Shown here: positions 1-64,000 of the stretch, in pieces
How positions within the stretch are numbered: position 1 is the first letter of the stretch
How the letters are laid out: every line of letters starts with the position of its first letter
Program-made: the position numbers and the translations under genes
Source: an uncultured SAR116 cluster alpha proteobacterium
Lineage (GTDB): Bacteria; Pseudomonadota; Alphaproteobacteria; Puniceispirillales; Puniceispirillaceae
Direction of reading: 5' to 3'
Length of the DNA stretch: 64,000 nucleotides
NCBI GenBank assembly: GCA_902596655.1
Contig: CACJUX010000009.1
Location: 1 to 64,000 of the forward strand
The notes under the pieces: model-generated
Told to the model about the DNA's origin: nothing
The model's input: only the letters and a program-made list of their open reading frames with translations
The model's database searches: none

Positions 1-1
1 A

Positions 2-775
2 ATATTAGGGGTGCGTGCCATCGTGCCGTTGGTAATTTTTTTGGCGATTGTTTTGCTTGTAATACTCCGGGAGAGAATGAAAAACGCCAGCATCACTTAT
101 TATGGTATTTTTCTTGCCGTTACAGGGATGTGTATTTTCAACGTTGGCCTGACTTATGGCCTTGCAAAGCTTGGGGATCAATCTGGAGGTCTAATTGCGG
201 CCGCCTTTACCACGATAAATTCCGTTGAAGCTAGCCCGCTTTACAGTGTTTCGGTTGGTGTAGGTATAGCGGCACTCTTTGCTTGGATACTGGGGTTGGG
301 TGCCACGCTAGCAGAGCCTGCCTTAAATGCGCTGGGTATGACTGTGCAAAACCTAACAAATGGGGCATTTAAAAAATCTATGCTTATGGGTGCTGTCTCC
401 TTCGGAGTTGCCACGGGAATTATGTTGGGGGTTTTGAAATTAATTTTTGATTTCCATATAATGTATATCTTGATTCCTGGCTACACTCTGGGGCTTTTCC
501 TCACTTTGTTGTCCACCGAGGAATTCGTGAATGTTGGATGGGACTCTGCAGGTGTGACAACTGGACCAGTGACTGTGCCTTTAGTGCTTGCAATGGGACT
601 AGGTTTTGGCAACGCACTTGGCTCCACTGAGGGCTTTGGTATATTAGCAGCCGCATCCATTTGTCCTATCGTTGCAGTCTTAACGCTTGGCATTTATGTC
701 CAATTTAAGGTCAAGCGAGAAGAGCAAAACACTGCGCGGGAACTCGCTCAAGTTGAAAACTTGGAAGGGGGTTGA
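2..775 (+). CDS. DUF1538 family membrane protein (UmpA/UmpB-like), 5' truncated by window edge
   Basis: Frame is open to the left edge; hydrophobic multi-TM protein with repeated Gly-rich segments (GLGATLAEPALNALG, STEEFVNVGWDSAGVTTGPVTVPLVLAMGLGFG) typical of DUF1538. Confidence 0.75.
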   Translation: MLGVRAIVPLVIFLAIVLLVILRERMKNASITYYGIFLAVTGMCIFNVGLTYGLAKLGDQSGGLIAAAFTTINSVEASPLYSVSVGVGIAALFAWILGLGATLAEPALNALGMTVQNLTNGAFKKSMLMGAVSFGVATGIMLGVLKLIFDFHIMYILIPGYTLGLFLTLLSTEEFVNVGWDSAGVTTGPVTVPLVLAMGLGFGNALGSTEGFGILAAASICPIVAVLTLGIYVQFKVKREEQNTARELAQVENLEGG

Positions 776-780
776 GCAAA

Positions 781-1139
781 TGAAACGCACGTTCACTACT
801 TTAACAGAAGCGACTTTGATTACAGCGGTAGTCCAGAGTGGCCTTGGGGAAGTTATCGCTGACGCGTTATTAGAGGTGGGCATTCAGGGCGCAACCCTAC
901 ATTCAGCTATGGGTGTGGGTATAAGGGAGCGGCTCGGGGTAGTAGGTGTCGCAGTTGATGCTGAACGTGATGTGGTAAGCGTTATGGTTTCGAGTGACGA
1001 AGTTAACCGTATATTTGAGCGCGTCTTCCTTGCAGGCAAATTGGATATCCCAGGTATGGGGTTTATGTATGCAACTCCTTTGATGCAAGCTGCCACCTAT
1101 GTTCCACCGGCAATTCTCGCAAAATATGTGGATCGCTGA
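781..1139 (+). CDS. PII-like (GlnB-superfamily) small signalling protein, copy 1
   Basis: ATG at 781, 5 nt after the DUF1538 stop, inside the longer ORF 687..1139. About 118 aa with a PII-like pattern (LITAVVQSGLGEVIADALLEVGIQGATLHSAMGVG...FERVFLAGKLDIPGMGFMYATPL). Confidence 0.65.
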
Positions 1140-1140
1140 T

Positions 1141-1530
1141 ATGGCAAAGGCTCTGATTGGGACAGAAAAGCAGCGCTTTGAATTTCTGGACTATACTTGG
1201 ATGATTTCCGGTATTTTGTATCAGGGAGGAACAGATACTCTGATTCCAGAATTGATGTCGAGAGGTATTCATGAGGTATATTTTCATAATGTCGCGGGTA
1301 CGCCTATTGGCAAAAAAACTGTATCTGGTGTTGCTGACTCCTTTGACGTAGAGGAGTTTTTTGTCGTTGTTTCTGCTGATCAAGCAGAAAATATTTTTGA
1401 TTTTATTTTTCACTTTTGTGGGTTGGACAAACCAAACATTGGCATGATTAGATTAAACAAACTCAGTCATTCAACACGTTATAGGCTTCCAGAAAATGAT
1501 GCTGTAGAAACTGATTCAGTTGAGGCATGA
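1141..1530 (+). CDS. PII-like protein, copy 2
   Basis: ATG at 1141 right after the stop of copy 1. Similar layout: N-terminal strand, GTPIGKKT loop region, FFVVVSADQAENIFDFIFHFCGLDKPNIGMIRLNKL C-terminal part. Confidence 0.55.
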   Translation: MAKALIGTEKQRFEFLDYTWMISGILYQGGTDTLIPELMSRGIHEVYFHNVAGTPIGKKTVSGVADSFDVEEFFVVVSADQAENIFDFIFHFCGLDKPNIGMIRLNKLSHSTRYRLPENDAVETDSVEA

Positions 1531-1554
1531 CCGTTTTAAAGAGTAGGTGACGCT

Positions 1555-2301
1555 ATGACAAAACCAAGTAAACAGGTTGATCTGAATAAAAAAAATATTC
1601 GCAAGAACAAGCGTCATATTTTTGAGCTGGAGTGCCAAGCATCGACAGCCTATGCAGTGTCTATGCTTGTGATTGCAGATATTGAAGAAAATCGCGCTCT
1701 TTTAAGTCGTAACTTCAGTGCCGCGTTCAATGGTAACCGTGCCATTGCTGTGGACAATATTGAGGACTTATATCGTTGTCGTATGCTTATGGTGGATGCC
1801 GTGGAAGCAACGACTGATATTGCACAAAATTTTAAATCCGCGATGGCAAATAAGCTGCGCATTGATCTTCTAGAAAATAAATTCTCTTTAAATGAAAAGT
1901 TACTTGAAGTGGCAAGTCAAATGTCTGCAGTTAATGAGTTGCTTGTATCATTGAATACTTTGGTTGCTGACTTCAACGAAATACTGGCAGATCAAGGTGC
2001 AGAAATGGTATCAGAAAACGCGGAATGGATTGATGGCAAAATCCTCAACACTATCAAATCGGCGAGTTCAGATAGCAATTCAGAACTTGTGAATGATAAT
2101 GCCGGCCGGTTGGAAGCGCTCTTTGAGAAAGCAAATGTTGCAGAACAAGCCGCGAAGACGACATTGCAACAAATAGAGACTGAAACTAAGCAAATTTTGG
2201 ATACAGGTGATGCCATTGCAGATCGACGTGCGAGAATTCAAGCTGAAAGAGAAAAAGTTGTGGCCAACCAAAAGCGTTCCTCTGAGTTGATGTCAAAATA
2301 A
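1555..2301 (+). CDS. Coiled-coil protein of unknown function, co-directional with DUF1538/PII-like genes
   Basis: 248 aa ORF with charged/heptad-rich sequence; 24 nt after the previous stop. Confidence 0.65.
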   Translation: MTKPSKQVDLNKKNIRKNKRHIFELECQASTAYAVSMLVIADIEENRALLSRNFSAAFNGNRAIAVDNIEDLYRCRMLMVDAVEATTDIAQNFKSAMANKLRIDLLENKFSLNEKLLEVASQMSAVNELLVSLNTLVADFNEILADQGAEMVSENAEWIDGKILNTIKSASSDSNSELVNDNAGRLEALFEKANVAEQAAKTTLQQIETETKQILDTGDAIADRRARIQAEREKVVANQKRSSELMSK

Positions 2302-2641
2302 AGGGCGATTGGATCTCAGGCTAATACCCTGAATGTCCTAGGTTCTAATTCTACCAATGCAATGATTACATAATCACACCTTAATTATAGGACTTTAAGT
2401 ATAGCCTGCCCCTGCTACCAATATTTCTTAAAACAACATCTAAAGCCTCACAACATTTTGGAGTGTGGGATATTTTTGTGTTCTGTGGCCGGCAGTCATG
2501 GTCCAAATACTCGGAATACAGAGGATTAAAGAAAACGAAAAGCCATCGTCTGAAACGATAGCCGTGTTGTTGGCAGCCAAACGTCTTTTCCGATGTCTTG
2601 CATTAGTGTACTTTGCAAACATCTCAGGTGTTTTGATATAC

Positions 2642-3592
2642 TCAGCTTTCAAGCTGGTCTCGCCATGGTGGGTTGCACCCCCTTTTTTCACAATTCAGTG
2701 CAGCTGCCTTAGCCGCCTTTTCCAATGATGCTGCCAGCGATCCAGTGTCGGTTTTGCTGAGACTTTGCAGATCACTTCGTCCTGTCTCGATGATCCACGC
2801 GAGAATGCTGGCCATAAAGGTGTCACCTGCGCCAACGGTATCGGTGATGTAATGTGTTTGTGCTGCGGGTACATGTACGTCCCCAGCTTGAACGAAACCG
2901 TGAGAACCATCTGACCCAAGGGTAAGAATAAACAGCGCGGCATTGCAATCAGCCCGGCACTCGGCCAGCGCCTGCTTGAGCGAACGGCCCGGATAGAGCC
3001 AGACAAGATCCTCATTACTCAGCTTCACGATGTCAGCATTTTTCATCATCTGGCGCAACCGCTCAACATAGGCGTCCCGGTCGCTAACAAGCGCCGGCCG
3101 TACATTTGGATCAATTGATGTGAGAATGGTCTTGGCCTTGCATATGTTGAAATGCTGTTTCCACGCCTCGGCGTCTTTCCCGTCAATGAGAGCTAGGCCG
3201 CCAACATGAAAGATGGATGTTTTATCTGGTGATGCGGCGGCCAGCGTCTCTGGGGTTACCTGGCGCTCTGCCGTGTCGTTCCGATAAAAGGCATAGGAGG
3301 GGGCCCCATTGGCATTGACTGACACGAAAGCAAGAGATGTGGGCTGCTGCACCCGCGCACCGGTGATGGTGACATTGCTTTGGAGTAGTCGTTCACTCAG
3401 AAGATCACCAAACCTGTCGGTTGAGATTGGCGTAAGGTAGGAAACATCAACGCCTAGCCTACCCGCCGCCATCGCTACATTGAACGGTCCGCCACCCTCT
3501 GCTGCGATAAATTCTAGCTTGTTGCCATCGTTATCGTCGCTGGCAACAAGATCTATCAGATTTTCACCGCCCACAGTGATCATGGCCAACAC
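2642..3592 (-). CDS. PfkB-family carbohydrate kinase (fructokinase-like)
   Basis: GGENLIDLV, GGGPFNVAMAAGRLG N-terminal motif and DTVGAGDTFMASILAW PfkB signature 2. Confidence 0.9.
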   Translation of the reverse strand: MLAMITVGGENLIDLVASDDNDGNKLEFIAAEGGGPFNVAMAAGRLGVDVSYLTPISTDRFGDLLSERLLQSNVTITGARVQQPTSLAFVSVNANGAPSYAFYRNDTAERQVTPETLAAASPDKTSIFHVGGLALIDGKDAEAWKQHFNICKAKTILTSIDPNVRPALVSDRDAYVERLRQMMKNADIVKLSNEDLVWLYPGRSLKQALAECRADCNAALFILTLGSDGSHGFVQAGDVHVPAAQTHYITDTVGAGDTFMASILAWIIETGRSDLQSLSKTDTGSLAASLEKAAKAAALNCEKRGCNPPWRDQLES

Positions 3593-3689
3593 TCCAAATC
3601 AATGGGCGCTAATGTCACTCTTTTGTAAACCGGTCTAATGCGAAACGTCATTTGGCCCGGCGAAGGTGGCCTATCAGCTTTGCCAACGC

Positions 3690-4322
3690 TCACTGAGACA
3701 TGCTCCATGTGGCTGGCAATGCCTTTTCGACAACGCGCTGGGCATTTACAAGGTCATTCATCTGCGTCCGCTCTCTTGCTTGTTTTGCCGGCATGCCCTG
3801 GTTCAGCCATCGCTGGACCAATCGGGTCTCTAGTATTTCGTCTTGCACATCAAGCCAAATAGAGGCGTCCCATTTATTGGCCAGCTCAGCCCAGCCTGGT
3901 TCATCAAATAAGAGGTAATTGCCTTCGAATAGAAGGACAGATAAATCATCTGGCACAGATTCTCCATTTTCAATGACGCTGTCCAAGCCCCGGTCAAAGG
4001 GAGGAAAGTGTTTCGCCTTGCCAGCCTGCAGAGACTCAATCAGTTTTTCAAAACCGGCTAGATCAAATGTTTCGGGTGCTCCTTTGACCGAAAGCAACCC
4101 CTGCTTAGACAGAGTAGCATTGTCAAGATGAAAGCTATCCATTTGAACGAGGCAGCAGGACGGTCCGATATGCCTTGCCAGAGCTTTGGCGAGAGTGGAT
4201 TTGCCGCTACCCGGTGGGCCAGCTATGGCCACAGTCAAAATCTGTGTGGGTGTCACCAGCGCAGCAATTGCTGCAGTCAATTGGGCAAGATCAGGAATTT
4301 TTAAGGTTTGGGTGGTTGGCAT
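3690..4322 (-). CDS. P-loop nucleoside/uridine-kinase-like protein
   Basis: Walker A GPPGSGKSTLAKALA, MDSFHLDNATLSKQGLLSVKGAPETFD, FEGNYLLFDEPGW; PRK/uridine kinase-like family. Confidence 0.85.
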   Translation of the reverse strand: MPTTQTLKIPDLAQLTAAIAALVTPTQILTVAIAGPPGSGKSTLAKALARHIGPSCCLVQMDSFHLDNATLSKQGLLSVKGAPETFDLAGFEKLIESLQAGKAKHFPPFDRGLDSVIENGESVPDDLSVLLFEGNYLLFDEPGWAELANKWDASIWLDVQDEILETRLVQRWLNQGMPAKQARERTQMNDLVNAQRVVEKALPATWSMSQ

Positions 4323-4454
4323 TGCGCCTCTCTACATAACGTCGCGTTTTTGAATACGCTGACACAGCTTGGCCGATGAAGTCATGTTAATTTATAATGG
4401 CTATTGACGTTGGTAACCAAAAATTGTGAACTTTTTGGTGTTTGCTGAAGTAAG

Positions 4455-6638
4455 TTGAAAATGATCAGGAAAAATCTTTTGATAAATGGTCTGAGGACTA
4501 TCTTCGTTTTTCTTGTCTATCTTCCATTGTTCGCCAGTCAAGCCAGTGCTGCTGATGGTGAATTTTCCGCTCCTGTTTTTGTCATCCCGCAAGGTGGCCC
4601 GACAACTATACCGGCGACCCATCTTGAATTCCTTGAAGGGGCTGATGAGACCGCAGATTTTGAGTTCCTGGAAAAGGCCGATTGGGCTCCAAAACTTGTT
4701 GCGGACCAGTCTCTTGTTAAGGGTTATTGGGTCCGTTTGCGGATCCAGAACACGCTCCCTACGGATGACATTGGGATCAAGCACAATTTCAACAAGGAAA
4801 AGCGGATATTTGCCCGGCACAGCTACGGCGTTGATGAATATCTCTACTGGTTGGGAAGCAGGGATAGCTGGATCGATGAAGGCAGAATTAATTCCCATTA
4901 TCTTGTCAAGATGCCGCAGGGTGAAATCACAACGATCTATAATTTCTTTCGCAGCAAACCCTTTGACAGATATTACAGCAAGGTCGATGGTCTTGATCGG
5001 ATAACAATCGGTGAATGGAATGACATTCGTCTGCTCGAGTTTTTCCGGCTCGGGACCAACCTTGCCGTTGTCGCAATCGCTTCTGCTTTCGGCCTTTATT
5101 ATTTGTTTATGTTCGTGGTAGGGCGTGGAAGTTATCTGTGGCTATCGGCAAGCTTGTTTCAGATTTCTATCCACTGTTGCCTGTATTTGTCACTGTCATC
5201 GGTGATCCAACCGCCGTTGTGGCTAGCCAATGTTGAGATGGATATGGCGTCAACATCACTGCTCTTTGTGTTTCTCCTCCGGTTCTTTAGTGGCTCGCTT
5301 GATTTACGCAGTAATTTTCCGTTTCTTAACCGGGTTTTCCTGGCAGGAAGCGCCTTTTATCTGTTGATGGTGGTTTTGAATGTTGGTTCCTCACTGACCT
5401 ATCCAAGTGCGCCCTATCTTGATCTGGTGGCATATCCCCCCGATCGTGCTGGGCCAGGTATTGTAAAGCTGAGCTATTTGATTCCGCCGTTTTTGCTGCT
5501 ACTGCTTTGTTCTGCGTTATTGTCTTTCGTCTTGTGGCGACGCGGCAGCAATTATGCGAAATTTCTGATGATTTCTTTCTCCCTACCATTCCTTGCTGTG
5601 CCAATTACCGCAGTAACTTATTTTGTTTTTGGGTTTTCATGGCAAGCCTGGATGGTGATTTCGGCTGTTGTGGGCTTTTTGATGTTGGCAATGTTTATTA
5701 CCTTCGGTTTTGCCGTGGCGCAGCAGCTCAATGACATGAAAAATTTTGCGCTAGAACAGCAGATTAGTCTTACAAGGGCCTATCAGCGTTTCGTACCGCC
5801 ACAGTTACTGCAGAATCTTGGCAGGACAAGTATCCTTGACGTTAAGCTGGGTGACCAGGTCAATGTTGAGATGAGTATATTGTTCTCTGACATCAGATCC
5901 TTTACTGCCCTCTCTGAGTCCATGTCTCCGAGCGAGAACTTTGCTTTTATGAATGCCTATCTAAGTCGCATGGGTCCGATCATCAGGAATCGTAACGGCT
6001 ATATCGACAAATTCATGGGTGATGGTGTGATGGCTTTGTTTCCAAATTCGGTGACAGATGCCGTCCTCGCTGCGGTAGAAATGCAGAAGGAACTTTATCG
6101 CTACAACGATCAGCAGAACCGTGCTGGTGCACCACTAATCGATATTGGCGTCGGAATCAACACGGGCCGGATGATGCTTGGAACACTTGGTGAGTCAGAT
6201 CGGATGGAGGGGTCGGTCATCAGCGATGCTGTCAATCTTGCCTCAAGGCTTGAGGCACTTACTAAGCGTTACGGGTCCAAGGTCATTATTTCTGAACATA
6301 CCTGTCAGCAGTTGGACACGGCTAAAATTGCCTGCCGTGAAATCGACAGCGTCGTGGTAAAGGGCAAGGACAGGCCAGTCAGAATTTTTGAAGTGATTGA
6401 TGGGGAACCCCCACAGATTGCCAGATTGAAACGCAATGATCTGGCACAATTCAACAAAGCCATGTCTTTCTATAAAAACCAGAAATTTGCGGAGGCCCGC
6501 GATCTGTTTGCGGTTATTCTAAGACATAGTGAAAATGATAATGTTGCGAGGCTATATGTGGAGCGTTGCGATAGGCTGCTCGAGGAGGGCTTTGACCCCA
6601 AGACATGGGACTGGGTTGAGAGGCTTGAGACAAAGTGA
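4455..6638 (+). CDS. Membrane-bound class III adenylate/guanylate cyclase with 7TM (7TMR-DISM-like) sensor region
   Basis: Signal peptide, extracytoplasmic domain, about 7 hydrophobic segments, then cyclase catalytic motifs ILFSDIRSFTALSE, YIDKFMGDGVMALF, SVISDAVNLASRLE. Confidence 0.88.
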   Translation: MKMIRKNLLINGLRTIFVFLVYLPLFASQASAADGEFSAPVFVIPQGGPTTIPATHLEFLEGADETADFEFLEKADWAPKLVADQSLVKGYWVRLRIQNTLPTDDIGIKHNFNKEKRIFARHSYGVDEYLYWLGSRDSWIDEGRINSHYLVKMPQGEITTIYNFFRSKPFDRYYSKVDGLDRITIGEWNDIRLLEFFRLGTNLAVVAIASAFGLYYLFMFVVGRGSYLWLSASLFQISIHCCLYLSLSSVIQPPLWLANVEMDMASTSLLFVFLLRFFSGSLDLRSNFPFLNRVFLAGSAFYLLMVVLNVGSSLTYPSAPYLDLVAYPPDRAGPGIVKLSYLIPPFLLLLLCSALLSFVLWRRGSNYAKFLMISFSLPFLAVPITAVTYFVFGFSWQAWMVISAVVGFLMLAMFITFGFAVAQQLNDMKNFALEQQISLTRAYQRFVPPQLLQNLGRTSILDVKLGDQVNVEMSILFSDIRSFTALSESMSPSENFAFMNAYLSRMGPIIRNRNGYIDKFMGDGVMALFPNSVTDAVLAAVEMQKELYRYNDQQNRAGAPLIDIGVGINTGRMMLGTLGESDRMEGSVISDAVNLASRLEALTKRYGSKVIISEHTCQQLDTAKIACREIDSVVVKGKDRPVRIFEVIDGEPPQIARLKRNDLAQFNKAMSFYKNQKFAEARDLFAVILRHSENDNVARLYVERCDRLLEEGFDPKTWDWVERLETK

Positions 6639-7832
6639 TTGATACAAAATTGGTTCAGAAAGGTAGTTGAAGTAATGGTGTTTCGACGCAGAAGAAAGAA
6701 AGCAAAGAATTTGCGCCGCGCAACCTTTTTCCTGATAGCTGGCCTGTTTGGATTTTTCTTTCCTTTGTCGGGATGTGAGCAATTCGGTGCATTGCCGTCC
6801 GGCGACAATTATCTGCGAATACAGCAATCTAAAAATTATAACCTGGCCGAGGATAAATTTGTCAATCTGGAGCAGGATGCCGTCCTGTCAGGACCTGGAT
6901 TTTGGGATAATCCGAGGGAGAACTGGAACAATAATTTCTTTTTCAACAATAATCAGACACGGCCTGATAGTCCATTGCCAGAAAGCAAATCTCCATTGCC
7001 CGATGATTTTCATGAAAGTTCGGACACCATAAAATTTGTCTGGCTTGGCCATTCGACGATCCTTCTTTCAATCGGGGGCAACGTGATCCTGTTTGATCCT
7101 ATATTCTCCAACGCGGCGTCACCTTTGAGTTTTGTTGTGAGGCGGTTTCAGCCGCCAGTGATTGACCTTGCATCACTACCAAAAATAGACATTGTCGTGG
7201 TCTCACATGATCATTATGACCATCTTGATATGGAAACAATAAAGCAGTTGCGCGAAGATGACATAAGCTTTGTTGTTCCTTTGGGGTTAGGTGCACATCT
7301 CAAACATTGGGGTGTTTCAGCGGCAAAAATTACCGAGCTCGACTGGTGGGAGAAGACACAGATTAGCGGATTGACTCTGATCTGCGCTCCCTCGCAGCAT
7401 TTTTCCGGGCGCATGGGGCCATACAAGGAAAAGCGATCGCTTTGGGCGTCATGGCTGATAAAATCAATGGACCAATCGGTTTATTTCAGCGGCGATTCCG
7501 GCTATGCTAATCATTACCAGCAGATTGGTGAACGCTATGGATCTGTTGACCTGGTGTTCATGGACTCGGGTCAATACAACACGCGGTGGCAGCATGTACA
7601 TAATATGCCTGAGGAAGCTGTGCAGGCAGTGCTGGATATGGATGGTCAGCTATTGGTTCCCATTCATTGGGGCATGTTCACATTATCAATGCATAATTGG
7701 TTTGAACCACCAGTGCGTGTACTCGCCGAGGCGGCAAAAAAGAATGTGAATGTTCTAACCCCGATGTTGGGGCAGTTTGTTGATGTCTCCAATTTGCCGT
7801 CAAATGAGAAATGGTGGGAACGCGTCAACTAG
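6639..7832 (+). CDS. MBL-fold metallo-hydrolase (UlaG/NAPE-PLD-like), probable lipoprotein or membrane-anchored
   Basis: WLGHSTILLSIGGNVILFDPIFS, VVVSHDHYDHLD, YFSGDSGY, VPIHWGMF. Start may be TTG 6639 or ATG 6675. Lipobox-like GLFGFFFPLSGC near the N-terminus. Confidence 0.88.
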   Translation: MIQNWFRKVVEVMVFRRRRKKAKNLRRATFFLIAGLFGFFFPLSGCEQFGALPSGDNYLRIQQSKNYNLAEDKFVNLEQDAVLSGPGFWDNPRENWNNNFFFNNNQTRPDSPLPESKSPLPDDFHESSDTIKFVWLGHSTILLSIGGNVILFDPIFSNAASPLSFVVRRFQPPVIDLASLPKIDIVVVSHDHYDHLDMETIKQLREDDISFVVPLGLGAHLKHWGVSAAKITELDWWEKTQISGLTLICAPSQHFSGRMGPYKEKRSLWASWLIKSMDQSVYFSGDSGYANHYQQIGERYGSVDLVFMDSGQYNTRWQHVHNMPEEAVQAVLDMDGQLLVPIHWGMFTLSMHNWFEPPVRVLAEAAKKNVNVLTPMLGQFVDVSNLPSNEKWWERVN

Positions 7833-7851
7833 CCCTAAAATTTCTGGTGGG

Positions 7852-7869
7852 CCTGAATTAACATTCAGG
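7852..7869. terminator. Small perfect hairpin CCTGAA-TTAACA-TTCAGG between convergent genes
   Basis: 6-bp perfect inverted repeat in the 42-bp gap between convergent CDSs; no clean T tract, so terminator function is uncertain. Confidence 0.3.
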
Positions 7870-7874
7870 GGGCA

Positions 7875-8231
7875 CTATCTGGCTGGTTTCTGGATTTTTC
7901 TCAACCTGTCGGATAAAATTCCAACCACACCGCGGACAAAGATGTTTGACTCATTTAGGTATGTGTTGAACTCGTCTTTCGTCACCGAAATGACATCACA
8001 TTCTGTGAGGCATTTGGCGTCAGCCATACGAAGCTCATCATCAATCACACCCATTTCACCAAAAATCTCGTTTTCACCGATGATAAAATCCGGGTCTTTT
8101 GTATCGTTGGTGGGTAAAAAAATGCCGACGGACCCACGCACAATAAGAAAGACTGTTCCAGCCACATCACCGGCTTTGAAAATCGTTTGGTGTTGTTTCA
8201 ATTTTTGCTTTTGCACCGTTCTGACCCTCAA
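7875..8231 (-). CDS. Stand-alone cyclic nucleotide-binding domain protein
   Basis: 118 aa, FKAGDVAGTVFLIVRGSVGIF...FIIGENEIFGEMGVIDDELRMADAKCLTECDVISV matches the cNMP-binding domain; no HTH follows. Confidence 0.85.
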   Translation of the reverse strand: MRVRTVQKQKLKQHQTIFKAGDVAGTVFLIVRGSVGIFLPTNDTKDPDFIIGENEIFGEMGVIDDELRMADAKCLTECDVISVTKDEFNTYLNESNIFVRGVVGILSDRLRKIQKPAR

Positions 8232-9022
8232 TAAGAAGTCTCGACCTGTTTTTCCCTTGCGATGAATATTGAAGGGTCTTTGAAATTCTGCTGCATTACG
8301 TCTAATTGGATATCCGTTCGATAAGGCGCGTGATGCGTAATTGCAAGGCGTTTACAATTGGACCTTTCTAGAAACGACTCGCCCTGCTCAATTGATGAGT
8401 GTCCCCAACCCCGGTACTGCGGCAATTCATCTGCCGTAAACATACCATCCCAAATCGTCAAATTGGCTTCATTGACGAATGCACTTAGACTCTGGAATTG
8501 GTCCTCCCTATATTCATTGTCTAGAAGGCTGCATAGTTTGGCGGTTGACGTCGTAATGCTGTAGGCGGCAGATCCGCCCGGATGGTTCAAGCCATAACTC
8601 TCAATCGCCAGATCGCGGGCAAAAATCGACTTTAGTTCGCGAAACGACACAATCCGCAATTTGGAAATTTCAGATAGCAACTCTATCGGAAAATATTTGC
8701 CACCATAATATTGCTGGAGGTAACTCTGCGTCGATTCCTCTGAACACAGCGCGGAGCATATAAAAATTTCAGCCCGTTTGGAAAAGAGGCTTGGGTTGAA
8801 GCCAAGTCCCTGAATGTGATCATGGTGGAAATGGCTCAGCAAAATAACAATTGGCCGGTCATCAGCGAGTGCGACATTCTGGAACCCACTTCCCGCGTCA
8901 ATGATGAACTGGGCCGCATCAGTCATGATTTCTGTGCATGTGGTGTGTCCACCATAGTCAGAAAACTCAACGCCAGATGCCGAAATGGATCCGCGGACAC
9001 CATGAAATATAACTCTCATCAA
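8228..9022 (-). CDS. MBL-fold hydrolase (phosphodiesterase-like)
   Basis: GVRGSISASG, DAGSG, ILLSHFHHDHIQGLGF, THHAPYR; overlaps the downstream cNMP-binding gene by 4 nt. Confidence 0.85.
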   Translation of the reverse strand: MMRVIFHGVRGSISASGVEFSDYGGHTTCTEIMTDAAQFIIDAGSGFQNVALADDRPIVILLSHFHHDHIQGLGFNPSLFSKRAEIFICSALCSEESTQSYLQQYYGGKYFPIELLSEISKLRIVSFRELKSIFARDLAIESYGLNHPGGSAAYSITTSTAKLCSLLDNEYREDQFQSLSAFVNEANLTIWDGMFTADELPQYRGWGHSSIEQGESFLERSNCKRLAITHHAPYRTDIQLDVMQQNFKDPSIFIAREKQVETSY

Positions 9023-9260
9023 AACCTGCCAAACAGAACGGAAATCTTATTTTCTTTTAACGCTCTCCCATTGGTAGTTGACAGTCCCTTGACCGCCACT
9101 TCAACAAAAAAATCATTGCGGCATCGAGTAAATGGAAGCCTATGCAACAAAGTTGCACAAAGACATATCAATTGTCATGCTGGCTTGACTTCTACCAGCG
9201 CTGTTCCAGATGCAAAAAGAGGGCGATTTGGCTCTTTTCTTCATTGGATGCCATAAATAG

Positions 9261-10046
9261 CTAGCTACATGCCGCCACAGCCCGCTTCGTCATTTCCTTG
9301 ACGAGATGGGCGCGGAAATCACCAGCCGCATGCATGTCACTGATCAGCTCATCGCTGCTCACAGTGACAGCTTCGACGGCTTCTGGTGCAAATGACCTAA
9401 CAAGTGCTGTCTCTAGCCCCTCATGGCGAAAAACACCATCTTCACCCGCGCCGGTAACGGCAACGCGGACCGTGTCCCCCTTGGCGACAAAGACACCAAC
9501 CATGGCATAGCGTGACGCAGGGTTGGGGAATTTGGAATAGGCGGCGGTGGATGGTTTTGGAAAGCTGACGGCAGTGATGATCTCATCTTCTTCCAGTGCC
9601 GTTTCAAACATACCCACAAAAAAATCATGAGCGGCAATATCACGGCTGTTGGTGTGGATTGTCGCATCAAGCGCGAGGACAGCCGATGGATAACATGCCG
9701 ATGGGTCATTATTGGCAATTGATCCGCCAATGGTGCCACGATTGCGCACCTGCCGGTCACCAATTTTTGACGCTAACACAGCTAGCGCTGGGATTTCCTC
9801 TGCCACAACCTCGGATGTTTCGACATCGACATGACGAGTCATCGCTCCAATCTTGAGGATGTTGCCAAGATCCTTGATGCCTTCAAGGCCGCAATCAGCA
9901 AGGTCAATAAGCGTTTTTGGGTTAGCAAGACGTTGTTTCATAGTGGGGATCAATGTCATTCCACCGGCAAGAAGTTTTCCTTCATAGTCAAGTTTTGTCA
10001 CGGCATCATCTGTGTCTGTGGCTCTGACATATTTTGTCTGATACAT
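9261..10046 (-). CDS. CO dehydrogenase/xanthine dehydrogenase FAD-binding subunit (CoxM-like)
   Basis: LLAGGMTLIPTMKQRLANPKTLIDL and RNRGTIGGSIANNDPSACYP flavin-binding motifs. Confidence 0.92.
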   Translation of the reverse strand: MYQTKYVRATDTDDAVTKLDYEGKLLAGGMTLIPTMKQRLANPKTLIDLADCGLEGIKDLGNILKIGAMTRHVDVETSEVVAEEIPALAVLASKIGDRQVRNRGTIGGSIANNDPSACYPSAVLALDATIHTNSRDIAAHDFFVGMFETALEEDEIITAVSFPKPSTAAYSKFPNPASRYAMVGVFVAKGDTVRVAVTGAGEDGVFRHEGLETALVRSFAPEAVEAVTVSSDELISDMHAAGDFRAHLVKEMTKRAVAACS

Positions 10047-10111
10047 GACCGTCTCCTATTCCGCAGCTTTGCATGTTGCGTGATTAATGGCTTATTTGAC
10101 CTGCTGGTTTG

Positions 10112-10582
10112 TCACTTTTCTACCATGACCTTTGCGGCTGCTTGGATGGATTTCACAATGTTATGGTAACCGGTACAACGACAGATATTGCCCTCAAGAC
10201 CCTCGCGGATTTCTTGCTCACTTACGGTTGGGTTGTTTGTTACCAGTTCAATAGCGGTCATCACCATACCTGGCGTGCAAAAACCGCATTGCAGACCGTG
10301 ATTTTCATGAAATGCTTGTTGCATTGGGTGCATTTCGTCGTCAATTGACACGCCTTCGATTGAGGTGACGTCCTGACCATTGGCCATGACCGCCAGCATT
10401 GTACAGGATTTTATTGACTCACTATTGATATGGATCACACAGGCGCCGCATTGGCTGGTGTCGCACCCGACATGTGTGCCGGTTTTGCCAAGCGTTTCGC
10501 GGATGAAATCAACAAGCAAGGTATTGTCAGGCACATTCGCAGAGATAGATTCGCCATTGAAAGTGAAACTTACATTTGCCAT
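10112..10582 (-). CDS. CO dehydrogenase/xanthine dehydrogenase [2Fe-2S] subunit (CoxS-like)
   Basis: [18 protein letters not shown] and [11 protein letters not shown]...[14 protein letters not shown] double 2Fe-2S motifs. Confidence 0.95.
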
Positions 10583-10820
10583 GTCGCTAATTTCCCCATG
10601 ATTTTTTCTTTCATAGCGTGTCTTACATCATGTTTAATTTATCCGAAAATTGACATCTTGTGATAATTAAACCACTAACAAATCTTATTTGTTGCCATCC
10701 ATAATGAGATGTGACGAGTGGCCTATGGGATGCCACAGCGGTTAAGACATCTGCAAAAGGCAATGCTAGTCAAAACCTGTCGCTGGATTAACCCGATGGC
10801 TAGTATTACGATGAATTAGG

Positions 10821-11816
10821 ATGGAAAGTAGGGCCATGTTTGATAGCAATCTGACAGATAACTTACTGATCGCCCACGCTACTGAGTGGCATGCCTCCGG
10901 TCACGGTGTGGCGCTTGCCTTTGTCATTAAAACATGGGGTTCATCACCGCGGCATGTTGGTAGCGTTATGATCATCCGAGACGATTTGTTGATTGAGGGA
11001 TCGGTATCTGGTGGCTGCGTTGAGGGTGCGGTGATTGAAGCTGGCAGTGAAGCAATAAAGACTGGTGTTGGCACGCGACTTGACTTTGGCGTTGAAAATG
11101 AAACCGCGTGGGAAGTGGGCCTGTCTTGTGGCGGCCAGATCGCCGTGCTGGTGTCGCCGATTGGATCGGCAGGGATCAACCCAGAGATACTTGCGGGCTT
11201 TGTAGCGGACTTGCAGGCTCGACGTTCGGCCACGCTTTGTGTGAGTGTTGCTTCCGGAATGTTCCAAGTGCCGTCAACACCAGTAACACCAGAGATCAGT
11301 TTCTTTGATGAGGCGTCAAATATGTTTTATTTGGTGCAGGTGCCAGCGCGGCGTCTGTTTATTATAGGTGGTGTCCATATAAGCCAGTTTTTGGCCCCGA
11401 TGGCAAAATTGGCTGGCTATGACGTTACCATTATCGACCCCCGTGCGACCTTTACAGCAGCTGAGCGATTTCCCGGGATTGAATGCGTTACCGCCTGGCC
11501 GGACGAGGCAATGCAAACCCTTATTCCGGACGCAAGGACAGCAGTTGTTACACTGACGCATGATCCTAAAATTGATGATCAAGGGCTACACGCTGCGCTC
11601 TCGAGCGACGCTTATTACATTGCTTGTCTTGGGTCTCGCCGCACCCATGCGAATAGATGTAAACGGTTGCATGAGCTCTGTTTTGATGCAGATGATTTGC
11701 GCCGGCTTAAAGGGCCAGCTGGGTTAGATATTGGGGCGTTGACACCAGGCGAGATTGCGGTGTCAATTCTTGCTGAGATGATCGCCAAAGAACGCACGTC
11801 GGGCTCTGAACAATGA
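10821..11816 (+). CDS. XdhC/CoxI family molybdoenzyme accessory protein
   Basis: VIKTWGSSPRHVGSVMII, GSVSGGCVEGAV, IIGGVHISQFLAPMAKLAGYDVTIIDPRATF, IACLGSRRTHANR. Confidence 0.9.
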   Translation: MESRAMFDSNLTDNLLIAHATEWHASGHGVALAFVIKTWGSSPRHVGSVMIIRDDLLIEGSVSGGCVEGAVIEAGSEAIKTGVGTRLDFGVENETAWEVGLSCGGQIAVLVSPIGSAGINPEILAGFVADLQARRSATLCVSVASGMFQVPSTPVTPEISFFDEASNMFYLVQVPARRLFIIGGVHISQFLAPMAKLAGYDVTIIDPRATFTAAERFPGIECVTAWPDEAMQTLIPDARTAVVTLTHDPKIDDQGLHAALSSDAYYIACLGSRRTHANRCKRLHELCFDADDLRRLKGPAGLDIGALTPGEIAVSILAEMIAKERTSGSEQ

Positions 11817-11817
11817 T

Positions 11818-12519
11818 TTGGCTGGCTATAGTTTTGGTGCTGCTGAAGGGGGCGAGTTTCAGGTGAAGTTTGACCCTTATGCATCTTCAGAATTTGTAAC
11901 CTCGGGGATAAATGCAACTGTTGGCGGGGTGATTCTGGCAGCTGGACAATCGCAGCGAATGGGTGTGCAGAACAAGCTACTGCTAGAAATTGATGGTGTG
12001 CCAATCATTCGGCAAACAGCGCAGGCACTTCTGGATGGTGGGCTGGATGACCTGGTGATTGTCACTGGCCATGAGCATACACAGGTTGCCGATGTCCTTA
12101 CCGACATACCAGTCACCTTTATCCATAATGATGATTATCAGTCTGGTCAGGCCTCCTCTGTGGCCTGCGGTGTTCGTCATTATCAAGCCGGTTCGCACTC
12201 TGCAGTGTTGATTGCGTTGGGTGACATGCCGCTGATAAAGCCTGACCTGATTAAGGCGCTACTGTGGGACCATTTAGGCCTGACTGATGCGCCAGATCGG
12301 ATTACGCTGCCTGTCTATGATAGTAGATGTGGCAATCCGGTGATCTGGGGGCGTATGTTTTTTGACGGTTTGATGTCGCTGACAGGTGACTCGGGCGGGC
12401 ACACCATTTTTGCGGAAAGCAAAAATGCGATAAACCGCTTGAATTGGTCTGATAATAGTATTCATTTTGATGTTGATACACCGGCGAATCTGTTACAGAT
12501 GAGACGGTTTGAAAGCTGA
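11818..12519 (+). CDS. MobA/MocA-like nucleotidyltransferase (molybdenum cofactor cytidylyltransferase-like)
   Basis: GVILAAGQSQRMGVQNKLLLEIDG, VTGHEHTQV, LIALGDMPLIKPDLI, SGGHTIF. TTG 11818 or a slightly downstream start is possible. Confidence 0.87.
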   Translation: MAGYSFGAAEGGEFQVKFDPYASSEFVTSGINATVGGVILAAGQSQRMGVQNKLLLEIDGVPIIRQTAQALLDGGLDDLVIVTGHEHTQVADVLTDIPVTFIHNDDYQSGQASSVACGVRHYQAGSHSAVLIALGDMPLIKPDLIKALLWDHLGLTDAPDRITLPVYDSRCGNPVIWGRMFFDGLMSLTGDSGGHTIFAESKNAINRLNWSDNSIHFDVDTPANLLQMRRFES

Positions 12520-12547
12520 GTGGAGGCGTTAGGTCGGCTTGTTGAGA

Positions 12548-13006
12548 TCAGTCTGCCGTCCTATCCCCGACCATCTCGGCCTCAAAATTACCGAAGAACT
12601 GTTTTGACAGTTTTTTGGCCGTGCTATAAATCAGACGGTTGCCAAGCTGGGCAATTTTGCCCCCGGTTTCTGCCTTGGCAGTGTATTTGAGGATCGTGGT
12701 GGCACCGTCTTCTGCAAGCTCGACATCCGCCTCACCCTTCGCAAAGCCTGCGACGCCGCCGTCACCCTGGCCGCTAAGGCTGAAAAACTGGGGAGCGCGT
12801 GTCTGGTCAAGCATAACTGCGCCGTTGAAGGTGGCTTTGATCGGGCCAATTTTCAATACGACTGTAGCCGCCAGTTCGGTCTTGCTTTTTGCCACCAACT
12901 TCTGACAACCTGGGATGCATTTTTTCAGGATTTCGATATTATTGAGGCTTGCATAAACCGCATCTCGCCTGGCTGGGATCACTATTTCATCCGCAAGATC
13001 CATCAT
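12548..13006 (-). CDS. CoxG-like SRPBCC protein (carbon monoxide dehydrogenase subunit G family)
   Basis: PARRDAVYASLNNIEILKKCIPGCQKL...AKGEADVELAEDGATTILKYTAKAETGGKIAQLGNRLI. Confidence 0.9.
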   Translation of the reverse strand: MMDLADEIVIPARRDAVYASLNNIEILKKCIPGCQKLVAKSKTELAATVVLKIGPIKATFNGAVMLDQTRAPQFFSLSGQGDGGVAGFAKGEADVELAEDGATTILKYTAKAETGGKIAQLGNRLIYSTAKKLSKQFFGNFEAEMVGDRTAD

Positions 13007-13319
13007 TTGCTCCGAATCTCATTGTTCTTTTGCCTGGCTGGCAAAGATTTCAAATTGTTTGATGCCAGGAACTATGCCTACCGTTTAGAAAGATTACCAG
13101 TCAGCTATCGTCTCTAATTACAGAAAAAATGCGAAAATTGGGACAATTACAGAGAGCAGACAATGCTTTCTGACCGAGTGTACTTTAATTTGACTAAGAG
13201 TAAGATTTTTGAGATAGGTGAAAATGATTGTTGCGTCCAGCGGGAAGTAATGGTCACTATTTGCCATGCCTTGTGTGCCCTTGCACGGTGAGATATTTGA
13301 GAGTCAGAGAGATTGAGAC

Positions 13320-14183
13320 ATGAGTTCCATAAACACAAATACTCGCCCACGTCGTAGCTTCATTTTCACGCCTGGCCTGCGCCCGGACATGTTTCCAAAG
13401 GCATTGGTCAGTGGCGCCGATATTGTCTGCGTTGAGCTGGAGGATGGCATCTCGCCCAAGGACAAGGCAGAGGCGCGCAGCAAGGCGCTTGCATTATTTG
13501 CTGAGCCACATGCGGATGACGGAATTGAACGGATTGTGCGGATCAACTCAATGCGCGAGCGTTTTGGTATAGAGGATGTCAATGCCATTCTGGTGAGTAA
13601 TACGCCGCCGCCTGCATTGATGATGCCAAAAGTCCGCAATCCAGATGAGGTTGTGATGCTTGATCAGCTGCTCTCTGAGGCTGGGCATGATACCAGGCTT
13701 CATGTAATCATTGAAACAAATGAGGGTCTTGAAGCAGCCTATGATATTGCCGGGTGCAGCGCGCGCATCGACGCGATGTTCTTTGGCGGCGTTGATATGG
13801 CCGCTGAATTGAGATGCCAGCTAGCGTGGGAGCCATTGCTCTATGCGCGCTCACGGGTGGTGCATGCGGCGGCGGCGGCGGGCTTGGATGTGATTGATGT
13901 ACCTTACCTTGATCTTGATGATCCGGACGGAATGCGTGTTGCCGCAGAGCAGGCCCGGGCGCTTGGCTTTGCCGGCAAGGGTTCAATCCATCCCAAACAG
14001 ATCGCTGCACTCAATGAGGTGTTCACACCGGCCGCAGATCAGATTGCCCAGGCGCGACGGGTCATTAATGAATTTGAAGCCGCAGATACAGGTCTTGTGG
14101 TAATTGATGGAAAATTGATTGAAAAACCGGTATTGCGTGAAATGTACCGGGTCAGGGCAATCGCTGACAGAATGGGCCTGTAG
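13320..14183 (+). CDS. HpcH/HpaI-type CoA ester lyase (citrate lyase beta/malyl-CoA lyase family)
   Basis: RRSFIFTPGLRPDMFPKALVSGADIVCVELEDGISPKDKAEAR, IIETNEGLEAAYDIA, GKGSIHPKQIAALNEVF. Confidence 0.9.
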   Translation: MSSINTNTRPRRSFIFTPGLRPDMFPKALVSGADIVCVELEDGISPKDKAEARSKALALFAEPHADDGIERIVRINSMRERFGIEDVNAILVSNTPPPALMMPKVRNPDEVVMLDQLLSEAGHDTRLHVIIETNEGLEAAYDIAGCSARIDAMFFGGVDMAAELRCQLAWEPLLYARSRVVHAAAAAGLDVIDVPYLDLDDPDGMRVAAEQARALGFAGKGSIHPKQIAALNEVFTPAADQIAQARRVINEFEAADTGLVVIDGKLIEKPVLREMYRVRAIADRMGL

Positions 14184-14220
14184 GGCAACGGCTCTCAACG
14201 GCAATTGTGGGAGATAGAAA

Positions 14221-15570
14221 ATGGAATGTTGTGGTCCGGGTTACGCCAGCCCCGCGGAGGCGATCAAGGCACCCTGTGAGACTTTGCTCTATACCATTGC
14301 AATCTATACTGGCACTGGTATCCAGAAGCCAGACTATCTGGCGACTGTTGATGTCGACCCGGGTAGCTTGACATATTCCAAGGTCATTCACCGGCTGGAG
14401 ATGCCGGGGATCGGGGACGAACTGCACCACATGGGCTGGAATGCCTGTTCTTCTTGCTTTGACGACCCAAGCATGGCCCGTCGTTATCTACTTCTTCCTG
14501 GAGTACGGTCAAACAACATCCATGTCGTTGATACCGCCAGCGATCCGCGAGCGCCGTGCCTTCACAAGGTGATTGATGGTGCTGAGATCAAGGCAAAGGC
14601 TAATCTCTCCGGTCCGCACACGGTGCATTGTCTTGGTGCCGAGATCATCATTTCTTTTCTAGGCAACGCCAAAGGTGAGGCGCCTGGAGGCTATCTTCGT
14701 CTGAACAAGGATTTTGAAATTTTAGGGCGCTGGGAAAATTCGATGGGCGACATCAAATTTGGCTATGATTTCTGGTATCAGCCACGCCATAATGTGATGG
14801 TCTCATCTGAATGGGCGGCGCCAAATACATTCATGCCTGGCTTTGATCTGGAGGAGGTCGGCCATCTAAAATATGGGCGCGAGCTGCATTTTTGGGATTT
14901 TGAAAAGCGAGAACCTGTCGAGAGCTTCTACCTTGGCGAGGATGGTCTCGTGCCATTGGAAGTCAAATTTCACCATGACCCGAATAGCACGCATGGCTTT
15001 TGTGGAGCGGCGCTTAGCTCCAACGTCATCCATTGGTGGAAAAACGATGCTGGCAAATGGCAATGGGAAAAGATTATTGATGTTGAGAATGAGGCCCATC
15101 CCGAATGGCCGATACCGGTGCCGGGAGTAATGTCCGCCATCTTGGTTTCAATGGATGACAGATATCTCTATCTTAACAACTGGTTGCATGGCGACATGCG
15201 CCAATATGACATCTCCGATCCGCATAACCCAAAACTGACCGGCCAGGTCTGGATGGGGGGGTTGCTCGGCAAAGCACCGGTGGTGAATGGTGTCACCATG
15301 GCAGGTGGCCCGCAGATGTTCCAACTTAGTCTTGATGGCAGGCGACTTTACGTGACAACATCTCTTTTCAGCACCTGGGATAATCAATTCTATCCCGAAA
15401 TCCGTGAACAAGGCGGCGTGATGGTGATGATTGATTGTGATCCGGTTAATGGCGGTATGGAGATCAACAAGGACTTTATTGTTGATTTTGGTAAGGAGCC
15501 AAATGGGCCGAGCCGCTGCCATGAGGCCCGCTATCCCGGCGGCGACTGCACAAGCGATATCTGGCTATGA
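14221..15570 (+). CDS. mtoX: Selenium-binding protein SBP56 / methanethiol oxidase family
   Basis: N-terminal CCGPGYASPAEA, LHHMGWNACSSC, HGFCGAALSSNV, LYLNNWLHGDMRQYDISDPHNPKLTGQVWMGG; full-length SBP56. Confidence 0.88.
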   Translation: MECCGPGYASPAEAIKAPCETLLYTIAIYTGTGIQKPDYLATVDVDPGSLTYSKVIHRLEMPGIGDELHHMGWNACSSCFDDPSMARRYLLLPGVRSNNIHVVDTASDPRAPCLHKVIDGAEIKAKANLSGPHTVHCLGAEIIISFLGNAKGEAPGGYLRLNKDFEILGRWENSMGDIKFGYDFWYQPRHNVMVSSEWAAPNTFMPGFDLEEVGHLKYGRELHFWDFEKREPVESFYLGEDGLVPLEVKFHHDPNSTHGFCGAALSSNVIHWWKNDAGKWQWEKIIDVENEAHPEWPIPVPGVMSAILVSMDDRYLYLNNWLHGDMRQYDISDPHNPKLTGQVWMGGLLGKAPVVNGVTMAGGPQMFQLSLDGRRLYVTTSLFSTWDNQFYPEIREQGGVMVMIDCDPVNGGMEINKDFIVDFGKEPNGPSRCHEARYPGGDCTSDIWL

Positions 15571-15932
15571 TGACAATCACCCTTTCCAATCGCAACAACG
15601 ATAGCTATCAGGTCAAAGGCCGCAAGCCACTTCTTGATGAGCTGCGGGCGCAGGGTGTGGATCTTCCGTATGGCTGCCAATACGGCGGTTGCATCACCTG
15701 TGCGGCCAAACTCATTGAAGGCGAAATTGACCAACGCAGGCAGGTGGCTCTCAACAACCGACAGATCAACGACGGCTATGTGATCCTGTGCGTGGCGCGG
15801 GCCAAATCGGATTGTACGCTGGAGATTGGCGTCGAAAGTCATGACAGGCTTTACCGCAATCCGTTCCTCGACCCACTTGCCCCGCATGAGTTAAAAGCTG
15901 ATATCGCAACACCGCTGGATACTGACAAATGA
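15567..15932 (+). CDS. Plant-type [2Fe-2S] ferredoxin
   Basis: PYGCQYGGCITCAAKLIEG...VILCVA cluster motif; ATGA overlap with the SBP56 stop. Confidence 0.9.
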   Translation: MMTITLSNRNNDSYQVKGRKPLLDELRAQGVDLPYGCQYGGCITCAAKLIEGEIDQRRQVALNNRQINDGYVILCVARAKSDCTLEIGVESHDRLYRNPFLDPLAPHELKADIATPLDTDK

Positions 15933-16387
15933 CCCATCTAAACCATGACGAACCCTATAGCGATGAATATCTACAAGGCATTCTGAAATCGGTAAAGACG
16001 ATTGCCATGGTCGGCGCCAGCCCGGACAAGACTAAGTTCAGCTATGGCGTGCTGCGCGTTCTGCATGAAACTGGCTATGACATGATTCCGATAAATCCGC
16101 GCCCCGGTCTTGAGGAAATCCGCGGCATTAAGGTCTATCCCAATCTCGCTGCTATCGACCGGCCAGTTGACATGGTAGAGGTGTTCAGAAAGCCCAAAGA
16201 TCTCTATTGCATTGCCGAAGAAGCAATCGCCATCGGCGCTAAGGTTTTGTGGGGGCAGATCGGCGTGGTCAATCATGACGCCGCCTATCTTGCCGAGGAG
16301 GCTGGTCTCAAGGTGGTAATGAACCGCTGTCCAAAGATCGAGCTGTTTCGCCCCTTCTGGAAGCCGAAATTACATCTGGGCATTTGA
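15929..16387 (+). CDS. CoA-binding domain protein (YccU-like)
   Basis: IAMVGASPDKTKFSYGVLRVLHETGYDMIPINPRPG...VLWGQIGVVN; ATGA overlap with the ferredoxin stop. Confidence 0.9.
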   Translation: MTHLNHDEPYSDEYLQGILKSVKTIAMVGASPDKTKFSYGVLRVLHETGYDMIPINPRPGLEEIRGIKVYPNLAAIDRPVDMVEVFRKPKDLYCIAEEAIAIGAKVLWGQIGVVNHDAAYLAEEAGLKVVMNRCPKIELFRPFWKPKLHLGI

Positions 16388-16399
16388 CCGCTGGTCTGC

Positions 16400-17257
16400 T
16401 TAGGTGGCCATGTCCGTCAGTGAAGGTCGTTTTGGGGATGACTTTTCTTTGTACTGATTGCCCGCGATTTTGACATATCGGTCCTCTAGAAAAGCCTGAT
16501 GCGCAATGGCCGCCGGGTCGAGGTCAGATTTGGCAGGCTTGTCGGACTCGAAATGACCGTAATCATCCTGTCCCCTGACTAGCATAGCCGTGTCCAGGTT
16601 ATGTTTTGTCTGCCGAACATGCGTTGCCAGATATTGCACATTGAGTCCGATACGCCGATCCGCGCTCCGGTTTGGCATTGAGGCGTGCAATGTCCAGCCA
16701 TGATGAAAGGTCGCTTCACCGGGTGCAAGGGGACAGAAGTTTGCGTTACTTTCATTAATTCCAGAGACCGTCTGGCCCTGTAGCAGCACGTTATCGCTGT
16801 CCTCTGTTGTTTCATGTTCCATGCGCCCACCCAGATGCGAGCCGGGGATCATGCGCATGCAGCCACTTTCCAGCGTCGCTGGCGACAGGGCCAGCCACAT
16901 TGATACCTGGTCATCATGGCTCAGCCCCCAATAGGTCAAATCCTGATGCCAGCTGACGTGTGTTTGGCTTTTCGGCTCTTTGATGATGTAGGTGACATTA
17001 TAGAGCAGAATGTTTGGCCCAATCATCTGTTCAACAATATCCAGTACGCATGGCAGGGTGGCCAGCGTTAATGGCGATGTATGCACAGTGTGGATTTTAC
17101 TGCGATAATGCATGTTGCCGATGAAGGCTTCCGCTTCTTCCAGAAGACCGCGATGATGTTCTGCATTCCGTTCTGAGATCAGCCGGACTGGCGAGACAAA
17201 GCCGTTCTGTTTATAGGTGACTGCAATATTGTCAATATCCAAATCATACATCTTCAC
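16400..17257 (-). CDS. Phytanoyl-CoA dioxygenase (PhyH) family protein
   Basis: VSWHQDLTYWGL and FHHGWTLHASMPNRSADRRIGLNVQY; Fe(II)/2OG HxD...H motif. Confidence 0.88.
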   Translation of the reverse strand: MKMYDLDIDNIAVTYKQNGFVSPVRLISERNAEHHRGLLEEAEAFIGNMHYRSKIHTVHTSPLTLATLPCVLDIVEQMIGPNILLYNVTYIIKEPKSQTHVSWHQDLTYWGLSHDDQVSMWLALSPATLESGCMRMIPGSHLGGRMEHETTEDSDNVLLQGQTVSGINESNANFCPLAPGEATFHHGWTLHASMPNRSADRRIGLNVQYLATHVRQTKHNLDTAMLVRGQDDYGHFESDKPAKSDLDPAAIAHQAFLEDRYVKIAGNQYKEKSSPKRPSLTDMAT

Positions 17258-17345
17258 CCTCTTTTGGCTTATTTCTTAAGCCTCCTGCGCCTCGCGAGGC
17301 GGTCAACGAAATGTAAGCTTGTTTGACTACTGACAAATCTACTAG

Positions 17346-17900
17346 CTAGAACTGATTTGCCGCAAGCCTCGCGTTATATTGGTCCTGTAGCGCATCACGT
17401 GTTGTAGCTAATTTCAACTTATACTGTTTCTCCCTAGATAAAATCTCACAGGTGAATTCTTGTGTTCGCTTGGGGTTTGTTCCCTTTGCCAAAAGGGTTT
17501 TCCGATCAATGCTGTAGATTTCCTCGCGGGTTCCATTTGTTGTATGGGAAGTGGAAATCCATCCGATTTTATCGCTGCTGGTCTCATAGCTGCTGCCTGT
17601 CGGGGATGAGCGGAGGATAACCTCGTCATTGCGCCGCTGCCATTTCGTCGTGAGGGCGCGGCCCGAATCGAACCAGAATGCAATGAATTTGGCACTAATC
17701 ACTAGGTCAATGTCAGGCGTCTCATCGGCAATGGCCTGATCTATGCAGAACAGCCCTTTGCCATCGGGTGCAATGGCGAGTGCTGGGGTTATGAAACCCA
17801 TCATTAGGGCAATCAGAATTATTCTGCGCATTAATGAACACTTTCTTTTTTCATCTTCAAACTTTGCCAGAAAACTGGCACTGGTCAAGTGTATTGGCAT
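17346..17900 (-). CDS. Hypothetical exported protein
   Basis: 184 aa ORF with hydrophobic N-terminal segment; no family recognised. Start may be internal (MRRIILIALMMGF). Confidence 0.55.
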   Translation of the reverse strand: MPIHLTSASFLAKFEDEKRKCSLMRRIILIALMMGFITPALAIAPDGKGLFCIDQAIADETPDIDLVISAKFIAFWFDSGRALTTKWQRRNDEVILRSSPTGSSYETSSDKIGWISTSHTTNGTREEIYSIDRKTLLAKGTNPKRTQEFTCEILSREKQYKLKLATTRDALQDQYNARLAANQF

Positions 17901-18023
17901 GCCATGGCGTTGCGTGGCGTGGCATAGCGTGGCGCTGTGCGCTTATTGTAGCCGTTGCCCCTTTTCTCAACTGAATGCTCTACCCATATCTGACTAATCA
18001 GAGATTTTGTAGAGGATGTATGA

Positions 18024-18446
18024 ATGTTTGTTGCGACGCTGTTAATTCACGCCGCCATGCTGGGTTTCATGGTGTTTTTTGTCGCAGTGATTTCACCCTC
18101 CGCGTTGAAATCGTTGGATATCGGGTCGGTCAGCAAATTTCTCCGCTACGCGTTTCCAAGGATTTTTGCCTTTGGCTTTGTTGTTGCGACAATGGCTACA
18201 CTGACCTCATTCTTGGCACCACCGAGTCCAGCACGGCTCATTTCGCTATTATCAGCCCTTTTCTTTCTCGTTAATTGGCTTGTCCTGACACCAAGGATCA
18301 ATGCCCAGCGTGATCTAGTGTTGACTGGTGACAATGCGGCAAAGGCTCGTTTTGGGCGCCTGCATGGCGTGTCTGTTGGGCTATATCTGCTGCAAATGGC
18401 TGGCTCGGCAGCGGTAATCCTGCTATTGCATTCCTCGCTGGGATAG
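18024..18446 (+). CDS. Small integral membrane protein (DUF4149-like)
   Basis: 140 aa, four hydrophobic segments, FGRLHGVSVGLYLLQM near C-terminus. Confidence 0.65.
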   Translation: MFVATLLIHAAMLGFMVFFVAVISPSALKSLDIGSVSKFLRYAFPRIFAFGFVVATMATLTSFLAPPSPARLISLLSALFFLVNWLVLTPRINAQRDLVLTGDNAAKARFGRLHGVSVGLYLLQMAGSAAVILLLHSSLG

Positions 18447-18452
18447 GGCCCC

Positions 18453-20126
18453 TTAGGGCTGAAATTTGGGCATGGAGTTGAGAAGATGCCGGCTGTAGTT
18501 GTGCGTGGGTGCGTCAAACAGTCGTTCGGCGTTAGCAATTTCACATACCGCCCCATCCCTCAAAACGGCAATGCGGTCACACATTTGCCGTACCACGGGC
18601 AGATCATGGCTGATAAACAGGATCGTCAGCCCAAGCTTTTCCTGCAGATCCTTCAGCAGGTTCAAAATCTGCGCCTGAATGCTGACATCGAGAGCTGATG
18701 TTGGCTCATCACAGACAAGTAGTTTTGGTTGTGTTGCCAGTGCGCGGGCAATTGAAATGCGCTGTCGCTGCCCGCCGGAAAATTCATGTGGGTAGCGGTC
18801 TCGGCTCGATGCAGCTAAATCAACTGCGGCAAGCAGATCGTCGACGTAGTGATCAATATCCATTTGCCCCAGCTGTGAATTATGATGAAGAATTGGCTCG
18901 GCGATGATGTTTTTGATTTTCATCCGCCCATTCAGTGACGAATAGGGGTCCTGAAATACCATTTGTATTTTGCGGCGAAAGGCAAGCAACGCTGGCCCCT
19001 CAAGTGTGGTGATGTCATCCTGTTCAAAGAAGATCAAGCCGGAGGTTGGCTCAATCAACTTGACGATCATCTTGGCAATAGTCGATTTGCCGCTGCCACT
19101 CTCACCAACCAGTCCAAAAGACTCGCCCTCTCGGATCTCAAACGAGACATCTCTTACTGCATGAACGGGTTCTTTTGCAGTAATGCGCATGAGACTTTCA
19201 TCAGAAAAGCTCTTGCTGAGAGACTTGACCCGAACCAGTGATGCGCCCGTGTTTTCCTGCAGTTGCCAGCGGTTGAGGATTTTCAGATTTTGGTCGGTCG
19301 CGCTGCCCTGATCGGAATTCATGATTGGGAAACGGTCAATACGGCGGTCTGTCGGCGGGACCGAACTGACAAGCCTTTTTGTGTAGGTTTGAGATGGGTT
19401 GCCAAGCACCGCAGCTGGGGAACCCATTTCGACAACCCGTCCGTCCTTAAGCACCACCACCCTGTCGGCAATTTCGCTTATAACGGCCATGTCATGAGTG
19501 ATAAGGATGACAGCAAGATTGCGGTCTGCTCTCAGTCTCTGCAGCAATGCCAGAATCTGTGACTGAATGGAAACATCAAGCGCTGTGGTGGGCTCGTCTG
19601 CGATCAGAATATCCGGGTCAGCGCAGAGCGCGAGTGCAATCACGACGCGCTGCCGCATGCCCCCTGAAAACTGATGTGGATAATCGTCAAACCGGGTTTT
19701 GGCATCAATGATGCCAACATCATCCAAAAGCTCTATGGCGCGTTTGCGAGCGTCGCCTGTGTCAATCTGCAGATGTGTCTGAATGGTCTCAAGAAGCTGC
19801 TCGCCAACAGTCATTACTGGGTTAAGCGACGTTTGGGGGTCCTGAAAGATGAGGCCAATACGCTTTCCACGGAACGCGCTGACCTCAGTGGCTGGATCTG
19901 CCAGATTAAGATTCTCCAGCTGGATGCTGCCTCCCTCGATTTTCCCCGGTTCATCTAGCAGCCCCAAAATCGCTCGGCCAATGGTGCTCTTGCCAGACCC
20001 TGACTCACCTACAAGGCCCAGAATTTCCCCCTTTTTCACGGAAAAGCTTACATCCTGCACAGCGGCCACCAATAGTCGGCGTGTCGGATAAGAAATATTC
20101 AGATTGGTGATTTCCAGAAAATCCAT
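18453..20126 (-). CDS. Oligopeptide/dipeptide ABC transporter, fused tandem ATPase domains (DppDF/GsiA-like)
   Basis: Two Walker A (GLVGESGSGKST twice) and two ABC signatures (FSGGMRQRVVIALAL, FSGGQRQRISIARAL). Start at MDFLEITNL (20126) rather than the longer ORF. Confidence 0.93.
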   Translation of the reverse strand: MDFLEITNLNISYPTRRLLVAAVQDVSFSVKKGEILGLVGESGSGKSTIGRAILGLLDEPGKIEGGSIQLENLNLADPATEVSAFRGKRIGLIFQDPQTSLNPVMTVGEQLLETIQTHLQIDTGDARKRAIELLDDVGIIDAKTRFDDYPHQFSGGMRQRVVIALALCADPDILIADEPTTALDVSIQSQILALLQRLRADRNLAVILITHDMAVISEIADRVVVLKDGRVVEMGSPAAVLGNPSQTYTKRLVSSVPPTDRRIDRFPIMNSDQGSATDQNLKILNRWQLQENTGASLVRVKSLSKSFSDESLMRITAKEPVHAVRDVSFEIREGESFGLVGESGSGKSTIAKMIVKLIEPTSGLIFFEQDDITTLEGPALLAFRRKIQMVFQDPYSSLNGRMKIKNIIAEPILHHNSQLGQMDIDHYVDDLLAAVDLAASSRDRYPHEFSGGQRQRISIARALATQPKLLVCDEPTSALDVSIQAQILNLLKDLQEKLGLTILFISHDLPVVRQMCDRIAVLRDGAVCEIANAERLFDAPTHNYSRHLLNSMPKFQP

Positions 20127-21064
20127 CAGTTTATCTTTGGGTTCAGTGTGTCGCGCATCCAATCGCCCAGCAAGTTTATTGAAAAAGCGAGGATGACAAG
20201 GAAGAATGAAGGGAAGAAGCTGATCCACCATTCACCTGAAAAAAGAAAATCATTGCCAAGTCGAATCAACGTGCCAAGCGATGGGGTTGTCGGTGGAACG
20301 CCAACACCAAGAAAACTCAGCGTTGATTCGGCCAGAATGGCAAGGGCAAGGCCGATCGTGCCGATCACCAAAATTGGTCGCAGAATGTTTGGCAGAATAT
20401 GTTTAAACATGATGATCGCGTTGGGAAGGCCAATAATCCGCGCGGCAGAAATATAGTCCTTGTTCTTTTCAACTAGCGTGGCCCCACGCGCAACGCGGGC
20501 AAATTGTGGCCATTCAGAAATGCCAATAGCAAAGATCAGAACAAAGATAGCGACCTCATCATGCAACTCACGCGAGATGAGGCCACGAACAACACCGTCG
20601 ATTAGCAACGCCATGAGGATGCTTGGAATAGTAAGTTGCACATCGGCAAGACGCATAACTATTGTCTCATACCGGCCGCCAAAATAACCAGCTGTGAGAC
20701 CAAGTAAAACGCCGAATATGACACTGAATAGGATAGCGGAAAAGCCGACGATAAGCGATATTCGCGTACCATAAAGAATGGCGGAGAAAAGATCGCGACC
20801 CTGTCCGTCGGTGCCAAAAAGGAACACCGTATTGCCATCCTCTGCCCAGAAGGGCGGGGTAAAGGCGTCCATCAATGACAGTGAGGATGGAGTGAAGGGA
20901 TCGTGTGGCGCAACGAACTCACAAAAAAATGACGTGAGCAGGATAATTACTAGCATACAGCTTGAGATCAACGCTGTTGGCGAATGAATAAAGCTGTGAA
21001 AAATATCACTGTCCCATATCCGGTCAGCGATGCCTGTTGTCCGTTTAGCCATCTTGGTTCTCAT
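20126..21064 (-). CDS. Dipeptide-type ABC transporter permease (DppC-like)
   Basis: LFGTDGQGRDLFSAILYGTRISL and EAA-type loop YISAARIIGLPNAIIMFKHILPN. Confidence 0.92.
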   Translation of the reverse strand: MRTKMAKRTTGIADRIWDSDIFHSFIHSPTALISSCMLVIILLTSFFCEFVAPHDPFTPSSLSLMDAFTPPFWAEDGNTVFLFGTDGQGRDLFSAILYGTRISLIVGFSAILFSVIFGVLLGLTAGYFGGRYETIVMRLADVQLTIPSILMALLIDGVVRGLISRELHDEVAIFVLIFAIGISEWPQFARVARGATLVEKNKDYISAARIIGLPNAIIMFKHILPNILRPILVIGTIGLALAILAESTLSFLGVGVPPTTPSLGTLIRLGNDFLFSGEWWISFFPSFFLVILAFSINLLGDWMRDTLNPKIN

Positions 21065-22028
21065 TCTTTGTTCGCAGCCGTGGATCGATCAGGAAATACA
21101 GAATGTCGACGATGAAATTGATAGCAACGAACACCAGCGCGATGAAGACCAGATAAGCCGACATAATCGGGATATCGACAAATTTGACCGCCTGAATGAA
21201 CAAAAAGCCCATTCCTGGCCATTGGAAAACAGTCTCGGTGATGATCGAAAAGGCAACGAGCGTGCCAATATTGATTCCTGCAATTGTGACAACAGGTATT
21301 AGGCTGTTGCGCAAGGCGTGACCGAAGTAAACGCTGTGATTGCTAATACCACGCGCCCGAGCGAATTTGATGTAATCGGTTTGCAGGATCTCCACGATTT
21401 CAGCCCTCACAAGACGGATGATATAGGTCATCTGAAACAGGCTCAGGGTCAGTGACGGCAGAATCAGTGCCTTTAGCCCGGATGCGGTCAGAAGGCCTGT
21501 ACTCCAGAAACCTATTTGCACAACCTCGCCACGTCCAAAGGACGGCAGAATGCCCAAAATTACTGCAAAGATATAGATTAGCAGGATGCCGATCACGAAT
21601 GTGGGCAATGACACACCTGCCAGCGAGACAAAAAGGATAAAGTTGCTTAGAATGCCCGTCCGGTTGATACCGGTATAGACACCCAGAAAAACCCCAAAAC
21701 CAAGCGCCAGGATACTGGAGGCGATAACCAGTTCCAAAGTGGCCGGCATCCGCTCGGCGATTAACTCCGAAACCGGGCGTCGCAACTGATAGGATTTTCC
21801 AAAATTGAATTGTACGGCGTTTGCCACGAATCGTCCAAACTGGATATGGATGGGATCATTCAATCCCAGCGTTTTACGCAACTCGGCGCGTTCTTCGGTT
21901 GAGGTTTCCTCGCCCACCATGTTGTTGATGGGGTCGCCGACAAAATTAAATAGTGAAAAAGATAGCAGCGCGACGCACAGCATTACACCGACAGATTGCA
22001 CAATGCGTTTGAGAAAATAGCTAAACAA
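21045..22028 (-). CDS. Dipeptide-type ABC transporter permease (DppB-like)
   Basis: LRKTLGLNDPIHIQFGRFV, LQTDYIKFARARGISNHSVYFGHALRNSLIPVVTI. Confidence 0.92.
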   Translation of the reverse strand: MFSYFLKRIVQSVGVMLCVALLSFSLFNFVGDPINNMVGEETSTEERAELRKTLGLNDPIHIQFGRFVANAVQFNFGKSYQLRRPVSELIAERMPATLELVIASSILALGFGVFLGVYTGINRTGILSNFILFVSLAGVSLPTFVIGILLIYIFAVILGILPSFGRGEVVQIGFWSTGLLTASGLKALILPSLTLSLFQMTYIIRLVRAEIVEILQTDYIKFARARGISNHSVYFGHALRNSLIPVVTIAGINIGTLVAFSIITETVFQWPGMGFLFIQAVKFVDIPIMSAYLVFIALVFVAINFIVDILYFLIDPRLRTKNENQDG

Positions 22029-22047
22029 AATTGAGTCCTGCAGACAA

Positions 22048-22078
22048 GGACCCCCGCTGCTCGATACAACGGGGGTCC
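22048..22078 (-). promoter_or_regulatory. Strong intercistronic hairpin between the substrate-binding protein and permease genes
   Basis: GGACCCCCG ... CGGGGGTCC perfect 9-bp inverted repeat with a 13-nt loop in the gap 22029-22086. Confidence 0.8.
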
Positions 22079-22086
22079 ATTTTGAT

Positions 22087-23649
22087 TTAGTTCACAGTCG
22101 CAAAGCGGAACAGAGGTTCGTTATTCGGACGGATTGGCACATCAACATTGGACTTTGCCGCCCACGAAATAACCTGATGGTGAAGTGGTAGGTATGAGAT
22201 ATCGTCCTTGACGATCGCCCACGCCTCTGCAATTGCAGCATTGCGCTTTCCTGGGTCAACTTCGACAACCATTGTCTGGATCAACTCATCTACGCGCGCG
22301 TTGTTGAAACCAACCTTGTTCCAACTGCCCTTCGAGTCATACAGGAAGCTGAAAACATAGTGGCTGTCCAGTGTTGGGACACCCCAACCCAGCATATAGA
22401 AATCGCTGAGACCGTTTTTAAGGTCCTGGAAATGCGTGCTCTTTGTCTGGGCGAACAGATTGACTTTGACGCCAACCTTACCAAGCATGCCGACAACCGC
22501 CGTACAGATCGCCTCGTCGTTGACATACCGATCATTCGGGCAGTTCAGCGTGATGTCAAAACCATCGCCATATCCGGCCTCAGCCAGTAGTTTCTTTGAA
22601 GCAGCAGGGTCATAGGGAAGACGGGCGTCGAGATCTGTGGTGTAGCCATTGACACCCGGGAAGGTGATGATGCCTGCAGGTGAACTCAGGCCGCGCATGA
22701 CCTTTTTCTTGATCGTTTCAATATCAATGGCCTGATAGAATGCCTGACGGACGCGCTTGTCAGCTAGCGGATTTTTGCCTTTGATGTTCGAGGAACGCAG
22801 CTCGGCGCTTCCTTGATCCATGCCGAGAAAAATTGTCCGCATCTGCTCAACGCTGTTCACCGTATGGCTGTCAGAACTGTCGATGCGTTTGAGATCCTGC
22901 ACGGGAGCGTCAGTCACGATGTCAATTTCACCCGAGAGGAGTGATGCTACTCGGGTGGCTGAATTGGCGATTGGAAAAAGCTCAATGCGATTGAGGTTAT
23001 GCTCGACCGTACCCCACCAGCCGTCATTCTTTTCAAAAACGGTTTTGGTGTCCTGCTCGCGCAGAGTTATTTTAAAGGGGCCGGTACCGTTCGCATTGCT
23101 TGAGGCAAAGGTTTTCTCATCGGCATTGAAGTCACCTGGCACCGCTGAGTTGTTTGCTTTTGACCAGGCTTCAGACATCACAAAGATGTTTGAAATTTGG
23201 TTCAGCAGAATTGGATTGGGTCCTTCTGTGACTAGCTTCACCTTATCCGCACCAACAGCCTCGACAGAGGTGACGCTGTCAATATATTCTTTGAAGTCCG
23301 AGGTCTTAGATTTGGCTCTGTTAAAGCTGAAAACAACATCGGATGCCGTCAACGGCGAGCCATCATGGAAAGTGACACCCTTGCGAAGAGTGAAGACCCA
23401 TGTTGTGGGGTTCTCGATTGTCCAGCCTGTCGCCAGCTGGGGTTCAATCGACATATCTAGCCCGCGGGTCACCAGCGCTTCATAGATCTGGCGCGAAACC
23501 ATGGTGGTGGGACCCTCGTTCTGCTCATGCGGGTCAAGCGTCAGCGAATCACCTTTCATTGACCATTTGATCGTATTTGCCTGTGCTGTCGATGTGATGG
23601 TTGCTAGCAAAGCGACAGCCATAAATGACGTTATTTTCTTAAGGTACAT
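22087..23649 (-). CDS. ABC transporter substrate-binding protein, family 5 (peptide/nickel/opine)
   Basis: Signal peptide MYLKKITSFMAVALLATITSTAQA; SLTLDPHEQNEG, TLRKGVTFHDGSPLTASDVVFSFNR, VRQAFYQAID. Start at ATG 23649. Confidence 0.93.
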   Translation of the reverse strand: MYLKKITSFMAVALLATITSTAQANTIKWSMKGDSLTLDPHEQNEGPTTMVSRQIYEALVTRGLDMSIEPQLATGWTIENPTTWVFTLRKGVTFHDGSPLTASDVVFSFNRAKSKTSDFKEYIDSVTSVEAVGADKVKLVTEGPNPILLNQISNIFVMSEAWSKANNSAVPGDFNADEKTFASSNANGTGPFKITLREQDTKTVFEKNDGWWGTVEHNLNRIELFPIANSATRVASLLSGEIDIVTDAPVQDLKRIDSSDSHTVNSVEQMRTIFLGMDQGSAELRSSNIKGKNPLADKRVRQAFYQAIDIETIKKKVMRGLSSPAGIITFPGVNGYTTDLDARLPYDPAASKKLLAEAGYGDGFDITLNCPNDRYVNDEAICTAVVGMLGKVGVKVNLFAQTKSTHFQDLKNGLSDFYMLGWGVPTLDSHYVFSFLYDSKGSWNKVGFNNARVDELIQTMVVEVDPGKRNAAIAEAWAIVKDDISYLPLHHQVISWAAKSNVDVPIRPNNEPLFRFATVN

Positions 23650-23802
23650 TACACTCTCCCTATTTGTATTTTTGACTTGCCAAACCGTATCACGAAATTG
23701 AGATATTGGGCCATTTGATTTGTAAAATTGAGGGTTCGGCAAATAGTTTTTTAGAAATTCAAAATTCAAGTCGTAAGTGTTGGAGGGAAAAACGGCAGTT
23801 AT

Positions 23803-24012
23803 ATGAATATCGTCAATTACATCCGATTTGGACAGGACCCGCGCAATGGCGCGCAGCAACAGCCACAATCACCAAAGGACGGTTTTTCACCTGAGGAGAT
23901 TGAAGGGGCTTCTTCTGAAATGGCAGAAGCATCGCTCGAGGTAAGGCCTATACCAGTCCCGGAATACACGACACGGGACTGGCTTGCTCGTTTTGCGAAA
24001 CTGCAAGATTGA
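23803..24012 (+). CDS. Possible small protein, 69 aa
   Basis: ATG-initiated ORF in the gap between two minus-strand genes; acidic/proline-rich, no family recognised. Confidence 0.3.
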   Translation: MNIVNYIRFGQDPRNGAQQQPQSPKDGFSPEEIEGASSEMAEASLEVRPIPVPEYTTRDWLARFAKLQD

Positions 24013-24018
24013 GCACAG

Positions 24019-24600
24019 TTAGCTGTTGCGACGGGCAACTTCCTCCATGAACCTGTGACGGATTACCGGCGCATCAAGGTCAATCACTGGCACTTTGATA
24101 TTTCCAGATTCACATTTCGAGACGATGATCGTCATTCTTTCGTGGGCGAGTGCGTCCTTGACCACGGCAGCGGTATCCTGTGCGGAACATTCGATCACAT
24201 TCTCACATCCAGCTGCATCAGCCATTTGCGCTAAAGAAGTCTTCATGCCGGCATAGGTAGGCTGGTCGCCGGTCGATCCATAGCTTCCATTGTCGATGAT
24301 TAGCAGAATGAAATTGTCGGCAGGATTGTTGGCGATTGTCGTCAGGGTGCACAGATTTGTCAGAATGGATCCATCGCCGTCAATGGCAATCACCTTGGCG
24401 TCCTGCACGAGGGCAAGCCCAAGCCCGATTGATGAGGCAAGCCCCATGGTACCGAGCATATAGAAATTGCTTGGCTGGTCGTCTAGATTGTGCAGTTCCT
24501 GCGAGGGTAATCCAATGTTGCAGACTACCAGCTGGTTGGAGATGATTGGTTGTAGCTCTTTTAGAACGTCACTTCTGATCATTTTCATGCTCCCTGCCAA
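24019..24600 (-). CDS. comE: Sulfopyruvate decarboxylase beta subunit-like, ThDP-binding (ComE-like)
   Basis: NIGLPSQELHNLDDQPSNFYMLGTMGLASSIGLGLAL, VIAIDGDGSILTNLCTLTTI; half-size ThDP-binding subunit. Confidence 0.8.
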   Translation of the reverse strand: MAGSMKMIRSDVLKELQPIISNQLVVCNIGLPSQELHNLDDQPSNFYMLGTMGLASSIGLGLALVQDAKVIAIDGDGSILTNLCTLTTIANNPADNFILLIIDNGSYGSTGDQPTYAGMKTSLAQMADAAGCENVIECSAQDTAAVVKDALAHERMTIIVSKCESGNIKVPVIDLDAPVIRHRFMEEVARRNS

Positions 24601-25082
24601 AAACTTGCGTCGGTCAGAATGGCGACTGGTTTCTTCGCCATAAAACTAAATTTTAGGATACCATCTAACTCGTTGACATCAGACTGCTCGTGGAAGTGAT
24701 AGGTTGGAATATTCATCTGCGCCAATAGAGCTTTGGTATGAACAGCCATCTCCACCTGACAGGCGATCAGTTCGCCAATTTCACCTCGGTAACTGATCAG
24801 CATAGGAAGGGGGATGTTGTAATATTGAATCAGGGTTACCAGAGTGTTGATGGTGACGCCAATCGCCGTGTTCTGCATGATGATGGCAGATCGTTTACCA
24901 CCCATGTAGGAACCAGCGCACAGACCCATCCCCTCATCTTCCTTATTTGATGGGATGTGGTAAATGGCGTCTGACCTGCCGATTTCTTCAATGACACCAG
25001 CAAGTTGCTTGCAGGGCACTGTCGTGACAAATTCGATTTTGTTTCGCACAAAATCGGCTACTATTTTTTCGTTGATGGACAT
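24585..25082 (-). CDS. comD: Sulfopyruvate decarboxylase alpha subunit-like (ComD-like)
   Basis: VTTVPCKQLAGVIEEI...HIPSNKEDEGMGLCAGSYMGGKRSAIIMQNTAIGVTINTLVTL; start ATG at 25082; overlaps comE start. Confidence 0.8.
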   Translation of the reverse strand: MSINEKIVADFVRNKIEFVTTVPCKQLAGVIEEIGRSDAIYHIPSNKEDEGMGLCAGSYMGGKRSAIIMQNTAIGVTINTLVTLIQYYNIPLPMLISYRGEIGELIACQVEMAVHTKALLAQMNIPTYHFHEQSDVNELDGILKFSFMAKKPVAILTDASFWQGA

Positions 25083-25249
25083 GTTTTGCTCTTTTGATTT
25101 CATTCTATAGTGGCAATTTTGCCAACTTGATGGGCGGGCATAAAAGCCCAACGACCGGATAAAGTAAACCCACCGGTTCGCTTTATTTACCTCCATCCTT
25201 GTTGAAATCCATGACACTATGGTCCCAATGCTGGAAAGTTATAAAGCCA

Positions 25250-25560
25250 CAATGCTGTCCGGTAATCATCCAAGTGATGCCAATGCCAATGCTACATTAA
25301 TTGACGTTTGAAGCGTTGTGTCCGCGCTGGAAAGGAGTGGTCAGTTCGCGCAAATGCTCCACATTGACGCCTTTACCATAATTATTAACCATGATACTGG
25401 CTGTTTTCGCTTCAGCTTATACGGACATATCAGCCTCGCGTCCATATTTCAGCGCATCGTCGATCAGGTTGGTAATCGCTCGCTGCAGTGATAAGGGACG
25501 CGGCTGAATGACAACGCCATGCCGCTGGACAAGTAGCGGGGTCAATAACCTTGACGCACT
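25250..25560 (-). pseudogene. Degraded sensor histidine kinase (HATPase_c fragment)
   Basis: Minus-strand reading gives LTPLLVQRHGVVIQPRPLSLQRAITNLIDDALKYGREADMSV-stop-AEAKTASIMVNNYGKGVNVEHLRELTTPFQRGHNASNVN-stop-CSIGIGIT: N-box and degenerate G-box order of an EnvZ-like kinase interrupted by in-frame TAA codons. Confidence 0.7.
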
Positions 25561-25797
25561 GTTGAACAGGATGGTTGGTGCCCAAATGGTCGGTGTGTCT
25601 TATTCGATTAACCACACTGGTTGATTGGCAACTTGAAAATCTGCAACAATGGTCTTGGTTAGCGGCTAGATTGCGTTTTTGTTGATGGGTTTTAGTCAAG
25701 AGAAGATGTGGTTTGTGAATTGATGCGGGAATAAATAGACGGCTTAATTATGAGATGGTGACCGGTTTTTGGTCTTTGGCTGGGTAGAGATATCGTG

Positions 25798-26796
25798 ATG
25801 TTGAGGGTTGGTATCAACGGATTTGGACGGATTGGCCGCAATGTGCTGCGCGCCTTTGAGGAAAATCCACGGTCGGACATTGAATTTGTTGCAGTGAATG
25901 ATCTTGCCGATATCCATACAGCGGCCTTTCTACTGGAGTATGACTCGATCCATGGTCGTCTTGCAGCACCTGTCACCCACGATGGTAATGTAATTAGGAC
26001 TACCAATTGTGAGGTCAGATATTTGAGCGAAAGGTATCCGTCCGAACTGCCGTGGTGCAAGCTAGGTGTTGACGTTGTTTTCGAATGTACAGGCATTTTC
26101 ACTACCGCAGAAAAAGCTGGAGTGCATATCAAGGCGGGGGCAAAGAAGGTTCTGGTTTCAGCCCCCTCTAGTGGCGCTGACATCACCGTCGTCTATGGGG
26201 TGAATCATACGGCGCTCCGCCCCGAACACCGGATCATCTCCAACGCCTCATGCACCACGAACTGTCTGGCACCGATTGCTCATGTGCTGCATCAGACCTG
26301 TGGTATTAAGCAGGGCTTCATGACAACCATTCACAGCTATACGGGTGATCAGCTGTTGCTTGATGGTGAGCATAAGGACAGATACCGGGCCCGTGCTGCA
26401 GCGCTGAGTATGATCCCGACAACAACCGGGGCGGCAAAGACTGTTGGCCTTGTCCTTCCCGAGCTTTCTGGAAAGCTGGATGGCGTCGCGATCAGGGTGC
26501 CAACTCCCAATGTTTCAGCTGTTGATCTGGTGTTCGAGCCGGTCACGGCCATTTCTGCCGAGGCGATCAATCAGGCGTTGTGTGAGGCTGCCGAGGGTCC
26601 TCTTGCCGGTGTTCTTGATGTCACTGACAAAGAGCTTGTTTCTATTGATATGAATGGCTGCCCGGCCTCCTCGGTGGCACATCTGGATCAGACACGCGTG
26701 ATGCCGGGTGGAATGGCGCGGGTGTTCGGCTGGTATGACAATGAATGGGGCTTTTCAAAGCGTATGCTTGATACGGCCTCTCTGCTGTCGGTCTAG
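25798..26796 (+). CDS. gap: Type I glyceraldehyde-3-phosphate dehydrogenase
   Basis: VGINGFGRIGRNVLRA, SNASCTTNCLAP, WYDNEWGFSKRMLD. Confidence 0.95.
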   Translation: MLRVGINGFGRIGRNVLRAFEENPRSDIEFVAVNDLADIHTAAFLLEYDSIHGRLAAPVTHDGNVIRTTNCEVRYLSERYPSELPWCKLGVDVVFECTGIFTTAEKAGVHIKAGAKKVLVSAPSSGADITVVYGVNHTALRPEHRIISNASCTTNCLAPIAHVLHQTCGIKQGFMTTIHSYTGDQLLLDGEHKDRYRARAAALSMIPTTTGAAKTVGLVLPELSGKLDGVAIRVPTPNVSAVDLVFEPVTAISAEAINQALCEAAEGPLAGVLDVTDKELVSIDMNGCPASSVAHLDQTRVMPGGMARVFGWYDNEWGFSKRMLDTASLLSV

Positions 26797-26892
26797 CGGC
26801 GGCCCGCCAATCTTTTGTTTTGAATGTGGCCGTTGCCGCTGGTTGATTTTGTCTCTAGGCTTGAACTTTCGGTGAAGCGTGGGATTTGTCGG

Positions 26893-27870
26893 ATGAGTTC
26901 TATTGTCTCAGATGTTGGTGGCACGAATGCGCGTTTCGCCGTTGCCGCAGGATCAGGTACTAACCTCAGCAACATCTGGACAGCAAAATGCGCAGATTTT
27001 CCAACCATTGAAACGGCGGTTGAGGCTTATCGGGAAACGCTAGGCTCTGTCAAAAGTACTTACCTCGACGCAATGGTGATTGCTGTTGCCGGTCCGGTCA
27101 ATTCGGAAACAGTCGATGTGACCAATAATCACTGGATGTTTAACAAACACGATCTTCTCACCAGCCTCTCCCTAAGGCGGCTTCTTGTCATCAATGATTT
27201 CACCGCCCAGGCACTTGCCCAGACAGACCCGCGTGGCAATGGCAATGTTGAAATTTTGCCGGGTGAGAGTGATGAAAACGCACCTCTGCTGGTCATTGGT
27301 CCGGGAACTGGGCTTGGTGTTTCTGCGCTAATCCCGTCGGCAAACGGCCCCATCCCGATCGAGGGGGAGGGTGGTCATATTAGTTTTTCGCCGTGCAATG
27401 ATGATGAGCGTGCGCTGGATGCCTTCATGCGTCGTCATAGCGCGCGTGTCAGTGCTGAACATTTTGTCAGTGGTTCTGGTCTGGAAAACATCCATCACTT
27501 TTTGGCCGACAGGACGGGACAGCCGGTAGGCATGACAGCCCGTGAAATTGGCGAGAAAGCCATCAAAGAAGACGGTCTTTGCCGCGATGCTGCGATGATG
27601 TTGCTTGGCATTCTTGGCACTGTGATTACTGACAATGTGCTGACACTTGGTTGCTGGCGAGGCGTTGTCATCAGCGGTGGCATCGTGCCGAAACTCGCGC
27701 CCCTGATTGCAAAAAGCCCTCTCGCTGAAAGGATACGAAAAACGGGATTGACCGAACATCTCATGGAAATGATTCCGGTCTGGTTGTCGGTTGATCCCTA
27801 TGCAGGTTTGCGCGGCGCAGAAGTAGCGCTGGGCAATGCCCATCTAGCGCCACGCGTTGTTGACGCCTAG
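26893..27870 (+). CDS. glk: Glucokinase
   Basis: SDVGGTNARFAVA, LLVINDFTAQALA, VIGPGTGLGVSALIP, GEGGHISFSP, VISGGIVPKL. ATG at 26893. Confidence 0.92.
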   Translation: MSSIVSDVGGTNARFAVAAGSGTNLSNIWTAKCADFPTIETAVEAYRETLGSVKSTYLDAMVIAVAGPVNSETVDVTNNHWMFNKHDLLTSLSLRRLLVINDFTAQALAQTDPRGNGNVEILPGESDENAPLLVIGPGTGLGVSALIPSANGPIPIEGEGGHISFSPCNDDERALDAFMRRHSARVSAEHFVSGSGLENIHHFLADRTGQPVGMTAREIGEKAIKEDGLCRDAAMMLLGILGTVITDNVLTLGCWRGVVISGGIVPKLAPLIAKSPLAERIRKTGLTEHLMEMIPVWLSVDPYAGLRGAEVALGNAHLAPRVVDA

Positions 27871-27874
27871 CTGG

Positions 27875-29098
27875 TCACTTGCTTTTCATTGCATCGAGAA
27901 TGTCGTAACAGGCACCAAGCGTATGATAATCGACTTTGCCAGCCGGCGATTTGTATGGCTCAATCCACTGCCCATCACGGGTGACGATGCGGAACCAGGC
28001 ACCATGTTTGTGATCGACAAGATGGTCCCAGGACCATTGCCACAGGTGAAGATAATGCTGTCGGTAAGACTGTTTGCCCGTCACTGAAAACAGCCGCCAG
28101 GATGCCGCTATAGCCTCCGCCTGGACCCAGAAATATTTATTGATATCGCAGAAACTGTTATCTGGCGCATAGCCATAGACCAGTCCACCGTAAACCGGGT
28201 CCCATCCCTTTTCCATTGCGCTATTAAACAGCCCACAGGCGCGATCAAGATGCCAGTCTGCTGGTTGATGTCTGTTTAGCTGCAGAAGCAATTTTGCCCA
28301 TTCGACCTGATGTCCGGGTTGATAGCCCCATGGCTTGAAAAGATCATCCGGATTGTCGATGTTATAGTACCAGTCATGCTGCCAGTCGGTTGTGTAATGT
28401 TCCCAGATCTGGCCATTGGTCAAACCTGTCATTGCAACGGTGAATTTGTGGGAGATTATGGAGGCGCGATCAAGATAGCGTGTCTCATTCGTGCTTTCAT
28501 AGGCGGCGAGCAATGCCTCAACGGCATGCATGTTAGCATTTTGCCCCCGGTAATTTGACAGGATATCGAGGGTCTGGTCTCGTTCATCAGCATAGGCGCC
28601 GTGATCCGCATCCCAGAACAATTCCTCCATCAATTGCCAGCTCTCTTCCAGCAGGTCTGCGGCACTGTCAATGTCAGCGCGGACACCATGGGCCGCTGCC
28701 AACATGACAAAGGCATGTCCATACGCCATGGCCCGCGCATCTTCAATGTCTGTATCGTTCCGCTGCCAGCAAAAATGGCCCGGTAGATTCCGGCGTAATG
28801 CAGGCATCTGGTGGTGACTGCGCAGATAGGCAAGCCCATGTGCTGCCCACTGCCGATGTTTTTCTTTGCCGTTATGCAAAAAAGCGCTGGCATAGTTGAA
28901 AACAAAGCGTGTACTGCTGACTAGATGCCGTGTGGTATCATCATAGACTGAACCATCATCAAGAAAATGATGGAAAAACCCACCCTTAGGATCATAGGCG
29001 TGCGGCGCATAAAAATCCAGTATGCTGGCAATGTGATCCGTGAGGAATTCCGGACTCGTGAAGTCAGGATAGGAGGTCAAAACGCCATACCCAATCAA
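27875..29098 (-). CDS. AGE family epimerase/isomerase (N-acylglucosamine 2-epimerase superfamily)
   Basis: GGFFHHFLDDGSVYDDTTRHLVSSTRFVFNYA, YRGQNANMHAVEALLAAYE, PGHQVEWAKLLLQL, KYFWVQAEAIAASW. Confidence 0.9.
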   Translation of the reverse strand: MIGYGVLTSYPDFTSPEFLTDHIASILDFYAPHAYDPKGGFFHHFLDDGSVYDDTTRHLVSSTRFVFNYASAFLHNGKEKHRQWAAHGLAYLRSHHQMPALRRNLPGHFCWQRNDTDIEDARAMAYGHAFVMLAAAHGVRADIDSAADLLEESWQLMEELFWDADHGAYADERDQTLDILSNYRGQNANMHAVEALLAAYESTNETRYLDRASIISHKFTVAMTGLTNGQIWEHYTTDWQHDWYYNIDNPDDLFKPWGYQPGHQVEWAKLLLQLNRHQPADWHLDRACGLFNSAMEKGWDPVYGGLVYGYAPDNSFCDINKYFWVQAEAIAASWRLFSVTGKQSYRQHYLHLWQWSWDHLVDHKHGAWFRIVTRDGQWIEPYKSPAGKVDYHTLGACYDILDAMKSK

Positions 29099-30030
29099 CC
29101 CGGACGATGCGTAAGCATAGTTTCAAGGCATGATGTCACGATCCTGCTATGCGCGAAATCTGGTCTTGCACCGGCATCAATTGAGGCAGCGATGTCCTCG
29201 ACCATCAACGCGTATTGATCACAGTCAGGAAAGGTGATGGCTTCACCGGGGCCGAGGCCGTCCCGCATTAGATACCCTGTTGTAGTGCCAATCGGGTTGA
29301 AGGGTACTTCTAGCCGTGCAGCGCCTTCCGTACCGATTACATGAACTGCCTGGGTCAGGGCAGACGAGCTGGAAATAGAAAAACAGAGATGCCTGTTGCC
29401 CGGCCACAAAAGCAGGCCGGAGGCAAAATTTTCTACGCCATGCGCGTCATCCATTACCATTTCAACAGTGATGCTGTTGGGGCCGCCACCAAAGATGAGA
29501 ATGCCAGCCATGATGGCATAGCACCCGATATCATAGAGTGGACCACCCCCATATTCCGGTACATTGCGAATATTGTCATTTCTTAGGGCTGGATAGGCGA
29601 ACACAATCTGCACACCCTGCGCTCTGCCAATCGGCGCCTCTGGAAGCCATTTCCATTGAGGATGATGCCGGATCATGAACCCTTCATAGACATATCTGCC
29701 TGTTGCCTTAGCGGCATCCTCGAGCTGCTGCAACTCGCCACGATTGAGAGCAATTGGCTTTTCGCAAATCACATGCTTGTCTGCCTGCATGGCCTTGATT
29801 GACCAGGGAACATGCAGATGGTTTGGCAGTGGGTTGTAGATGATATCAACATCGGGGTGCGCCAGCACACCATCATAATTGGTCTGCTCAACGCCGTCAT
29901 AGACGGGATCACCCGCTTTTGCCACAGGGGTGCGCCGGCCAAGCACTATGACGTCATGGCCTGCCCTGCGGATGGCGGGGATGACCTTTTCGCGGGCTAT
30001 TTTCGCATCGCCAAGAATACCAAATTTCAT
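29095..30030 (-). CDS. Gfo/Idh/MocA family oxidoreductase
   Basis: KFGILGDAKIAREKVIPAIRRAG, DIIYNPLPNHLHVPWSIKAMQADKHVICEKPIALN, EGFMIRHHPQW. Confidence 0.93.
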   Translation of the reverse strand: MKFGILGDAKIAREKVIPAIRRAGHDVIVLGRRTPVAKAGDPVYDGVEQTNYDGVLAHPDVDIIYNPLPNHLHVPWSIKAMQADKHVICEKPIALNRGELQQLEDAAKATGRYVYEGFMIRHHPQWKWLPEAPIGRAQGVQIVFAYPALRNDNIRNVPEYGGGPLYDIGCYAIMAGILIFGGGPNSITVEMVMDDAHGVENFASGLLLWPGNRHLCFSISSSSALTQAVHVIGTEGAARLEVPFNPIGTTTGYLMRDGLGPGEAITFPDCDQYALMVEDIAASIDAGARPDFAHSRIVTSCLETMLTHRPG

Positions 30031-30064
30031 ATCTTACCCTACAATCATGTCTGCCGTTCAAAGC

Positions 30065-30700
30065 CTAGAGTGTTGCCGCCTCTCTGGCGAGCTTTTCAAT
30101 AGCTACAAATTGCTGGTCAGCGATAAGTTTCTGAGGCGCGACCCAGGAACCACCAAGGCAACTGACATTCGGCAGTGCGAGCCAATCGGGCGCTGTCTCG
30201 GCGCTGATGCCACCTGTTGGACAGACGGTGATCTGCGGCAGAGGGCTGGCAAGTGACTTCACGAAAGCGGTGCCACCCGCCGCACTGGCTGGAAAGAACT
30301 TCATCGCGGTGAAGCCAGCCTCATGCAACGTCATGAGTTCCGATACAGTCGATGCGCCCGGTAATAGCGCAAGGTTGGCAGCAGCGCATCCTTCCACAAC
30401 AGCTGGCGTGGTCCCCGGTGAGACCGCAAAAGCGGCGCCAGCGTCGCTTGAGGCTTTTGCCAAACTGGCTGAAACAACAGTGCCTGCGCCAACATGGATT
30501 TCAGGGCGTTGGCTGGCGATGGCCTCGATGGCACCCAGGGCTGCTGGGGTACGCAGGGTGATCTCGATCGTTTTCAGCCCTCCAGCCAAGAGGGCGTCAG
30601 CAAGTGGTAGTGCGTCCTTGGTATCATCAATGACGATGACTGGCATGACCGGTCCCAGATTGAGGATCCCCTCAATTGTTTCATTTGAGTTATTGCTCAT
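30065..30700 (-). CDS. eda: 2-dehydro-3-deoxy-phosphogluconate aldolase
   Basis: GPVMPVIVIDD, LAGGLKTIEITLRTPAAL, VGAGTVVSASLAKAS, FPASAAGG, VCPTGGIS. Confidence 0.94.
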   Translation of the reverse strand: MSNNSNETIEGILNLGPVMPVIVIDDTKDALPLADALLAGGLKTIEITLRTPAALGAIEAIASQRPEIHVGAGTVVSASLAKASSDAGAAFAVSPGTTPAVVEGCAAANLALLPGASTVSELMTLHEAGFTAMKFFPASAAGGTAFVKSLASPLPQITVCPTGGISAETAPDWLALPNVSCLGGSWVAPQKLIADQQFVAIEKLAREAATL

Positions 30701-32529
30701 TATGATTGCTCCAGTAAATTCAGTCCGCCCCCTTGTTCTGCCCCTGTTGCCTGCTGCCGCAGGCCTGCAAACAGCGATCGTGCGAAACCGCGTTGGGCTG
30801 GTAGGTTTGAGACGCCGAGGGCAGCACGTGCATCAAGATTAGCGTTGGCGACAAGCTTACCCTGTTTTGCGTCGAGGGTAATGAGATCGCCATTTTCGAT
30901 CTTGCCGATAGGTCCGCCGTCAGCTGCCTCGGGACAAAGATGGATGGCCGCAGGAACGGATCCGGAAGCACCGGACATGCGCCCATCCGTAACCAACGCC
31001 ACCTTATAACCCTCATCCTGCAGGTTGCTGAGCAGAGGGGTCAGGCTGTGCAATTCAGGCATGCCTGTTGCCATCGGACCCTGAAAGCGCAGAACCACAA
31101 CAACATCCCTATTTAGATCGCCTACCTGATAGGCTTCCTTGACCTCGGCCTCGGTTGAGAATACGGCCGCCGGCGCGTTTATTACATGCCGTGTCTCAGC
31201 GACGGCGGATGTCTTGATCACCGCCTTACCAAGATTGCCATCTAGCATTTTCAAACCACCATTGACACTGTGCGGGTCGGTTGCATGGCGCAGAATGTCA
31301 CTATCGCCAGACACTTTTGGAGCTGCACGCCAAACGAGATTACCTCTATCCAGAAATGGCTCGCTCGCGTAGTCATGCAGATCGTCACCACCGACCGTTT
31401 TGGCGCTCCCATCGAGAAGGCCGCTTTCCAGTAGTTCGGCAACAACAAACCCCATGCCACCAGCGGCATGGAAATAATTCACATCGGCGCTGCCATTTGG
31501 ATAGATTCGGGCCAGCAACGGGGTGATCTCAGAAAGATCGGCAAAATCCTGCCAAGTGAGATTGATCCCAGCTGCTGCTGCCATTGCAGGTAGATGCAAT
31601 GTGTGATTGGTAGAACCGCCGGTTGCATGCAATCCGACTATGGCATTTACAAAGCTGCGCTCATCCAGCATTTGGCCAATGTGCTGTGCTGCGCCCTTTT
31701 GCTGGGACAGCTCAACGACACGCTGGGTTGCGGCAACAGTAAGCGCGTGCCGTAAATCATCATGTGGATGGACAAAAGCGGCACCTGGCAGATGCAGCCC
31801 CATGATCTCCATCAACATCTGGTTTGAATTTGCTGTGCCGTAAAAGGTACAGGTTCCTGGACCGTGATAAGCGGCCACCTCTGACTTCAGCAATTCTTCT
31901 CGGCTAGCCTCGCCTCTAGCAAAAGCCTTGCGTACTGCGGCCTTTTCCACATTTGGAATACCTGTCGACATTGGTCCGGCTGGGGCAAAAACAACAGGCA
32001 AATGACCAAAGGACAGGGCGCCTATGACCAGCCCTGGAACAATCTTGTCGCAAACACCGAGGCAAATTGCAGCGTCATACACCCCATGCGACAGGCCGAC
32101 AGCGGTCGCCATGGCGATGATATCCCGGCTCATCAGTGACAGTTCCATTCCTGGTCTGCCCTGTGTGACACCGTCACACATTGCTGGCACACCGCTGGCA
32201 ACCTGGGCAGTAGCGCCAACTTCACGTGCGGCTGCCTTGATGATTTGGGGATAGGTCTCGAAAGGCTGATGGGCCGACAACATGTCGTTATAGGCGGTGA
32301 TGATGCCGACATTGGGTTTCAGCTCGCCACCTGCGCCCAGAACATCATCCTGGTCCGTGCCAGCGCCAGCAGCAGCGTGGGCTATATTGGAGCATGATAC
32401 CTGACGCCTGTCGGAGTCAGGGGAGCCGGTCATCATTGCGATATCATCAAGATAGCGGCGTCGGCTGTCCTGACTTCGTTTGCGAATTCGGTCTTGAATT
32501 TCCAGAATACGGTCATTTGGCTTGGCCAT
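30700..32529 (-). CDS. edd: Phosphogluconate dehydratase
   Basis: NVGIITAYNDMLSAHQPFETYPQIIK, GVPAMCDGVTQGRPGMELSLMSRD, GLHATGGSTNHTLHLPA, LVTDGRMSGASG. Confidence 0.96.
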   Translation of the reverse strand: MAKPNDRILEIQDRIRKRSQDSRRRYLDDIAMMTGSPDSDRRQVSCSNIAHAAAGAGTDQDDVLGAGGELKPNVGIITAYNDMLSAHQPFETYPQIIKAAAREVGATAQVASGVPAMCDGVTQGRPGMELSLMSRDIIAMATAVGLSHGVYDAAICLGVCDKIVPGLVIGALSFGHLPVVFAPAGPMSTGIPNVEKAAVRKAFARGEASREELLKSEVAAYHGPGTCTFYGTANSNQMLMEIMGLHLPGAAFVHPHDDLRHALTVAATQRVVELSQQKGAAQHIGQMLDERSFVNAIVGLHATGGSTNHTLHLPAMAAAAGINLTWQDFADLSEITPLLARIYPNGSADVNYFHAAGGMGFVVAELLESGLLDGSAKTVGGDDLHDYASEPFLDRGNLVWRAAPKVSGDSDILRHATDPHSVNGGLKMLDGNLGKAVIKTSAVAETRHVINAPAAVFSTEAEVKEAYQVGDLNRDVVVVLRFQGPMATGMPELHSLTPLLSNLQDEGYKVALVTDGRMSGASGSVPAAIHLCPEAADGGPIGKIENGDLITLDAKQGKLVANANLDARAALGVSNLPAQRGFARSLFAGLRQQATGAEQGGGLNLLEQS

Positions 32530-32583
32530 GTCTTTTCGTCCTCTTCGGGCTTTTATAGACGTGATTGCAATGTCTGTTTCTCG

Positions 32584-33207
32584 TCAATCCGTGATGATTT
32601 CTAGGGGCGTTACTTCCTGTTTCAAAAGCGCGTGAACTGGAAGCTCTGGGTCGGTTCTGGCAGCGTCGAGAACCGCCAGTTTCTCGCTACCGTTCACCAG
32701 CAGGATCAGCAGCTTTGATTGCAGGATCATGGCGAGATTCATAGAGACGCGCGGCAGCGATGGAGATCCCTTCGGCCCGGTTTCTAAAATCATTGGTGGG
32801 GCATCAACCTGCAGTGACGCCTTGCCCACCATATCTGGAAACAGCGAGGCAAAATGACCATCAACACCCATGCCAAGCAGCATGACATCGAACGGTCGAC
32901 CAATATTTTTCACCCCATTGTCGATTGCCAGCGGAATGAAGGTTGCCGCCGACACGGCGCCAAACAACAGATGATCATGTAGCAATTTTTGATTGCTATG
33001 TTGATGATCGGCAGGAACCAGTCTGTCATCAACAAGGGTGATCGTCACTTGCGACCAATCCACGATCTCCTCATGCTCGCCGGCTGCCAGAGCAGCGAAA
33101 ATGCTGATCGGGCTGGACCCACCACAAACAACAAGACTTGCTTGCCTTTTTGTTGCAATGGCCATTGCTAGCTGGCGGGCAATTTGATCAGCGATCATCC
33201 CTACCAA
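32584..33207 (-). CDS. pgl: 6-phosphogluconolactonase
   Basis: VVCGGSSPISIFAAL, WSQVTITLVDDRLVPADHQHSNQKLLHDHLL, LLGMGVDGHFASLFP. Confidence 0.93.
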   Translation of the reverse strand: MVGMIADQIARQLAMAIATKRQASLVVCGGSSPISIFAALAAGEHEEIVDWSQVTITLVDDRLVPADHQHSNQKLLHDHLLFGAVSAATFIPLAIDNGVKNIGRPFDVMLLGMGVDGHFASLFPDMVGKASLQVDAPPMILETGPKGSPSLPRVSMNLAMILQSKLLILLVNGSEKLAVLDAARTDPELPVHALLKQEVTPLEIITD

Positions 33208-34652
33208 TCCTCATGCGGGTCGATCCAGGAGCGACCATCAGCCTGGAGCAAATCACCCGTCGGTCCCATTGAACCTGGCTTGTATGACTCAGGTGTCTGA
33301 GCTTTTGCCAGCGCCAGAATTGGGTCGATGAATTCCCAGGCAGCGAGCACCTCATCGACCCGCATGAAAAGGGTTTGATTGCCACGCGCAGTGTCCATCA
33401 ATAGCCGTTCATAGGCGTCGGGCAGACGTTCCTCGAAGGTTTCGTCAAAGCTCAGATTAAGGTCTGATGGGAAAAGCCGCATGCCACCAGGGCCGGGTTG
33501 CTTTGACGTCATTTGCAGGCGCAGGCCCTCACTTGGCTGTAGCCTGATAATCAGGCGGTTTGGCTGTCCCAAAATTGTACCATCCCGGGAATTGGAAAAG
33601 ATGTCATGCGGCCGGTCTTTGAAGGTGATGATGATTTCAGAGGCGCGTTGGCGCAGCTTCTTGCCTGTCCTGATATAGAACGGTACGCCTGCCCAGCGCC
33701 AGTTATCAATCGCCAGCTTCATCGCAACAAAGGTTTCCGTGGTTGACGAGGTGCCCAGCTCATCTGTGTAATCCTCATATTGGCCAAGCAACAGAGCATC
33801 CGCTTCAAGGGGGCGTAGGGCGCGCAGGACACGCAGTTTCTCATCACGGACTTGATCGGCGTTGAATCGGGCCGGTGGCTCCATTGCGACAAGACAAACA
33901 AGCTGCAGCAGATGGTTCTGCACCATGTCGCGGATCGCTCCATATTGATCGTAATAGGATGCGCGGCCACCAACACCGACGGTCTCTGCCACGGTGATCT
34001 GCACATGATCAACATGGCTGTTGTCCCAGAGCGATTCGAAAATCACATTGGCAAACCGAAGTGCCATCAGATTTTGAACGGTTTCCTTGCCGAGATAATG
34101 GTCAATACGGTAGATCTGATGTTCTGCAAATACCGTTGCCAGTTCACCATTGATCTTTCGTGATGACTCGCCATTGTTGCCAAGAGGTTTCTCCACGATA
34201 AGCCGCGCTTGTTCGGTTGCCAGGCCTGCCGCCTTCAGAATCTTTACAGCTGACCCAAACAGGCTTGGTGCGATCGCCAGATAATAAATTGTTGGCCGAT
34301 CCTTAGACTTCCGTCTGGAAATTTGTTCTGCCAGTGACGCGGCACCATCACCATTTGACAGATCCAGATTCACGATTTGGATGATTTTAAGAAACGACTC
34401 CCATTTGTCTGCTGTCGCATGCCCGTTGGTATAGGCGCTCTCGCAAAAAGGCCGTAATTTCTCCGCGAACTCCGCCACGCTTAGCGTGGCGCGCGACGTC
34501 GCAAAAAGCCGGTACTTATCGGTGAGCTGGCCATCAAGGTAGCGCCAGAAAAAGGCAGGAAAAATTTTGCGAAGTGACAGGTCGCCTGTCCCACCGATAA
34601 TGACATAGTCACTAGGTGGTAGGGATGCTGTTGGGGGGAGAGACGCCGACAT
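33201..34652 (-). CDS. zwf: Glucose-6-phosphate dehydrogenase
   Basis: IIGGTGDLSLRKIFPAFF, IYRIDHYLGKETVQNLMALRFAN, YIRTGKKL. Confidence 0.96.
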   Translation of the reverse strand: MSASLPPTASLPPSDYVIIGGTGDLSLRKIFPAFFWRYLDGQLTDKYRLFATSRATLSVAEFAEKLRPFCESAYTNGHATADKWESFLKIIQIVNLDLSNGDGAASLAEQISRRKSKDRPTIYYLAIAPSLFGSAVKILKAAGLATEQARLIVEKPLGNNGESSRKINGELATVFAEHQIYRIDHYLGKETVQNLMALRFANVIFESLWDNSHVDHVQITVAETVGVGGRASYYDQYGAIRDMVQNHLLQLVCLVAMEPPARFNADQVRDEKLRVLRALRPLEADALLLGQYEDYTDELGTSSTTETFVAMKLAIDNWRWAGVPFYIRTGKKLRQRASEIIITFKDRPHDIFSNSRDGTILGQPNRLIIRLQPSEGLRLQMTSKQPGPGGMRLFPSDLNLSFDETFEERLPDAYERLLMDTARGNQTLFMRVDEVLAAWEFIDPILALAKAQTPESYKPGSMGPTGDLLQADGRSWIDPHEDW

Positions 34653-35003
34653 TTTGATTCTGTCCTGTTATCATCGTTGATGGCCATTCTAACAATCTGT
34701 TTTTGCCTAGAACATTGAGCCCAAAAGTTGATCGTATGAATGCACTCGTTCTAGATCAGTTAATATGGTCACAGACCAGACTGCGACCAGACAGTAAACA
34801 TACGCTAAAGCGCACCGTAAAGCGGCAATGCTACATCCCTGAGGATCATTGGTGGCACTCCTAAAACCATTGCTGGAGTTATAGTGCATACGCCCATTGA
34901 CGGCTAGTGTAGCCTCGCCAAAAACAAGGTGAATTCACCTGTTTCAGGGTATTTTGGCATCAATTTATCACCAGATGTTACATTTCTGGCGGAAAAGCAT
35001 CGC

Positions 35004-37340
35004 CTACCGATAGAGGTAGATGGGGCTGCTCCAGCACAAGGTCCCATCTTCCTGCGTCAGGCGAATGAAAATTGGATTGTCGCCAGATGGCTTCACGTTG
35101 ATCTGCCGGGTGAATGTGAGAGCTTTGTTCGGGTTTCTATCTGGCAGGCGAAACAGTTTAAGATAGCGCGGCAGATTTCCACTATTGTCAAAAATCTCAT
35201 CCTCATAGCCAATATCCTCCAGCGGAATGCCAGCCTTGATTAGGGGTGTTTCTAGTTTCAGGATGCCTCTATACGGGTCGGCAAGTGTCATCTCAATCCC
35301 GCCAATATTGCCGGTTGTCAGTGCCCTCCAGGTCAACTCGGTTGCACTCGGCTGGTTGAGGGTCTTGTCCTTGTTGAAGAAATTGATCGCCTTGGCCGAT
35401 ATCACCTCATTGTCCGATAAAAAGGCCGACCCGTCCCAGATTACCTGGCGGAAGCGGCCCCGATATTCCGCGCCTTCCCAGATCACGCGAATACGGCTGC
35501 CAAGATCTTCCGGCTTGAAGGGCCGGACCGTTTCGACCAGGTCAAGCCCGTTGAAAATATCAACTCTCTCTATGGGTGTGCTTGTCCGAATATCAACCGC
35601 GAGCGAGGCATCACCTTCTGGCAGATGAACAATATCTCCCATCTGGGCCAGGCGTGTCGCATATCCATCGTCACGGCCATGACGGGGGTCATCATGATAT
35701 AGCGTCCCATTCTGGGAAAAATGCGTCGTAACATTGATCAAAGGGCGTCCATGCTGACCGCCTGTTGTCGCGTAATGGTGGCGCTTGCGAATGCAATCAA
35801 GAATACCGTCACGGGTAAGCGTGTTGGTAAGAAAACAGGTGAGCCCGCCCACGGCACCAAAAAGCGCTGCGCCGGGATAGCTGGCGCCGGGTCGGCCTTT
35901 ATGGCCATCAGAATTGGCCACAATCCCGACGCGGTAGCCAAGCCGGAACGCATCCTCGACAAGCCATTCGAAGGTGCCCCAACTTGAATGGATTTCCATG
36001 GATTTCTCAAAACGGCCATCATGGGCAAGCTCGATATCGGCGTATCTGCCACCACAATGCGCGTAGACAACGACGTCGGTCTCGTCATTTTCGGCGAAGG
36101 CGGCGAACAGTTCTGTTGCGGAGTTGCAGTCGGTGTCGATGTCTGAATGGTCGCTGACAAGCGCATGCGATGACCGGCGAATAGTTCTGCCCTCCGAGGC
36201 AAAATAGACATTCCGGTCACCTCCAAGGCCGGTATTGCCCGACCATTCATAGCCTGGGATGGTTACGAAGTCTCCGTCCCTGTTAAATCTGGTGCATAAT
36301 TCATCGAGATGCCGCCAGAAATCTGTAGTGATTTGGAAATCATTTCCCTGATGCCCGATCACATCGATGAAGGCACGGTCGCGCGCAAATCTGAAATATT
36401 CCTCCGCGGAACCGGTGCCGATCGTCTCTTCTGATTGGCCATGAATGTCACCCCAGAAATGCCGAGATATTGGATTTTCTTCAATCCGAATCGGGTTTGT
36501 GGAGAAAACCAGGACGCCGCTGTCATCGTGAAAATCAATGGCCAGATCACCTACTTCCTCCGCCACTAGATTGTCGATGCTGCTGGCGAAATCACCGCTT
36601 TTCAAACATATCGTCTCTGGCAATCCAGCAAGCTGCAGATTGGCCCTTGGATGAAATGTCACGTCACATTGATCAGAGGGGTTACCCCATTTGTCCTCAC
36701 CTTTGAATTTAACTGAGAAACCCTCGCCAACGGCTCGGATTGTCGGGCCAATTGCGATATATCTCTGCGGTGCGCCAGGCACAATTTTGATTGTTGGCTG
36801 TCTGGGGACGGGTTGGTAGCAAAAGGTTGCGATTGGATCGACCAATGTATGAAATTCATAGCTTTCCTCACAGAATGTCTGAAGCCGCATCCCCGGTGAT
36901 CCGCCTGACCGATCGCCAAAAGTGATGCTGATCTCGTCACCCTGTTTGAGGAACCCGCGTACAACCTTAATATATAATGTTCTATCCCATGGACGCACAT
37001 TGCCCTTTGGATCGTAATGATGGGTCAAAACGGCATTGTTTGATGCGGTGACGGTGGTGTAGTTTGGCCCAGTTGGATCTTCGAATTGTGGCCGTGTCTG
37101 GTCACTGGCAAAACGGAAACAGACTCGTAAAGACCCGGAGTCGTCGATCCCAAACTTGCCAGCGGTATAGGTTAGCGTAAAGGTCTGATAGCTGCCGGCC
37201 TCAAAAGAGCCCGCGGGAGAAATCGTAACATCGCCCAAGTCATGGGCTGGGACGGGAAAGCTGTTCGGAGAACTTGTTAGGCCGCTCGTGCCGCCCACAG
37301 CGTGCATGTCATCGCGGCTTCCAAGTGGTGTTTCGCTCAT
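35004..37340 (-). CDS. DUF3604 family protein (PHP-like)
   Basis: HFWGDIHGQSEETIGTGSAEEYFRFARDRAFIDVIGHQGNDFQITTDFWRHL, FVTIPGYEWSGNTGLGGDRNVYF, VVYAHCGGRYADI, HYATTGGQ. Confidence 0.9.
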   Translation of the reverse strand: MSETPLGSRDDMHAVGGTSGLTSSPNSFPVPAHDLGDVTISPAGSFEAGSYQTFTLTYTAGKFGIDDSGSLRVCFRFASDQTRPQFEDPTGPNYTTVTASNNAVLTHHYDPKGNVRPWDRTLYIKVVRGFLKQGDEISITFGDRSGGSPGMRLQTFCEESYEFHTLVDPIATFCYQPVPRQPTIKIVPGAPQRYIAIGPTIRAVGEGFSVKFKGEDKWGNPSDQCDVTFHPRANLQLAGLPETICLKSGDFASSIDNLVAEEVGDLAIDFHDDSGVLVFSTNPIRIEENPISRHFWGDIHGQSEETIGTGSAEEYFRFARDRAFIDVIGHQGNDFQITTDFWRHLDELCTRFNRDGDFVTIPGYEWSGNTGLGGDRNVYFASEGRTIRRSSHALVSDHSDIDTDCNSATELFAAFAENDETDVVVYAHCGGRYADIELAHDGRFEKSMEIHSSWGTFEWLVEDAFRLGYRVGIVANSDGHKGRPGASYPGAALFGAVGGLTCFLTNTLTRDGILDCIRKRHHYATTGGQHGRPLINVTTHFSQNGTLYHDDPRHGRDDGYATRLAQMGDIVHLPEGDASLAVDIRTSTPIERVDIFNGLDLVETVRPFKPEDLGSRIRVIWEGAEYRGRFRQVIWDGSAFLSDNEVISAKAINFFNKDKTLNQPSATELTWRALTTGNIGGIEMTLADPYRGILKLETPLIKAGIPLEDIGYEDEIFDNSGNLPRYLKLFRLPDRNPNKALTFTRQINVKPSGDNPIFIRLTQEDGTLCWSSPIYLYR

Positions 37341-37414
37341 ATAATCGCTCTATGCCTTTATCATCACGATCAGCCAAGGTCTGGTCTTACATCTCGCAAA
37401 CTTGGTTTTAACAT

Positions 37415-38172
37415 TCATATGGGAAAGACGATAGCAGCCATCTCGCCAAGGACAAGGGTGAGGCTGGACAAAAGAACGAGCTTGGTCAGGGTTTGGTGAA
37501 AAATCGTTTCAGGCAATTTGCGGAATGCCAGTTGTCTCACCTGCGTTCCGATGATCGAGACGGGAATTGCGAGCAGGGCGAACCAGAGAATATTAGAGAA
37601 CATGCGGTTCTGCCAAATCATCAATGCCGCCACAATGATTTTGATCAGCATGTTTACGGGTTGGATAATGGCGCGCTGTTTGCTATCTGGCCAATCGTGT
37701 AGGGTGTATCACATTTTTGGCAGGGCGACAGACAACCTGGCGACCACCCCCAGACCGCCCCGGCAAAGCCGGTTTAGATGTCGCCGAACAAATGGCGCCG
37801 GCGCAATTTTGGGATGGGTCTCAAGATGGTGAAATATGTCCAAACCGCACCTGAAGACCGACGACAATCATTTTGAGGAAAACAACATTTATCCAGTAAA
37901 GCACGGCAAATCCGATGCCAATGACTAGAATTGTGGGCACCAGAAACTGTTCAAAGCTGGGTGCCCTCAGCAAAAACCGCAAAATAAAAAACGCCCTGGA
38001 CACCGCTTAGGATCGACACGATGATCACCAACGAGATCGCATCATTGACCGGCATCGCTGCAAGCCAGCAGCCAAGTGCAAAAAGGCCGGTGCCAAACCC
38101 AGCCAGAACATTGACAAGCCCGCTAGCAAACGCGCTGATGGGTACCATTACTAGGGTAAACACCCTCATCAC
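37415..38172 (-). pseudogene. Sulfite exporter TauE/SafE family transporter, disrupted
   Basis: Three minus-strand ORF pieces in changing frames form a TauE-like order: ISAFASGLVNVLAGFGTGLFALGCWLAAMP...ILSGVQGVFYF (37951-38172), FLLRAPSFEQFLVPTILVIGIGFAVLYWINVVFLKMIVVGL (37821-38003), then a TM C-terminal piece (37415-37651). Confidence 0.65.
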
Positions 38173-38344
38173 AGGCGTTTTGGGGTAGCTTTTTTTAGAA
38201 AAAAACTTTTGGCATCAATTCCGATTTGGACAATCTAGTTGCGCCAGATACAGTCTGTCTCTTGATGTTTAGCCAGATTTTGGACAAGATTGACTCTGAG
38301 GTTAGCGGTAGTCACAACCATGAAGACGCTATAGTGCCAGGATC

Positions 38345-39157
38345 ATGCATTCACTTATTACTGCCCGCCATATAGAGGATTACAAACGTGATGGCGTCGT
38401 CCTAATCAAAGGCCTTTTTGCTGGTTATGTCGACCTTATCCGCGATGGCATCGATGCGAATATGCGATCCCCCGGCCCCTATGCAGCAGAAAACCTTAAA
38501 CCAGATGAAACGGGGCGGTTCTTTGATGATTACTGCAACTGGCAACGTATCAACCAGTTCCGAGATGTAATCCATCTGTCACCTGCTGCTGAGGTTGCGG
38601 CTGATCTGATGGGGTCGCAGACAGTGCAGATTTTTCATGATCATGTACTGGTTAAAGAACCGGGAACAACTAAACCAACGCCATGGCATCAGGACAGCCC
38701 CTATTATTTCGTCGAGGGCCAACAAACGGTGAGTTTCTGGTCGCCAGTTGATTCTGTCAGTGATGCCGCGCTGCGCTGTGTCGCTGGCTCGCATCTTTGG
38801 GAGCGCCCGGTTTTGCCGGTGCGCTGGTTAGCTGAGGATCAGTTCTATCCGGAAGAGGGCAGCTACATGCCGGTTCCCGACCCCGACGCAGAGGCGATGG
38901 ACGTCCGCGAATGGGCAATGCAGCCGGGTGATGCGGTAGCATTTGATTTCCGAGTGTTGCATGGTGCCCGCGGTAATGCCAGCGCCGAGCGTCGCCGCGC
39001 GTTTTCGGTGCGGTTTGTTGGTGATGATGCCTGTTATGTGGAGCGGCCAGGCCGCACCTCACCGCCATTTCCGGGGCATGGGATGATACCGGGCCAGAGA
39101 TTACGTGATGATTGGTTCCCCATCGTTTTTCAGAGAAAATCATTAGCAGAAAAATGA
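38345..39157 (+). CDS. Phytanoyl-CoA dioxygenase (PhyH) family protein
   Basis: FHDHVLVKEPGTTKPTPWHQDSPYYFVEG, GDAVAFDFRVLHGARGNAS. Confidence 0.9.
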   Translation: MHSLITARHIEDYKRDGVVLIKGLFAGYVDLIRDGIDANMRSPGPYAAENLKPDETGRFFDDYCNWQRINQFRDVIHLSPAAEVAADLMGSQTVQIFHDHVLVKEPGTTKPTPWHQDSPYYFVEGQQTVSFWSPVDSVSDAALRCVAGSHLWERPVLPVRWLAEDQFYPEEGSYMPVPDPDAEAMDVREWAMQPGDAVAFDFRVLHGARGNASAERRRAFSVRFVGDDACYVERPGRTSPPFPGHGMIPGQRLRDDWFPIVFQRKSLAEK

Positions 39158-39335
39158 AGTTTCAGAATTATGTAGTTTTTTAACTGAAAAACTTTTGATT
39201 TTGGAAAACTAAATTGACTCATGGTAAATTTTCTTAAACACTTACATGGTTGATTGACTTGCAACTACGATCAATGGTCTACCTCAAATTTTTTTGACCG
39301 CCGACGGTCTGCATGTATTTTAGGAGGCAAAAATC

Positions 39336-40163
39336 ATGAATATGGCACTTGCTCCACGCCCAGAAAACGAGGAACTGAGAGCGCAAACGGTTGTAAAAAC
39401 CGGACTGATTGATGCGCCCAACCCTGACCTATTTCAGATATATTGCGATTTGGCAAAGGATATAACAGGGTTTGAAACGGCGAGTTTCAGCTTGTATGAC
39501 GGCGAAATGAAATGCTCGATTGCTCAGGCCGGTGGTGACAATTTTGAAGTTGGAGCAAAGTCGGAGAGACATGAATTTAACGTCTGTTCATACGTGTTGC
39601 TAGACTCTGAACCTCTTCTGATGGAGGACATGTGTAAGGATCCCACTTGGAAAGATCATCCTCACCTTGAGGGATTGGATAAAGGCCCCGGATATGCTGG
39701 ATTTCCGGTCATCAACAGTGAAAATTTTGCACTTGGAACGCTTTGTATGATGAATATGTCTGGTCCAAAAGCGCTTACCGGTGAACAGATTGAACAGGTC
39801 AAGAAAATTACCCGTAGTATAGCGCACATGCTTGACTTGCAGATCAAGCAGAAAGAGTTGACCTCAGAGCGTATGCTGGACGCCCTTGCACATTTTCAAA
39901 AAGTCGATCAAAGTTTTGGGCTCACAGATTTTAAGATGTATGTATCCCTCTGCGCTGAATTAAGTGTCTCCGCTGAAGATGCTGAAGGTATTATCAGGGT
40001 CGGCTTGGCAGAAGACGCCGGGGAAAATCGTATCCAGTTGACCGAACAAGGTAGGAGGCTGCAATTTGACATGAACCTCCAACAAAAGGCTATGAAAAGG
40101 ATAAAAATGGACGGTGGCGAGGCCGAAGCTTTGCTGGATGAAATGTTTGCGGAGATTGAATAG
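39336..40163 (+). CDS. GAF domain protein
   Basis: FQIYCDLAKDITGFETASFSLYDGEMKC...FAGFPVINSENFALGTLCMMN-type GAF core. Confidence 0.75.
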   Translation: MNMALAPRPENEELRAQTVVKTGLIDAPNPDLFQIYCDLAKDITGFETASFSLYDGEMKCSIAQAGGDNFEVGAKSERHEFNVCSYVLLDSEPLLMEDMCKDPTWKDHPHLEGLDKGPGYAGFPVINSENFALGTLCMMNMSGPKALTGEQIEQVKKITRSIAHMLDLQIKQKELTSERMLDALAHFQKVDQSFGLTDFKMYVSLCAELSVSAEDAEGIIRVGLAEDAGENRIQLTEQGRRLQFDMNLQQKAMKRIKMDGGEAEALLDEMFAEIE

Positions 40164-40165
40164 TC

Positions 40166-40486
40166 ATGTACGCGAAAATTTTTAATTTCAAATTCAACGG
40201 CGTTTCGGAAGCAAAGGTTGCAGCGTCTTTCATTTCAGATGCTTTTGGCAAATTGATCGTTGCCCACAATATGCGTTCACTAAATATCTCTATCGGCAAA
40301 TGCGGCAGCTTATCGATCCAAACAAAGTTTGAAACGGGCGATGACCTCAAATTATTTGAGATCAAGGCTAATGAGGTGTTTACGGATCTTAAGCAAACCT
40401 TTGTTTACAAGGAAGACACATACGCCGGAGTGTATATTTTCAACTACGAAGCGGAGGCCATAAAAGCAGAGGTCTTGGCTGGTTAG
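40166..40486 (+). CDS. Hypothetical small protein, likely co-transcribed with the GAF gene
   Basis: 106 aa ORF starting 2 nt after the GAF stop; no family recognised. Confidence 0.6.
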   Translation: MYAKIFNFKFNGVSEAKVAASFISDAFGKLIVAHNMRSLNISIGKCGSLSIQTKFETGDDLKLFEIKANEVFTDLKQTFVYKEDTYAGVYIFNYEAEAIKAEVLAG

Positions 40487-40523
40487 TTAGCGTTGAGGCT
40501 TATTTTCAACGTGGCGAAATTAG

Positions 40524-40552
40524 GGGCAACATCAAATGGTGTTGCCCTTTTT
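40524..40552 (+). terminator. Rho-independent terminator after the GAF/106-aa operon
   Basis: GGGCAACA-tcaaatgg-TGTTGCCC followed by TTTTT, 38 nt after the stop at 40486. Confidence 0.9.
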
Positions 40553-40596
40553 GATGAATGGACGTTATGAAAATGTCGATGGGTTTTGTGAGGTAA

Positions 40597-41772
<1,176 letters not shown>

Positions 41773-41778
41773 GGGTGA

Positions 41779-43104
41779 TCAGTCAATCTTAAGTGATTTT
41801 CCGCGCCGCAATTTCTGCTTGCGCTGAAAAATGCGGCCTGTTTGCAGGGCATTCTGACCCAGTTTATGCTGCACCTGATCCATCACCGCCTCAAGCTTGT
41901 TCTGCCTGTCGCTGACCCCCCTCTCAATGTCCAGAAGGGATGGTGCTTCCAGCACGCCCAGCTGGTCCACGCTAAAACCGATCAGCCGGAATGACCGCCC
42001 GGGCTTGACCTCGGCAAGCAGCAGTTTGCGCGCCGCCGCAAACAGAAGATGCGCCTTGTCAGTGCAGCTCTGCAGAGTCTGGCTCCGCGTTAATATCTTG
42101 TGATCTGGACGCTTCAGTTTGAGCGTGATCCGCCCGCCGGCAATGTCTGCATTTTTCAGCCGCGTCGAAACCTTCAGGCAAAGCATTTCGAGCTCAGCCT
42201 CGAGGTCAGAAAATGTGCTAAGATCCGCATAAAATGTGGTTTCGCTAGAAACACTCTTAGCAATTCTCTCAGTTGTTACCGGACGGGTGTCTATACCGGC
42301 GGCAAGATTTTGAATCTGCTTTGCCTGCTTTCCAAGAATGGCACTAAGCTGTCTGATGTCGGCCTCAACAAGATCACCGCAAGTGCTGTATCCAGCCGCA
42401 TTTAATCGGCCTGCCCATGACTTGCCCAGACCGAATAGAACGGATACGGGTTGCGGCGCAAGCCAGCTTTTGGCTTCAAGGTGGCCAACGGCAAAAAAAC
42501 CGTCGGGTTTGTCTCTGTCCGACGCCATTTTCGCCAGCGATTTAGTTGGCGCAAGCCCGATGGAAACGGTAATGCCAATCTCTTCACGAATCTTTGTCTG
42601 CATGCGAACTAGAGCCACCGCCGGGCTGCATCCATGTAGCGCCTCAGTCCCAGCAAGGTCGAGAAAGGCCTCGTCAATCGAAATTGGCTGGACTAGCGGT
42701 GTCAATTCCAGCATTTTCTCTCGAATCTGCCGGCTGATTTTCACGTAATGCGCCATCCGAGGTCTGATCACGATGGCGTCGGGACATCGTTTCAGTGCGG
42801 TCCAAGTCGGCATTGCCGAGCGCACACCATATTGGCGAGCAATGTAACAGGCAGCAGCAACAACACCGCGTTCCCGCCCGCCAACAATCACCGGCTTATC
42901 AGCCAGCTGCGGATTGTCTCGTTTTTCCACCGAGGCATAAAAGGCGTCACAATCTATGTGGGCGATGCACAAGTCAAAAAGTTCCGCATGCCACCGCACA
43001 TCCTCACCATTGCAATGCGGACATGATATCGGTGGATGCTCGCCATCGACAAAGCCGTTGCTGCCACAGCCCCTGCACAGTAGTGGATAGGATGAGACCG
43101 GCAT
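41779..43104 (-). CDS. dinB: DNA polymerase IV with N-terminal zinc-ribbon-like extension
   Basis: IAHIDCDAFYASVEKRDNP, YGVRSAMPTW, PISIDEAFLDLAG, VSIGLAPTKSLAKMASD; N-terminal CRGC...CPHC. Confidence 0.94.
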   Translation of the reverse strand: MPVSSYPLLCRGCGSNGFVDGEHPPISCPHCNGEDVRWHAELFDLCIAHIDCDAFYASVEKRDNPQLADKPVIVGGRERGVVAAACYIARQYGVRSAMPTWTALKRCPDAIVIRPRMAHYVKISRQIREKMLELTPLVQPISIDEAFLDLAGTEALHGCSPAVALVRMQTKIREEIGITVSIGLAPTKSLAKMASDRDKPDGFFAVGHLEAKSWLAPQPVSVLFGLGKSWAGRLNAAGYSTCGDLVEADIRQLSAILGKQAKQIQNLAAGIDTRPVTTERIAKSVSSETTFYADLSTFSDLEAELEMLCLKVSTRLKNADIAGGRITLKLKRPDHKILTRSQTLQSCTDKAHLLFAAARKLLLAEVKPGRSFRLIGFSVDQLGVLEAPSLLDIERGVSDRQNKLEAVMDQVQHKLGQNALQTGRIFQRKQKLRRGKSLKID

Positions 43105-43215
43105 GCTATGCGCCTCCTCGAAAGCCTGAAAGTTTATGGTGCAATCATCAAACAGACAAGACCGGATGGTGTTAAGCGGACAGGTGAGGCTGGTATAAAA
43201 GCGGCAGTTGGGTAA

Positions 43216-44001
43216 TTAGAACTCCGCCATGAATTTGGCTGCCTCGCGCACCCGCGCCGCATTATCGCTGGCAATGCTGCCATCTGCCATATAGATCGAA
43301 TTTTCAAAGCCAACCCGTACCTTGCCGCCCGCTGCGATCGCTGCCTTCAGACACGCGGCCTCTTCGGTTGCAAAGGCGCAGATGGCCCAATCACTGTCGA
43401 TTTCGGCATTTTTCAACTCTGCTAGAAAGGGAGGCAATAACTCGGGGTAGCTGATCCGCCCTGTGTAGTGGCCGACAACAAACAGACACCAGATGCCCTG
43501 TCTTTCAAGTTCTGTCACATCCAGCAAATTTGCCAGCAAAGCAACATCCTCTGGGCCGTAGCATATATGTTGAAGCTGGATACTGGCTTCCAATGTCCAG
43601 TTGTAGAAGGCAATATCTTCTGGTTTTGGCACGCCATCTGGTATCATTTCCCGAACGCCAACAGATGCTCCCTGCGGGACCACCGCCCGAACAATATTGC
43701 GCATGTCGCTCGGTTGGTATTTGCCAACAGTTTCCGTGGTCATCTGCAGATGCATCTCTGGCACAGCGCGCTGCAACTCGGCAATCGCCTCATGATACAG
43801 CCCTACATCAAGAATGTGACTACCATCGGCGTCACGTACATGATAATGGATTGCACCGGCTCCGGCATCGGCGCAGTCACGCGCAACATTGGCGATCTCG
43901 CCGACATCAAGCGGCACCTGCGGGTGATCAGCCTTAACCTTGCGAGCGCCGTTGGGAGCAACCATGATCGGCGGTAGGGGTGATAATGTTGTGCTGGACA
44001 T
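43216..44001 (-). CDS. DUF849 / beta-keto acid cleavage enzyme (BKACE) family
   Basis: MVAPNGARKVKADHPQVPLDVGEIANVARDCADAGAGAIHYHVRDADGSHILD; DUF849 N-terminal pattern and VRVGFENSIYMADG. Confidence 0.9.
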   Translation of the reverse strand: MSSTTLSPLPPIMVAPNGARKVKADHPQVPLDVGEIANVARDCADAGAGAIHYHVRDADGSHILDVGLYHEAIAELQRAVPEMHLQMTTETVGKYQPSDMRNIVRAVVPQGASVGVREMIPDGVPKPEDIAFYNWTLEASIQLQHICYGPEDVALLANLLDVTELERQGIWCLFVVGHYTGRISYPELLPPFLAELKNAEIDSDWAICAFATEEAACLKAAIAAGGKVRVGFENSIYMADGSIASDNAARVREAAKFMAEF

Positions 44002-44010
44002 GATTTTGAT

Positions 44011-45189
44011 CTACCCGGCCGCAATGGATTTCTTTGGGTCATGGAACGGGATTGGAACGATGATCGCTCGGCGCTGCTGATCCTGATCGGACATCATCAC
44101 ATCAACCTGCTGGCCGATGCTGCTCACCCCAGTCTCGATCATGGAAAGCGCGATGTTCTTTTCGAGCCGTGGTGAATGGATTGCCGATGTTACCTTGCCG
44201 ACCTGCCGTCCATCGACGAACAGTGGCCAAAATTCATTGTTTGGCGATGTAAGCGGCTCTCCCTCGATTACAATGCCGATCTGGATACGGCTAATCCCCT
44301 CAGCCTTAATCTTGCGCAGCGCGGTTTTACCAACGAAATCCGCATCCATCTCGAGATCAACAAGCCTGTCAAGGCGTATCTCGAACGGATTTGTCTCGAT
44401 ATCCATGTCGGCGTGATAGGATAGCATACCACCCTCGATCCTGCGGATTGATGAGGTGTGGCCTGGGTGCAGATCATAATCAGTTCCGGCTGCCATGATG
44501 ATTTCCCACAGCTCCGCGCCGCGTGATCTGTCGCGCAGAAAGATCTCATAGCCAAGTTCGCTGGACCAGCCCGTGCGTGATACTACAAGCGGCATACCAT
44601 TCAACTCGGTTTCAGCAAACCAGTAATACTTCAATTTAGCAATGGCATCGCCGAATATCTGGCGGATGATTTCGCGTGAATTTGGTCCCTGAAGCTGCAG
44701 GGGCGAAACATCGGGTTCACAGATTGTTACATCCATTCCAGCATTGGCGGTGAGCCCCCTTGCCCATAGCAGGACGTCGCTGTCACCGATGGAAATCCAG
44801 AAATGATTGTCAGCCAGTTTCAGCAAAACTGGGTCATTGATGATGCCGCCATGCTGATCGGTGATTAGGATATATTTGGCCTGCCCAACGGCCATGTTGG
44901 TCAGGTTACGGGGCGTCATGTATTGTACGAAACGCGCAGCATCAGGGCCGGTGATCTCAACCTGCCGTTCAACAGCGACATCGCACAGGATGGCGGTCTT
45001 TGTTAGATTCCAGAAATTTTCCACCGGGTCGCCAAAATCGCGCGGGATATACATGTGGTTATAAACTGAATAGCCCGTCGCGCCCCATTTCTCGGTTGCC
45101 GCGAAGAAGGGTGATCGGCGGATCTGAGTGCCAAATCCTGCGGATGCAATTTTGGAAGTTGGCTTTGGTGAGGCTGGAGGTGAGTTCAT
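44011..45189 (-). CDS. GcvT/DmdA-like tetrahydrofolate-dependent aminomethyltransferase/demethylase family
   Basis: GYSVYNHMYIPRDFGDPVENFWNLTKTAILCDVAVERQVEITGPDAARFVQYMTPRNL, LQLQGPNSREIIRQIFG, SRTGWSSELGYEIFL; DVAVERQVEI resembles the DmdA-branch pattern. Confidence 0.85.
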   Translation of the reverse strand: MNSPPASPKPTSKIASAGFGTQIRRSPFFAATEKWGATGYSVYNHMYIPRDFGDPVENFWNLTKTAILCDVAVERQVEITGPDAARFVQYMTPRNLTNMAVGQAKYILITDQHGGIINDPVLLKLADNHFWISIGDSDVLLWARGLTANAGMDVTICEPDVSPLQLQGPNSREIIRQIFGDAIAKLKYYWFAETELNGMPLVVSRTGWSSELGYEIFLRDRSRGAELWEIIMAAGTDYDLHPGHTSSIRRIEGGMLSYHADMDIETNPFEIRLDRLVDLEMDADFVGKTALRKIKAEGISRIQIGIVIEGEPLTSPNNEFWPLFVDGRQVGKVTSAIHSPRLEKNIALSMIETGVSSIGQQVDVMMSDQDQQRRAIIVPIPFHDPKKSIAAG

Positions 45190-45753
45190 TCGATTAAACT
45201 TTCACTGAGGGAGTTGCTGTCCGGCAGTGTGCGGGACAGGGCCAGACTGATTGAAATAGTTACGAATGTTTCGGCCACCCAACTTGGCAAAGTTTTGGAA
45301 AGAAAATGTTTCAAAGCTGTCACATCATGACGGATTTGGTCTTTTGGGTGACCTGCATTGTGGTTTGGATAACTTTGTCAGCCATGTTTCCGTAGGGGAT
45401 GCTGGAACACTACTTTGTTTAAACCAGAAAATCTATCGGTGTTCACTTTTTATTTTTTATCTTTTAGGGAAGTTGGTTTTAGTTTCTTGGTCTTTTCAAG
45501 ACTGACCAAAGACATTTTAATGGCCGCCTCTTTCCTGCAAATTCTGACTGATTTGAAAGTTGGGCCAACTGGCTTAGCGCCGTTTTACGCGCCCGTCCTA
45601 GCCATGATCCCTTCATGTCCTGGGTCTGATCTGACCACGACAATCGGGATTGGGAGTTGATCCGCCTGATCTGTGATGTTTACATGATCGGGTCTGTCCA
45701 TGGCATTATTGCCATAGGGATCCGGCATGATCTGAAATTTGGAGGAGCGCTCG

Positions 45754-46581
45754 ATGGCTCATGGAGATATGCAGCAACCGGAGTTGATTGAGGAGGTTTG
45801 TGACGGTGACGGCGTTCTGCGTCTGACGCTGAATGATCCGGCAACGCGCAATTCCCTCACGGAAGCGATGCTAGCCGCTCTGGCTAGCAAATTGGCAGCG
45901 GCACGCGATAATCCTGCTGTTCGGGTGATTGTTCTGGCCGCCAATGGCCCGGTATTTTGTGCTGGCCATAATCTGAAGGAAATAACTGCCGCACGCAATG
46001 CTCCGGACAATGCTGTCGACAGAGGCCGGGCCTATTTCAGCCGCGTTCTGAAAAGCTGCTCGGCTCTTATGCAGTCGATTCCCACACATCCAAAGCCGGT
46101 GATTGCCGAGGTGGCGGGAACAGCTACCGCTGCTGGCTGTCAGCTAGTGGCAAGCTGCGACCTTGCGATTGCCGGTGATACGGCGAAGTTTGCAACGCCG
46201 GGTGTCAATATTGGCCTGTTCTGTTCAACGCCGATGGTGGCGATGTCGCGTAATGTTAGCGCCAAACATGCGATGGAGATGTTGTTGACGGGCGATATGT
46301 GTTCAGCCCCCAAAGCCGTTGAGCTTGGCTTGCTCAATCGCTGTGTCGCGCTTCCAGACCTCACTGGTGAGGTGATGGAACTTGCCCGCAGGATTGCCGC
46401 GAAGTCAATGGCAACCCTAGCGTATGGCAAGCCGGCCTTTTATCGTCAGGTGGATATGACCCTGCCCGAAGCGTATGATTTCGCTGCTGAAATCATGGTA
46501 AATAACATGATGGCGAATGATGCTGAGGAGGGCATCAATGCATTTATCGAAAAACGTCCAGCAATATGGAAGGACAGCTAG
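45754..46581 (+). CDS. Enoyl-CoA hydratase/isomerase family protein
   Basis: VLAANGPVFCAGHNLKEI, GTATAAGCQLVASCDLAIAGDTAKFATPGVNIGLFC. Confidence 0.92.
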   Translation: MAHGDMQQPELIEEVCDGDGVLRLTLNDPATRNSLTEAMLAALASKLAAARDNPAVRVIVLAANGPVFCAGHNLKEITAARNAPDNAVDRGRAYFSRVLKSCSALMQSIPTHPKPVIAEVAGTATAAGCQLVASCDLAIAGDTAKFATPGVNIGLFCSTPMVAMSRNVSAKHAMEMLLTGDMCSAPKAVELGLLNRCVALPDLTGEVMELARRIAAKSMATLAYGKPAFYRQVDMTLPEAYDFAAEIMVNNMMANDAEEGINAFIEKRPAIWKDS

Positions 46582-46588
46582 CCAGCTG

Positions 46589-47431
46589 CTATTCAAGACC
46601 ATTTAGAAACGCTGTGATATCATCAGCGTAGGCGCCTGTGCTGTCGCGGACGACCATGAAACAAGGCCGCTGGAAAACGGGTGCACCTTCAAGGACAAAC
46701 AGTCTCCTTGCGGCAATTTCCGGCGCAATTATGCGGTCCGGCAGATAGGCTGATCCTCCATGCCGACTCAGATGCGTAAGTGCCCAGCTGGCATTGTTGA
46801 AGCTGATCTTTGCGGTGTCGGCATCTGCATAGGCGGCGGTATGCTCGCGCTCAAAATCCGGGCCGGCCTCGACATAGATGTAACCGGGATCATGCCGGAT
46901 TGGGCGGTCTGGCTCGGTGCCGACAAGACACAGCCGGTCAGTACTCAGGGTGTGGAGCATCTGACCGGCCTGCCCCGGCGGAGCCGAAAAGGTGAAGGCA
47001 ACATCAACGAGCCCGTTGGCCAGCCATTGGGTGATGCGGTTGTCGTCGCCCTGCCAGACGGACAGGGCAATCGAGGGGTGGGTCCTGCGCAATGAATCGA
47101 AGAAAAGGGTTCCATAACCCGCCCATAAATCTGTATGAACGCCGATGTTGCAGATGGCGTCGACGCCAGGTGGCAGCGCCGTTTCCTGTTTTGCCTGGAG
47201 CCAGAGTTGAGTCATTGCCTCAGCATAGCGCCGGAGCTTGATTCCAGCAGCGGTAAGGGTCACGCCATTTTTCTGCCGCAGGACAAGTGTCTGGCCAAGC
47301 TCGGCCTCGAGGGTTTGCAGGCGTGATGTCACGGTTGATTGGGTTACATTCATCGCGGCTGAAGCCCGCACAAGAGACCCGGTTCTCACGATTGCAAGGA
47401 AGGTCTGCAGGGTAACCATATTCATCCACAA
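46589..47431 (-). CDS. LysR-family transcriptional regulator
   Basis: LQTFLAIVRTGSLVRASAAMNVTQSTVTSRLQTLEAELGQTLVLRQKNGVTLTAAG HTH. Confidence 0.95.
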   Translation of the reverse strand: MWMNMVTLQTFLAIVRTGSLVRASAAMNVTQSTVTSRLQTLEAELGQTLVLRQKNGVTLTAAGIKLRRYAEAMTQLWLQAKQETALPPGVDAICNIGVHTDLWAGYGTLFFDSLRRTHPSIALSVWQGDDNRITQWLANGLVDVAFTFSAPPGQAGQMLHTLSTDRLCLVGTEPDRPIRHDPGYIYVEAGPDFEREHTAAYADADTAKISFNNASWALTHLSRHGGSAYLPDRIIAPEIAARRLFVLEGAPVFQRPCFMVVRDSTGAYADDITAFLNGLE

Positions 47432-47542
47432 TCATCCTTCCGTGACAGTAAATTCGGATTTCTAGAATAATATATGAAGAAAATTCTTATTTTCAAATAT
47501 CAAAATTACGGTAATCTCAAATTGGCTGTCTGGGGGAAAAAC

Positions 47543-47824
47543 ATGGCAGACTATAATGCTGCGGGCATTTCAACGGTTGGTGCTGCCCGCATTTTCACAC
47601 AGGACTCTGCCCGTTCACTGCGGCTTTCCAAAGCGGTGCGGGCCGGTATGGTTTGGGTGAATACTTATCGCGCCATTTCTCCCATCGCAGAATTTGGTGG
47701 CACTAAGACATTGGGCTATGGGCGTAAAAAGGGCTCTCAGACAATCTATAATTACACGCGGCCAAAGACTGTGTGGATAAATGCATCCAGCGCACTGTTG
47801 GCTAGCCAGTTTGTGCCACGCTGA
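47543..47824 (+). pseudogene. Aldehyde dehydrogenase C-terminal remnant
   Basis: GAARIFTQDSARSLRLSKAVRAGMVWVNTYRAISPIAEFGGTKTLGYGRKKGSQTIYNYTRPKTVWIN corresponds to only the last roughly 90 residues of an ALDH; catalytic and NAD-binding parts absent. Confidence 0.85.
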
Positions 47825-47843
47825 CAGTAAGGGAGGACAGATC

Positions 47844-48878
47844 ATGAAATTCCATCTTGCAGTTAATCTGGAGAGAATGAATGATGCCACCGATATGATG
47901 GCTGTGCAAAAGCACACGCTGGAAATGTTGCAGATGGCTGATCGCGCGGGGTTTGAAATCGCCTGGGCAGCTGAACATCATGCGCTGGAAATGACAATTG
48001 CGCCAAACCCATTTCAACTGCTTACCTGGTGGGCCAACCACACTGACAGCATTCGTCTTGGATCTGGTGTTGCCAATGCTGCTTACTGGCACCCGATCAA
48101 TATCGCGGGTGAGGCGGCGATGGTGGATCTGATCTCCAGCGGACGTCTTGAATTCGGTCTCGGCTCGGGTGCCTATCAGCGTGAATTTGACCGAATGCAC
48201 CCTGGCCTCGACCAAAAGGACAGCTATCGCTACATGCAGGAGATGCTGCCGCTTGTGCGTCAACTTTGGCAGGGCGATGTGGCGCATGAGGGTGAGTTTT
48301 GGCAGTTTCCAGCGGCAACATCCTGTCCTAAACCGGTACAAAAAGAAGTGCCGTGCTGGGTTGCGGCACGATCACCCATTACCTTTGACTATGCAGTCGC
48401 CAATGACTGCAACATCATGAGCTGGCCTTTGACGCTTCCGATGTCCGAAGCCGAGACATACCGACGGAACCTTGATGAGGCCATCGCTAACTCAGACAAT
48501 GGGTGGGCAGGAACGTTTGCTGTGATGCGCCATACGGCAGTCTATGCAAATGCTGCTGACCGAAGCGCCGCGATTGCTGCCATCCGCAATGTGCTGGCGC
48601 AATTTGGCAACCTGATGATGAAAAGGGGCAGGGTTGAGAACGGATTTCCTGAACCGATCCCCTTTGCCGCGCTTGAGGGTAACGTCAGGGTCGATCCCGA
48701 AATGCTAGAGGAAAATTTGATGTTTGGATCACCGAAGCAGGTGATCGCCAAATTACAGGATTATCAGAGACTGGGGGTCGACGCCTTCATTTATTATGCG
48801 TCAATGGGTCTTGGGATGGATGAACAGAAACGCTCAATGGAGTTGTTTTGCAGGGAAGTCCTGCCCGCCTTTCAGTGA
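47844..48878 (+). CDS. LLM-class (luciferase-like) flavin-dependent oxidoreductase
   Basis: FEIAWAAEHHALEMTIAPNPFQLLTWWANHTDSIRLGSGVANAAYWHPINIAGEAAMVDLISSGRLEFGLGSGAYQREFDR. ATG at 47844. Confidence 0.93.
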   Translation: MKFHLAVNLERMNDATDMMAVQKHTLEMLQMADRAGFEIAWAAEHHALEMTIAPNPFQLLTWWANHTDSIRLGSGVANAAYWHPINIAGEAAMVDLISSGRLEFGLGSGAYQREFDRMHPGLDQKDSYRYMQEMLPLVRQLWQGDVAHEGEFWQFPAATSCPKPVQKEVPCWVAARSPITFDYAVANDCNIMSWPLTLPMSEAETYRRNLDEAIANSDNGWAGTFAVMRHTAVYANAADRSAAIAAIRNVLAQFGNLMMKRGRVENGFPEPIPFAALEGNVRVDPEMLEENLMFGSPKQVIAKLQDYQRLGVDAFIYYASMGLGMDEQKRSMELFCREVLPAFQ

Positions 48879-48909
48879 GAGCGCTGGTATTTGAGGGAAT
48901 GAAAGCTAA

Positions 48910-49806
48910 ATGGATGAGGCTATGGTAACGAGGCAAAGTGAAGGCAAATGTGAGGGGACAGCCTATTCATGGCATCCCGCCCATGACCGCGGTGCCGATG
49001 CCGGCGTGGTTGTCCTTATCCATGGGCTTGGTCTGACGCGTGCAACCTGGGCTGGGCAAATTGGGGCATTGAGTAAGCATCACGATGTTCTTGCCTATGA
49101 CCTTGCTGGACATGGCGAGTCTGATCTGCCATCTCGCACACCAGATTTGACACTGTACAGCACCCAACTGCTCCACCTGCTTGACATGCTGAGCATCGGG
49201 GCATGCCATCTGGTCGGTTTTTCACTTGGTGGCATGATCAACCGTCGATTTGCGATGAATCACCCTGACAGGGTTCTCTCATTGGTGATCCTGAACTCAC
49301 CCCATGAACGATCGCAGGTGGCGCAGGCGCTTGTTGAAAAACGCGCTGCAGACACAAAATGGGGTGGCCCAGCGGCTACCATTGAAGAGACGTTGGTGCG
49401 CTGGTTCACGCCAGCCTTCCTCACTGAAAGCCCCAACGTTGTTGCGGTTGTCCGAGATTGGGTTCTGGCAAATGATCCGCAAAGCTATGCTGCCTGTCGT
49501 GCTGTTCTCGCTCACGGCGTTCATGAATTGATCAGACCGGAGCCGGCGATCACAAATCCGACATTGGTTGTCACCTGCGAGAATGACAGCGGCAGTACGC
49601 CGGCAATGTCGCATGCCATTGCCAGTGAAATCATTGGAGCGCAGGTCGAGATCATTCCCCGTCTGCAGCATCTTGGCCTTATTGAGAATCCTGACCTGTT
49701 CACAGCATCAATTCTGCGGTTTATTGAAGGACTATCCCCAGACTGCCAACCTAACCATTCCCCGGCTAATATCTCGAAGGAAAAATATCATGGGCAAGAC
49801 TGTTAA
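48910..49806 (+). CDS. Alpha/beta-fold hydrolase
   Basis: VVLIHGLGLTRATWAGQIGAL, LAYDLAGHGESDLP, LVGFSLGGMINRRFAM. Confidence 0.92.
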   Translation: MDEAMVTRQSEGKCEGTAYSWHPAHDRGADAGVVVLIHGLGLTRATWAGQIGALSKHHDVLAYDLAGHGESDLPSRTPDLTLYSTQLLHLLDMLSIGACHLVGFSLGGMINRRFAMNHPDRVLSLVILNSPHERSQVAQALVEKRAADTKWGGPAATIEETLVRWFTPAFLTESPNVVAVVRDWVLANDPQSYAACRAVLAHGVHELIRPEPAITNPTLVVTCENDSGSTPAMSHAIASEIIGAQVEIIPRLQHLGLIENPDLFTASILRFIEGLSPDCQPNHSPANISKEKYHGQDC

Positions 49807-51493
49807 CAATATGATCTCAGGTGGACAGGCAGCGGTAAGGGCGCTCCAGGTCGAAAAGACGGATTATGTGTTTGGTCTGATTGGCTCAGCCACGATGGAA
49901 ATGTTTGATGCGCTTTATGATGCGGGTGACATCAATTTCATTGGCATCCATGATGAACGGACTGGAACGCATATGGCTGATGGATATGCGCGTGCCTCTG
50001 GCCGTGCGGGCGTTGTACTTGCTGGTCAGAATGGTCCCGGAGCCACCAATCTTGTCACCGGTCTTGCCCAAGCTAAAGCGGCCTTCTCGCCAGTGGTCTC
50101 GATTGCTGGTGCATTGTCGAGTGAACATCAATATCGTGATGCCTTTCAGGAAGTGGACCAACAGGCGCTGTTTACGCCTGTTACTAAGAAAACTTGGACA
50201 GCTCCAAGTGCAGAGCGTATTCCCGAACTTTTTCGTGAAGCGTTCCGTCTTGCACTGACGCCTCGTATGGGACCGGTACAGCTGAATTTGCCACGTGACG
50301 TGTTGGCAGCGCAGATTGAAGCTCCAGATTTTCAGGAGCCACATCAATACAGGACAACATCAAGGCCTGCAGGCGCCACCTCTGAAATCGCCGCCGCGGC
50401 AGCTCTGCTGGGTGACGCGACGCGGCCGGTCATCGTTGTCGGAGGTGGTATAAAAAATACAGGCGGAGAGGATGCTGCGCTGTCGCTTGCCACGGCGATC
50501 AATGCACCACTTGTTGCTGCTCCGGGACATGGTGACGCGATTTCCTTTGGTCATTCGCTGAATGCTGGCCAGATGGGTCCGAGAGGCAATGCGGTTGCGT
50601 CACGACTGGTCCGTGAGGCCGACGTCATTCTGGCTCTGGGAACGCGGCTAGGCTTCAATTCGACCTTTTATTCCTATGACAACATCAACCGTGAAGCCAA
50701 AATCATTCAGATAGAACTCGAGCCAAGTGCCATTGGTCGGTTTTTCCCGGTTGAGATTGGGATTTGGGCCGATGCGCCCACCGCCGCTCTGCAGCTGGCC
50801 GAAGCCGTTTCGGTGCAGCAGGCGCGATCTGCCGTTGACGCTTGGACAGCGCAGTTTCAGGATGATCGCGCGGCCTACCGCGCACAGCGTGATGCGGATG
50901 CGGTGCTTGATACAGCGCTGATCCAACCGTCCGGCCTATTCAAGACTTTACGTGATGTGTTGCCTGCTGAGGCAGCATTCACAATGGATGCGGGGACTTT
51001 GTGTTTGCAGGCCACTGACGCCATGAACTACTGGCACCCAAAATCGTTGTTCACACCATTGGATTTTGGCCTTGTCGGCTTTTCATTCTCCTGTGGCCTC
51101 GGCGTGAAACTGGCAAATCCTCAACGGCCGGTTATTTCGATGATGGGGGATGGTGGTTTCGGCATGACCATTTCTGAGCTTAGCACAGCTGTGGACCATG
51201 GTATCAACACCGTGACCATCGTGATGAACAATCAATGTTGGGGGGCAGAGAAAGCCTATCAGAGAGATTTCTTTAATGGGCGCTATATTGGCGCAGATGT
51301 ATCTAGCCCGTCCTTTGACAAGGCCGCCGAGCTTTATGGTGCGGCAGGTTTCAAGATTGATCATTTGGATCAGATTGGTGACGCTGTTGGCGAGGCTCTT
51401 GCTGCGGGCAGGCCGGCGGTCATCGACATATCTGTGGATCCTGCCGCGCTCTACAGTTTCCGGCGGGACAGTTTCAAACACCGGGGTGGGTGA
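49790..51493 (+). CDS. ThDP-dependent enzyme, acetolactate synthase / sulfoacetaldehyde acetyltransferase-like family
   Basis: DYVFGLIGSATMEMFDAL, HMADGYARASGRAGVVLAGQNGPGATNLVTGLAQA, YRDAFQEVDQQALFTPVTKKTW, MMGDGGFGMTISELSTAVDHGINTVTIVMNN. ATG at 49790. Confidence 0.85.
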   Translation: MGKTVNNMISGGQAAVRALQVEKTDYVFGLIGSATMEMFDALYDAGDINFIGIHDERTGTHMADGYARASGRAGVVLAGQNGPGATNLVTGLAQAKAAFSPVVSIAGALSSEHQYRDAFQEVDQQALFTPVTKKTWTAPSAERIPELFREAFRLALTPRMGPVQLNLPRDVLAAQIEAPDFQEPHQYRTTSRPAGATSEIAAAAALLGDATRPVIVVGGGIKNTGGEDAALSLATAINAPLVAAPGHGDAISFGHSLNAGQMGPRGNAVASRLVREADVILALGTRLGFNSTFYSYDNINREAKIIQIELEPSAIGRFFPVEIGIWADAPTAALQLAEAVSVQQARSAVDAWTAQFQDDRAAYRAQRDADAVLDTALIQPSGLFKTLRDVLPAEAAFTMDAGTLCLQATDAMNYWHPKSLFTPLDFGLVGFSFSCGLGVKLANPQRPVISMMGDGGFGMTISELSTAVDHGINTVTIVMNNQCWGAEKAYQRDFFNGRYIGADVSSPSFDKAAELYGAAGFKIDHLDQIGDAVGEALAAGRPAVIDISVDPAALYSFRRDSFKHRGG

Positions 51494-51495
51494 TG

Positions 51496-52800
51496 TTACA
51501 ATGATTTCATAAGGGCTTTGACCCCGGACGAGAGCAGCACCGCCTTGGTCTTGTTAAATTCCTCGTGGTTTTTTTCTACCACATCCAGATCATAGCGATA
51601 GTTGACCATAAGCCCACCAGCCTGCGTCACTGCTTTTGGTGACCGGTCGCCGCCATAATTCAGCTGTTCCAGAAAGGCGCCATTGCCAAGGTGGAATCGT
51701 GCCACGGGGTCATTAGGCAAACCATCAGGCCGGCTGGACACGGTCAGGTATTCTAGGGCGGCCCTTGTGAAATCTGTTTGCAATTCCCCGGCCTTTTCGA
51801 ACCAGAAGTCATCATCCATGTCTGTAAATTCAGCCGCCAGTTCTGGGTAGGCGGTGCTCATCCACTTTATTAATCCCGGCACCGGAGACAAAGTGACAAA
51901 GCGCGACAGATTAGGCAGTTCCTGGCGCAGCTGACCGGCCACGCGCTTGATCAGAAAATTGCCAAAGGAAATGCCTGCCAAACCGCTTTGACAGTTCGAA
52001 ATGGAATAGAAAACCGCGGTCGTTGCTGCATTGGCGGCATCGGCGTCGCGTTTAAGCGCCAGAACATCGTCAATGCGCTGGGGGATGTCTTTGGTTAGTG
52101 CCACCTCTACGAATATCAGCGGCTCATTGGGCATGGCAGGATGAAAGAAAGCGAAACAGCGACGATCTTCAGGTGCGAGGCGCGCGCGTAAATCGTCCCA
52201 TGAAGTGATTTCATGGACCGCCTCATAGGCGATGATTTTTTCTAGGATATTTGCAGCGGTCGACCAGTCGATTGGTTCCAGAACAAGAAAACCGGGGTTG
52301 AACCAGTTGCGGAGAAGCCGGACAAGGCCCAAGTCGATGCGCCGGAAATTTGGATGATTGCGCATTAGTTCACGCAACCTTTCCCGGAAATGGACAAGAC
52401 GGACGGTTCCATTAGTGGTCGCATTCAGCCTGCGGAAAAGTTCCATCCATCCGGGTTCGGACGCATTTGCGATTATTTCAATGCCACCATGTGTCGGGGC
52501 GGTGGCATAGTTTGTCGCTGCCTTGGCAAGAGCCTGCGCGTTGATGTCATGGGTGTTGAGAAGGTATGCAAGCAACGCCGACAGCTCACCATCATCCAGA
52601 GCCTCAATCACATCTAGCAGGTTCTCCGCATAGACGAGCGAGGATACCTCTCCAGTAGCTGACAGCACGGCCTCGACAGCTTGTTGTGGCTCTGAGCTGA
52701 GATCGAGGACATGCTTGCGACCAAAGGCAGACAAACCCATTTTGCCGCGCATGAGGTTGGATAACATGTCCTGTAAAAGCCGCATATTCAGATACCCCAC
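51496..52800 (-). CDS. Malonyl-CoA decarboxylase
   Basis: RRCFAFFHPAMPNEPLIFVEVALTKDIPQRI, AVFYSISNCQSGLAGISFGNFLIKRVAGQL, FVTLSPVPGLIKWM. Confidence 0.95.
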   Translation of the reverse strand: MGYLNMRLLQDMLSNLMRGKMGLSAFGRKHVLDLSSEPQQAVEAVLSATGEVSSLVYAENLLDVIEALDDGELSALLAYLLNTHDINAQALAKAATNYATAPTHGGIEIIANASEPGWMELFRRLNATTNGTVRLVHFRERLRELMRNHPNFRRIDLGLVRLLRNWFNPGFLVLEPIDWSTAANILEKIIAYEAVHEITSWDDLRARLAPEDRRCFAFFHPAMPNEPLIFVEVALTKDIPQRIDDVLALKRDADAANAATTAVFYSISNCQSGLAGISFGNFLIKRVAGQLRQELPNLSRFVTLSPVPGLIKWMSTAYPELAAEFTDMDDDFWFEKAGELQTDFTRAALEYLTVSSRPDGLPNDPVARFHLGNGAFLEQLNYGGDRSPKAVTQAGGLMVNYRYDLDVVEKNHEEFNKTKAVLLSSGVKALMKSL

Positions 52801-52981
52801 CAGGATAAGTCGTATTGTCTGTTACTCAATATGTGTATTTGACCCAGCTTTTCCATACAGGTTTGGTTGTTTTCGCGCTGCAGATCTTAATACTTATTAT
52901 TCATTTGTTACAATCGTTACACATTTCAATATTAATGTGTAAATTCAAAAGATGAGGCGGCAACGTGATTGCCAAATTTTT

Positions 52982-53001
52982 TGTCACTTGCATGAGTGAC
53001 A
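52982..53001. promoter_or_regulatory. Inverted repeat TGTCACT-N6-AGTGACA upstream of ppk
   Basis: Perfect 7-bp inverted repeat 40-60 nt upstream of the ppk start; possible operator. Confidence 0.45.
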
Positions 53002-53040
53002 CAGGGATGATGTCAAGTTCCGTGGGATTGAAGTTTAGGA

Positions 53041-55173
53041 ATGGAAGCTATGGCAAATGATATGATGTTTTCAGGGTTGACCGAATCCATCCTGCCTCCG
53101 GCGAATACGGACATTCGCTATTTCAATCGAGAGTTAAGCTGGCTTGCCTTTAATGAGCGTGTGCTTGCGCTTACTGAGGATGTGTCGCTGCCCTTAGCTG
53201 AACGATTGCGGTTTGTGTCGATTTCGGCGGACAATCTGCATGAGTTTTTCATGGTTCGGATTGCCGGGTTGCGCCAGTTGCAGCAGCGTGGTGTGCACAG
53301 GGTGCCGCATGATGATACCGAAATTGAAACGCTCCTCTCGTTGCTTCACCAGCGGAGCTTAGCGCTTCTGGCTAAGCAAAACAGGCTGCTTGCCTCATTG
53401 ATTGCCGCCTTCAAGGCAGAAAATATTCTGATTCTTGACGAAGTGCCAACTGATGGCGAGGATGTGGAATGGCTGGAGACGCATTTTGTCACTAATATTC
53501 TGCCACTGCTGACGCCGACGACATTGGACCCAGCACACCCTTTCCCCTTCTTCCACAATCAGGGCAAGGGCATGTTGTTCGAGCTTGCCGACGCAAATAA
53601 AAAGCTTGTCCATGGCGTGATTCTACTGCCGGAAAATCTAGCCCGCTTTGTAAAATTGCCGGGTGACAATCTGCGATTTGTCCTTGTGGAAGCAGTGATC
53701 AAAGCCTGCATCGGCAAAATTTACACAAAGCATGTGTTAAAATCGTCAGCAGTTTTCAGCATCATACGCGACTCGGAAATTGAAATTGATGATGAGGCAA
53801 ATGACCTGATCAATGAATTCGAGACAGCTCTTCGCGCGCGAAAACGCGGCAACGTTGTCCTGCTGACCCTGAACTCTGATGCGTCTGCCTCAACGCTTAA
53901 CCTTCTCTGTCAGGCGATGGCGATCGAAAAAGACAGATGTTTTGGTGCGGATGGACCGGTGTCGCTCAATAATTTTGCCGAGCTGATCAGCTATATGCCA
54001 AAACATCTGCTTTATCCCACATTCAATCCCCGTTTTCCCCAACGAATCCGTGACTTTGATGGGGATTGCTTTGCTGCCATCCGCAACAAGGATATTGTCG
54101 TGCATCATCCCTATGAAAGTTTTGAGGTTGTCGTTCGATTTCTGCAGCAGTCGGCGCGAGATCCGGATGTGCTGGCCATTCGCCAGACGTTATATCGCAC
54201 CACACCAGACTCGCCGATTGTCGGTGCATTGATTGAGGCGGCTGAAAGCGGTAAATCCGTCACAGCGGTCATTGAATTGAAAGCGCGGTTTGATGAAAAG
54301 AACAATATTCTGCTGGCCCGCGATCTTGAGAGGGCCGGTGTGCATATTGCTTACGGGCTCACCGATCTGAAAATTCACGCTAAAATGTCGGCCGTTGTCC
54401 GGCGGGAGTCTGGGCGGCTCGTCACCTACACGCATCTGGGAACTGGCAATTATCATCCCATTACGGCAAAGGTTTATACCGATCTGTCATATTTCACCTG
54501 TGACAAGGAGGTGGGTCGTGATGTCTATGAGGTGTTCAAATATCTGACCAGCCACGTTCATCCTGAAAAGCTCAAGAAAAGTTTCATTTCTCCGCACCAG
54601 TCAATGCCACGGCTAAGCAGCCTGATCGACGCAGAGATTGTGGCAGCCGCGCAGGGCACCCCTTCCGGTATTTGGATCAAATGCAACGCAATTGTCGATA
54701 GAAATCTGATTGATAAACTCTATGAAGCCTCGTGCGCCGGAGTGAAGATTGAGATCATTGCGCGAGGCATCTGTTGCCTTCGTCCTGGAGTTGATGGTCT
54801 GTCGGAAAACATAACTGTTCGGTCAATCGTTGGCCGTTATCTTGAACATGGGCGCATCTATGCGTTTGCCAGTGGTGGCAAGTTTGGGTCGCCCAAGAAC
54901 ACGGTATTCATGTCATCAGCTGACTTGATGCCGCGCAATTTGCTTCGCCGCGTGGAAATGTTCGTTCAGCTGGAAAATCCAACCGTGCGCAAGCAGGTGA
55001 TCAATCAAATTCTGACAGCACTTTTGCAGGATGAAAGGAACAGCTGGTTTCTAATGCATGACGGTAGTTATAGACATTTTGAAACAGCTCCTGATAGTTT
55101 TTCTGCACATGATTATTTTATTGCCAACCCAAGCCTGTCTGGTGCCGGAAGCCTTGCGAAAGAGACCAAATGA
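53041..55173 (+). CDS. ppk: Polyphosphate kinase 1
   Basis: RYFNRELSWLAFNERVL, FFMVRIAGL, LTPTTLDPAHPFPF, TAVIELKARFDEKNNI, KIHAKMSAVVRRE, THLGTGNYHP. Confidence 0.96.
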   Translation: MEAMANDMMFSGLTESILPPANTDIRYFNRELSWLAFNERVLALTEDVSLPLAERLRFVSISADNLHEFFMVRIAGLRQLQQRGVHRVPHDDTEIETLLSLLHQRSLALLAKQNRLLASLIAAFKAENILILDEVPTDGEDVEWLETHFVTNILPLLTPTTLDPAHPFPFFHNQGKGMLFELADANKKLVHGVILLPENLARFVKLPGDNLRFVLVEAVIKACIGKIYTKHVLKSSAVFSIIRDSEIEIDDEANDLINEFETALRARKRGNVVLLTLNSDASASTLNLLCQAMAIEKDRCFGADGPVSLNNFAELISYMPKHLLYPTFNPRFPQRIRDFDGDCFAAIRNKDIVVHHPYESFEVVVRFLQQSARDPDVLAIRQTLYRTTPDSPIVGALIEAAESGKSVTAVIELKARFDEKNNILLARDLERAGVHIAYGLTDLKIHAKMSAVVRRESGRLVTYTHLGTGNYHPITAKVYTDLSYFTCDKEVGRDVYEVFKYLTSHVHPEKLKKSFISPHQSMPRLSSLIDAEIVAAAQGTPSGIWIKCNAIVDRNLIDKLYEASCAGVKIEIIARGICCLRPGVDGLSENITVRSIVGRYLEHGRIYAFASGGKFGSPKNTVFMSSADLMPRNLLRRVEMFVQLENPTVRKQVINQILTALLQDERNSWFLMHDGSYRHFETAPDSFSAHDYFIANPSLSGAGSLAKETK

Positions 55174-56699
55174 AATCATTGGTGGCATCTTTTTTGGATA
55201 CGCGGCAGATTGCAAAATTACATTTCCAGCGAACTGCAACGATGGCTGTTATTGACATTGGGTCAAACTCTATCCGCCTAGTCATCTACGCATCGCAGGG
55301 TAGCTATCCGTTTCCTCTGTTCAATGAGCGTGCAAATTGTCGGCTTGGTGAGGGTATGGGTTATGATGGCATGTTGCGTGAGGACCGGATTAAGGTTGCG
55401 CTGGCAACGCTCGCCAGATTTGCCAAGATTCTCAGCAATATGAGAATATCAAAAGTCCACGCGTTCGCTACGGCGGCGGTCAGGTGCGCAAAAAATGCCA
55501 AACAGTTTATCAGCCCAGCTACCGCCTTGCTCAATAATGAAATTTTAGTTCTGTCAAAGCAAGCGGAGGCCTATTATGTCGCCCGCGGGCTGACACTCAA
55601 TTTGCCACGTGCAACCGGTCTTGTCGCCGATCTGGGCGGTTGCAGTATAGAGATTATCAAGCTTAAGAATGGTCTGATAAAAGAGTCGACAAGTTTTGAC
55701 TTTGGCCACTTGTCCAAAGTCAAACGCTCCCAAATCGATGATGTCTTTAGAGCTACGGACTGGATTTCTGCTAATTCGTCAAAACGGCTCTATGGTGTTG
55801 GCGGATCGTTCCGCGCACTTGCATCAGCTTATATCAAACAGTCGGGATACCCATTGCCTGTGTTGCATGGCCTGACTATTCCAACAAAAGCTGCACAGGG
55901 ATTGCTGACGGCATTTGCCAGTAAACCAAACGAACTAGTTGGCGTGCCGCCTGGACGGCAAAAAACCATGCCGGTAGCAGCAAAAATCATTGGTCGCCTC
56001 TTGGATCATTGTGGAGCCAAAGAAATCTATACAAGTGGGACAAGCATTCGCGACGGTGTTCTCGCAGAGAAGGGACTGGATGATGATGGACGCGCTGATT
56101 TTCTGCAGTCTGTCTGTGGTGAAATTTCAAAGGCGAGTCATCGATTTGCTGATGTACCAGATAGTCTTTTCACATTTCTGCGTCCCCTAGGCGGCTCTTT
56201 GGCTGACACGTCTGATAAACCCGATAAATCCAGGAAACGGAAATTTGAACGTCTTTTGCGGGCCGCTTGCTTAATATCAGACCTGTGCTGGAAAGAACAT
56301 GAGGATATACGTGGTGAAATTGGCGCAAGACGCGTTCTTGGACTGCCCGTGAATTGCTTGTCACATAAGGAACGGATCTGGTTGGCGATCGCGATCTATC
56401 ATCGGTATGTTGGTTACAAAACAAACAAATCACGACCACCAGAACTTAGCGCCATTCTTGGATGCAAGCGGCGGTTAGAGGCCACCACTATTGGTCTTGG
56501 ACTGAGATTTGCCCTGATATTTTCCGGCGGAGTCCCGAACTGCCTCGAATATCTTAGTCTTACCAATGAGGTAGGGGTTTTGACCCTGCGTGTTAAGGAC
56601 CAGGGCCGAGGCCTGATAGACAAACATACCCGCCGACGGTTCGCACAATTGGCACAGAGTGCGTCACTCATTCCTGAGATTGAGCAGGAAAGCGTATGA
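55170..56699 (+). CDS. ppx: Exopolyphosphatase (Ppx/GppA family)
   Basis: MAVIDIGSNSIRLVIYA, FATAAVRCAKN, LVADLGGCSIEII; overlaps the ppk stop. Start may be internal (ATG 55242). Confidence 0.93.
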   Translation: MKSLVASFLDTRQIAKLHFQRTATMAVIDIGSNSIRLVIYASQGSYPFPLFNERANCRLGEGMGYDGMLREDRIKVALATLARFAKILSNMRISKVHAFATAAVRCAKNAKQFISPATALLNNEILVLSKQAEAYYVARGLTLNLPRATGLVADLGGCSIEIIKLKNGLIKESTSFDFGHLSKVKRSQIDDVFRATDWISANSSKRLYGVGGSFRALASAYIKQSGYPLPVLHGLTIPTKAAQGLLTAFASKPNELVGVPPGRQKTMPVAAKIIGRLLDHCGAKEIYTSGTSIRDGVLAEKGLDDDGRADFLQSVCGEISKASHRFADVPDSLFTFLRPLGGSLADTSDKPDKSRKRKFERLLRAACLISDLCWKEHEDIRGEIGARRVLGLPVNCLSHKERIWLAIAIYHRYVGYKTNKSRPPELSAILGCKRRLEATTIGLGLRFALIFSGGVPNCLEYLSLTNEVGVLTLRVKDQGRGLIDKHTRRRFAQLAQSASLIPEIEQESV

Positions 56700-56719
56700 T
56701 AGGAAGTGATAGGTAGATT

Positions 56720-57787
56720 ATGGATCGAGATACGCCAACATTGGAATATGCCAGTGAGCTTGGCCGGTTGCTTGATGATGGATTGCTTGTGGCTAATAGT
56801 GGTGGGACAATCTTGGCAGTGAACAATGCTGCTGTCAGACTTCTCGGTGAGAGTGTTGTGGGCAAAAACATCGCCGAGGTTGTTGAGTATGACGAGGCGA
56901 CTGAAAAACTGACACGATTAGCAAATGACGACATTGATAAAGAGTTTGTATTTCAACCTGATTCGGCTGTGCGCCGTGAGTTCAAGGTGCGTATCAAACA
57001 GCTAAAGAATAGTTTGGTCCTGGTGCTGCTGATGGACATGACGCTGCAACGTAACCTTGAAAAAGTGCGGCGCGACTTCGTGGCGAATGTAAGCCATGAA
57101 TTGCGTTCACCTCTGACCAGTTTAGCAGGGTTCATCGAAACGATTCTGGATAATGAGATTCAGGATCACGAAACATTGGTTCGATTCCTTAAAATCATGG
57201 ATGAGGAAGCAAAGCGAATGGCACGCCTTATAGATGATCTTCTCTCGCTGTCGCGTGTTGAAGTGGATGAGCATATTGTACCGTCAGAGACAGTGCCTCT
57301 TTTGGAGGTTGTCCGCTCGGTCATTCACTCCTTAGAGAATCGAGCAAAGCGTCGCGAGATGCGTATCGATTTTGTTGATAAACGCCCGGGAGGTTCAGCC
57401 AACCCTTTCATGTATGGCTATTCTGATGAAATCAATGAGATTTTCCACAATCTTATTGATAATGCGATCAAATATGGATTTGAGAAAACATCGATCTTCG
57501 TCCATGTCAATGCCAAGCGGAATGATCATGTGATCATTTCCGTGAGTAATTTTGGTGACCAGATTGCCGAGAAACACCTGTCGCGTCTGACCGAGCGCTT
57601 TTACCGTGTGGACAAAGCGCGTTCCCGGCAAATTGGGGGGACTGGCCTAGGTCTTGCCATTGTCAAGCACATAGTCAACCGCCACCGCGGTTTGTTGACG
57701 ATTAAAAGCCTGCCCAAGGGTAAAACCACTTTCACTGTTGAATTACCAGTCATCAACCGATCGGAAAGACAAAACGCATCAACATGA
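56720..57787 (+). CDS. phoR: Sensor histidine kinase, PhoR-like, without obvious TM segments
   Basis: PAS-like N-terminus, DFVANVSHELRSPLTSLAGFIETI H-box, NLIDNAIKYG N-box, GGTGLGLAIVKHIVNRHRG. Confidence 0.88.
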   Translation: MDRDTPTLEYASELGRLLDDGLLVANSGGTILAVNNAAVRLLGESVVGKNIAEVVEYDEATEKLTRLANDDIDKEFVFQPDSAVRREFKVRIKQLKNSLVLVLLMDMTLQRNLEKVRRDFVANVSHELRSPLTSLAGFIETILDNEIQDHETLVRFLKIMDEEAKRMARLIDDLLSLSRVEVDEHIVPSETVPLLEVVRSVIHSLENRAKRREMRIDFVDKRPGGSANPFMYGYSDEINEIFHNLIDNAIKYGFEKTSIFVHVNAKRNDHVIISVSNFGDQIAEKHLSRLTERFYRVDKARSRQIGGTGLGLAIVKHIVNRHRGLLTIKSLPKGKTTFTVELPVINRSERQNAST

Positions 57788-57869
57788 CAGCATGCTTCTT
57801 CATAAAAGTGTAACAATGCACCGGCATATATTAAATTGTTTAAGTTACCAGAAGTGGAAATAGTGAGAA

Positions 57870-58589
57870 ATGAGCATAACTATTCGGGTGCTTATTGCTG
57901 ACGACGAACCCAACCAGCTTGAATTGTTGTCATACAATCTGAGCCAATCCGAGTTTGAGGTGATCCGAGCTAATGACGGTCAACAGGCTCTTAAGATGAT
58001 TGAGGATCATCGTCCCGATCTTGTGATCCTCGATTGGATGATGCCTAACATGTCCGGTATTGATGTTTGCCGCACCTTGCGGAGTCGCTCCGAAACCAAA
58101 TTGTTGCCAATCATTCTACTCAGTGCACGCGGTGAGGAAGGTGACAAAACGCTTGGTCTGGATGTTGGCGCTGACGATTACATATCAAAGCCCTTCTCAC
58201 CCCGCGAATTGATCAGCCGGGTAAAGGCGCTTTTGCGACGCTCACGACCGGCATTGCTGGATGATGTTTTGGAATGTCATGATCTGATTTTCAATCAGGT
58301 AACGATGGAAATCAGTCGTAGTGGGCAGGCTATTGAGCTGGGGCCAAAGGAATGCCGCCTGCTGTCAATTCTGATGGAACGTCCGGGACGTGTTTTTAGC
58401 CGAGCGCAATTGCTCGATCTGGTGTGGGGCCATGGTGTGTATGTAGAAGAGCGCACAGTTGATGTTCATATGAGCCGCCTGCGCAAGGCTATTAACGCAC
58501 CGGTTAACGATGGTGGGCAGGTTGCTAACCTGATCCGCACGGTACGGGGAAGGGGCTATTCGCTCCGAGCGCCAGCAAACGATTGCTAG
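57870..58589 (+). CDS. phoB: OmpR-family response regulator, PhoB-like
   Basis: VLIADDEPNQLELLSYNL, LVILDWMMPNMSGID, winged HTH GPKECRLLSILMERPGRVFSRAQLLDLVWGHGVYVEERTVDVHMSRLRKAI. Confidence 0.92.
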   Translation: MSITIRVLIADDEPNQLELLSYNLSQSEFEVIRANDGQQALKMIEDHRPDLVILDWMMPNMSGIDVCRTLRSRSETKLLPIILLSARGEEGDKTLGLDVGADDYISKPFSPRELISRVKALLRRSRPALLDDVLECHDLIFNQVTMEISRSGQAIELGPKECRLLSILMERPGRVFSRAQLLDLVWGHGVYVEERTVDVHMSRLRKAINAPVNDGGQVANLIRTVRGRGYSLRAPANDC

Positions 58590-58714
58590 TCTACTGCTTA
58601 ATATAGATATATACGATGAGTTGAGATGATCCTCACCATTTCATCAAGGATGGCATTGCCGTGCTCTGGGTGCGATAAGAGAGCAAATTGATCTTCCAGA
58701 GCGTGAGCCTTTAA

Positions 58715-59134
58715 ATGCCTGACAGCGATACTCAAAACAGCCCAGCCCATTTTGTGCCGCTCTCATCGATTATGAATCAGCATGCCGGTCGACTTCTTGA
58801 CTACATGCAGGAGCACAAGGCACGCAATGTCGTCATTACCTTGCAGGTGAAGATTGATATTGCGGGCAAGAAGAAAAAGCCTTTTTTTGTTGCCGTCGGT
58901 GTTACATTTGATTTTGAGACACCCGAAGCGCTCATCGATGAGGTCCAGCGCCAATGCCCGCATGATCATGATTGTCTTTTTGCATGGGTGCCTGCGCATC
59001 TCTTTGGCAGTGAGGATTTTGGCATCGCAATTGACGAAATTGGGGTTGGAGAAAATCTACAGAATGGGCTTGTTGGCGAAGTGATCGAAAAGGCGGCAGT
59101 GGAGCAGGCCGTCACCGCGCTGGTCGCGTCCTAG
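58715..59134 (+). CDS. Hypothetical protein
   Basis: 139 aa ORF between phoB and the yaiI-like gene; no family recognised. Confidence 0.6.
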   Translation: MPDSDTQNSPAHFVPLSSIMNQHAGRLLDYMQEHKARNVVITLQVKIDIAGKKKKPFFVAVGVTFDFETPEALIDEVQRQCPHDHDCLFAWVPAHLFGSEDFGIAIDEIGVGENLQNGLVGEVIEKAAVEQAVTALVAS

Positions 59135-59147
59135 ACGGTCTGATGCC

Positions 59148-59615
59148 ATGTCGAGAGTGATCTACATCGATGCTGATGCCTGTCCAGTCAAGGATGAGAC
59201 GGTGCAGGTTGCCCGCCGGCATGGCTTGCGCGTCTACATTGTTTCGAACGGAGGAATTCGTCCGCATCAGGACCCACTCGTGCAGACCGTGATTGTTTCG
59301 GATGGCCCTGATGTTGCCGATAAATGGATTGCTGATCGTGCCTCTGATGGGGATGTTGTGGTGACTGCGGACATTACGCTAGCAGCCCGGGTTATTGCCA
59401 GTGGGTCAGCCGCATTACGCCACAATGGTGATGTCTTCAGCGCCGAGAATATTGGCTCACAGCTTGCAACCCGTGATCTGATGACTGATCTTCGGGCTGC
59501 GGATCCATTGATGACTAGGGCTGGCAAGCAGGGGGGACGGGCATTTTCAAAACAGGACAGATCACGGTTTCTGGAGCGTCTAGAGGCCTTGATCCGTAAG
59601 GCTAATCGCTCTTAA
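59148..59615 (+). CDS. YaiI/YqxD family (DUF188) protein
   Basis: [59 protein letters not shown]. Confidence 0.94.
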
Positions 59616-59757
59616 ATGCTGGCTTGCTCCCGTTTCCAGCACAGGCCTTCGAGCAATAGCGCACATTCTCCCAGTCGCGCTTCCATTTCTTTCTCCAGAA
59701 AAAGGGACGTAAGCATGTCGGACAGATTTTTGATGGAAGATTCTTCTTTTTTAACAT
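59602..59757 (-). CDS. DUF2256 small zinc-finger-like protein (51 aa), absent from the ORF track
   Basis: Manual translation: [51 protein letters not shown], with the DUF2256 signature CxxCxRPFxWRKKWxRDWxxVRYCSxxC. ATG at 59757, stop at 59602-59604. Confidence 0.92.
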
Positions 59758-59815
59758 TTTTGTCATGTAGCAAGCTTATTGTCTGTCGCTTGCAATTCCA
59801 AGAGCAAAGCAGATG

Positions 59816-60303
59816 ATGATTCCAGCTAAAAATAATCTTTTTCTCTGTACTGGAAATTCTGCCCGCTCGGTGATTGCCGAGGGCATCCTGCGGCTTCGGG
59901 GTGCCGGCCACTATAGAGGCTTTTCTGCAGGGTCAATGCCAACGGGACAACCAAATCCCTTTGCGTTGCGAGTGTTGGAGAGACGTGGAATTGAGGCCAG
60001 CTTTGCGCGATCGAAGAGTTGGGATGAATTTGCCGGACAACAGGCAAAGATGATGCATATTATCATCACTGTCTGTGACAATGCCGCGGGCGAATTTGTC
60101 CGATTTGGCCGGGCATGCCGGTTTCGGCTCATTGGGGCGTAGCTGACCCGGCTGCTGTTACCGGCTCTGACGAAAAAATTGCCGCTGCTTTTAAGGTGAC
60201 CTATTCTCAGATGTGCCGGTGAATTAATAGGTTCCTTACCCTGAAAGATCTGAATGAGAGTTCGTTACAAGCCGCAATTGCTGAAATCGGTGATATGGAT
60301 TGA
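59816..60303 (+). pseudogene. Arsenate reductase / LMW tyrosine phosphatase-like (ArsC), disrupted
   Basis: FLCTGNSARSVIAEGILR...IIITVCDNAAGE, then a frame change to ICPIWPGMPVSAHWGVADPAAVTGSDEKIAAAFKVTYSQMCR, an in-frame TGA, then INRFLTLKDLNESSLQAAIAEIGDMD*. Confidence 0.85.
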
Positions 60304-60968
60304 TCATAAATAATTTTTACCGCGCTCTCGTCAGTGAATGGCTCGGCACCATGTTGTTGCTGGCCACTGTCATTGGTTCAGGGATTATGGCTGAGAACCT
60401 AGCGGCAGGGAATATGGCTATTGCCCTGCTTGGCAATACAATCCCGACAAGCGCTATTCTTGTCGTTCTGATCACCATCTTTGGCCCAATTTTGGGCACT
60501 CATTTCAATCCGGCGGTGACCATTGCCTTTTTGTTGCGCAGGGAGATCCTGCCCCGGTAGGCGGTGGCTTATGTCGAGGTTCAGGTTGTAGGTGCGGTTT
60601 GTGGGACAATTCTTGCGCATTTCATGTTTGAGCTTCCTCTTTTCCAGGAGTCGACAAAGTTGCGGTCTGGGGTAGCGCAATGGGGATCGGAGTTTGTGGC
60701 AACTTTTGGTTTGCTAGCGACGATTTTTGGCACATAGCGCTGGCGGTCAAAGGCGATGCCGATGATGGTAGGTCTCTATATCACCGCCGCTTATTGGTTT
60801 ACCGCCTCGACCAGCTTTGCTAATCCAGAAGTTACTAATGCTCGCTCCTTTACCAATACGTTTTCAGGTATTCTTCTAGAAGATGCGCTCAGTTTTATAA
60901 TTGCCCAGCTTGCAGCTTCAGTGATCGGCTCCTATGCTTTGCGGTGGTTGTTTGCGCCAACACGTTGA
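60300..60968 (+). pseudogene. MIP/aquaporin family channel (AqpS-like), interrupted by two in-frame TAG codons
   Basis: One continuous frame: MIINNFYRALVSEWLGTMLLLATVIGSGIMAE...GTHFNPAVTIAFLLRREILPR-TAG-AVAYVEVQVVGAVCGTILAHFMFE...ATFGLLATIFGT-TAG-RWRSKAMPMMVGLYITAAYWFTASTSFANPEVTNARSFTNTFSGI. Stops at 60558-60560 and 60735-60737. Confidence 0.88.
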
Positions 60969-61003
60969 CGACTGTTCTGTTCTCTTTTTTGTGGCACTTT
61001 TCT

Positions 61004-62221
61004 ATGTCCAAAGAAAATCCTGCTGACTATGATGGGCAGTCTGCTAGACCAGAGGTCAGATTGCCAATAACACTGCTGATAGTTCTCTCAGGCCTTGGCC
61101 CGTTCTCGATGCTAGTTGTTGTTCCTTTAATACCCGCAATTTCTGAGAGCTTTGGACAAGAGTATCGCTCAGCACAATTGGTGCTTAGTGCTTACTTCAT
61201 AGTTTTTGCGTTTGCACAATTAACGCTTGGACCATTATCAGACCGCTTGGGCCGAAAGCCTGTTCTTGTTGTCGGTATTGCAAGTTATGTGATTGGAAGT
61301 CTGGTGTGTTGGCAGGCGATGGAACTAGGACCTATGCTATTGGGCAGGTGTTTCCAATCTGTAGGTGCAGCTGCCGGTCAAGTTTTGACACGTGTATTGC
61401 TCTTTGATGTATACGGTAAAAAGAGAACAGCTAGCCTGATTGGGTACATGACCATTGCGATGGTTTTTGGTCCAATGATTGCTCCTATATTTGCCGGTTT
61501 CTTTGCCACGACCATTGGGTGGCAGGATGTTTTTTTAATCCTTACGGTAATTAGTCTGATTGTGTTTTTTTGGTTACTGAAATCACTTCCAGAAACAAAA
61601 TGGATTGGAGCTTGTCAATGCAAGAAGACACAAGGGGTTTTTGACGGTCTGCCTCTGTTCAGAAATCGTGATTTTTTGTCGCTGTGCGGCGTATGGGTGT
61701 TTACTTCGGCCGTTTATTTCTCATTTCTCGCAGGAGCCGCGTTTTTAGTCATTGAAGAAATGGGTAAGTCCGAAGTTGAATACGGAGCTTACTTCGTAAT
61801 TGCAAGCATCTGTTTTATGTTCGGTAACCTGATGTCAGCGCGTCTATCAAATAGGCTTGGGCTTTTTAAGTTTATTCAGTATGGTACGGGACTAGCAATG
61901 TTGTCAGTACTGACACAATGGTTGCTGACAGGTATTGACCACCCGCTGGTTGTGTTTTTACCAATGTTTGGTGTCGCTATAGCTAATGGTTTAGTTATAC
62001 CCAATGCAGCGACGATGATTATGGGTGTCGTGCCAAAACTGTCTGGCGCAGCATCTGGGCTCTCAGGGTTTTTACAAATCGGATGCGGAGCCATTGTCAC
62101 TTGGCTGGTTGGCCATTTCCAGTTCTACAACTCATTCACCATGATAATCGTGATGAATATCTGCGCGATACTGTCTGTCATTAGTCTGCTTCTGTTGCGC
62201 AAACCAGCCATAATGGAGTGA
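61004..62221 (+). CDS. MFS transporter, Bcr/CflA-like
   Basis: 12-TM pattern, AFAQLTLGPLSDRLGRKPVLVVG, GRCFQSVGAAAGQVLTRVLLFD. Start ATG 61004 preferred. Confidence 0.9.
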   Translation: MSKENPADYDGQSARPEVRLPITLLIVLSGLGPFSMLVVVPLIPAISESFGQEYRSAQLVLSAYFIVFAFAQLTLGPLSDRLGRKPVLVVGIASYVIGSLVCWQAMELGPMLLGRCFQSVGAAAGQVLTRVLLFDVYGKKRTASLIGYMTIAMVFGPMIAPIFAGFFATTIGWQDVFLILTVISLIVFFWLLKSLPETKWIGACQCKKTQGVFDGLPLFRNRDFLSLCGVWVFTSAVYFSFLAGAAFLVIEEMGKSEVEYGAYFVIASICFMFGNLMSARLSNRLGLFKFIQYGTGLAMLSVLTQWLLTGIDHPLVVFLPMFGVAIANGLVIPNAATMIMGVVPKLSGAASGLSGFLQIGCGAIVTWLVGHFQFYNSFTMIIVMNICAILSVISLLLLRKPAIME

Positions 62222-62305
62222 TTTGTGGAAATTAATGCTTTCCCTTGCACCAGTTTGCAATTAGGAATGCGGCGCGAGCAGCAAAAAGCATCTACCTAAA
62301 GAGAG

Positions 62306-64000
62306 ATGATGATGACCCAAGAATTGCGTAATATTGCGATCATTGCCCATGTTGACCATGGGAAAACCACATTGATCGACAGCATCATGAAACAGTCTGG
62401 TACTTTTCGTAACAACCAGTATGTCGATGAACGCGTTCTGGACTCAGGTGATCTTGAAAAAGAACGTGGCATCACCATTCTGGCAAAGCCAACCTCAGTT
62501 CAGTGGAAAGGTGTGCGGATCAATATCATTGATACGCCAGGTCATGCAGATTTCGGTGGTGAAGTTGAGCGAGTTCTAGATATGGCAGATGGGGTGATCC
62601 TGCTCACTGACGCAGCTGAAGGACCAATGCCCCAGACAAAGTTTGTGTTGGGCAAGGCTCTCAAACAGGGCTTGCGGCCAATGGTTATCATCAACAAGAT
62701 TGACAGAACTGACAATCGGGCCGAAGAGGTTGTGAATGAGGTCTTTGATCTGTTTGTGGCTCTTGATGCCAATGAAGATCAGTTGGATTTTCCCATCCTG
62801 TATGCATCGGGCCGGGATGGCTGGTGCGTGGAGGAACTTGGGGATGAGCGGGCTAATCTTCACCCCCTTCTTAATAACATACTAGCGCATGTAAACAGCC
62901 CCGACGTTGATGTGCAGAAACCGTTTGCAATGCTGGCAACGCTTCTGGTTTCTGACCCTTATCTTGGCCGCTGCTTGATTGGACGCGTTATTCAGGGAAC
63001 GATTACTGTTAATGCTTCGGTAAAGGCCATTAATTTGGATGGTGAAACGGTCGAAATGGGCCGTCTGACAAAGCTATTGCGTTTTGAGGGCACCCAGCGT
63101 GTTTCAGTCAATCAGGTCTTCGCTGGCGACATTATCTGTGTTGCAGGTTTAACAAAGGCTTCGGTTTCAGACACTATTGGTACTCCCAACATCACGCAGC
63201 CCCTGTTATCCACTCCTATTGATCCACCTACAATGTCTGTGACGATTACAGTGAACGACTCGCCATTAGCTGGTTACGAGGGTAAAAAGGTGACCTCTAC
63301 GTCGATCCGAGAACGTTTACTTGCAGAGGCTGAAACAAACGTAGCCATTACGTTTGCCGAGAGTGCTTCAAAGGATGCCTTCGAGATTGGTGGTCGCGGT
63401 GAATTACAACTTGGCGTTCTGATCGAGCAGATGCGGAGAGAGGGTTTTGAGATGACGGTGTCGCGCCCACGGGTATTGTTCCAGACTGATGAGGCTGGCA
63501 ATCAGATTGAACCGGTGGAGGAAGTCACCTTTGACGTAGATGACGCGTTTTCTAGTGCTGTCATCGACAGCATGAATCGGCGTAAGGGTGAGATGCTTGA
63601 CATGCGCGCGGTGGGTGCAGGCAAAACCCGGATCGTGTTCCGTGTGCCCTCACGCGGGCTAATCGGATATCAGAGTCGATTTCTAGCCCAGACACGCGGT
63701 ACAGGTGTGCTTAACCGAATTTTTCACTCCTATGCACCTTATAAGGGTGATGTCGAGGGGCGTCGCAATGGTGTTTTGATCTCCACCGACTCAGGTGTTG
63801 CTGTTGCTTATGCGCTTTTCAACCTGCAGGAACGCGGCTTGATGTTCGTAAACCCACAGACACCGGTCTATCAAGGAATGATCGTTGGCGAACACAACCG
63901 CAATAATGATCTTGAAATCAATGTGCTGAAAGGTAAGCAGTTAACAAATGTACGAGCGTCTGGCAGCGACGAGACGGTCAAACTTGTGCCCGCCAAGAAA
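62306..64000 (+). CDS. typA: Translational GTPase TypA/BipA, 3' truncated by window edge
   Basis: Manual translation from the ATG cluster at 62306-62314: MTQELRNIAIIAHVDHGKTTLIDSIMKQSG...DERVLDSGDLEKERGITILAKPTS...IIDTPGHADFGGEVERVLDMADG. Open to position 64000. Confidence 0.96.
   Translation, partial: MMMTQELRNIAIIAHVDHGKTTLIDSIMKQSGTFRNNQYVDERVLDSGDLEKERGITILAKPTSVQWKGVRINIIDTPGHADFGGEVERVLDMADGVILLTDAAEGPMPQTKFVLGKALKQGLRPMVIINKIDRTDNRAEEVVNEVFDLFVALDANEDQLDFPILYASGRDGWCVEELGDERANLHPLLNNILAHVNSPDVDVQKPFAMLATLLVSDPYLGRCLIGRVIQGTITVNASVKAINLDGETVEMGRLTKLLRFEGTQRVSVNQVFAGDIICVAGLTKASVSDTIGTPNITQPLLSTPIDPPTMSVTITVNDSPLAGYEGKKVTSTSIRERLLAEAETNVAITFAESASKDAFEIGGRGELQLGVLIEQMRREGFEMTVSRPRVLFQTDEAGNQIEPVEEVTFDVDDAFSSAVIDSMNRRKGEMLDMRAVGAGKTRIVFRVPSRGLIGYQSRFLAQTRGTGVLNRIFHSYAPYKGDVEGRRNGVLISTDSGVAVAYALFNLQERGLMFVNPQTPVYQGMIVGEHNRNNDLEINVLKGKQLTNVRASGSDETVKLVPAKK

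Follow-up and report, generated by a model that had tools for sequence, protein, structure and literature searches.

DMSP demethylation sets the share of marine sulfur that passes to methanethiol as opposed to dimethyl sulfide. The closest described systems to the locus treated here are the demethylase DmdA, with a solved structure from Pelagibacter (3tfh) and a family model (NF009133), the Dmd pathway with the methanethiol oxidase MtoX in Ruegeria pomeroyi, and the beta-keto acid cleavage enzymes (BKACE) of the DUF849 family, such as Kce (2y7d) and BKACE15 (8rip). In DmdA, a tryptophan (W171) is a DMSP-specific contact and a Glu/Tyr pair, its Glu being E178, binds folate (PMC7487153). In R. 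pomeroyi, mtoX has an IclR-type regulator upstream and is induced by DMSP through methanethiol (PMC5739008). In BKACE15, E171 was assigned as the catalytic base and the replacement E171L abolished activity (PMC11961710). DmdA-like aminomethyltransferases of unassigned substrate are on record from marine Alphaproteobacteria, both as non-DmdA homologs (PMC7487153) and as the SAR11 paralog SAR11_1265 (PMC3160333), and homologs of this kind are thus in themselves no novelty. The SAR116 literature is at odds on where dmdA occurs; in one account, SAR116 dmdA was counted, dmdB and dmdC were of low identity and dmdD was missing (PMC8547437).

The window analysed in this work is a stretch of 64,000 nucleotides from an uncultured SAR116 alphaproteobacterium (contig CACJUX010000009.1). 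It holds a DmdA-like gene and, next to it, a gene of the DUF849 family (Table 1), which the original prediction had read as two steps of one pathway. The comparison below supports a distinct clade of DmdA relatives with partners of its own, and sets the DUF849 gene apart from it.

Table 1. Genes of the window discussed in the text, in order of position
Position	Strand	Length	Gene product	Basis or remark
14221..15570	+		SBP56 (methanethiol-oxidase family)	family from L011 homolog
15567..15932	+		2Fe-2S ferredoxin-type, SBP56 module	L011 homolog is Fer2
15929..16387	+		CoA-binding-domain-like, SBP56 module	family by sequence resemblance
38345..39157	+		phytanoyl-CoA dioxygenase family (PhyH)	DUF849-dinB-pobA-phyH block
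40603..41772	+		FAD monooxygenase, PobA-like	DUF849-dinB-pobA-phyH block
41779..43104	-		DinB (DNA polymerase IV)-like	older conserved neighbour of DUF849
43216..44001	-	261 aa	DUF849/BKACE-fold protein, non-canonical subfamily	Pfam, Kce alignment, profile alignment
44011..45189	-	392 aa	clade-A DmdA-like GCV_T-fold protein, candidate folate-dependent demethylase	Pfam, NCBIfam, tree, residues
45739..46581	+		enoyl-CoA hydratase, PRK08139 family	378.7 bits, cut-off 313; divergent upstream of the demethylase

A clade of DmdA relatives

The reading frame at 44011-45189 is intact, and its protein carries the two-domain architecture of DmdA (Pfam GCV_T, 2.4e-44, and GCV_T_C) with no FAD domain found by Pfam. 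Among the NCBIfam models that of DmdA (NF009133) is the closest, at 372.8 bits (cut-off 410); the protein also stays below the cut-offs of the gcvT models; the closest solved structure is 3tfh (5.8e-75), with about 36% identity across 349 residues. It coexists with a separate DmdA gene of the same genome (C38), which scores 563.7 bits on NF009133, above the cut-off. In a tree of 64 rows, including GcvT, TMAO demethylase, flavoprotein-type rows and 3tfh, the protein falls in a clade of 22 rows (support 100/98), here called clade A; 3tfh itself is in another, the DmdA clade (100/98). Both clades lie within one superclade (99/99), well apart from the GcvT, TMAO demethylase and flavoprotein-type rows. 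DmdA proper is rejected on the sub-cut-off score and the separate clade, and a GcvT or oxidative enzyme on scores and tree. The view in the original prediction of a protein related to DmdA yet not DmdA is upheld, and the phylogeny gave no grouping with sarcosine or dimethylglycine oxidative enzymes.

Residues point the same way. All 41 clade-A members checked in 3tfh numbering differ from 3tfh by H50N, Q56I, W58C, C233H, P234T, N235S and E238R (N61, I67, C69, H244-T245-S246 and R249 in the protein of the window), seven positions that are invariant or nearly so among the DmdA rows. Kept in the same 41 members, as the likeness to the DmdA core, are D108, S122, D125, R194, W197, E204, R239 and E241. 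At W197, E204 and Y206, which match the contact residues of PMC7487153 by motif spacing, the protein of the window has W, E and F. With the first two kept and F in place of Y206, folate-dependent methyl transfer seems likely, and the protein probably uses folate. The replacement of DmdA-invariant residues throughout the clade, on the other hand, suggests that the substrate may not be DMSP; judging from these positions it may resemble DMSP without necessarily being DMSP itself. The motifs quoted earlier from this protein (DVAVERQVEITGPDAARF, YSVYNHM and NPFEIRL) are all present in it, and the loss of NPFECG that had been noticed is real, C260 of DmdA being I here and L in 21 of the 22 clade members checked.

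Orthologs of clade A (54-67% identity) were found in about 38 of the 61 genomes searched, which comprise that of the window and its relatives, as well as in other Alpha- and Gammaproteobacteria. At least 12 relatives with a completeness of at least 90% have clade A and no gene above the DmdA cut-off, two of them with fragments that are possibly cut copies. Like the homologs of PMC7487153 and SAR11_1265, to which they were compared by description, the members from marine Alphaproteobacteria are DmdA-like aminomethyltransferases; SAR11_1265 differs in adjoining metF, which was not noticed beside clade A.

A further DmdA-like paralog in the genome of the window (G000:C58, locus L234; 415.2 bits, just above the cut-off) sits on a long branch of the tree and adjoins another TPP enzyme, a GMC-type oxidoreductase and a hydratase-like gene. 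In SAR116, putative DMSP demethylase genes above the DmdA cut-off (L116, L118, L121, L123, L127, L131, L132 and L233) lie in a conserved cluster with what are, by sequence resemblance, a TPP-dependent enzyme, an FMN alpha-hydroxyacid oxidase-like protein and a transthyretin-like small protein; most of the SAR116 genes of this kind looked at are found in that cluster, not with dmdB-type genes.

Genes that accompany clade A

Partners were counted within 5 kb of the 48 clade-A loci with flanks and compared with 49 control loci. An Lrp-type regulator was found at 11 of the 48, an enoyl-CoA hydratase at 9, OsmC at 7, an acyl-CoA ligase at 6, SBP56 at 4 and DUF849 at 2. With relatedness ignored, Lrp (Fisher 0.0002), hydratase (0.001) and OsmC (0.006) are enriched, and SBP56 (0.17) and ligase (0.49) are not significantly above the controls. 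This is partly because the mixed background includes two loci picked for their ligase and three with DmdA-linked ligases, and the ligase value is uninformative as the background is not neutral.

Outside SAR116 a frequent order is Lrp-type regulator, demethylase, OsmC, hydratase and ligase (L185, L186 and L192, with parts of it in L010, L181, L182, L183 and L216). The four loci with SBP56 (L011, L015, L218 and L220) belong to different families. In L218 SBP56, a CoA_binding-like gene, hydratase, ligase and demethylase are all on the same strand, and Fer2 is expected between the first two by analogy with the gene order of L011 and L220; in L011 an IclR-like gene, so named by sequence resemblance, stands between SBP56 and the demethylase. 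Given the induction of mtoX by DMSP through methanethiol, the linkage of SBP56 to clade A appears meaningful. In SAR116, 19 of the 22 clade-A copies have no partner next door, and no conserved neighbourhood was found among the 22 beyond a hydratase in three; in one genome (G010) the hydratase lies immediately downstream. Three SAR116 genomes (L124, L230 and L232) have a ligase of the clade-A partner family right behind a DmdA gene above the cut-off, which supports a DmdB-like role for it; at 1e-120 this ligase family is absent from the genome of the window and from its sister G004. The SBP56 of the window is 86% identical to the one beside the clade-A gene in L011, and the ferredoxin-type gene of its module keeps the order of L011 and L220, but the module is 28 kb from 44011 and only loosely linked to the demethylase here.

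Genes for a demethylase, an acyl-CoA ligase, a crotonase and an oxidase of the SBP56 family thus come together much as in the Dmd pathway with MtoX of R. pomeroyi. The proteins themselves differ: the ligase falls outside the DmdB model (about 320 on the annotated model, cut-off 822), and the SBP56 proteins fall short of the MtoX equivalog (NF052453, cut-off 650) with 153 bits in L011 and 161 in L015, the L011 protein matching PF05694 at 682 bits; the hydratase belongs to the PRK08139 family, and no acyl-CoA dehydrogenase (DmdC) was noticed nearby in the clade-A clusters.

Other genes were seen near members of the clade. One MED-G116 locus (L075, 10629-11900) has a 423-aa gene between demethylase and hydratase that does not occur in the window. 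In a 1.32-Mb genome (G355; L190, 5849-8113) a different hydratase-like gene and a ligase-like gene, situated downstream of TRAP transporter-like genes, run convergently to the clade-A gene. The window itself encodes at 47781-48878 a luciferase-like flavin monooxygenase that is below all the listed NCBIfam cut-offs, including that of SfnG (dimethylsulfone monooxygenase).

The DUF849 protein and its neighbours

The second gene of the pair is also intact, and both lie on the minus strand 9 nt apart (gap GATTTTGAT), as originally described. Its protein matches the BKACE family of Pfam (PF05853, 9.1e-47) and, by hhalign, the sequences of solved DUF849 proteins (probability 99.9); the profile alignment (27% identity) is in the same register as that to Kce. 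As in the BKACE with solved structures, members of the same TIM-barrel family, Arg226 of Kce is kept (R229), and so are His46, His48 and Glu230 (H52, H54 and E233), which we take to be zinc ligands and which are conserved in 49 of 49 homologs. In contrast to those enzymes, Glu143 is replaced by I146, Asp231 by N234, and the position of Glu14 holds R20. No homolog has Glu at position 143 (Ile in 45, Leu in 4), and all 49 have Asn at Asp231 and Arg at the Glu14 position. Glu143 of Kce was equated with Glu171 of BKACE15 from Tyr145/Tyr173 (PMC12871164) and the Arg226/Arg254 offsets. The active-site residues speak against an assignment to the beta-keto acid cleavage enzymes, and the protein is, to judge by them, probably no canonical member of these enzymes, although PF05853 matches its base-less subfamily. 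The arginine at the Glu14 position, moreover, would make it unlikely that the substrate is a cationic onium keto acid.

Relatives of this protein occur in 34 of the 61 genomes, but adjacent to clade A only in the genome of the window and in G004, of the same genus, and these account for both of the DUF849 cases among the 48 loci. In a class-wide sample of 385 genomes the two genes, where both occur, are far apart. The relative that shares the pair is SAR116 MED-G116 (L009), and the 9-nt gap is kept in both species of the genus, the ATG of DUF849 lying 9 nt past the demethylase stop, with the pair proteins about 86% identical between the two genomes. The kept spacing and orientation make co-transcription plausible in this genus. 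A conserved demethylase-DUF849 operon is rejected on 2 of 48 loci in one genus, and the survey of the pairing across genomes came close to the outcome that was named beforehand as refuting the prediction, a pair confined to one genome. The demethylase route as proposed below does not need the DUF849 gene, which should caution against inferring a pathway from a single tight gene pair; a limited search found no literature treating DmdA and DUF849 together. In the MED-G116 locus (L009, 7180-7260) the DUF849 protein has an N-terminal extension of a short repeat, CAGTCGTCAACTCCC, starting from 9 nt past the demethylase stop.

The older neighbours of the DUF849 gene are dinB, pobA and phyH. Three genomes of a related genus (g2: G026, G035 and G031) have it beside these genes as in the window, with no demethylase next to it. 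Matches to the DUF849 protein in G040, G046 and G049 contain an in-frame TAA and are possibly decaying copies.

Proposed route and alternatives

Taking clade membership, the conserved residues, the partners elsewhere, and the hydratase and SBP56 module of the window together, we give an even chance to clade A being an unrecognised DmdA-type, folate-dependent demethylase of a DMSP-like sulfonium acid, feeding a Dmd-like route that releases methanethiol. The clade-A protein would pass a methyl group from such an acid (DMSP or a close relative) to tetrahydrofolate in a redox-neutral step; the demethylated acid would be activated with CoA by the acyl-CoA ligase, as by DmdB; a crotonase would process the CoA product in a DmdD-like step with release of methanethiol, which the SBP56 protein would then oxidise. 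Folate as the acceptor, the nature of the substrate, the sequence of steps and methanethiol as the product are what we infer from the comparisons above. Against this reading count the 19 SAR116 copies with no partner next door, the absence at 1e-120 of the ligase family from the genome of the window and G004, the replaced DmdA-invariant residues, the low scores of SBP56 and ligase on the MtoX and DmdB models, their counts not significantly above the controls, and the clusters in which no acyl-CoA dehydrogenase was noticed.

The substrate could be of another kind. Demethylation of a nitrogen onium (glycine betaine, beta-alanine betaine or a carnitine-type compound) to give 5-methyl-THF would fit the loss of DmdA-invariant residues and the above-cut-off DmdA already present in the genome, and some members have genes nearby that would suit it by sequence resemblance: BCCT-like transporters at L081 and at L094, an MttB-like gene in the surroundings of L077, and a cluster of carnitine type close to L015. 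We nevertheless hold it to be rather unlikely. Such neighbours turn up sporadically, in contrast to the hydratase, ligase and SBP56, which are met again in several families, and no role is obvious for a gene of the methanethiol-oxidase type if the substrate contains nitrogen. It is far harder to see in clade A an aminomethyltransferase of the glycine-cleavage or oxidative type, working with formaldehyde or methylene-THF: fold and Pfam family are shared, but the protein is outside the GcvT and flavoprotein-type rows and has no FAD domain, relatives have another gene (about 28% identity to 44011-45189) as the gcvT in linkage with gcvH/gcvP, and no gcvH or gcvP was noticed in the clade-A flanks listed.

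Two further readings give the DUF849 protein a part. The one originally predicted, in which it uses acetyl-CoA to cleave a methylated onium beta-keto acid whose product is then demethylated by the DmdA-like protein, draws on the 9-nt spacing and common orientation kept in both genomes of the genus despite about 86% identity; the rarity of that adjacency, the absence of the catalytic base with Asn at Asp231 and Arg at the Glu14 position throughout the homologs, and the dinB, pobA and phyH neighbours that DUF849 keeps where the demethylase sits elsewhere make it very improbable, and as a pathway the pair was not borne out. A role confined to the genus, with DUF849 supplying an activity other than that of BKACE (such as decarboxylation or some other Zn-dependent C-C reaction on an acid) to the pathway of the demethylase, would suit the tight pair of the two species and a protein that keeps the Zn-ligand positions and Arg226 with the base lost, and groups of DUF849 proteins that lack BKACE activity, among them one with decarboxylation activity, have been reported (PMC4922564). 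Yet the pairing is absent outside the genus and Alphaproteobacteria carry DUF849 homologs independently of the demethylase, so that we consider this role improbable too.

Returning to the sulfonium demethylase, we would extend it only tentatively to a second, unrecognised family that has a crotonase and a ligase of its own and is coupled to methanethiol oxidation by SBP56. Such a family would be widespread, from SAR116 and the small, streamlined genomes of marine Alphaproteobacteria to other bacteria, and would extend to genomes apparently devoid of DmdA. If true, current dmdA surveys miss or miscount this family, and gene-based estimates of DMSP demethylation would be altered; the recurring hydratase, ligase and SBP56 would offer candidates for the dmdB, dmdC and dmdD gaps of SAR116, and we infer that clade A may be partly behind the disagreement on SAR116 dmdA and its missing steps. 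The partner genes of clade A, its signature residues and the base loss of DUF849 were not found in the literature in a limited search.

In L015 (8777-12819), from a Rhizobiaceae MAG, the cluster near the clade-A gene resembles carnitine degradation in sequence and includes a DUF849-like protein that is longer and of a different type, likewise by sequence resemblance.
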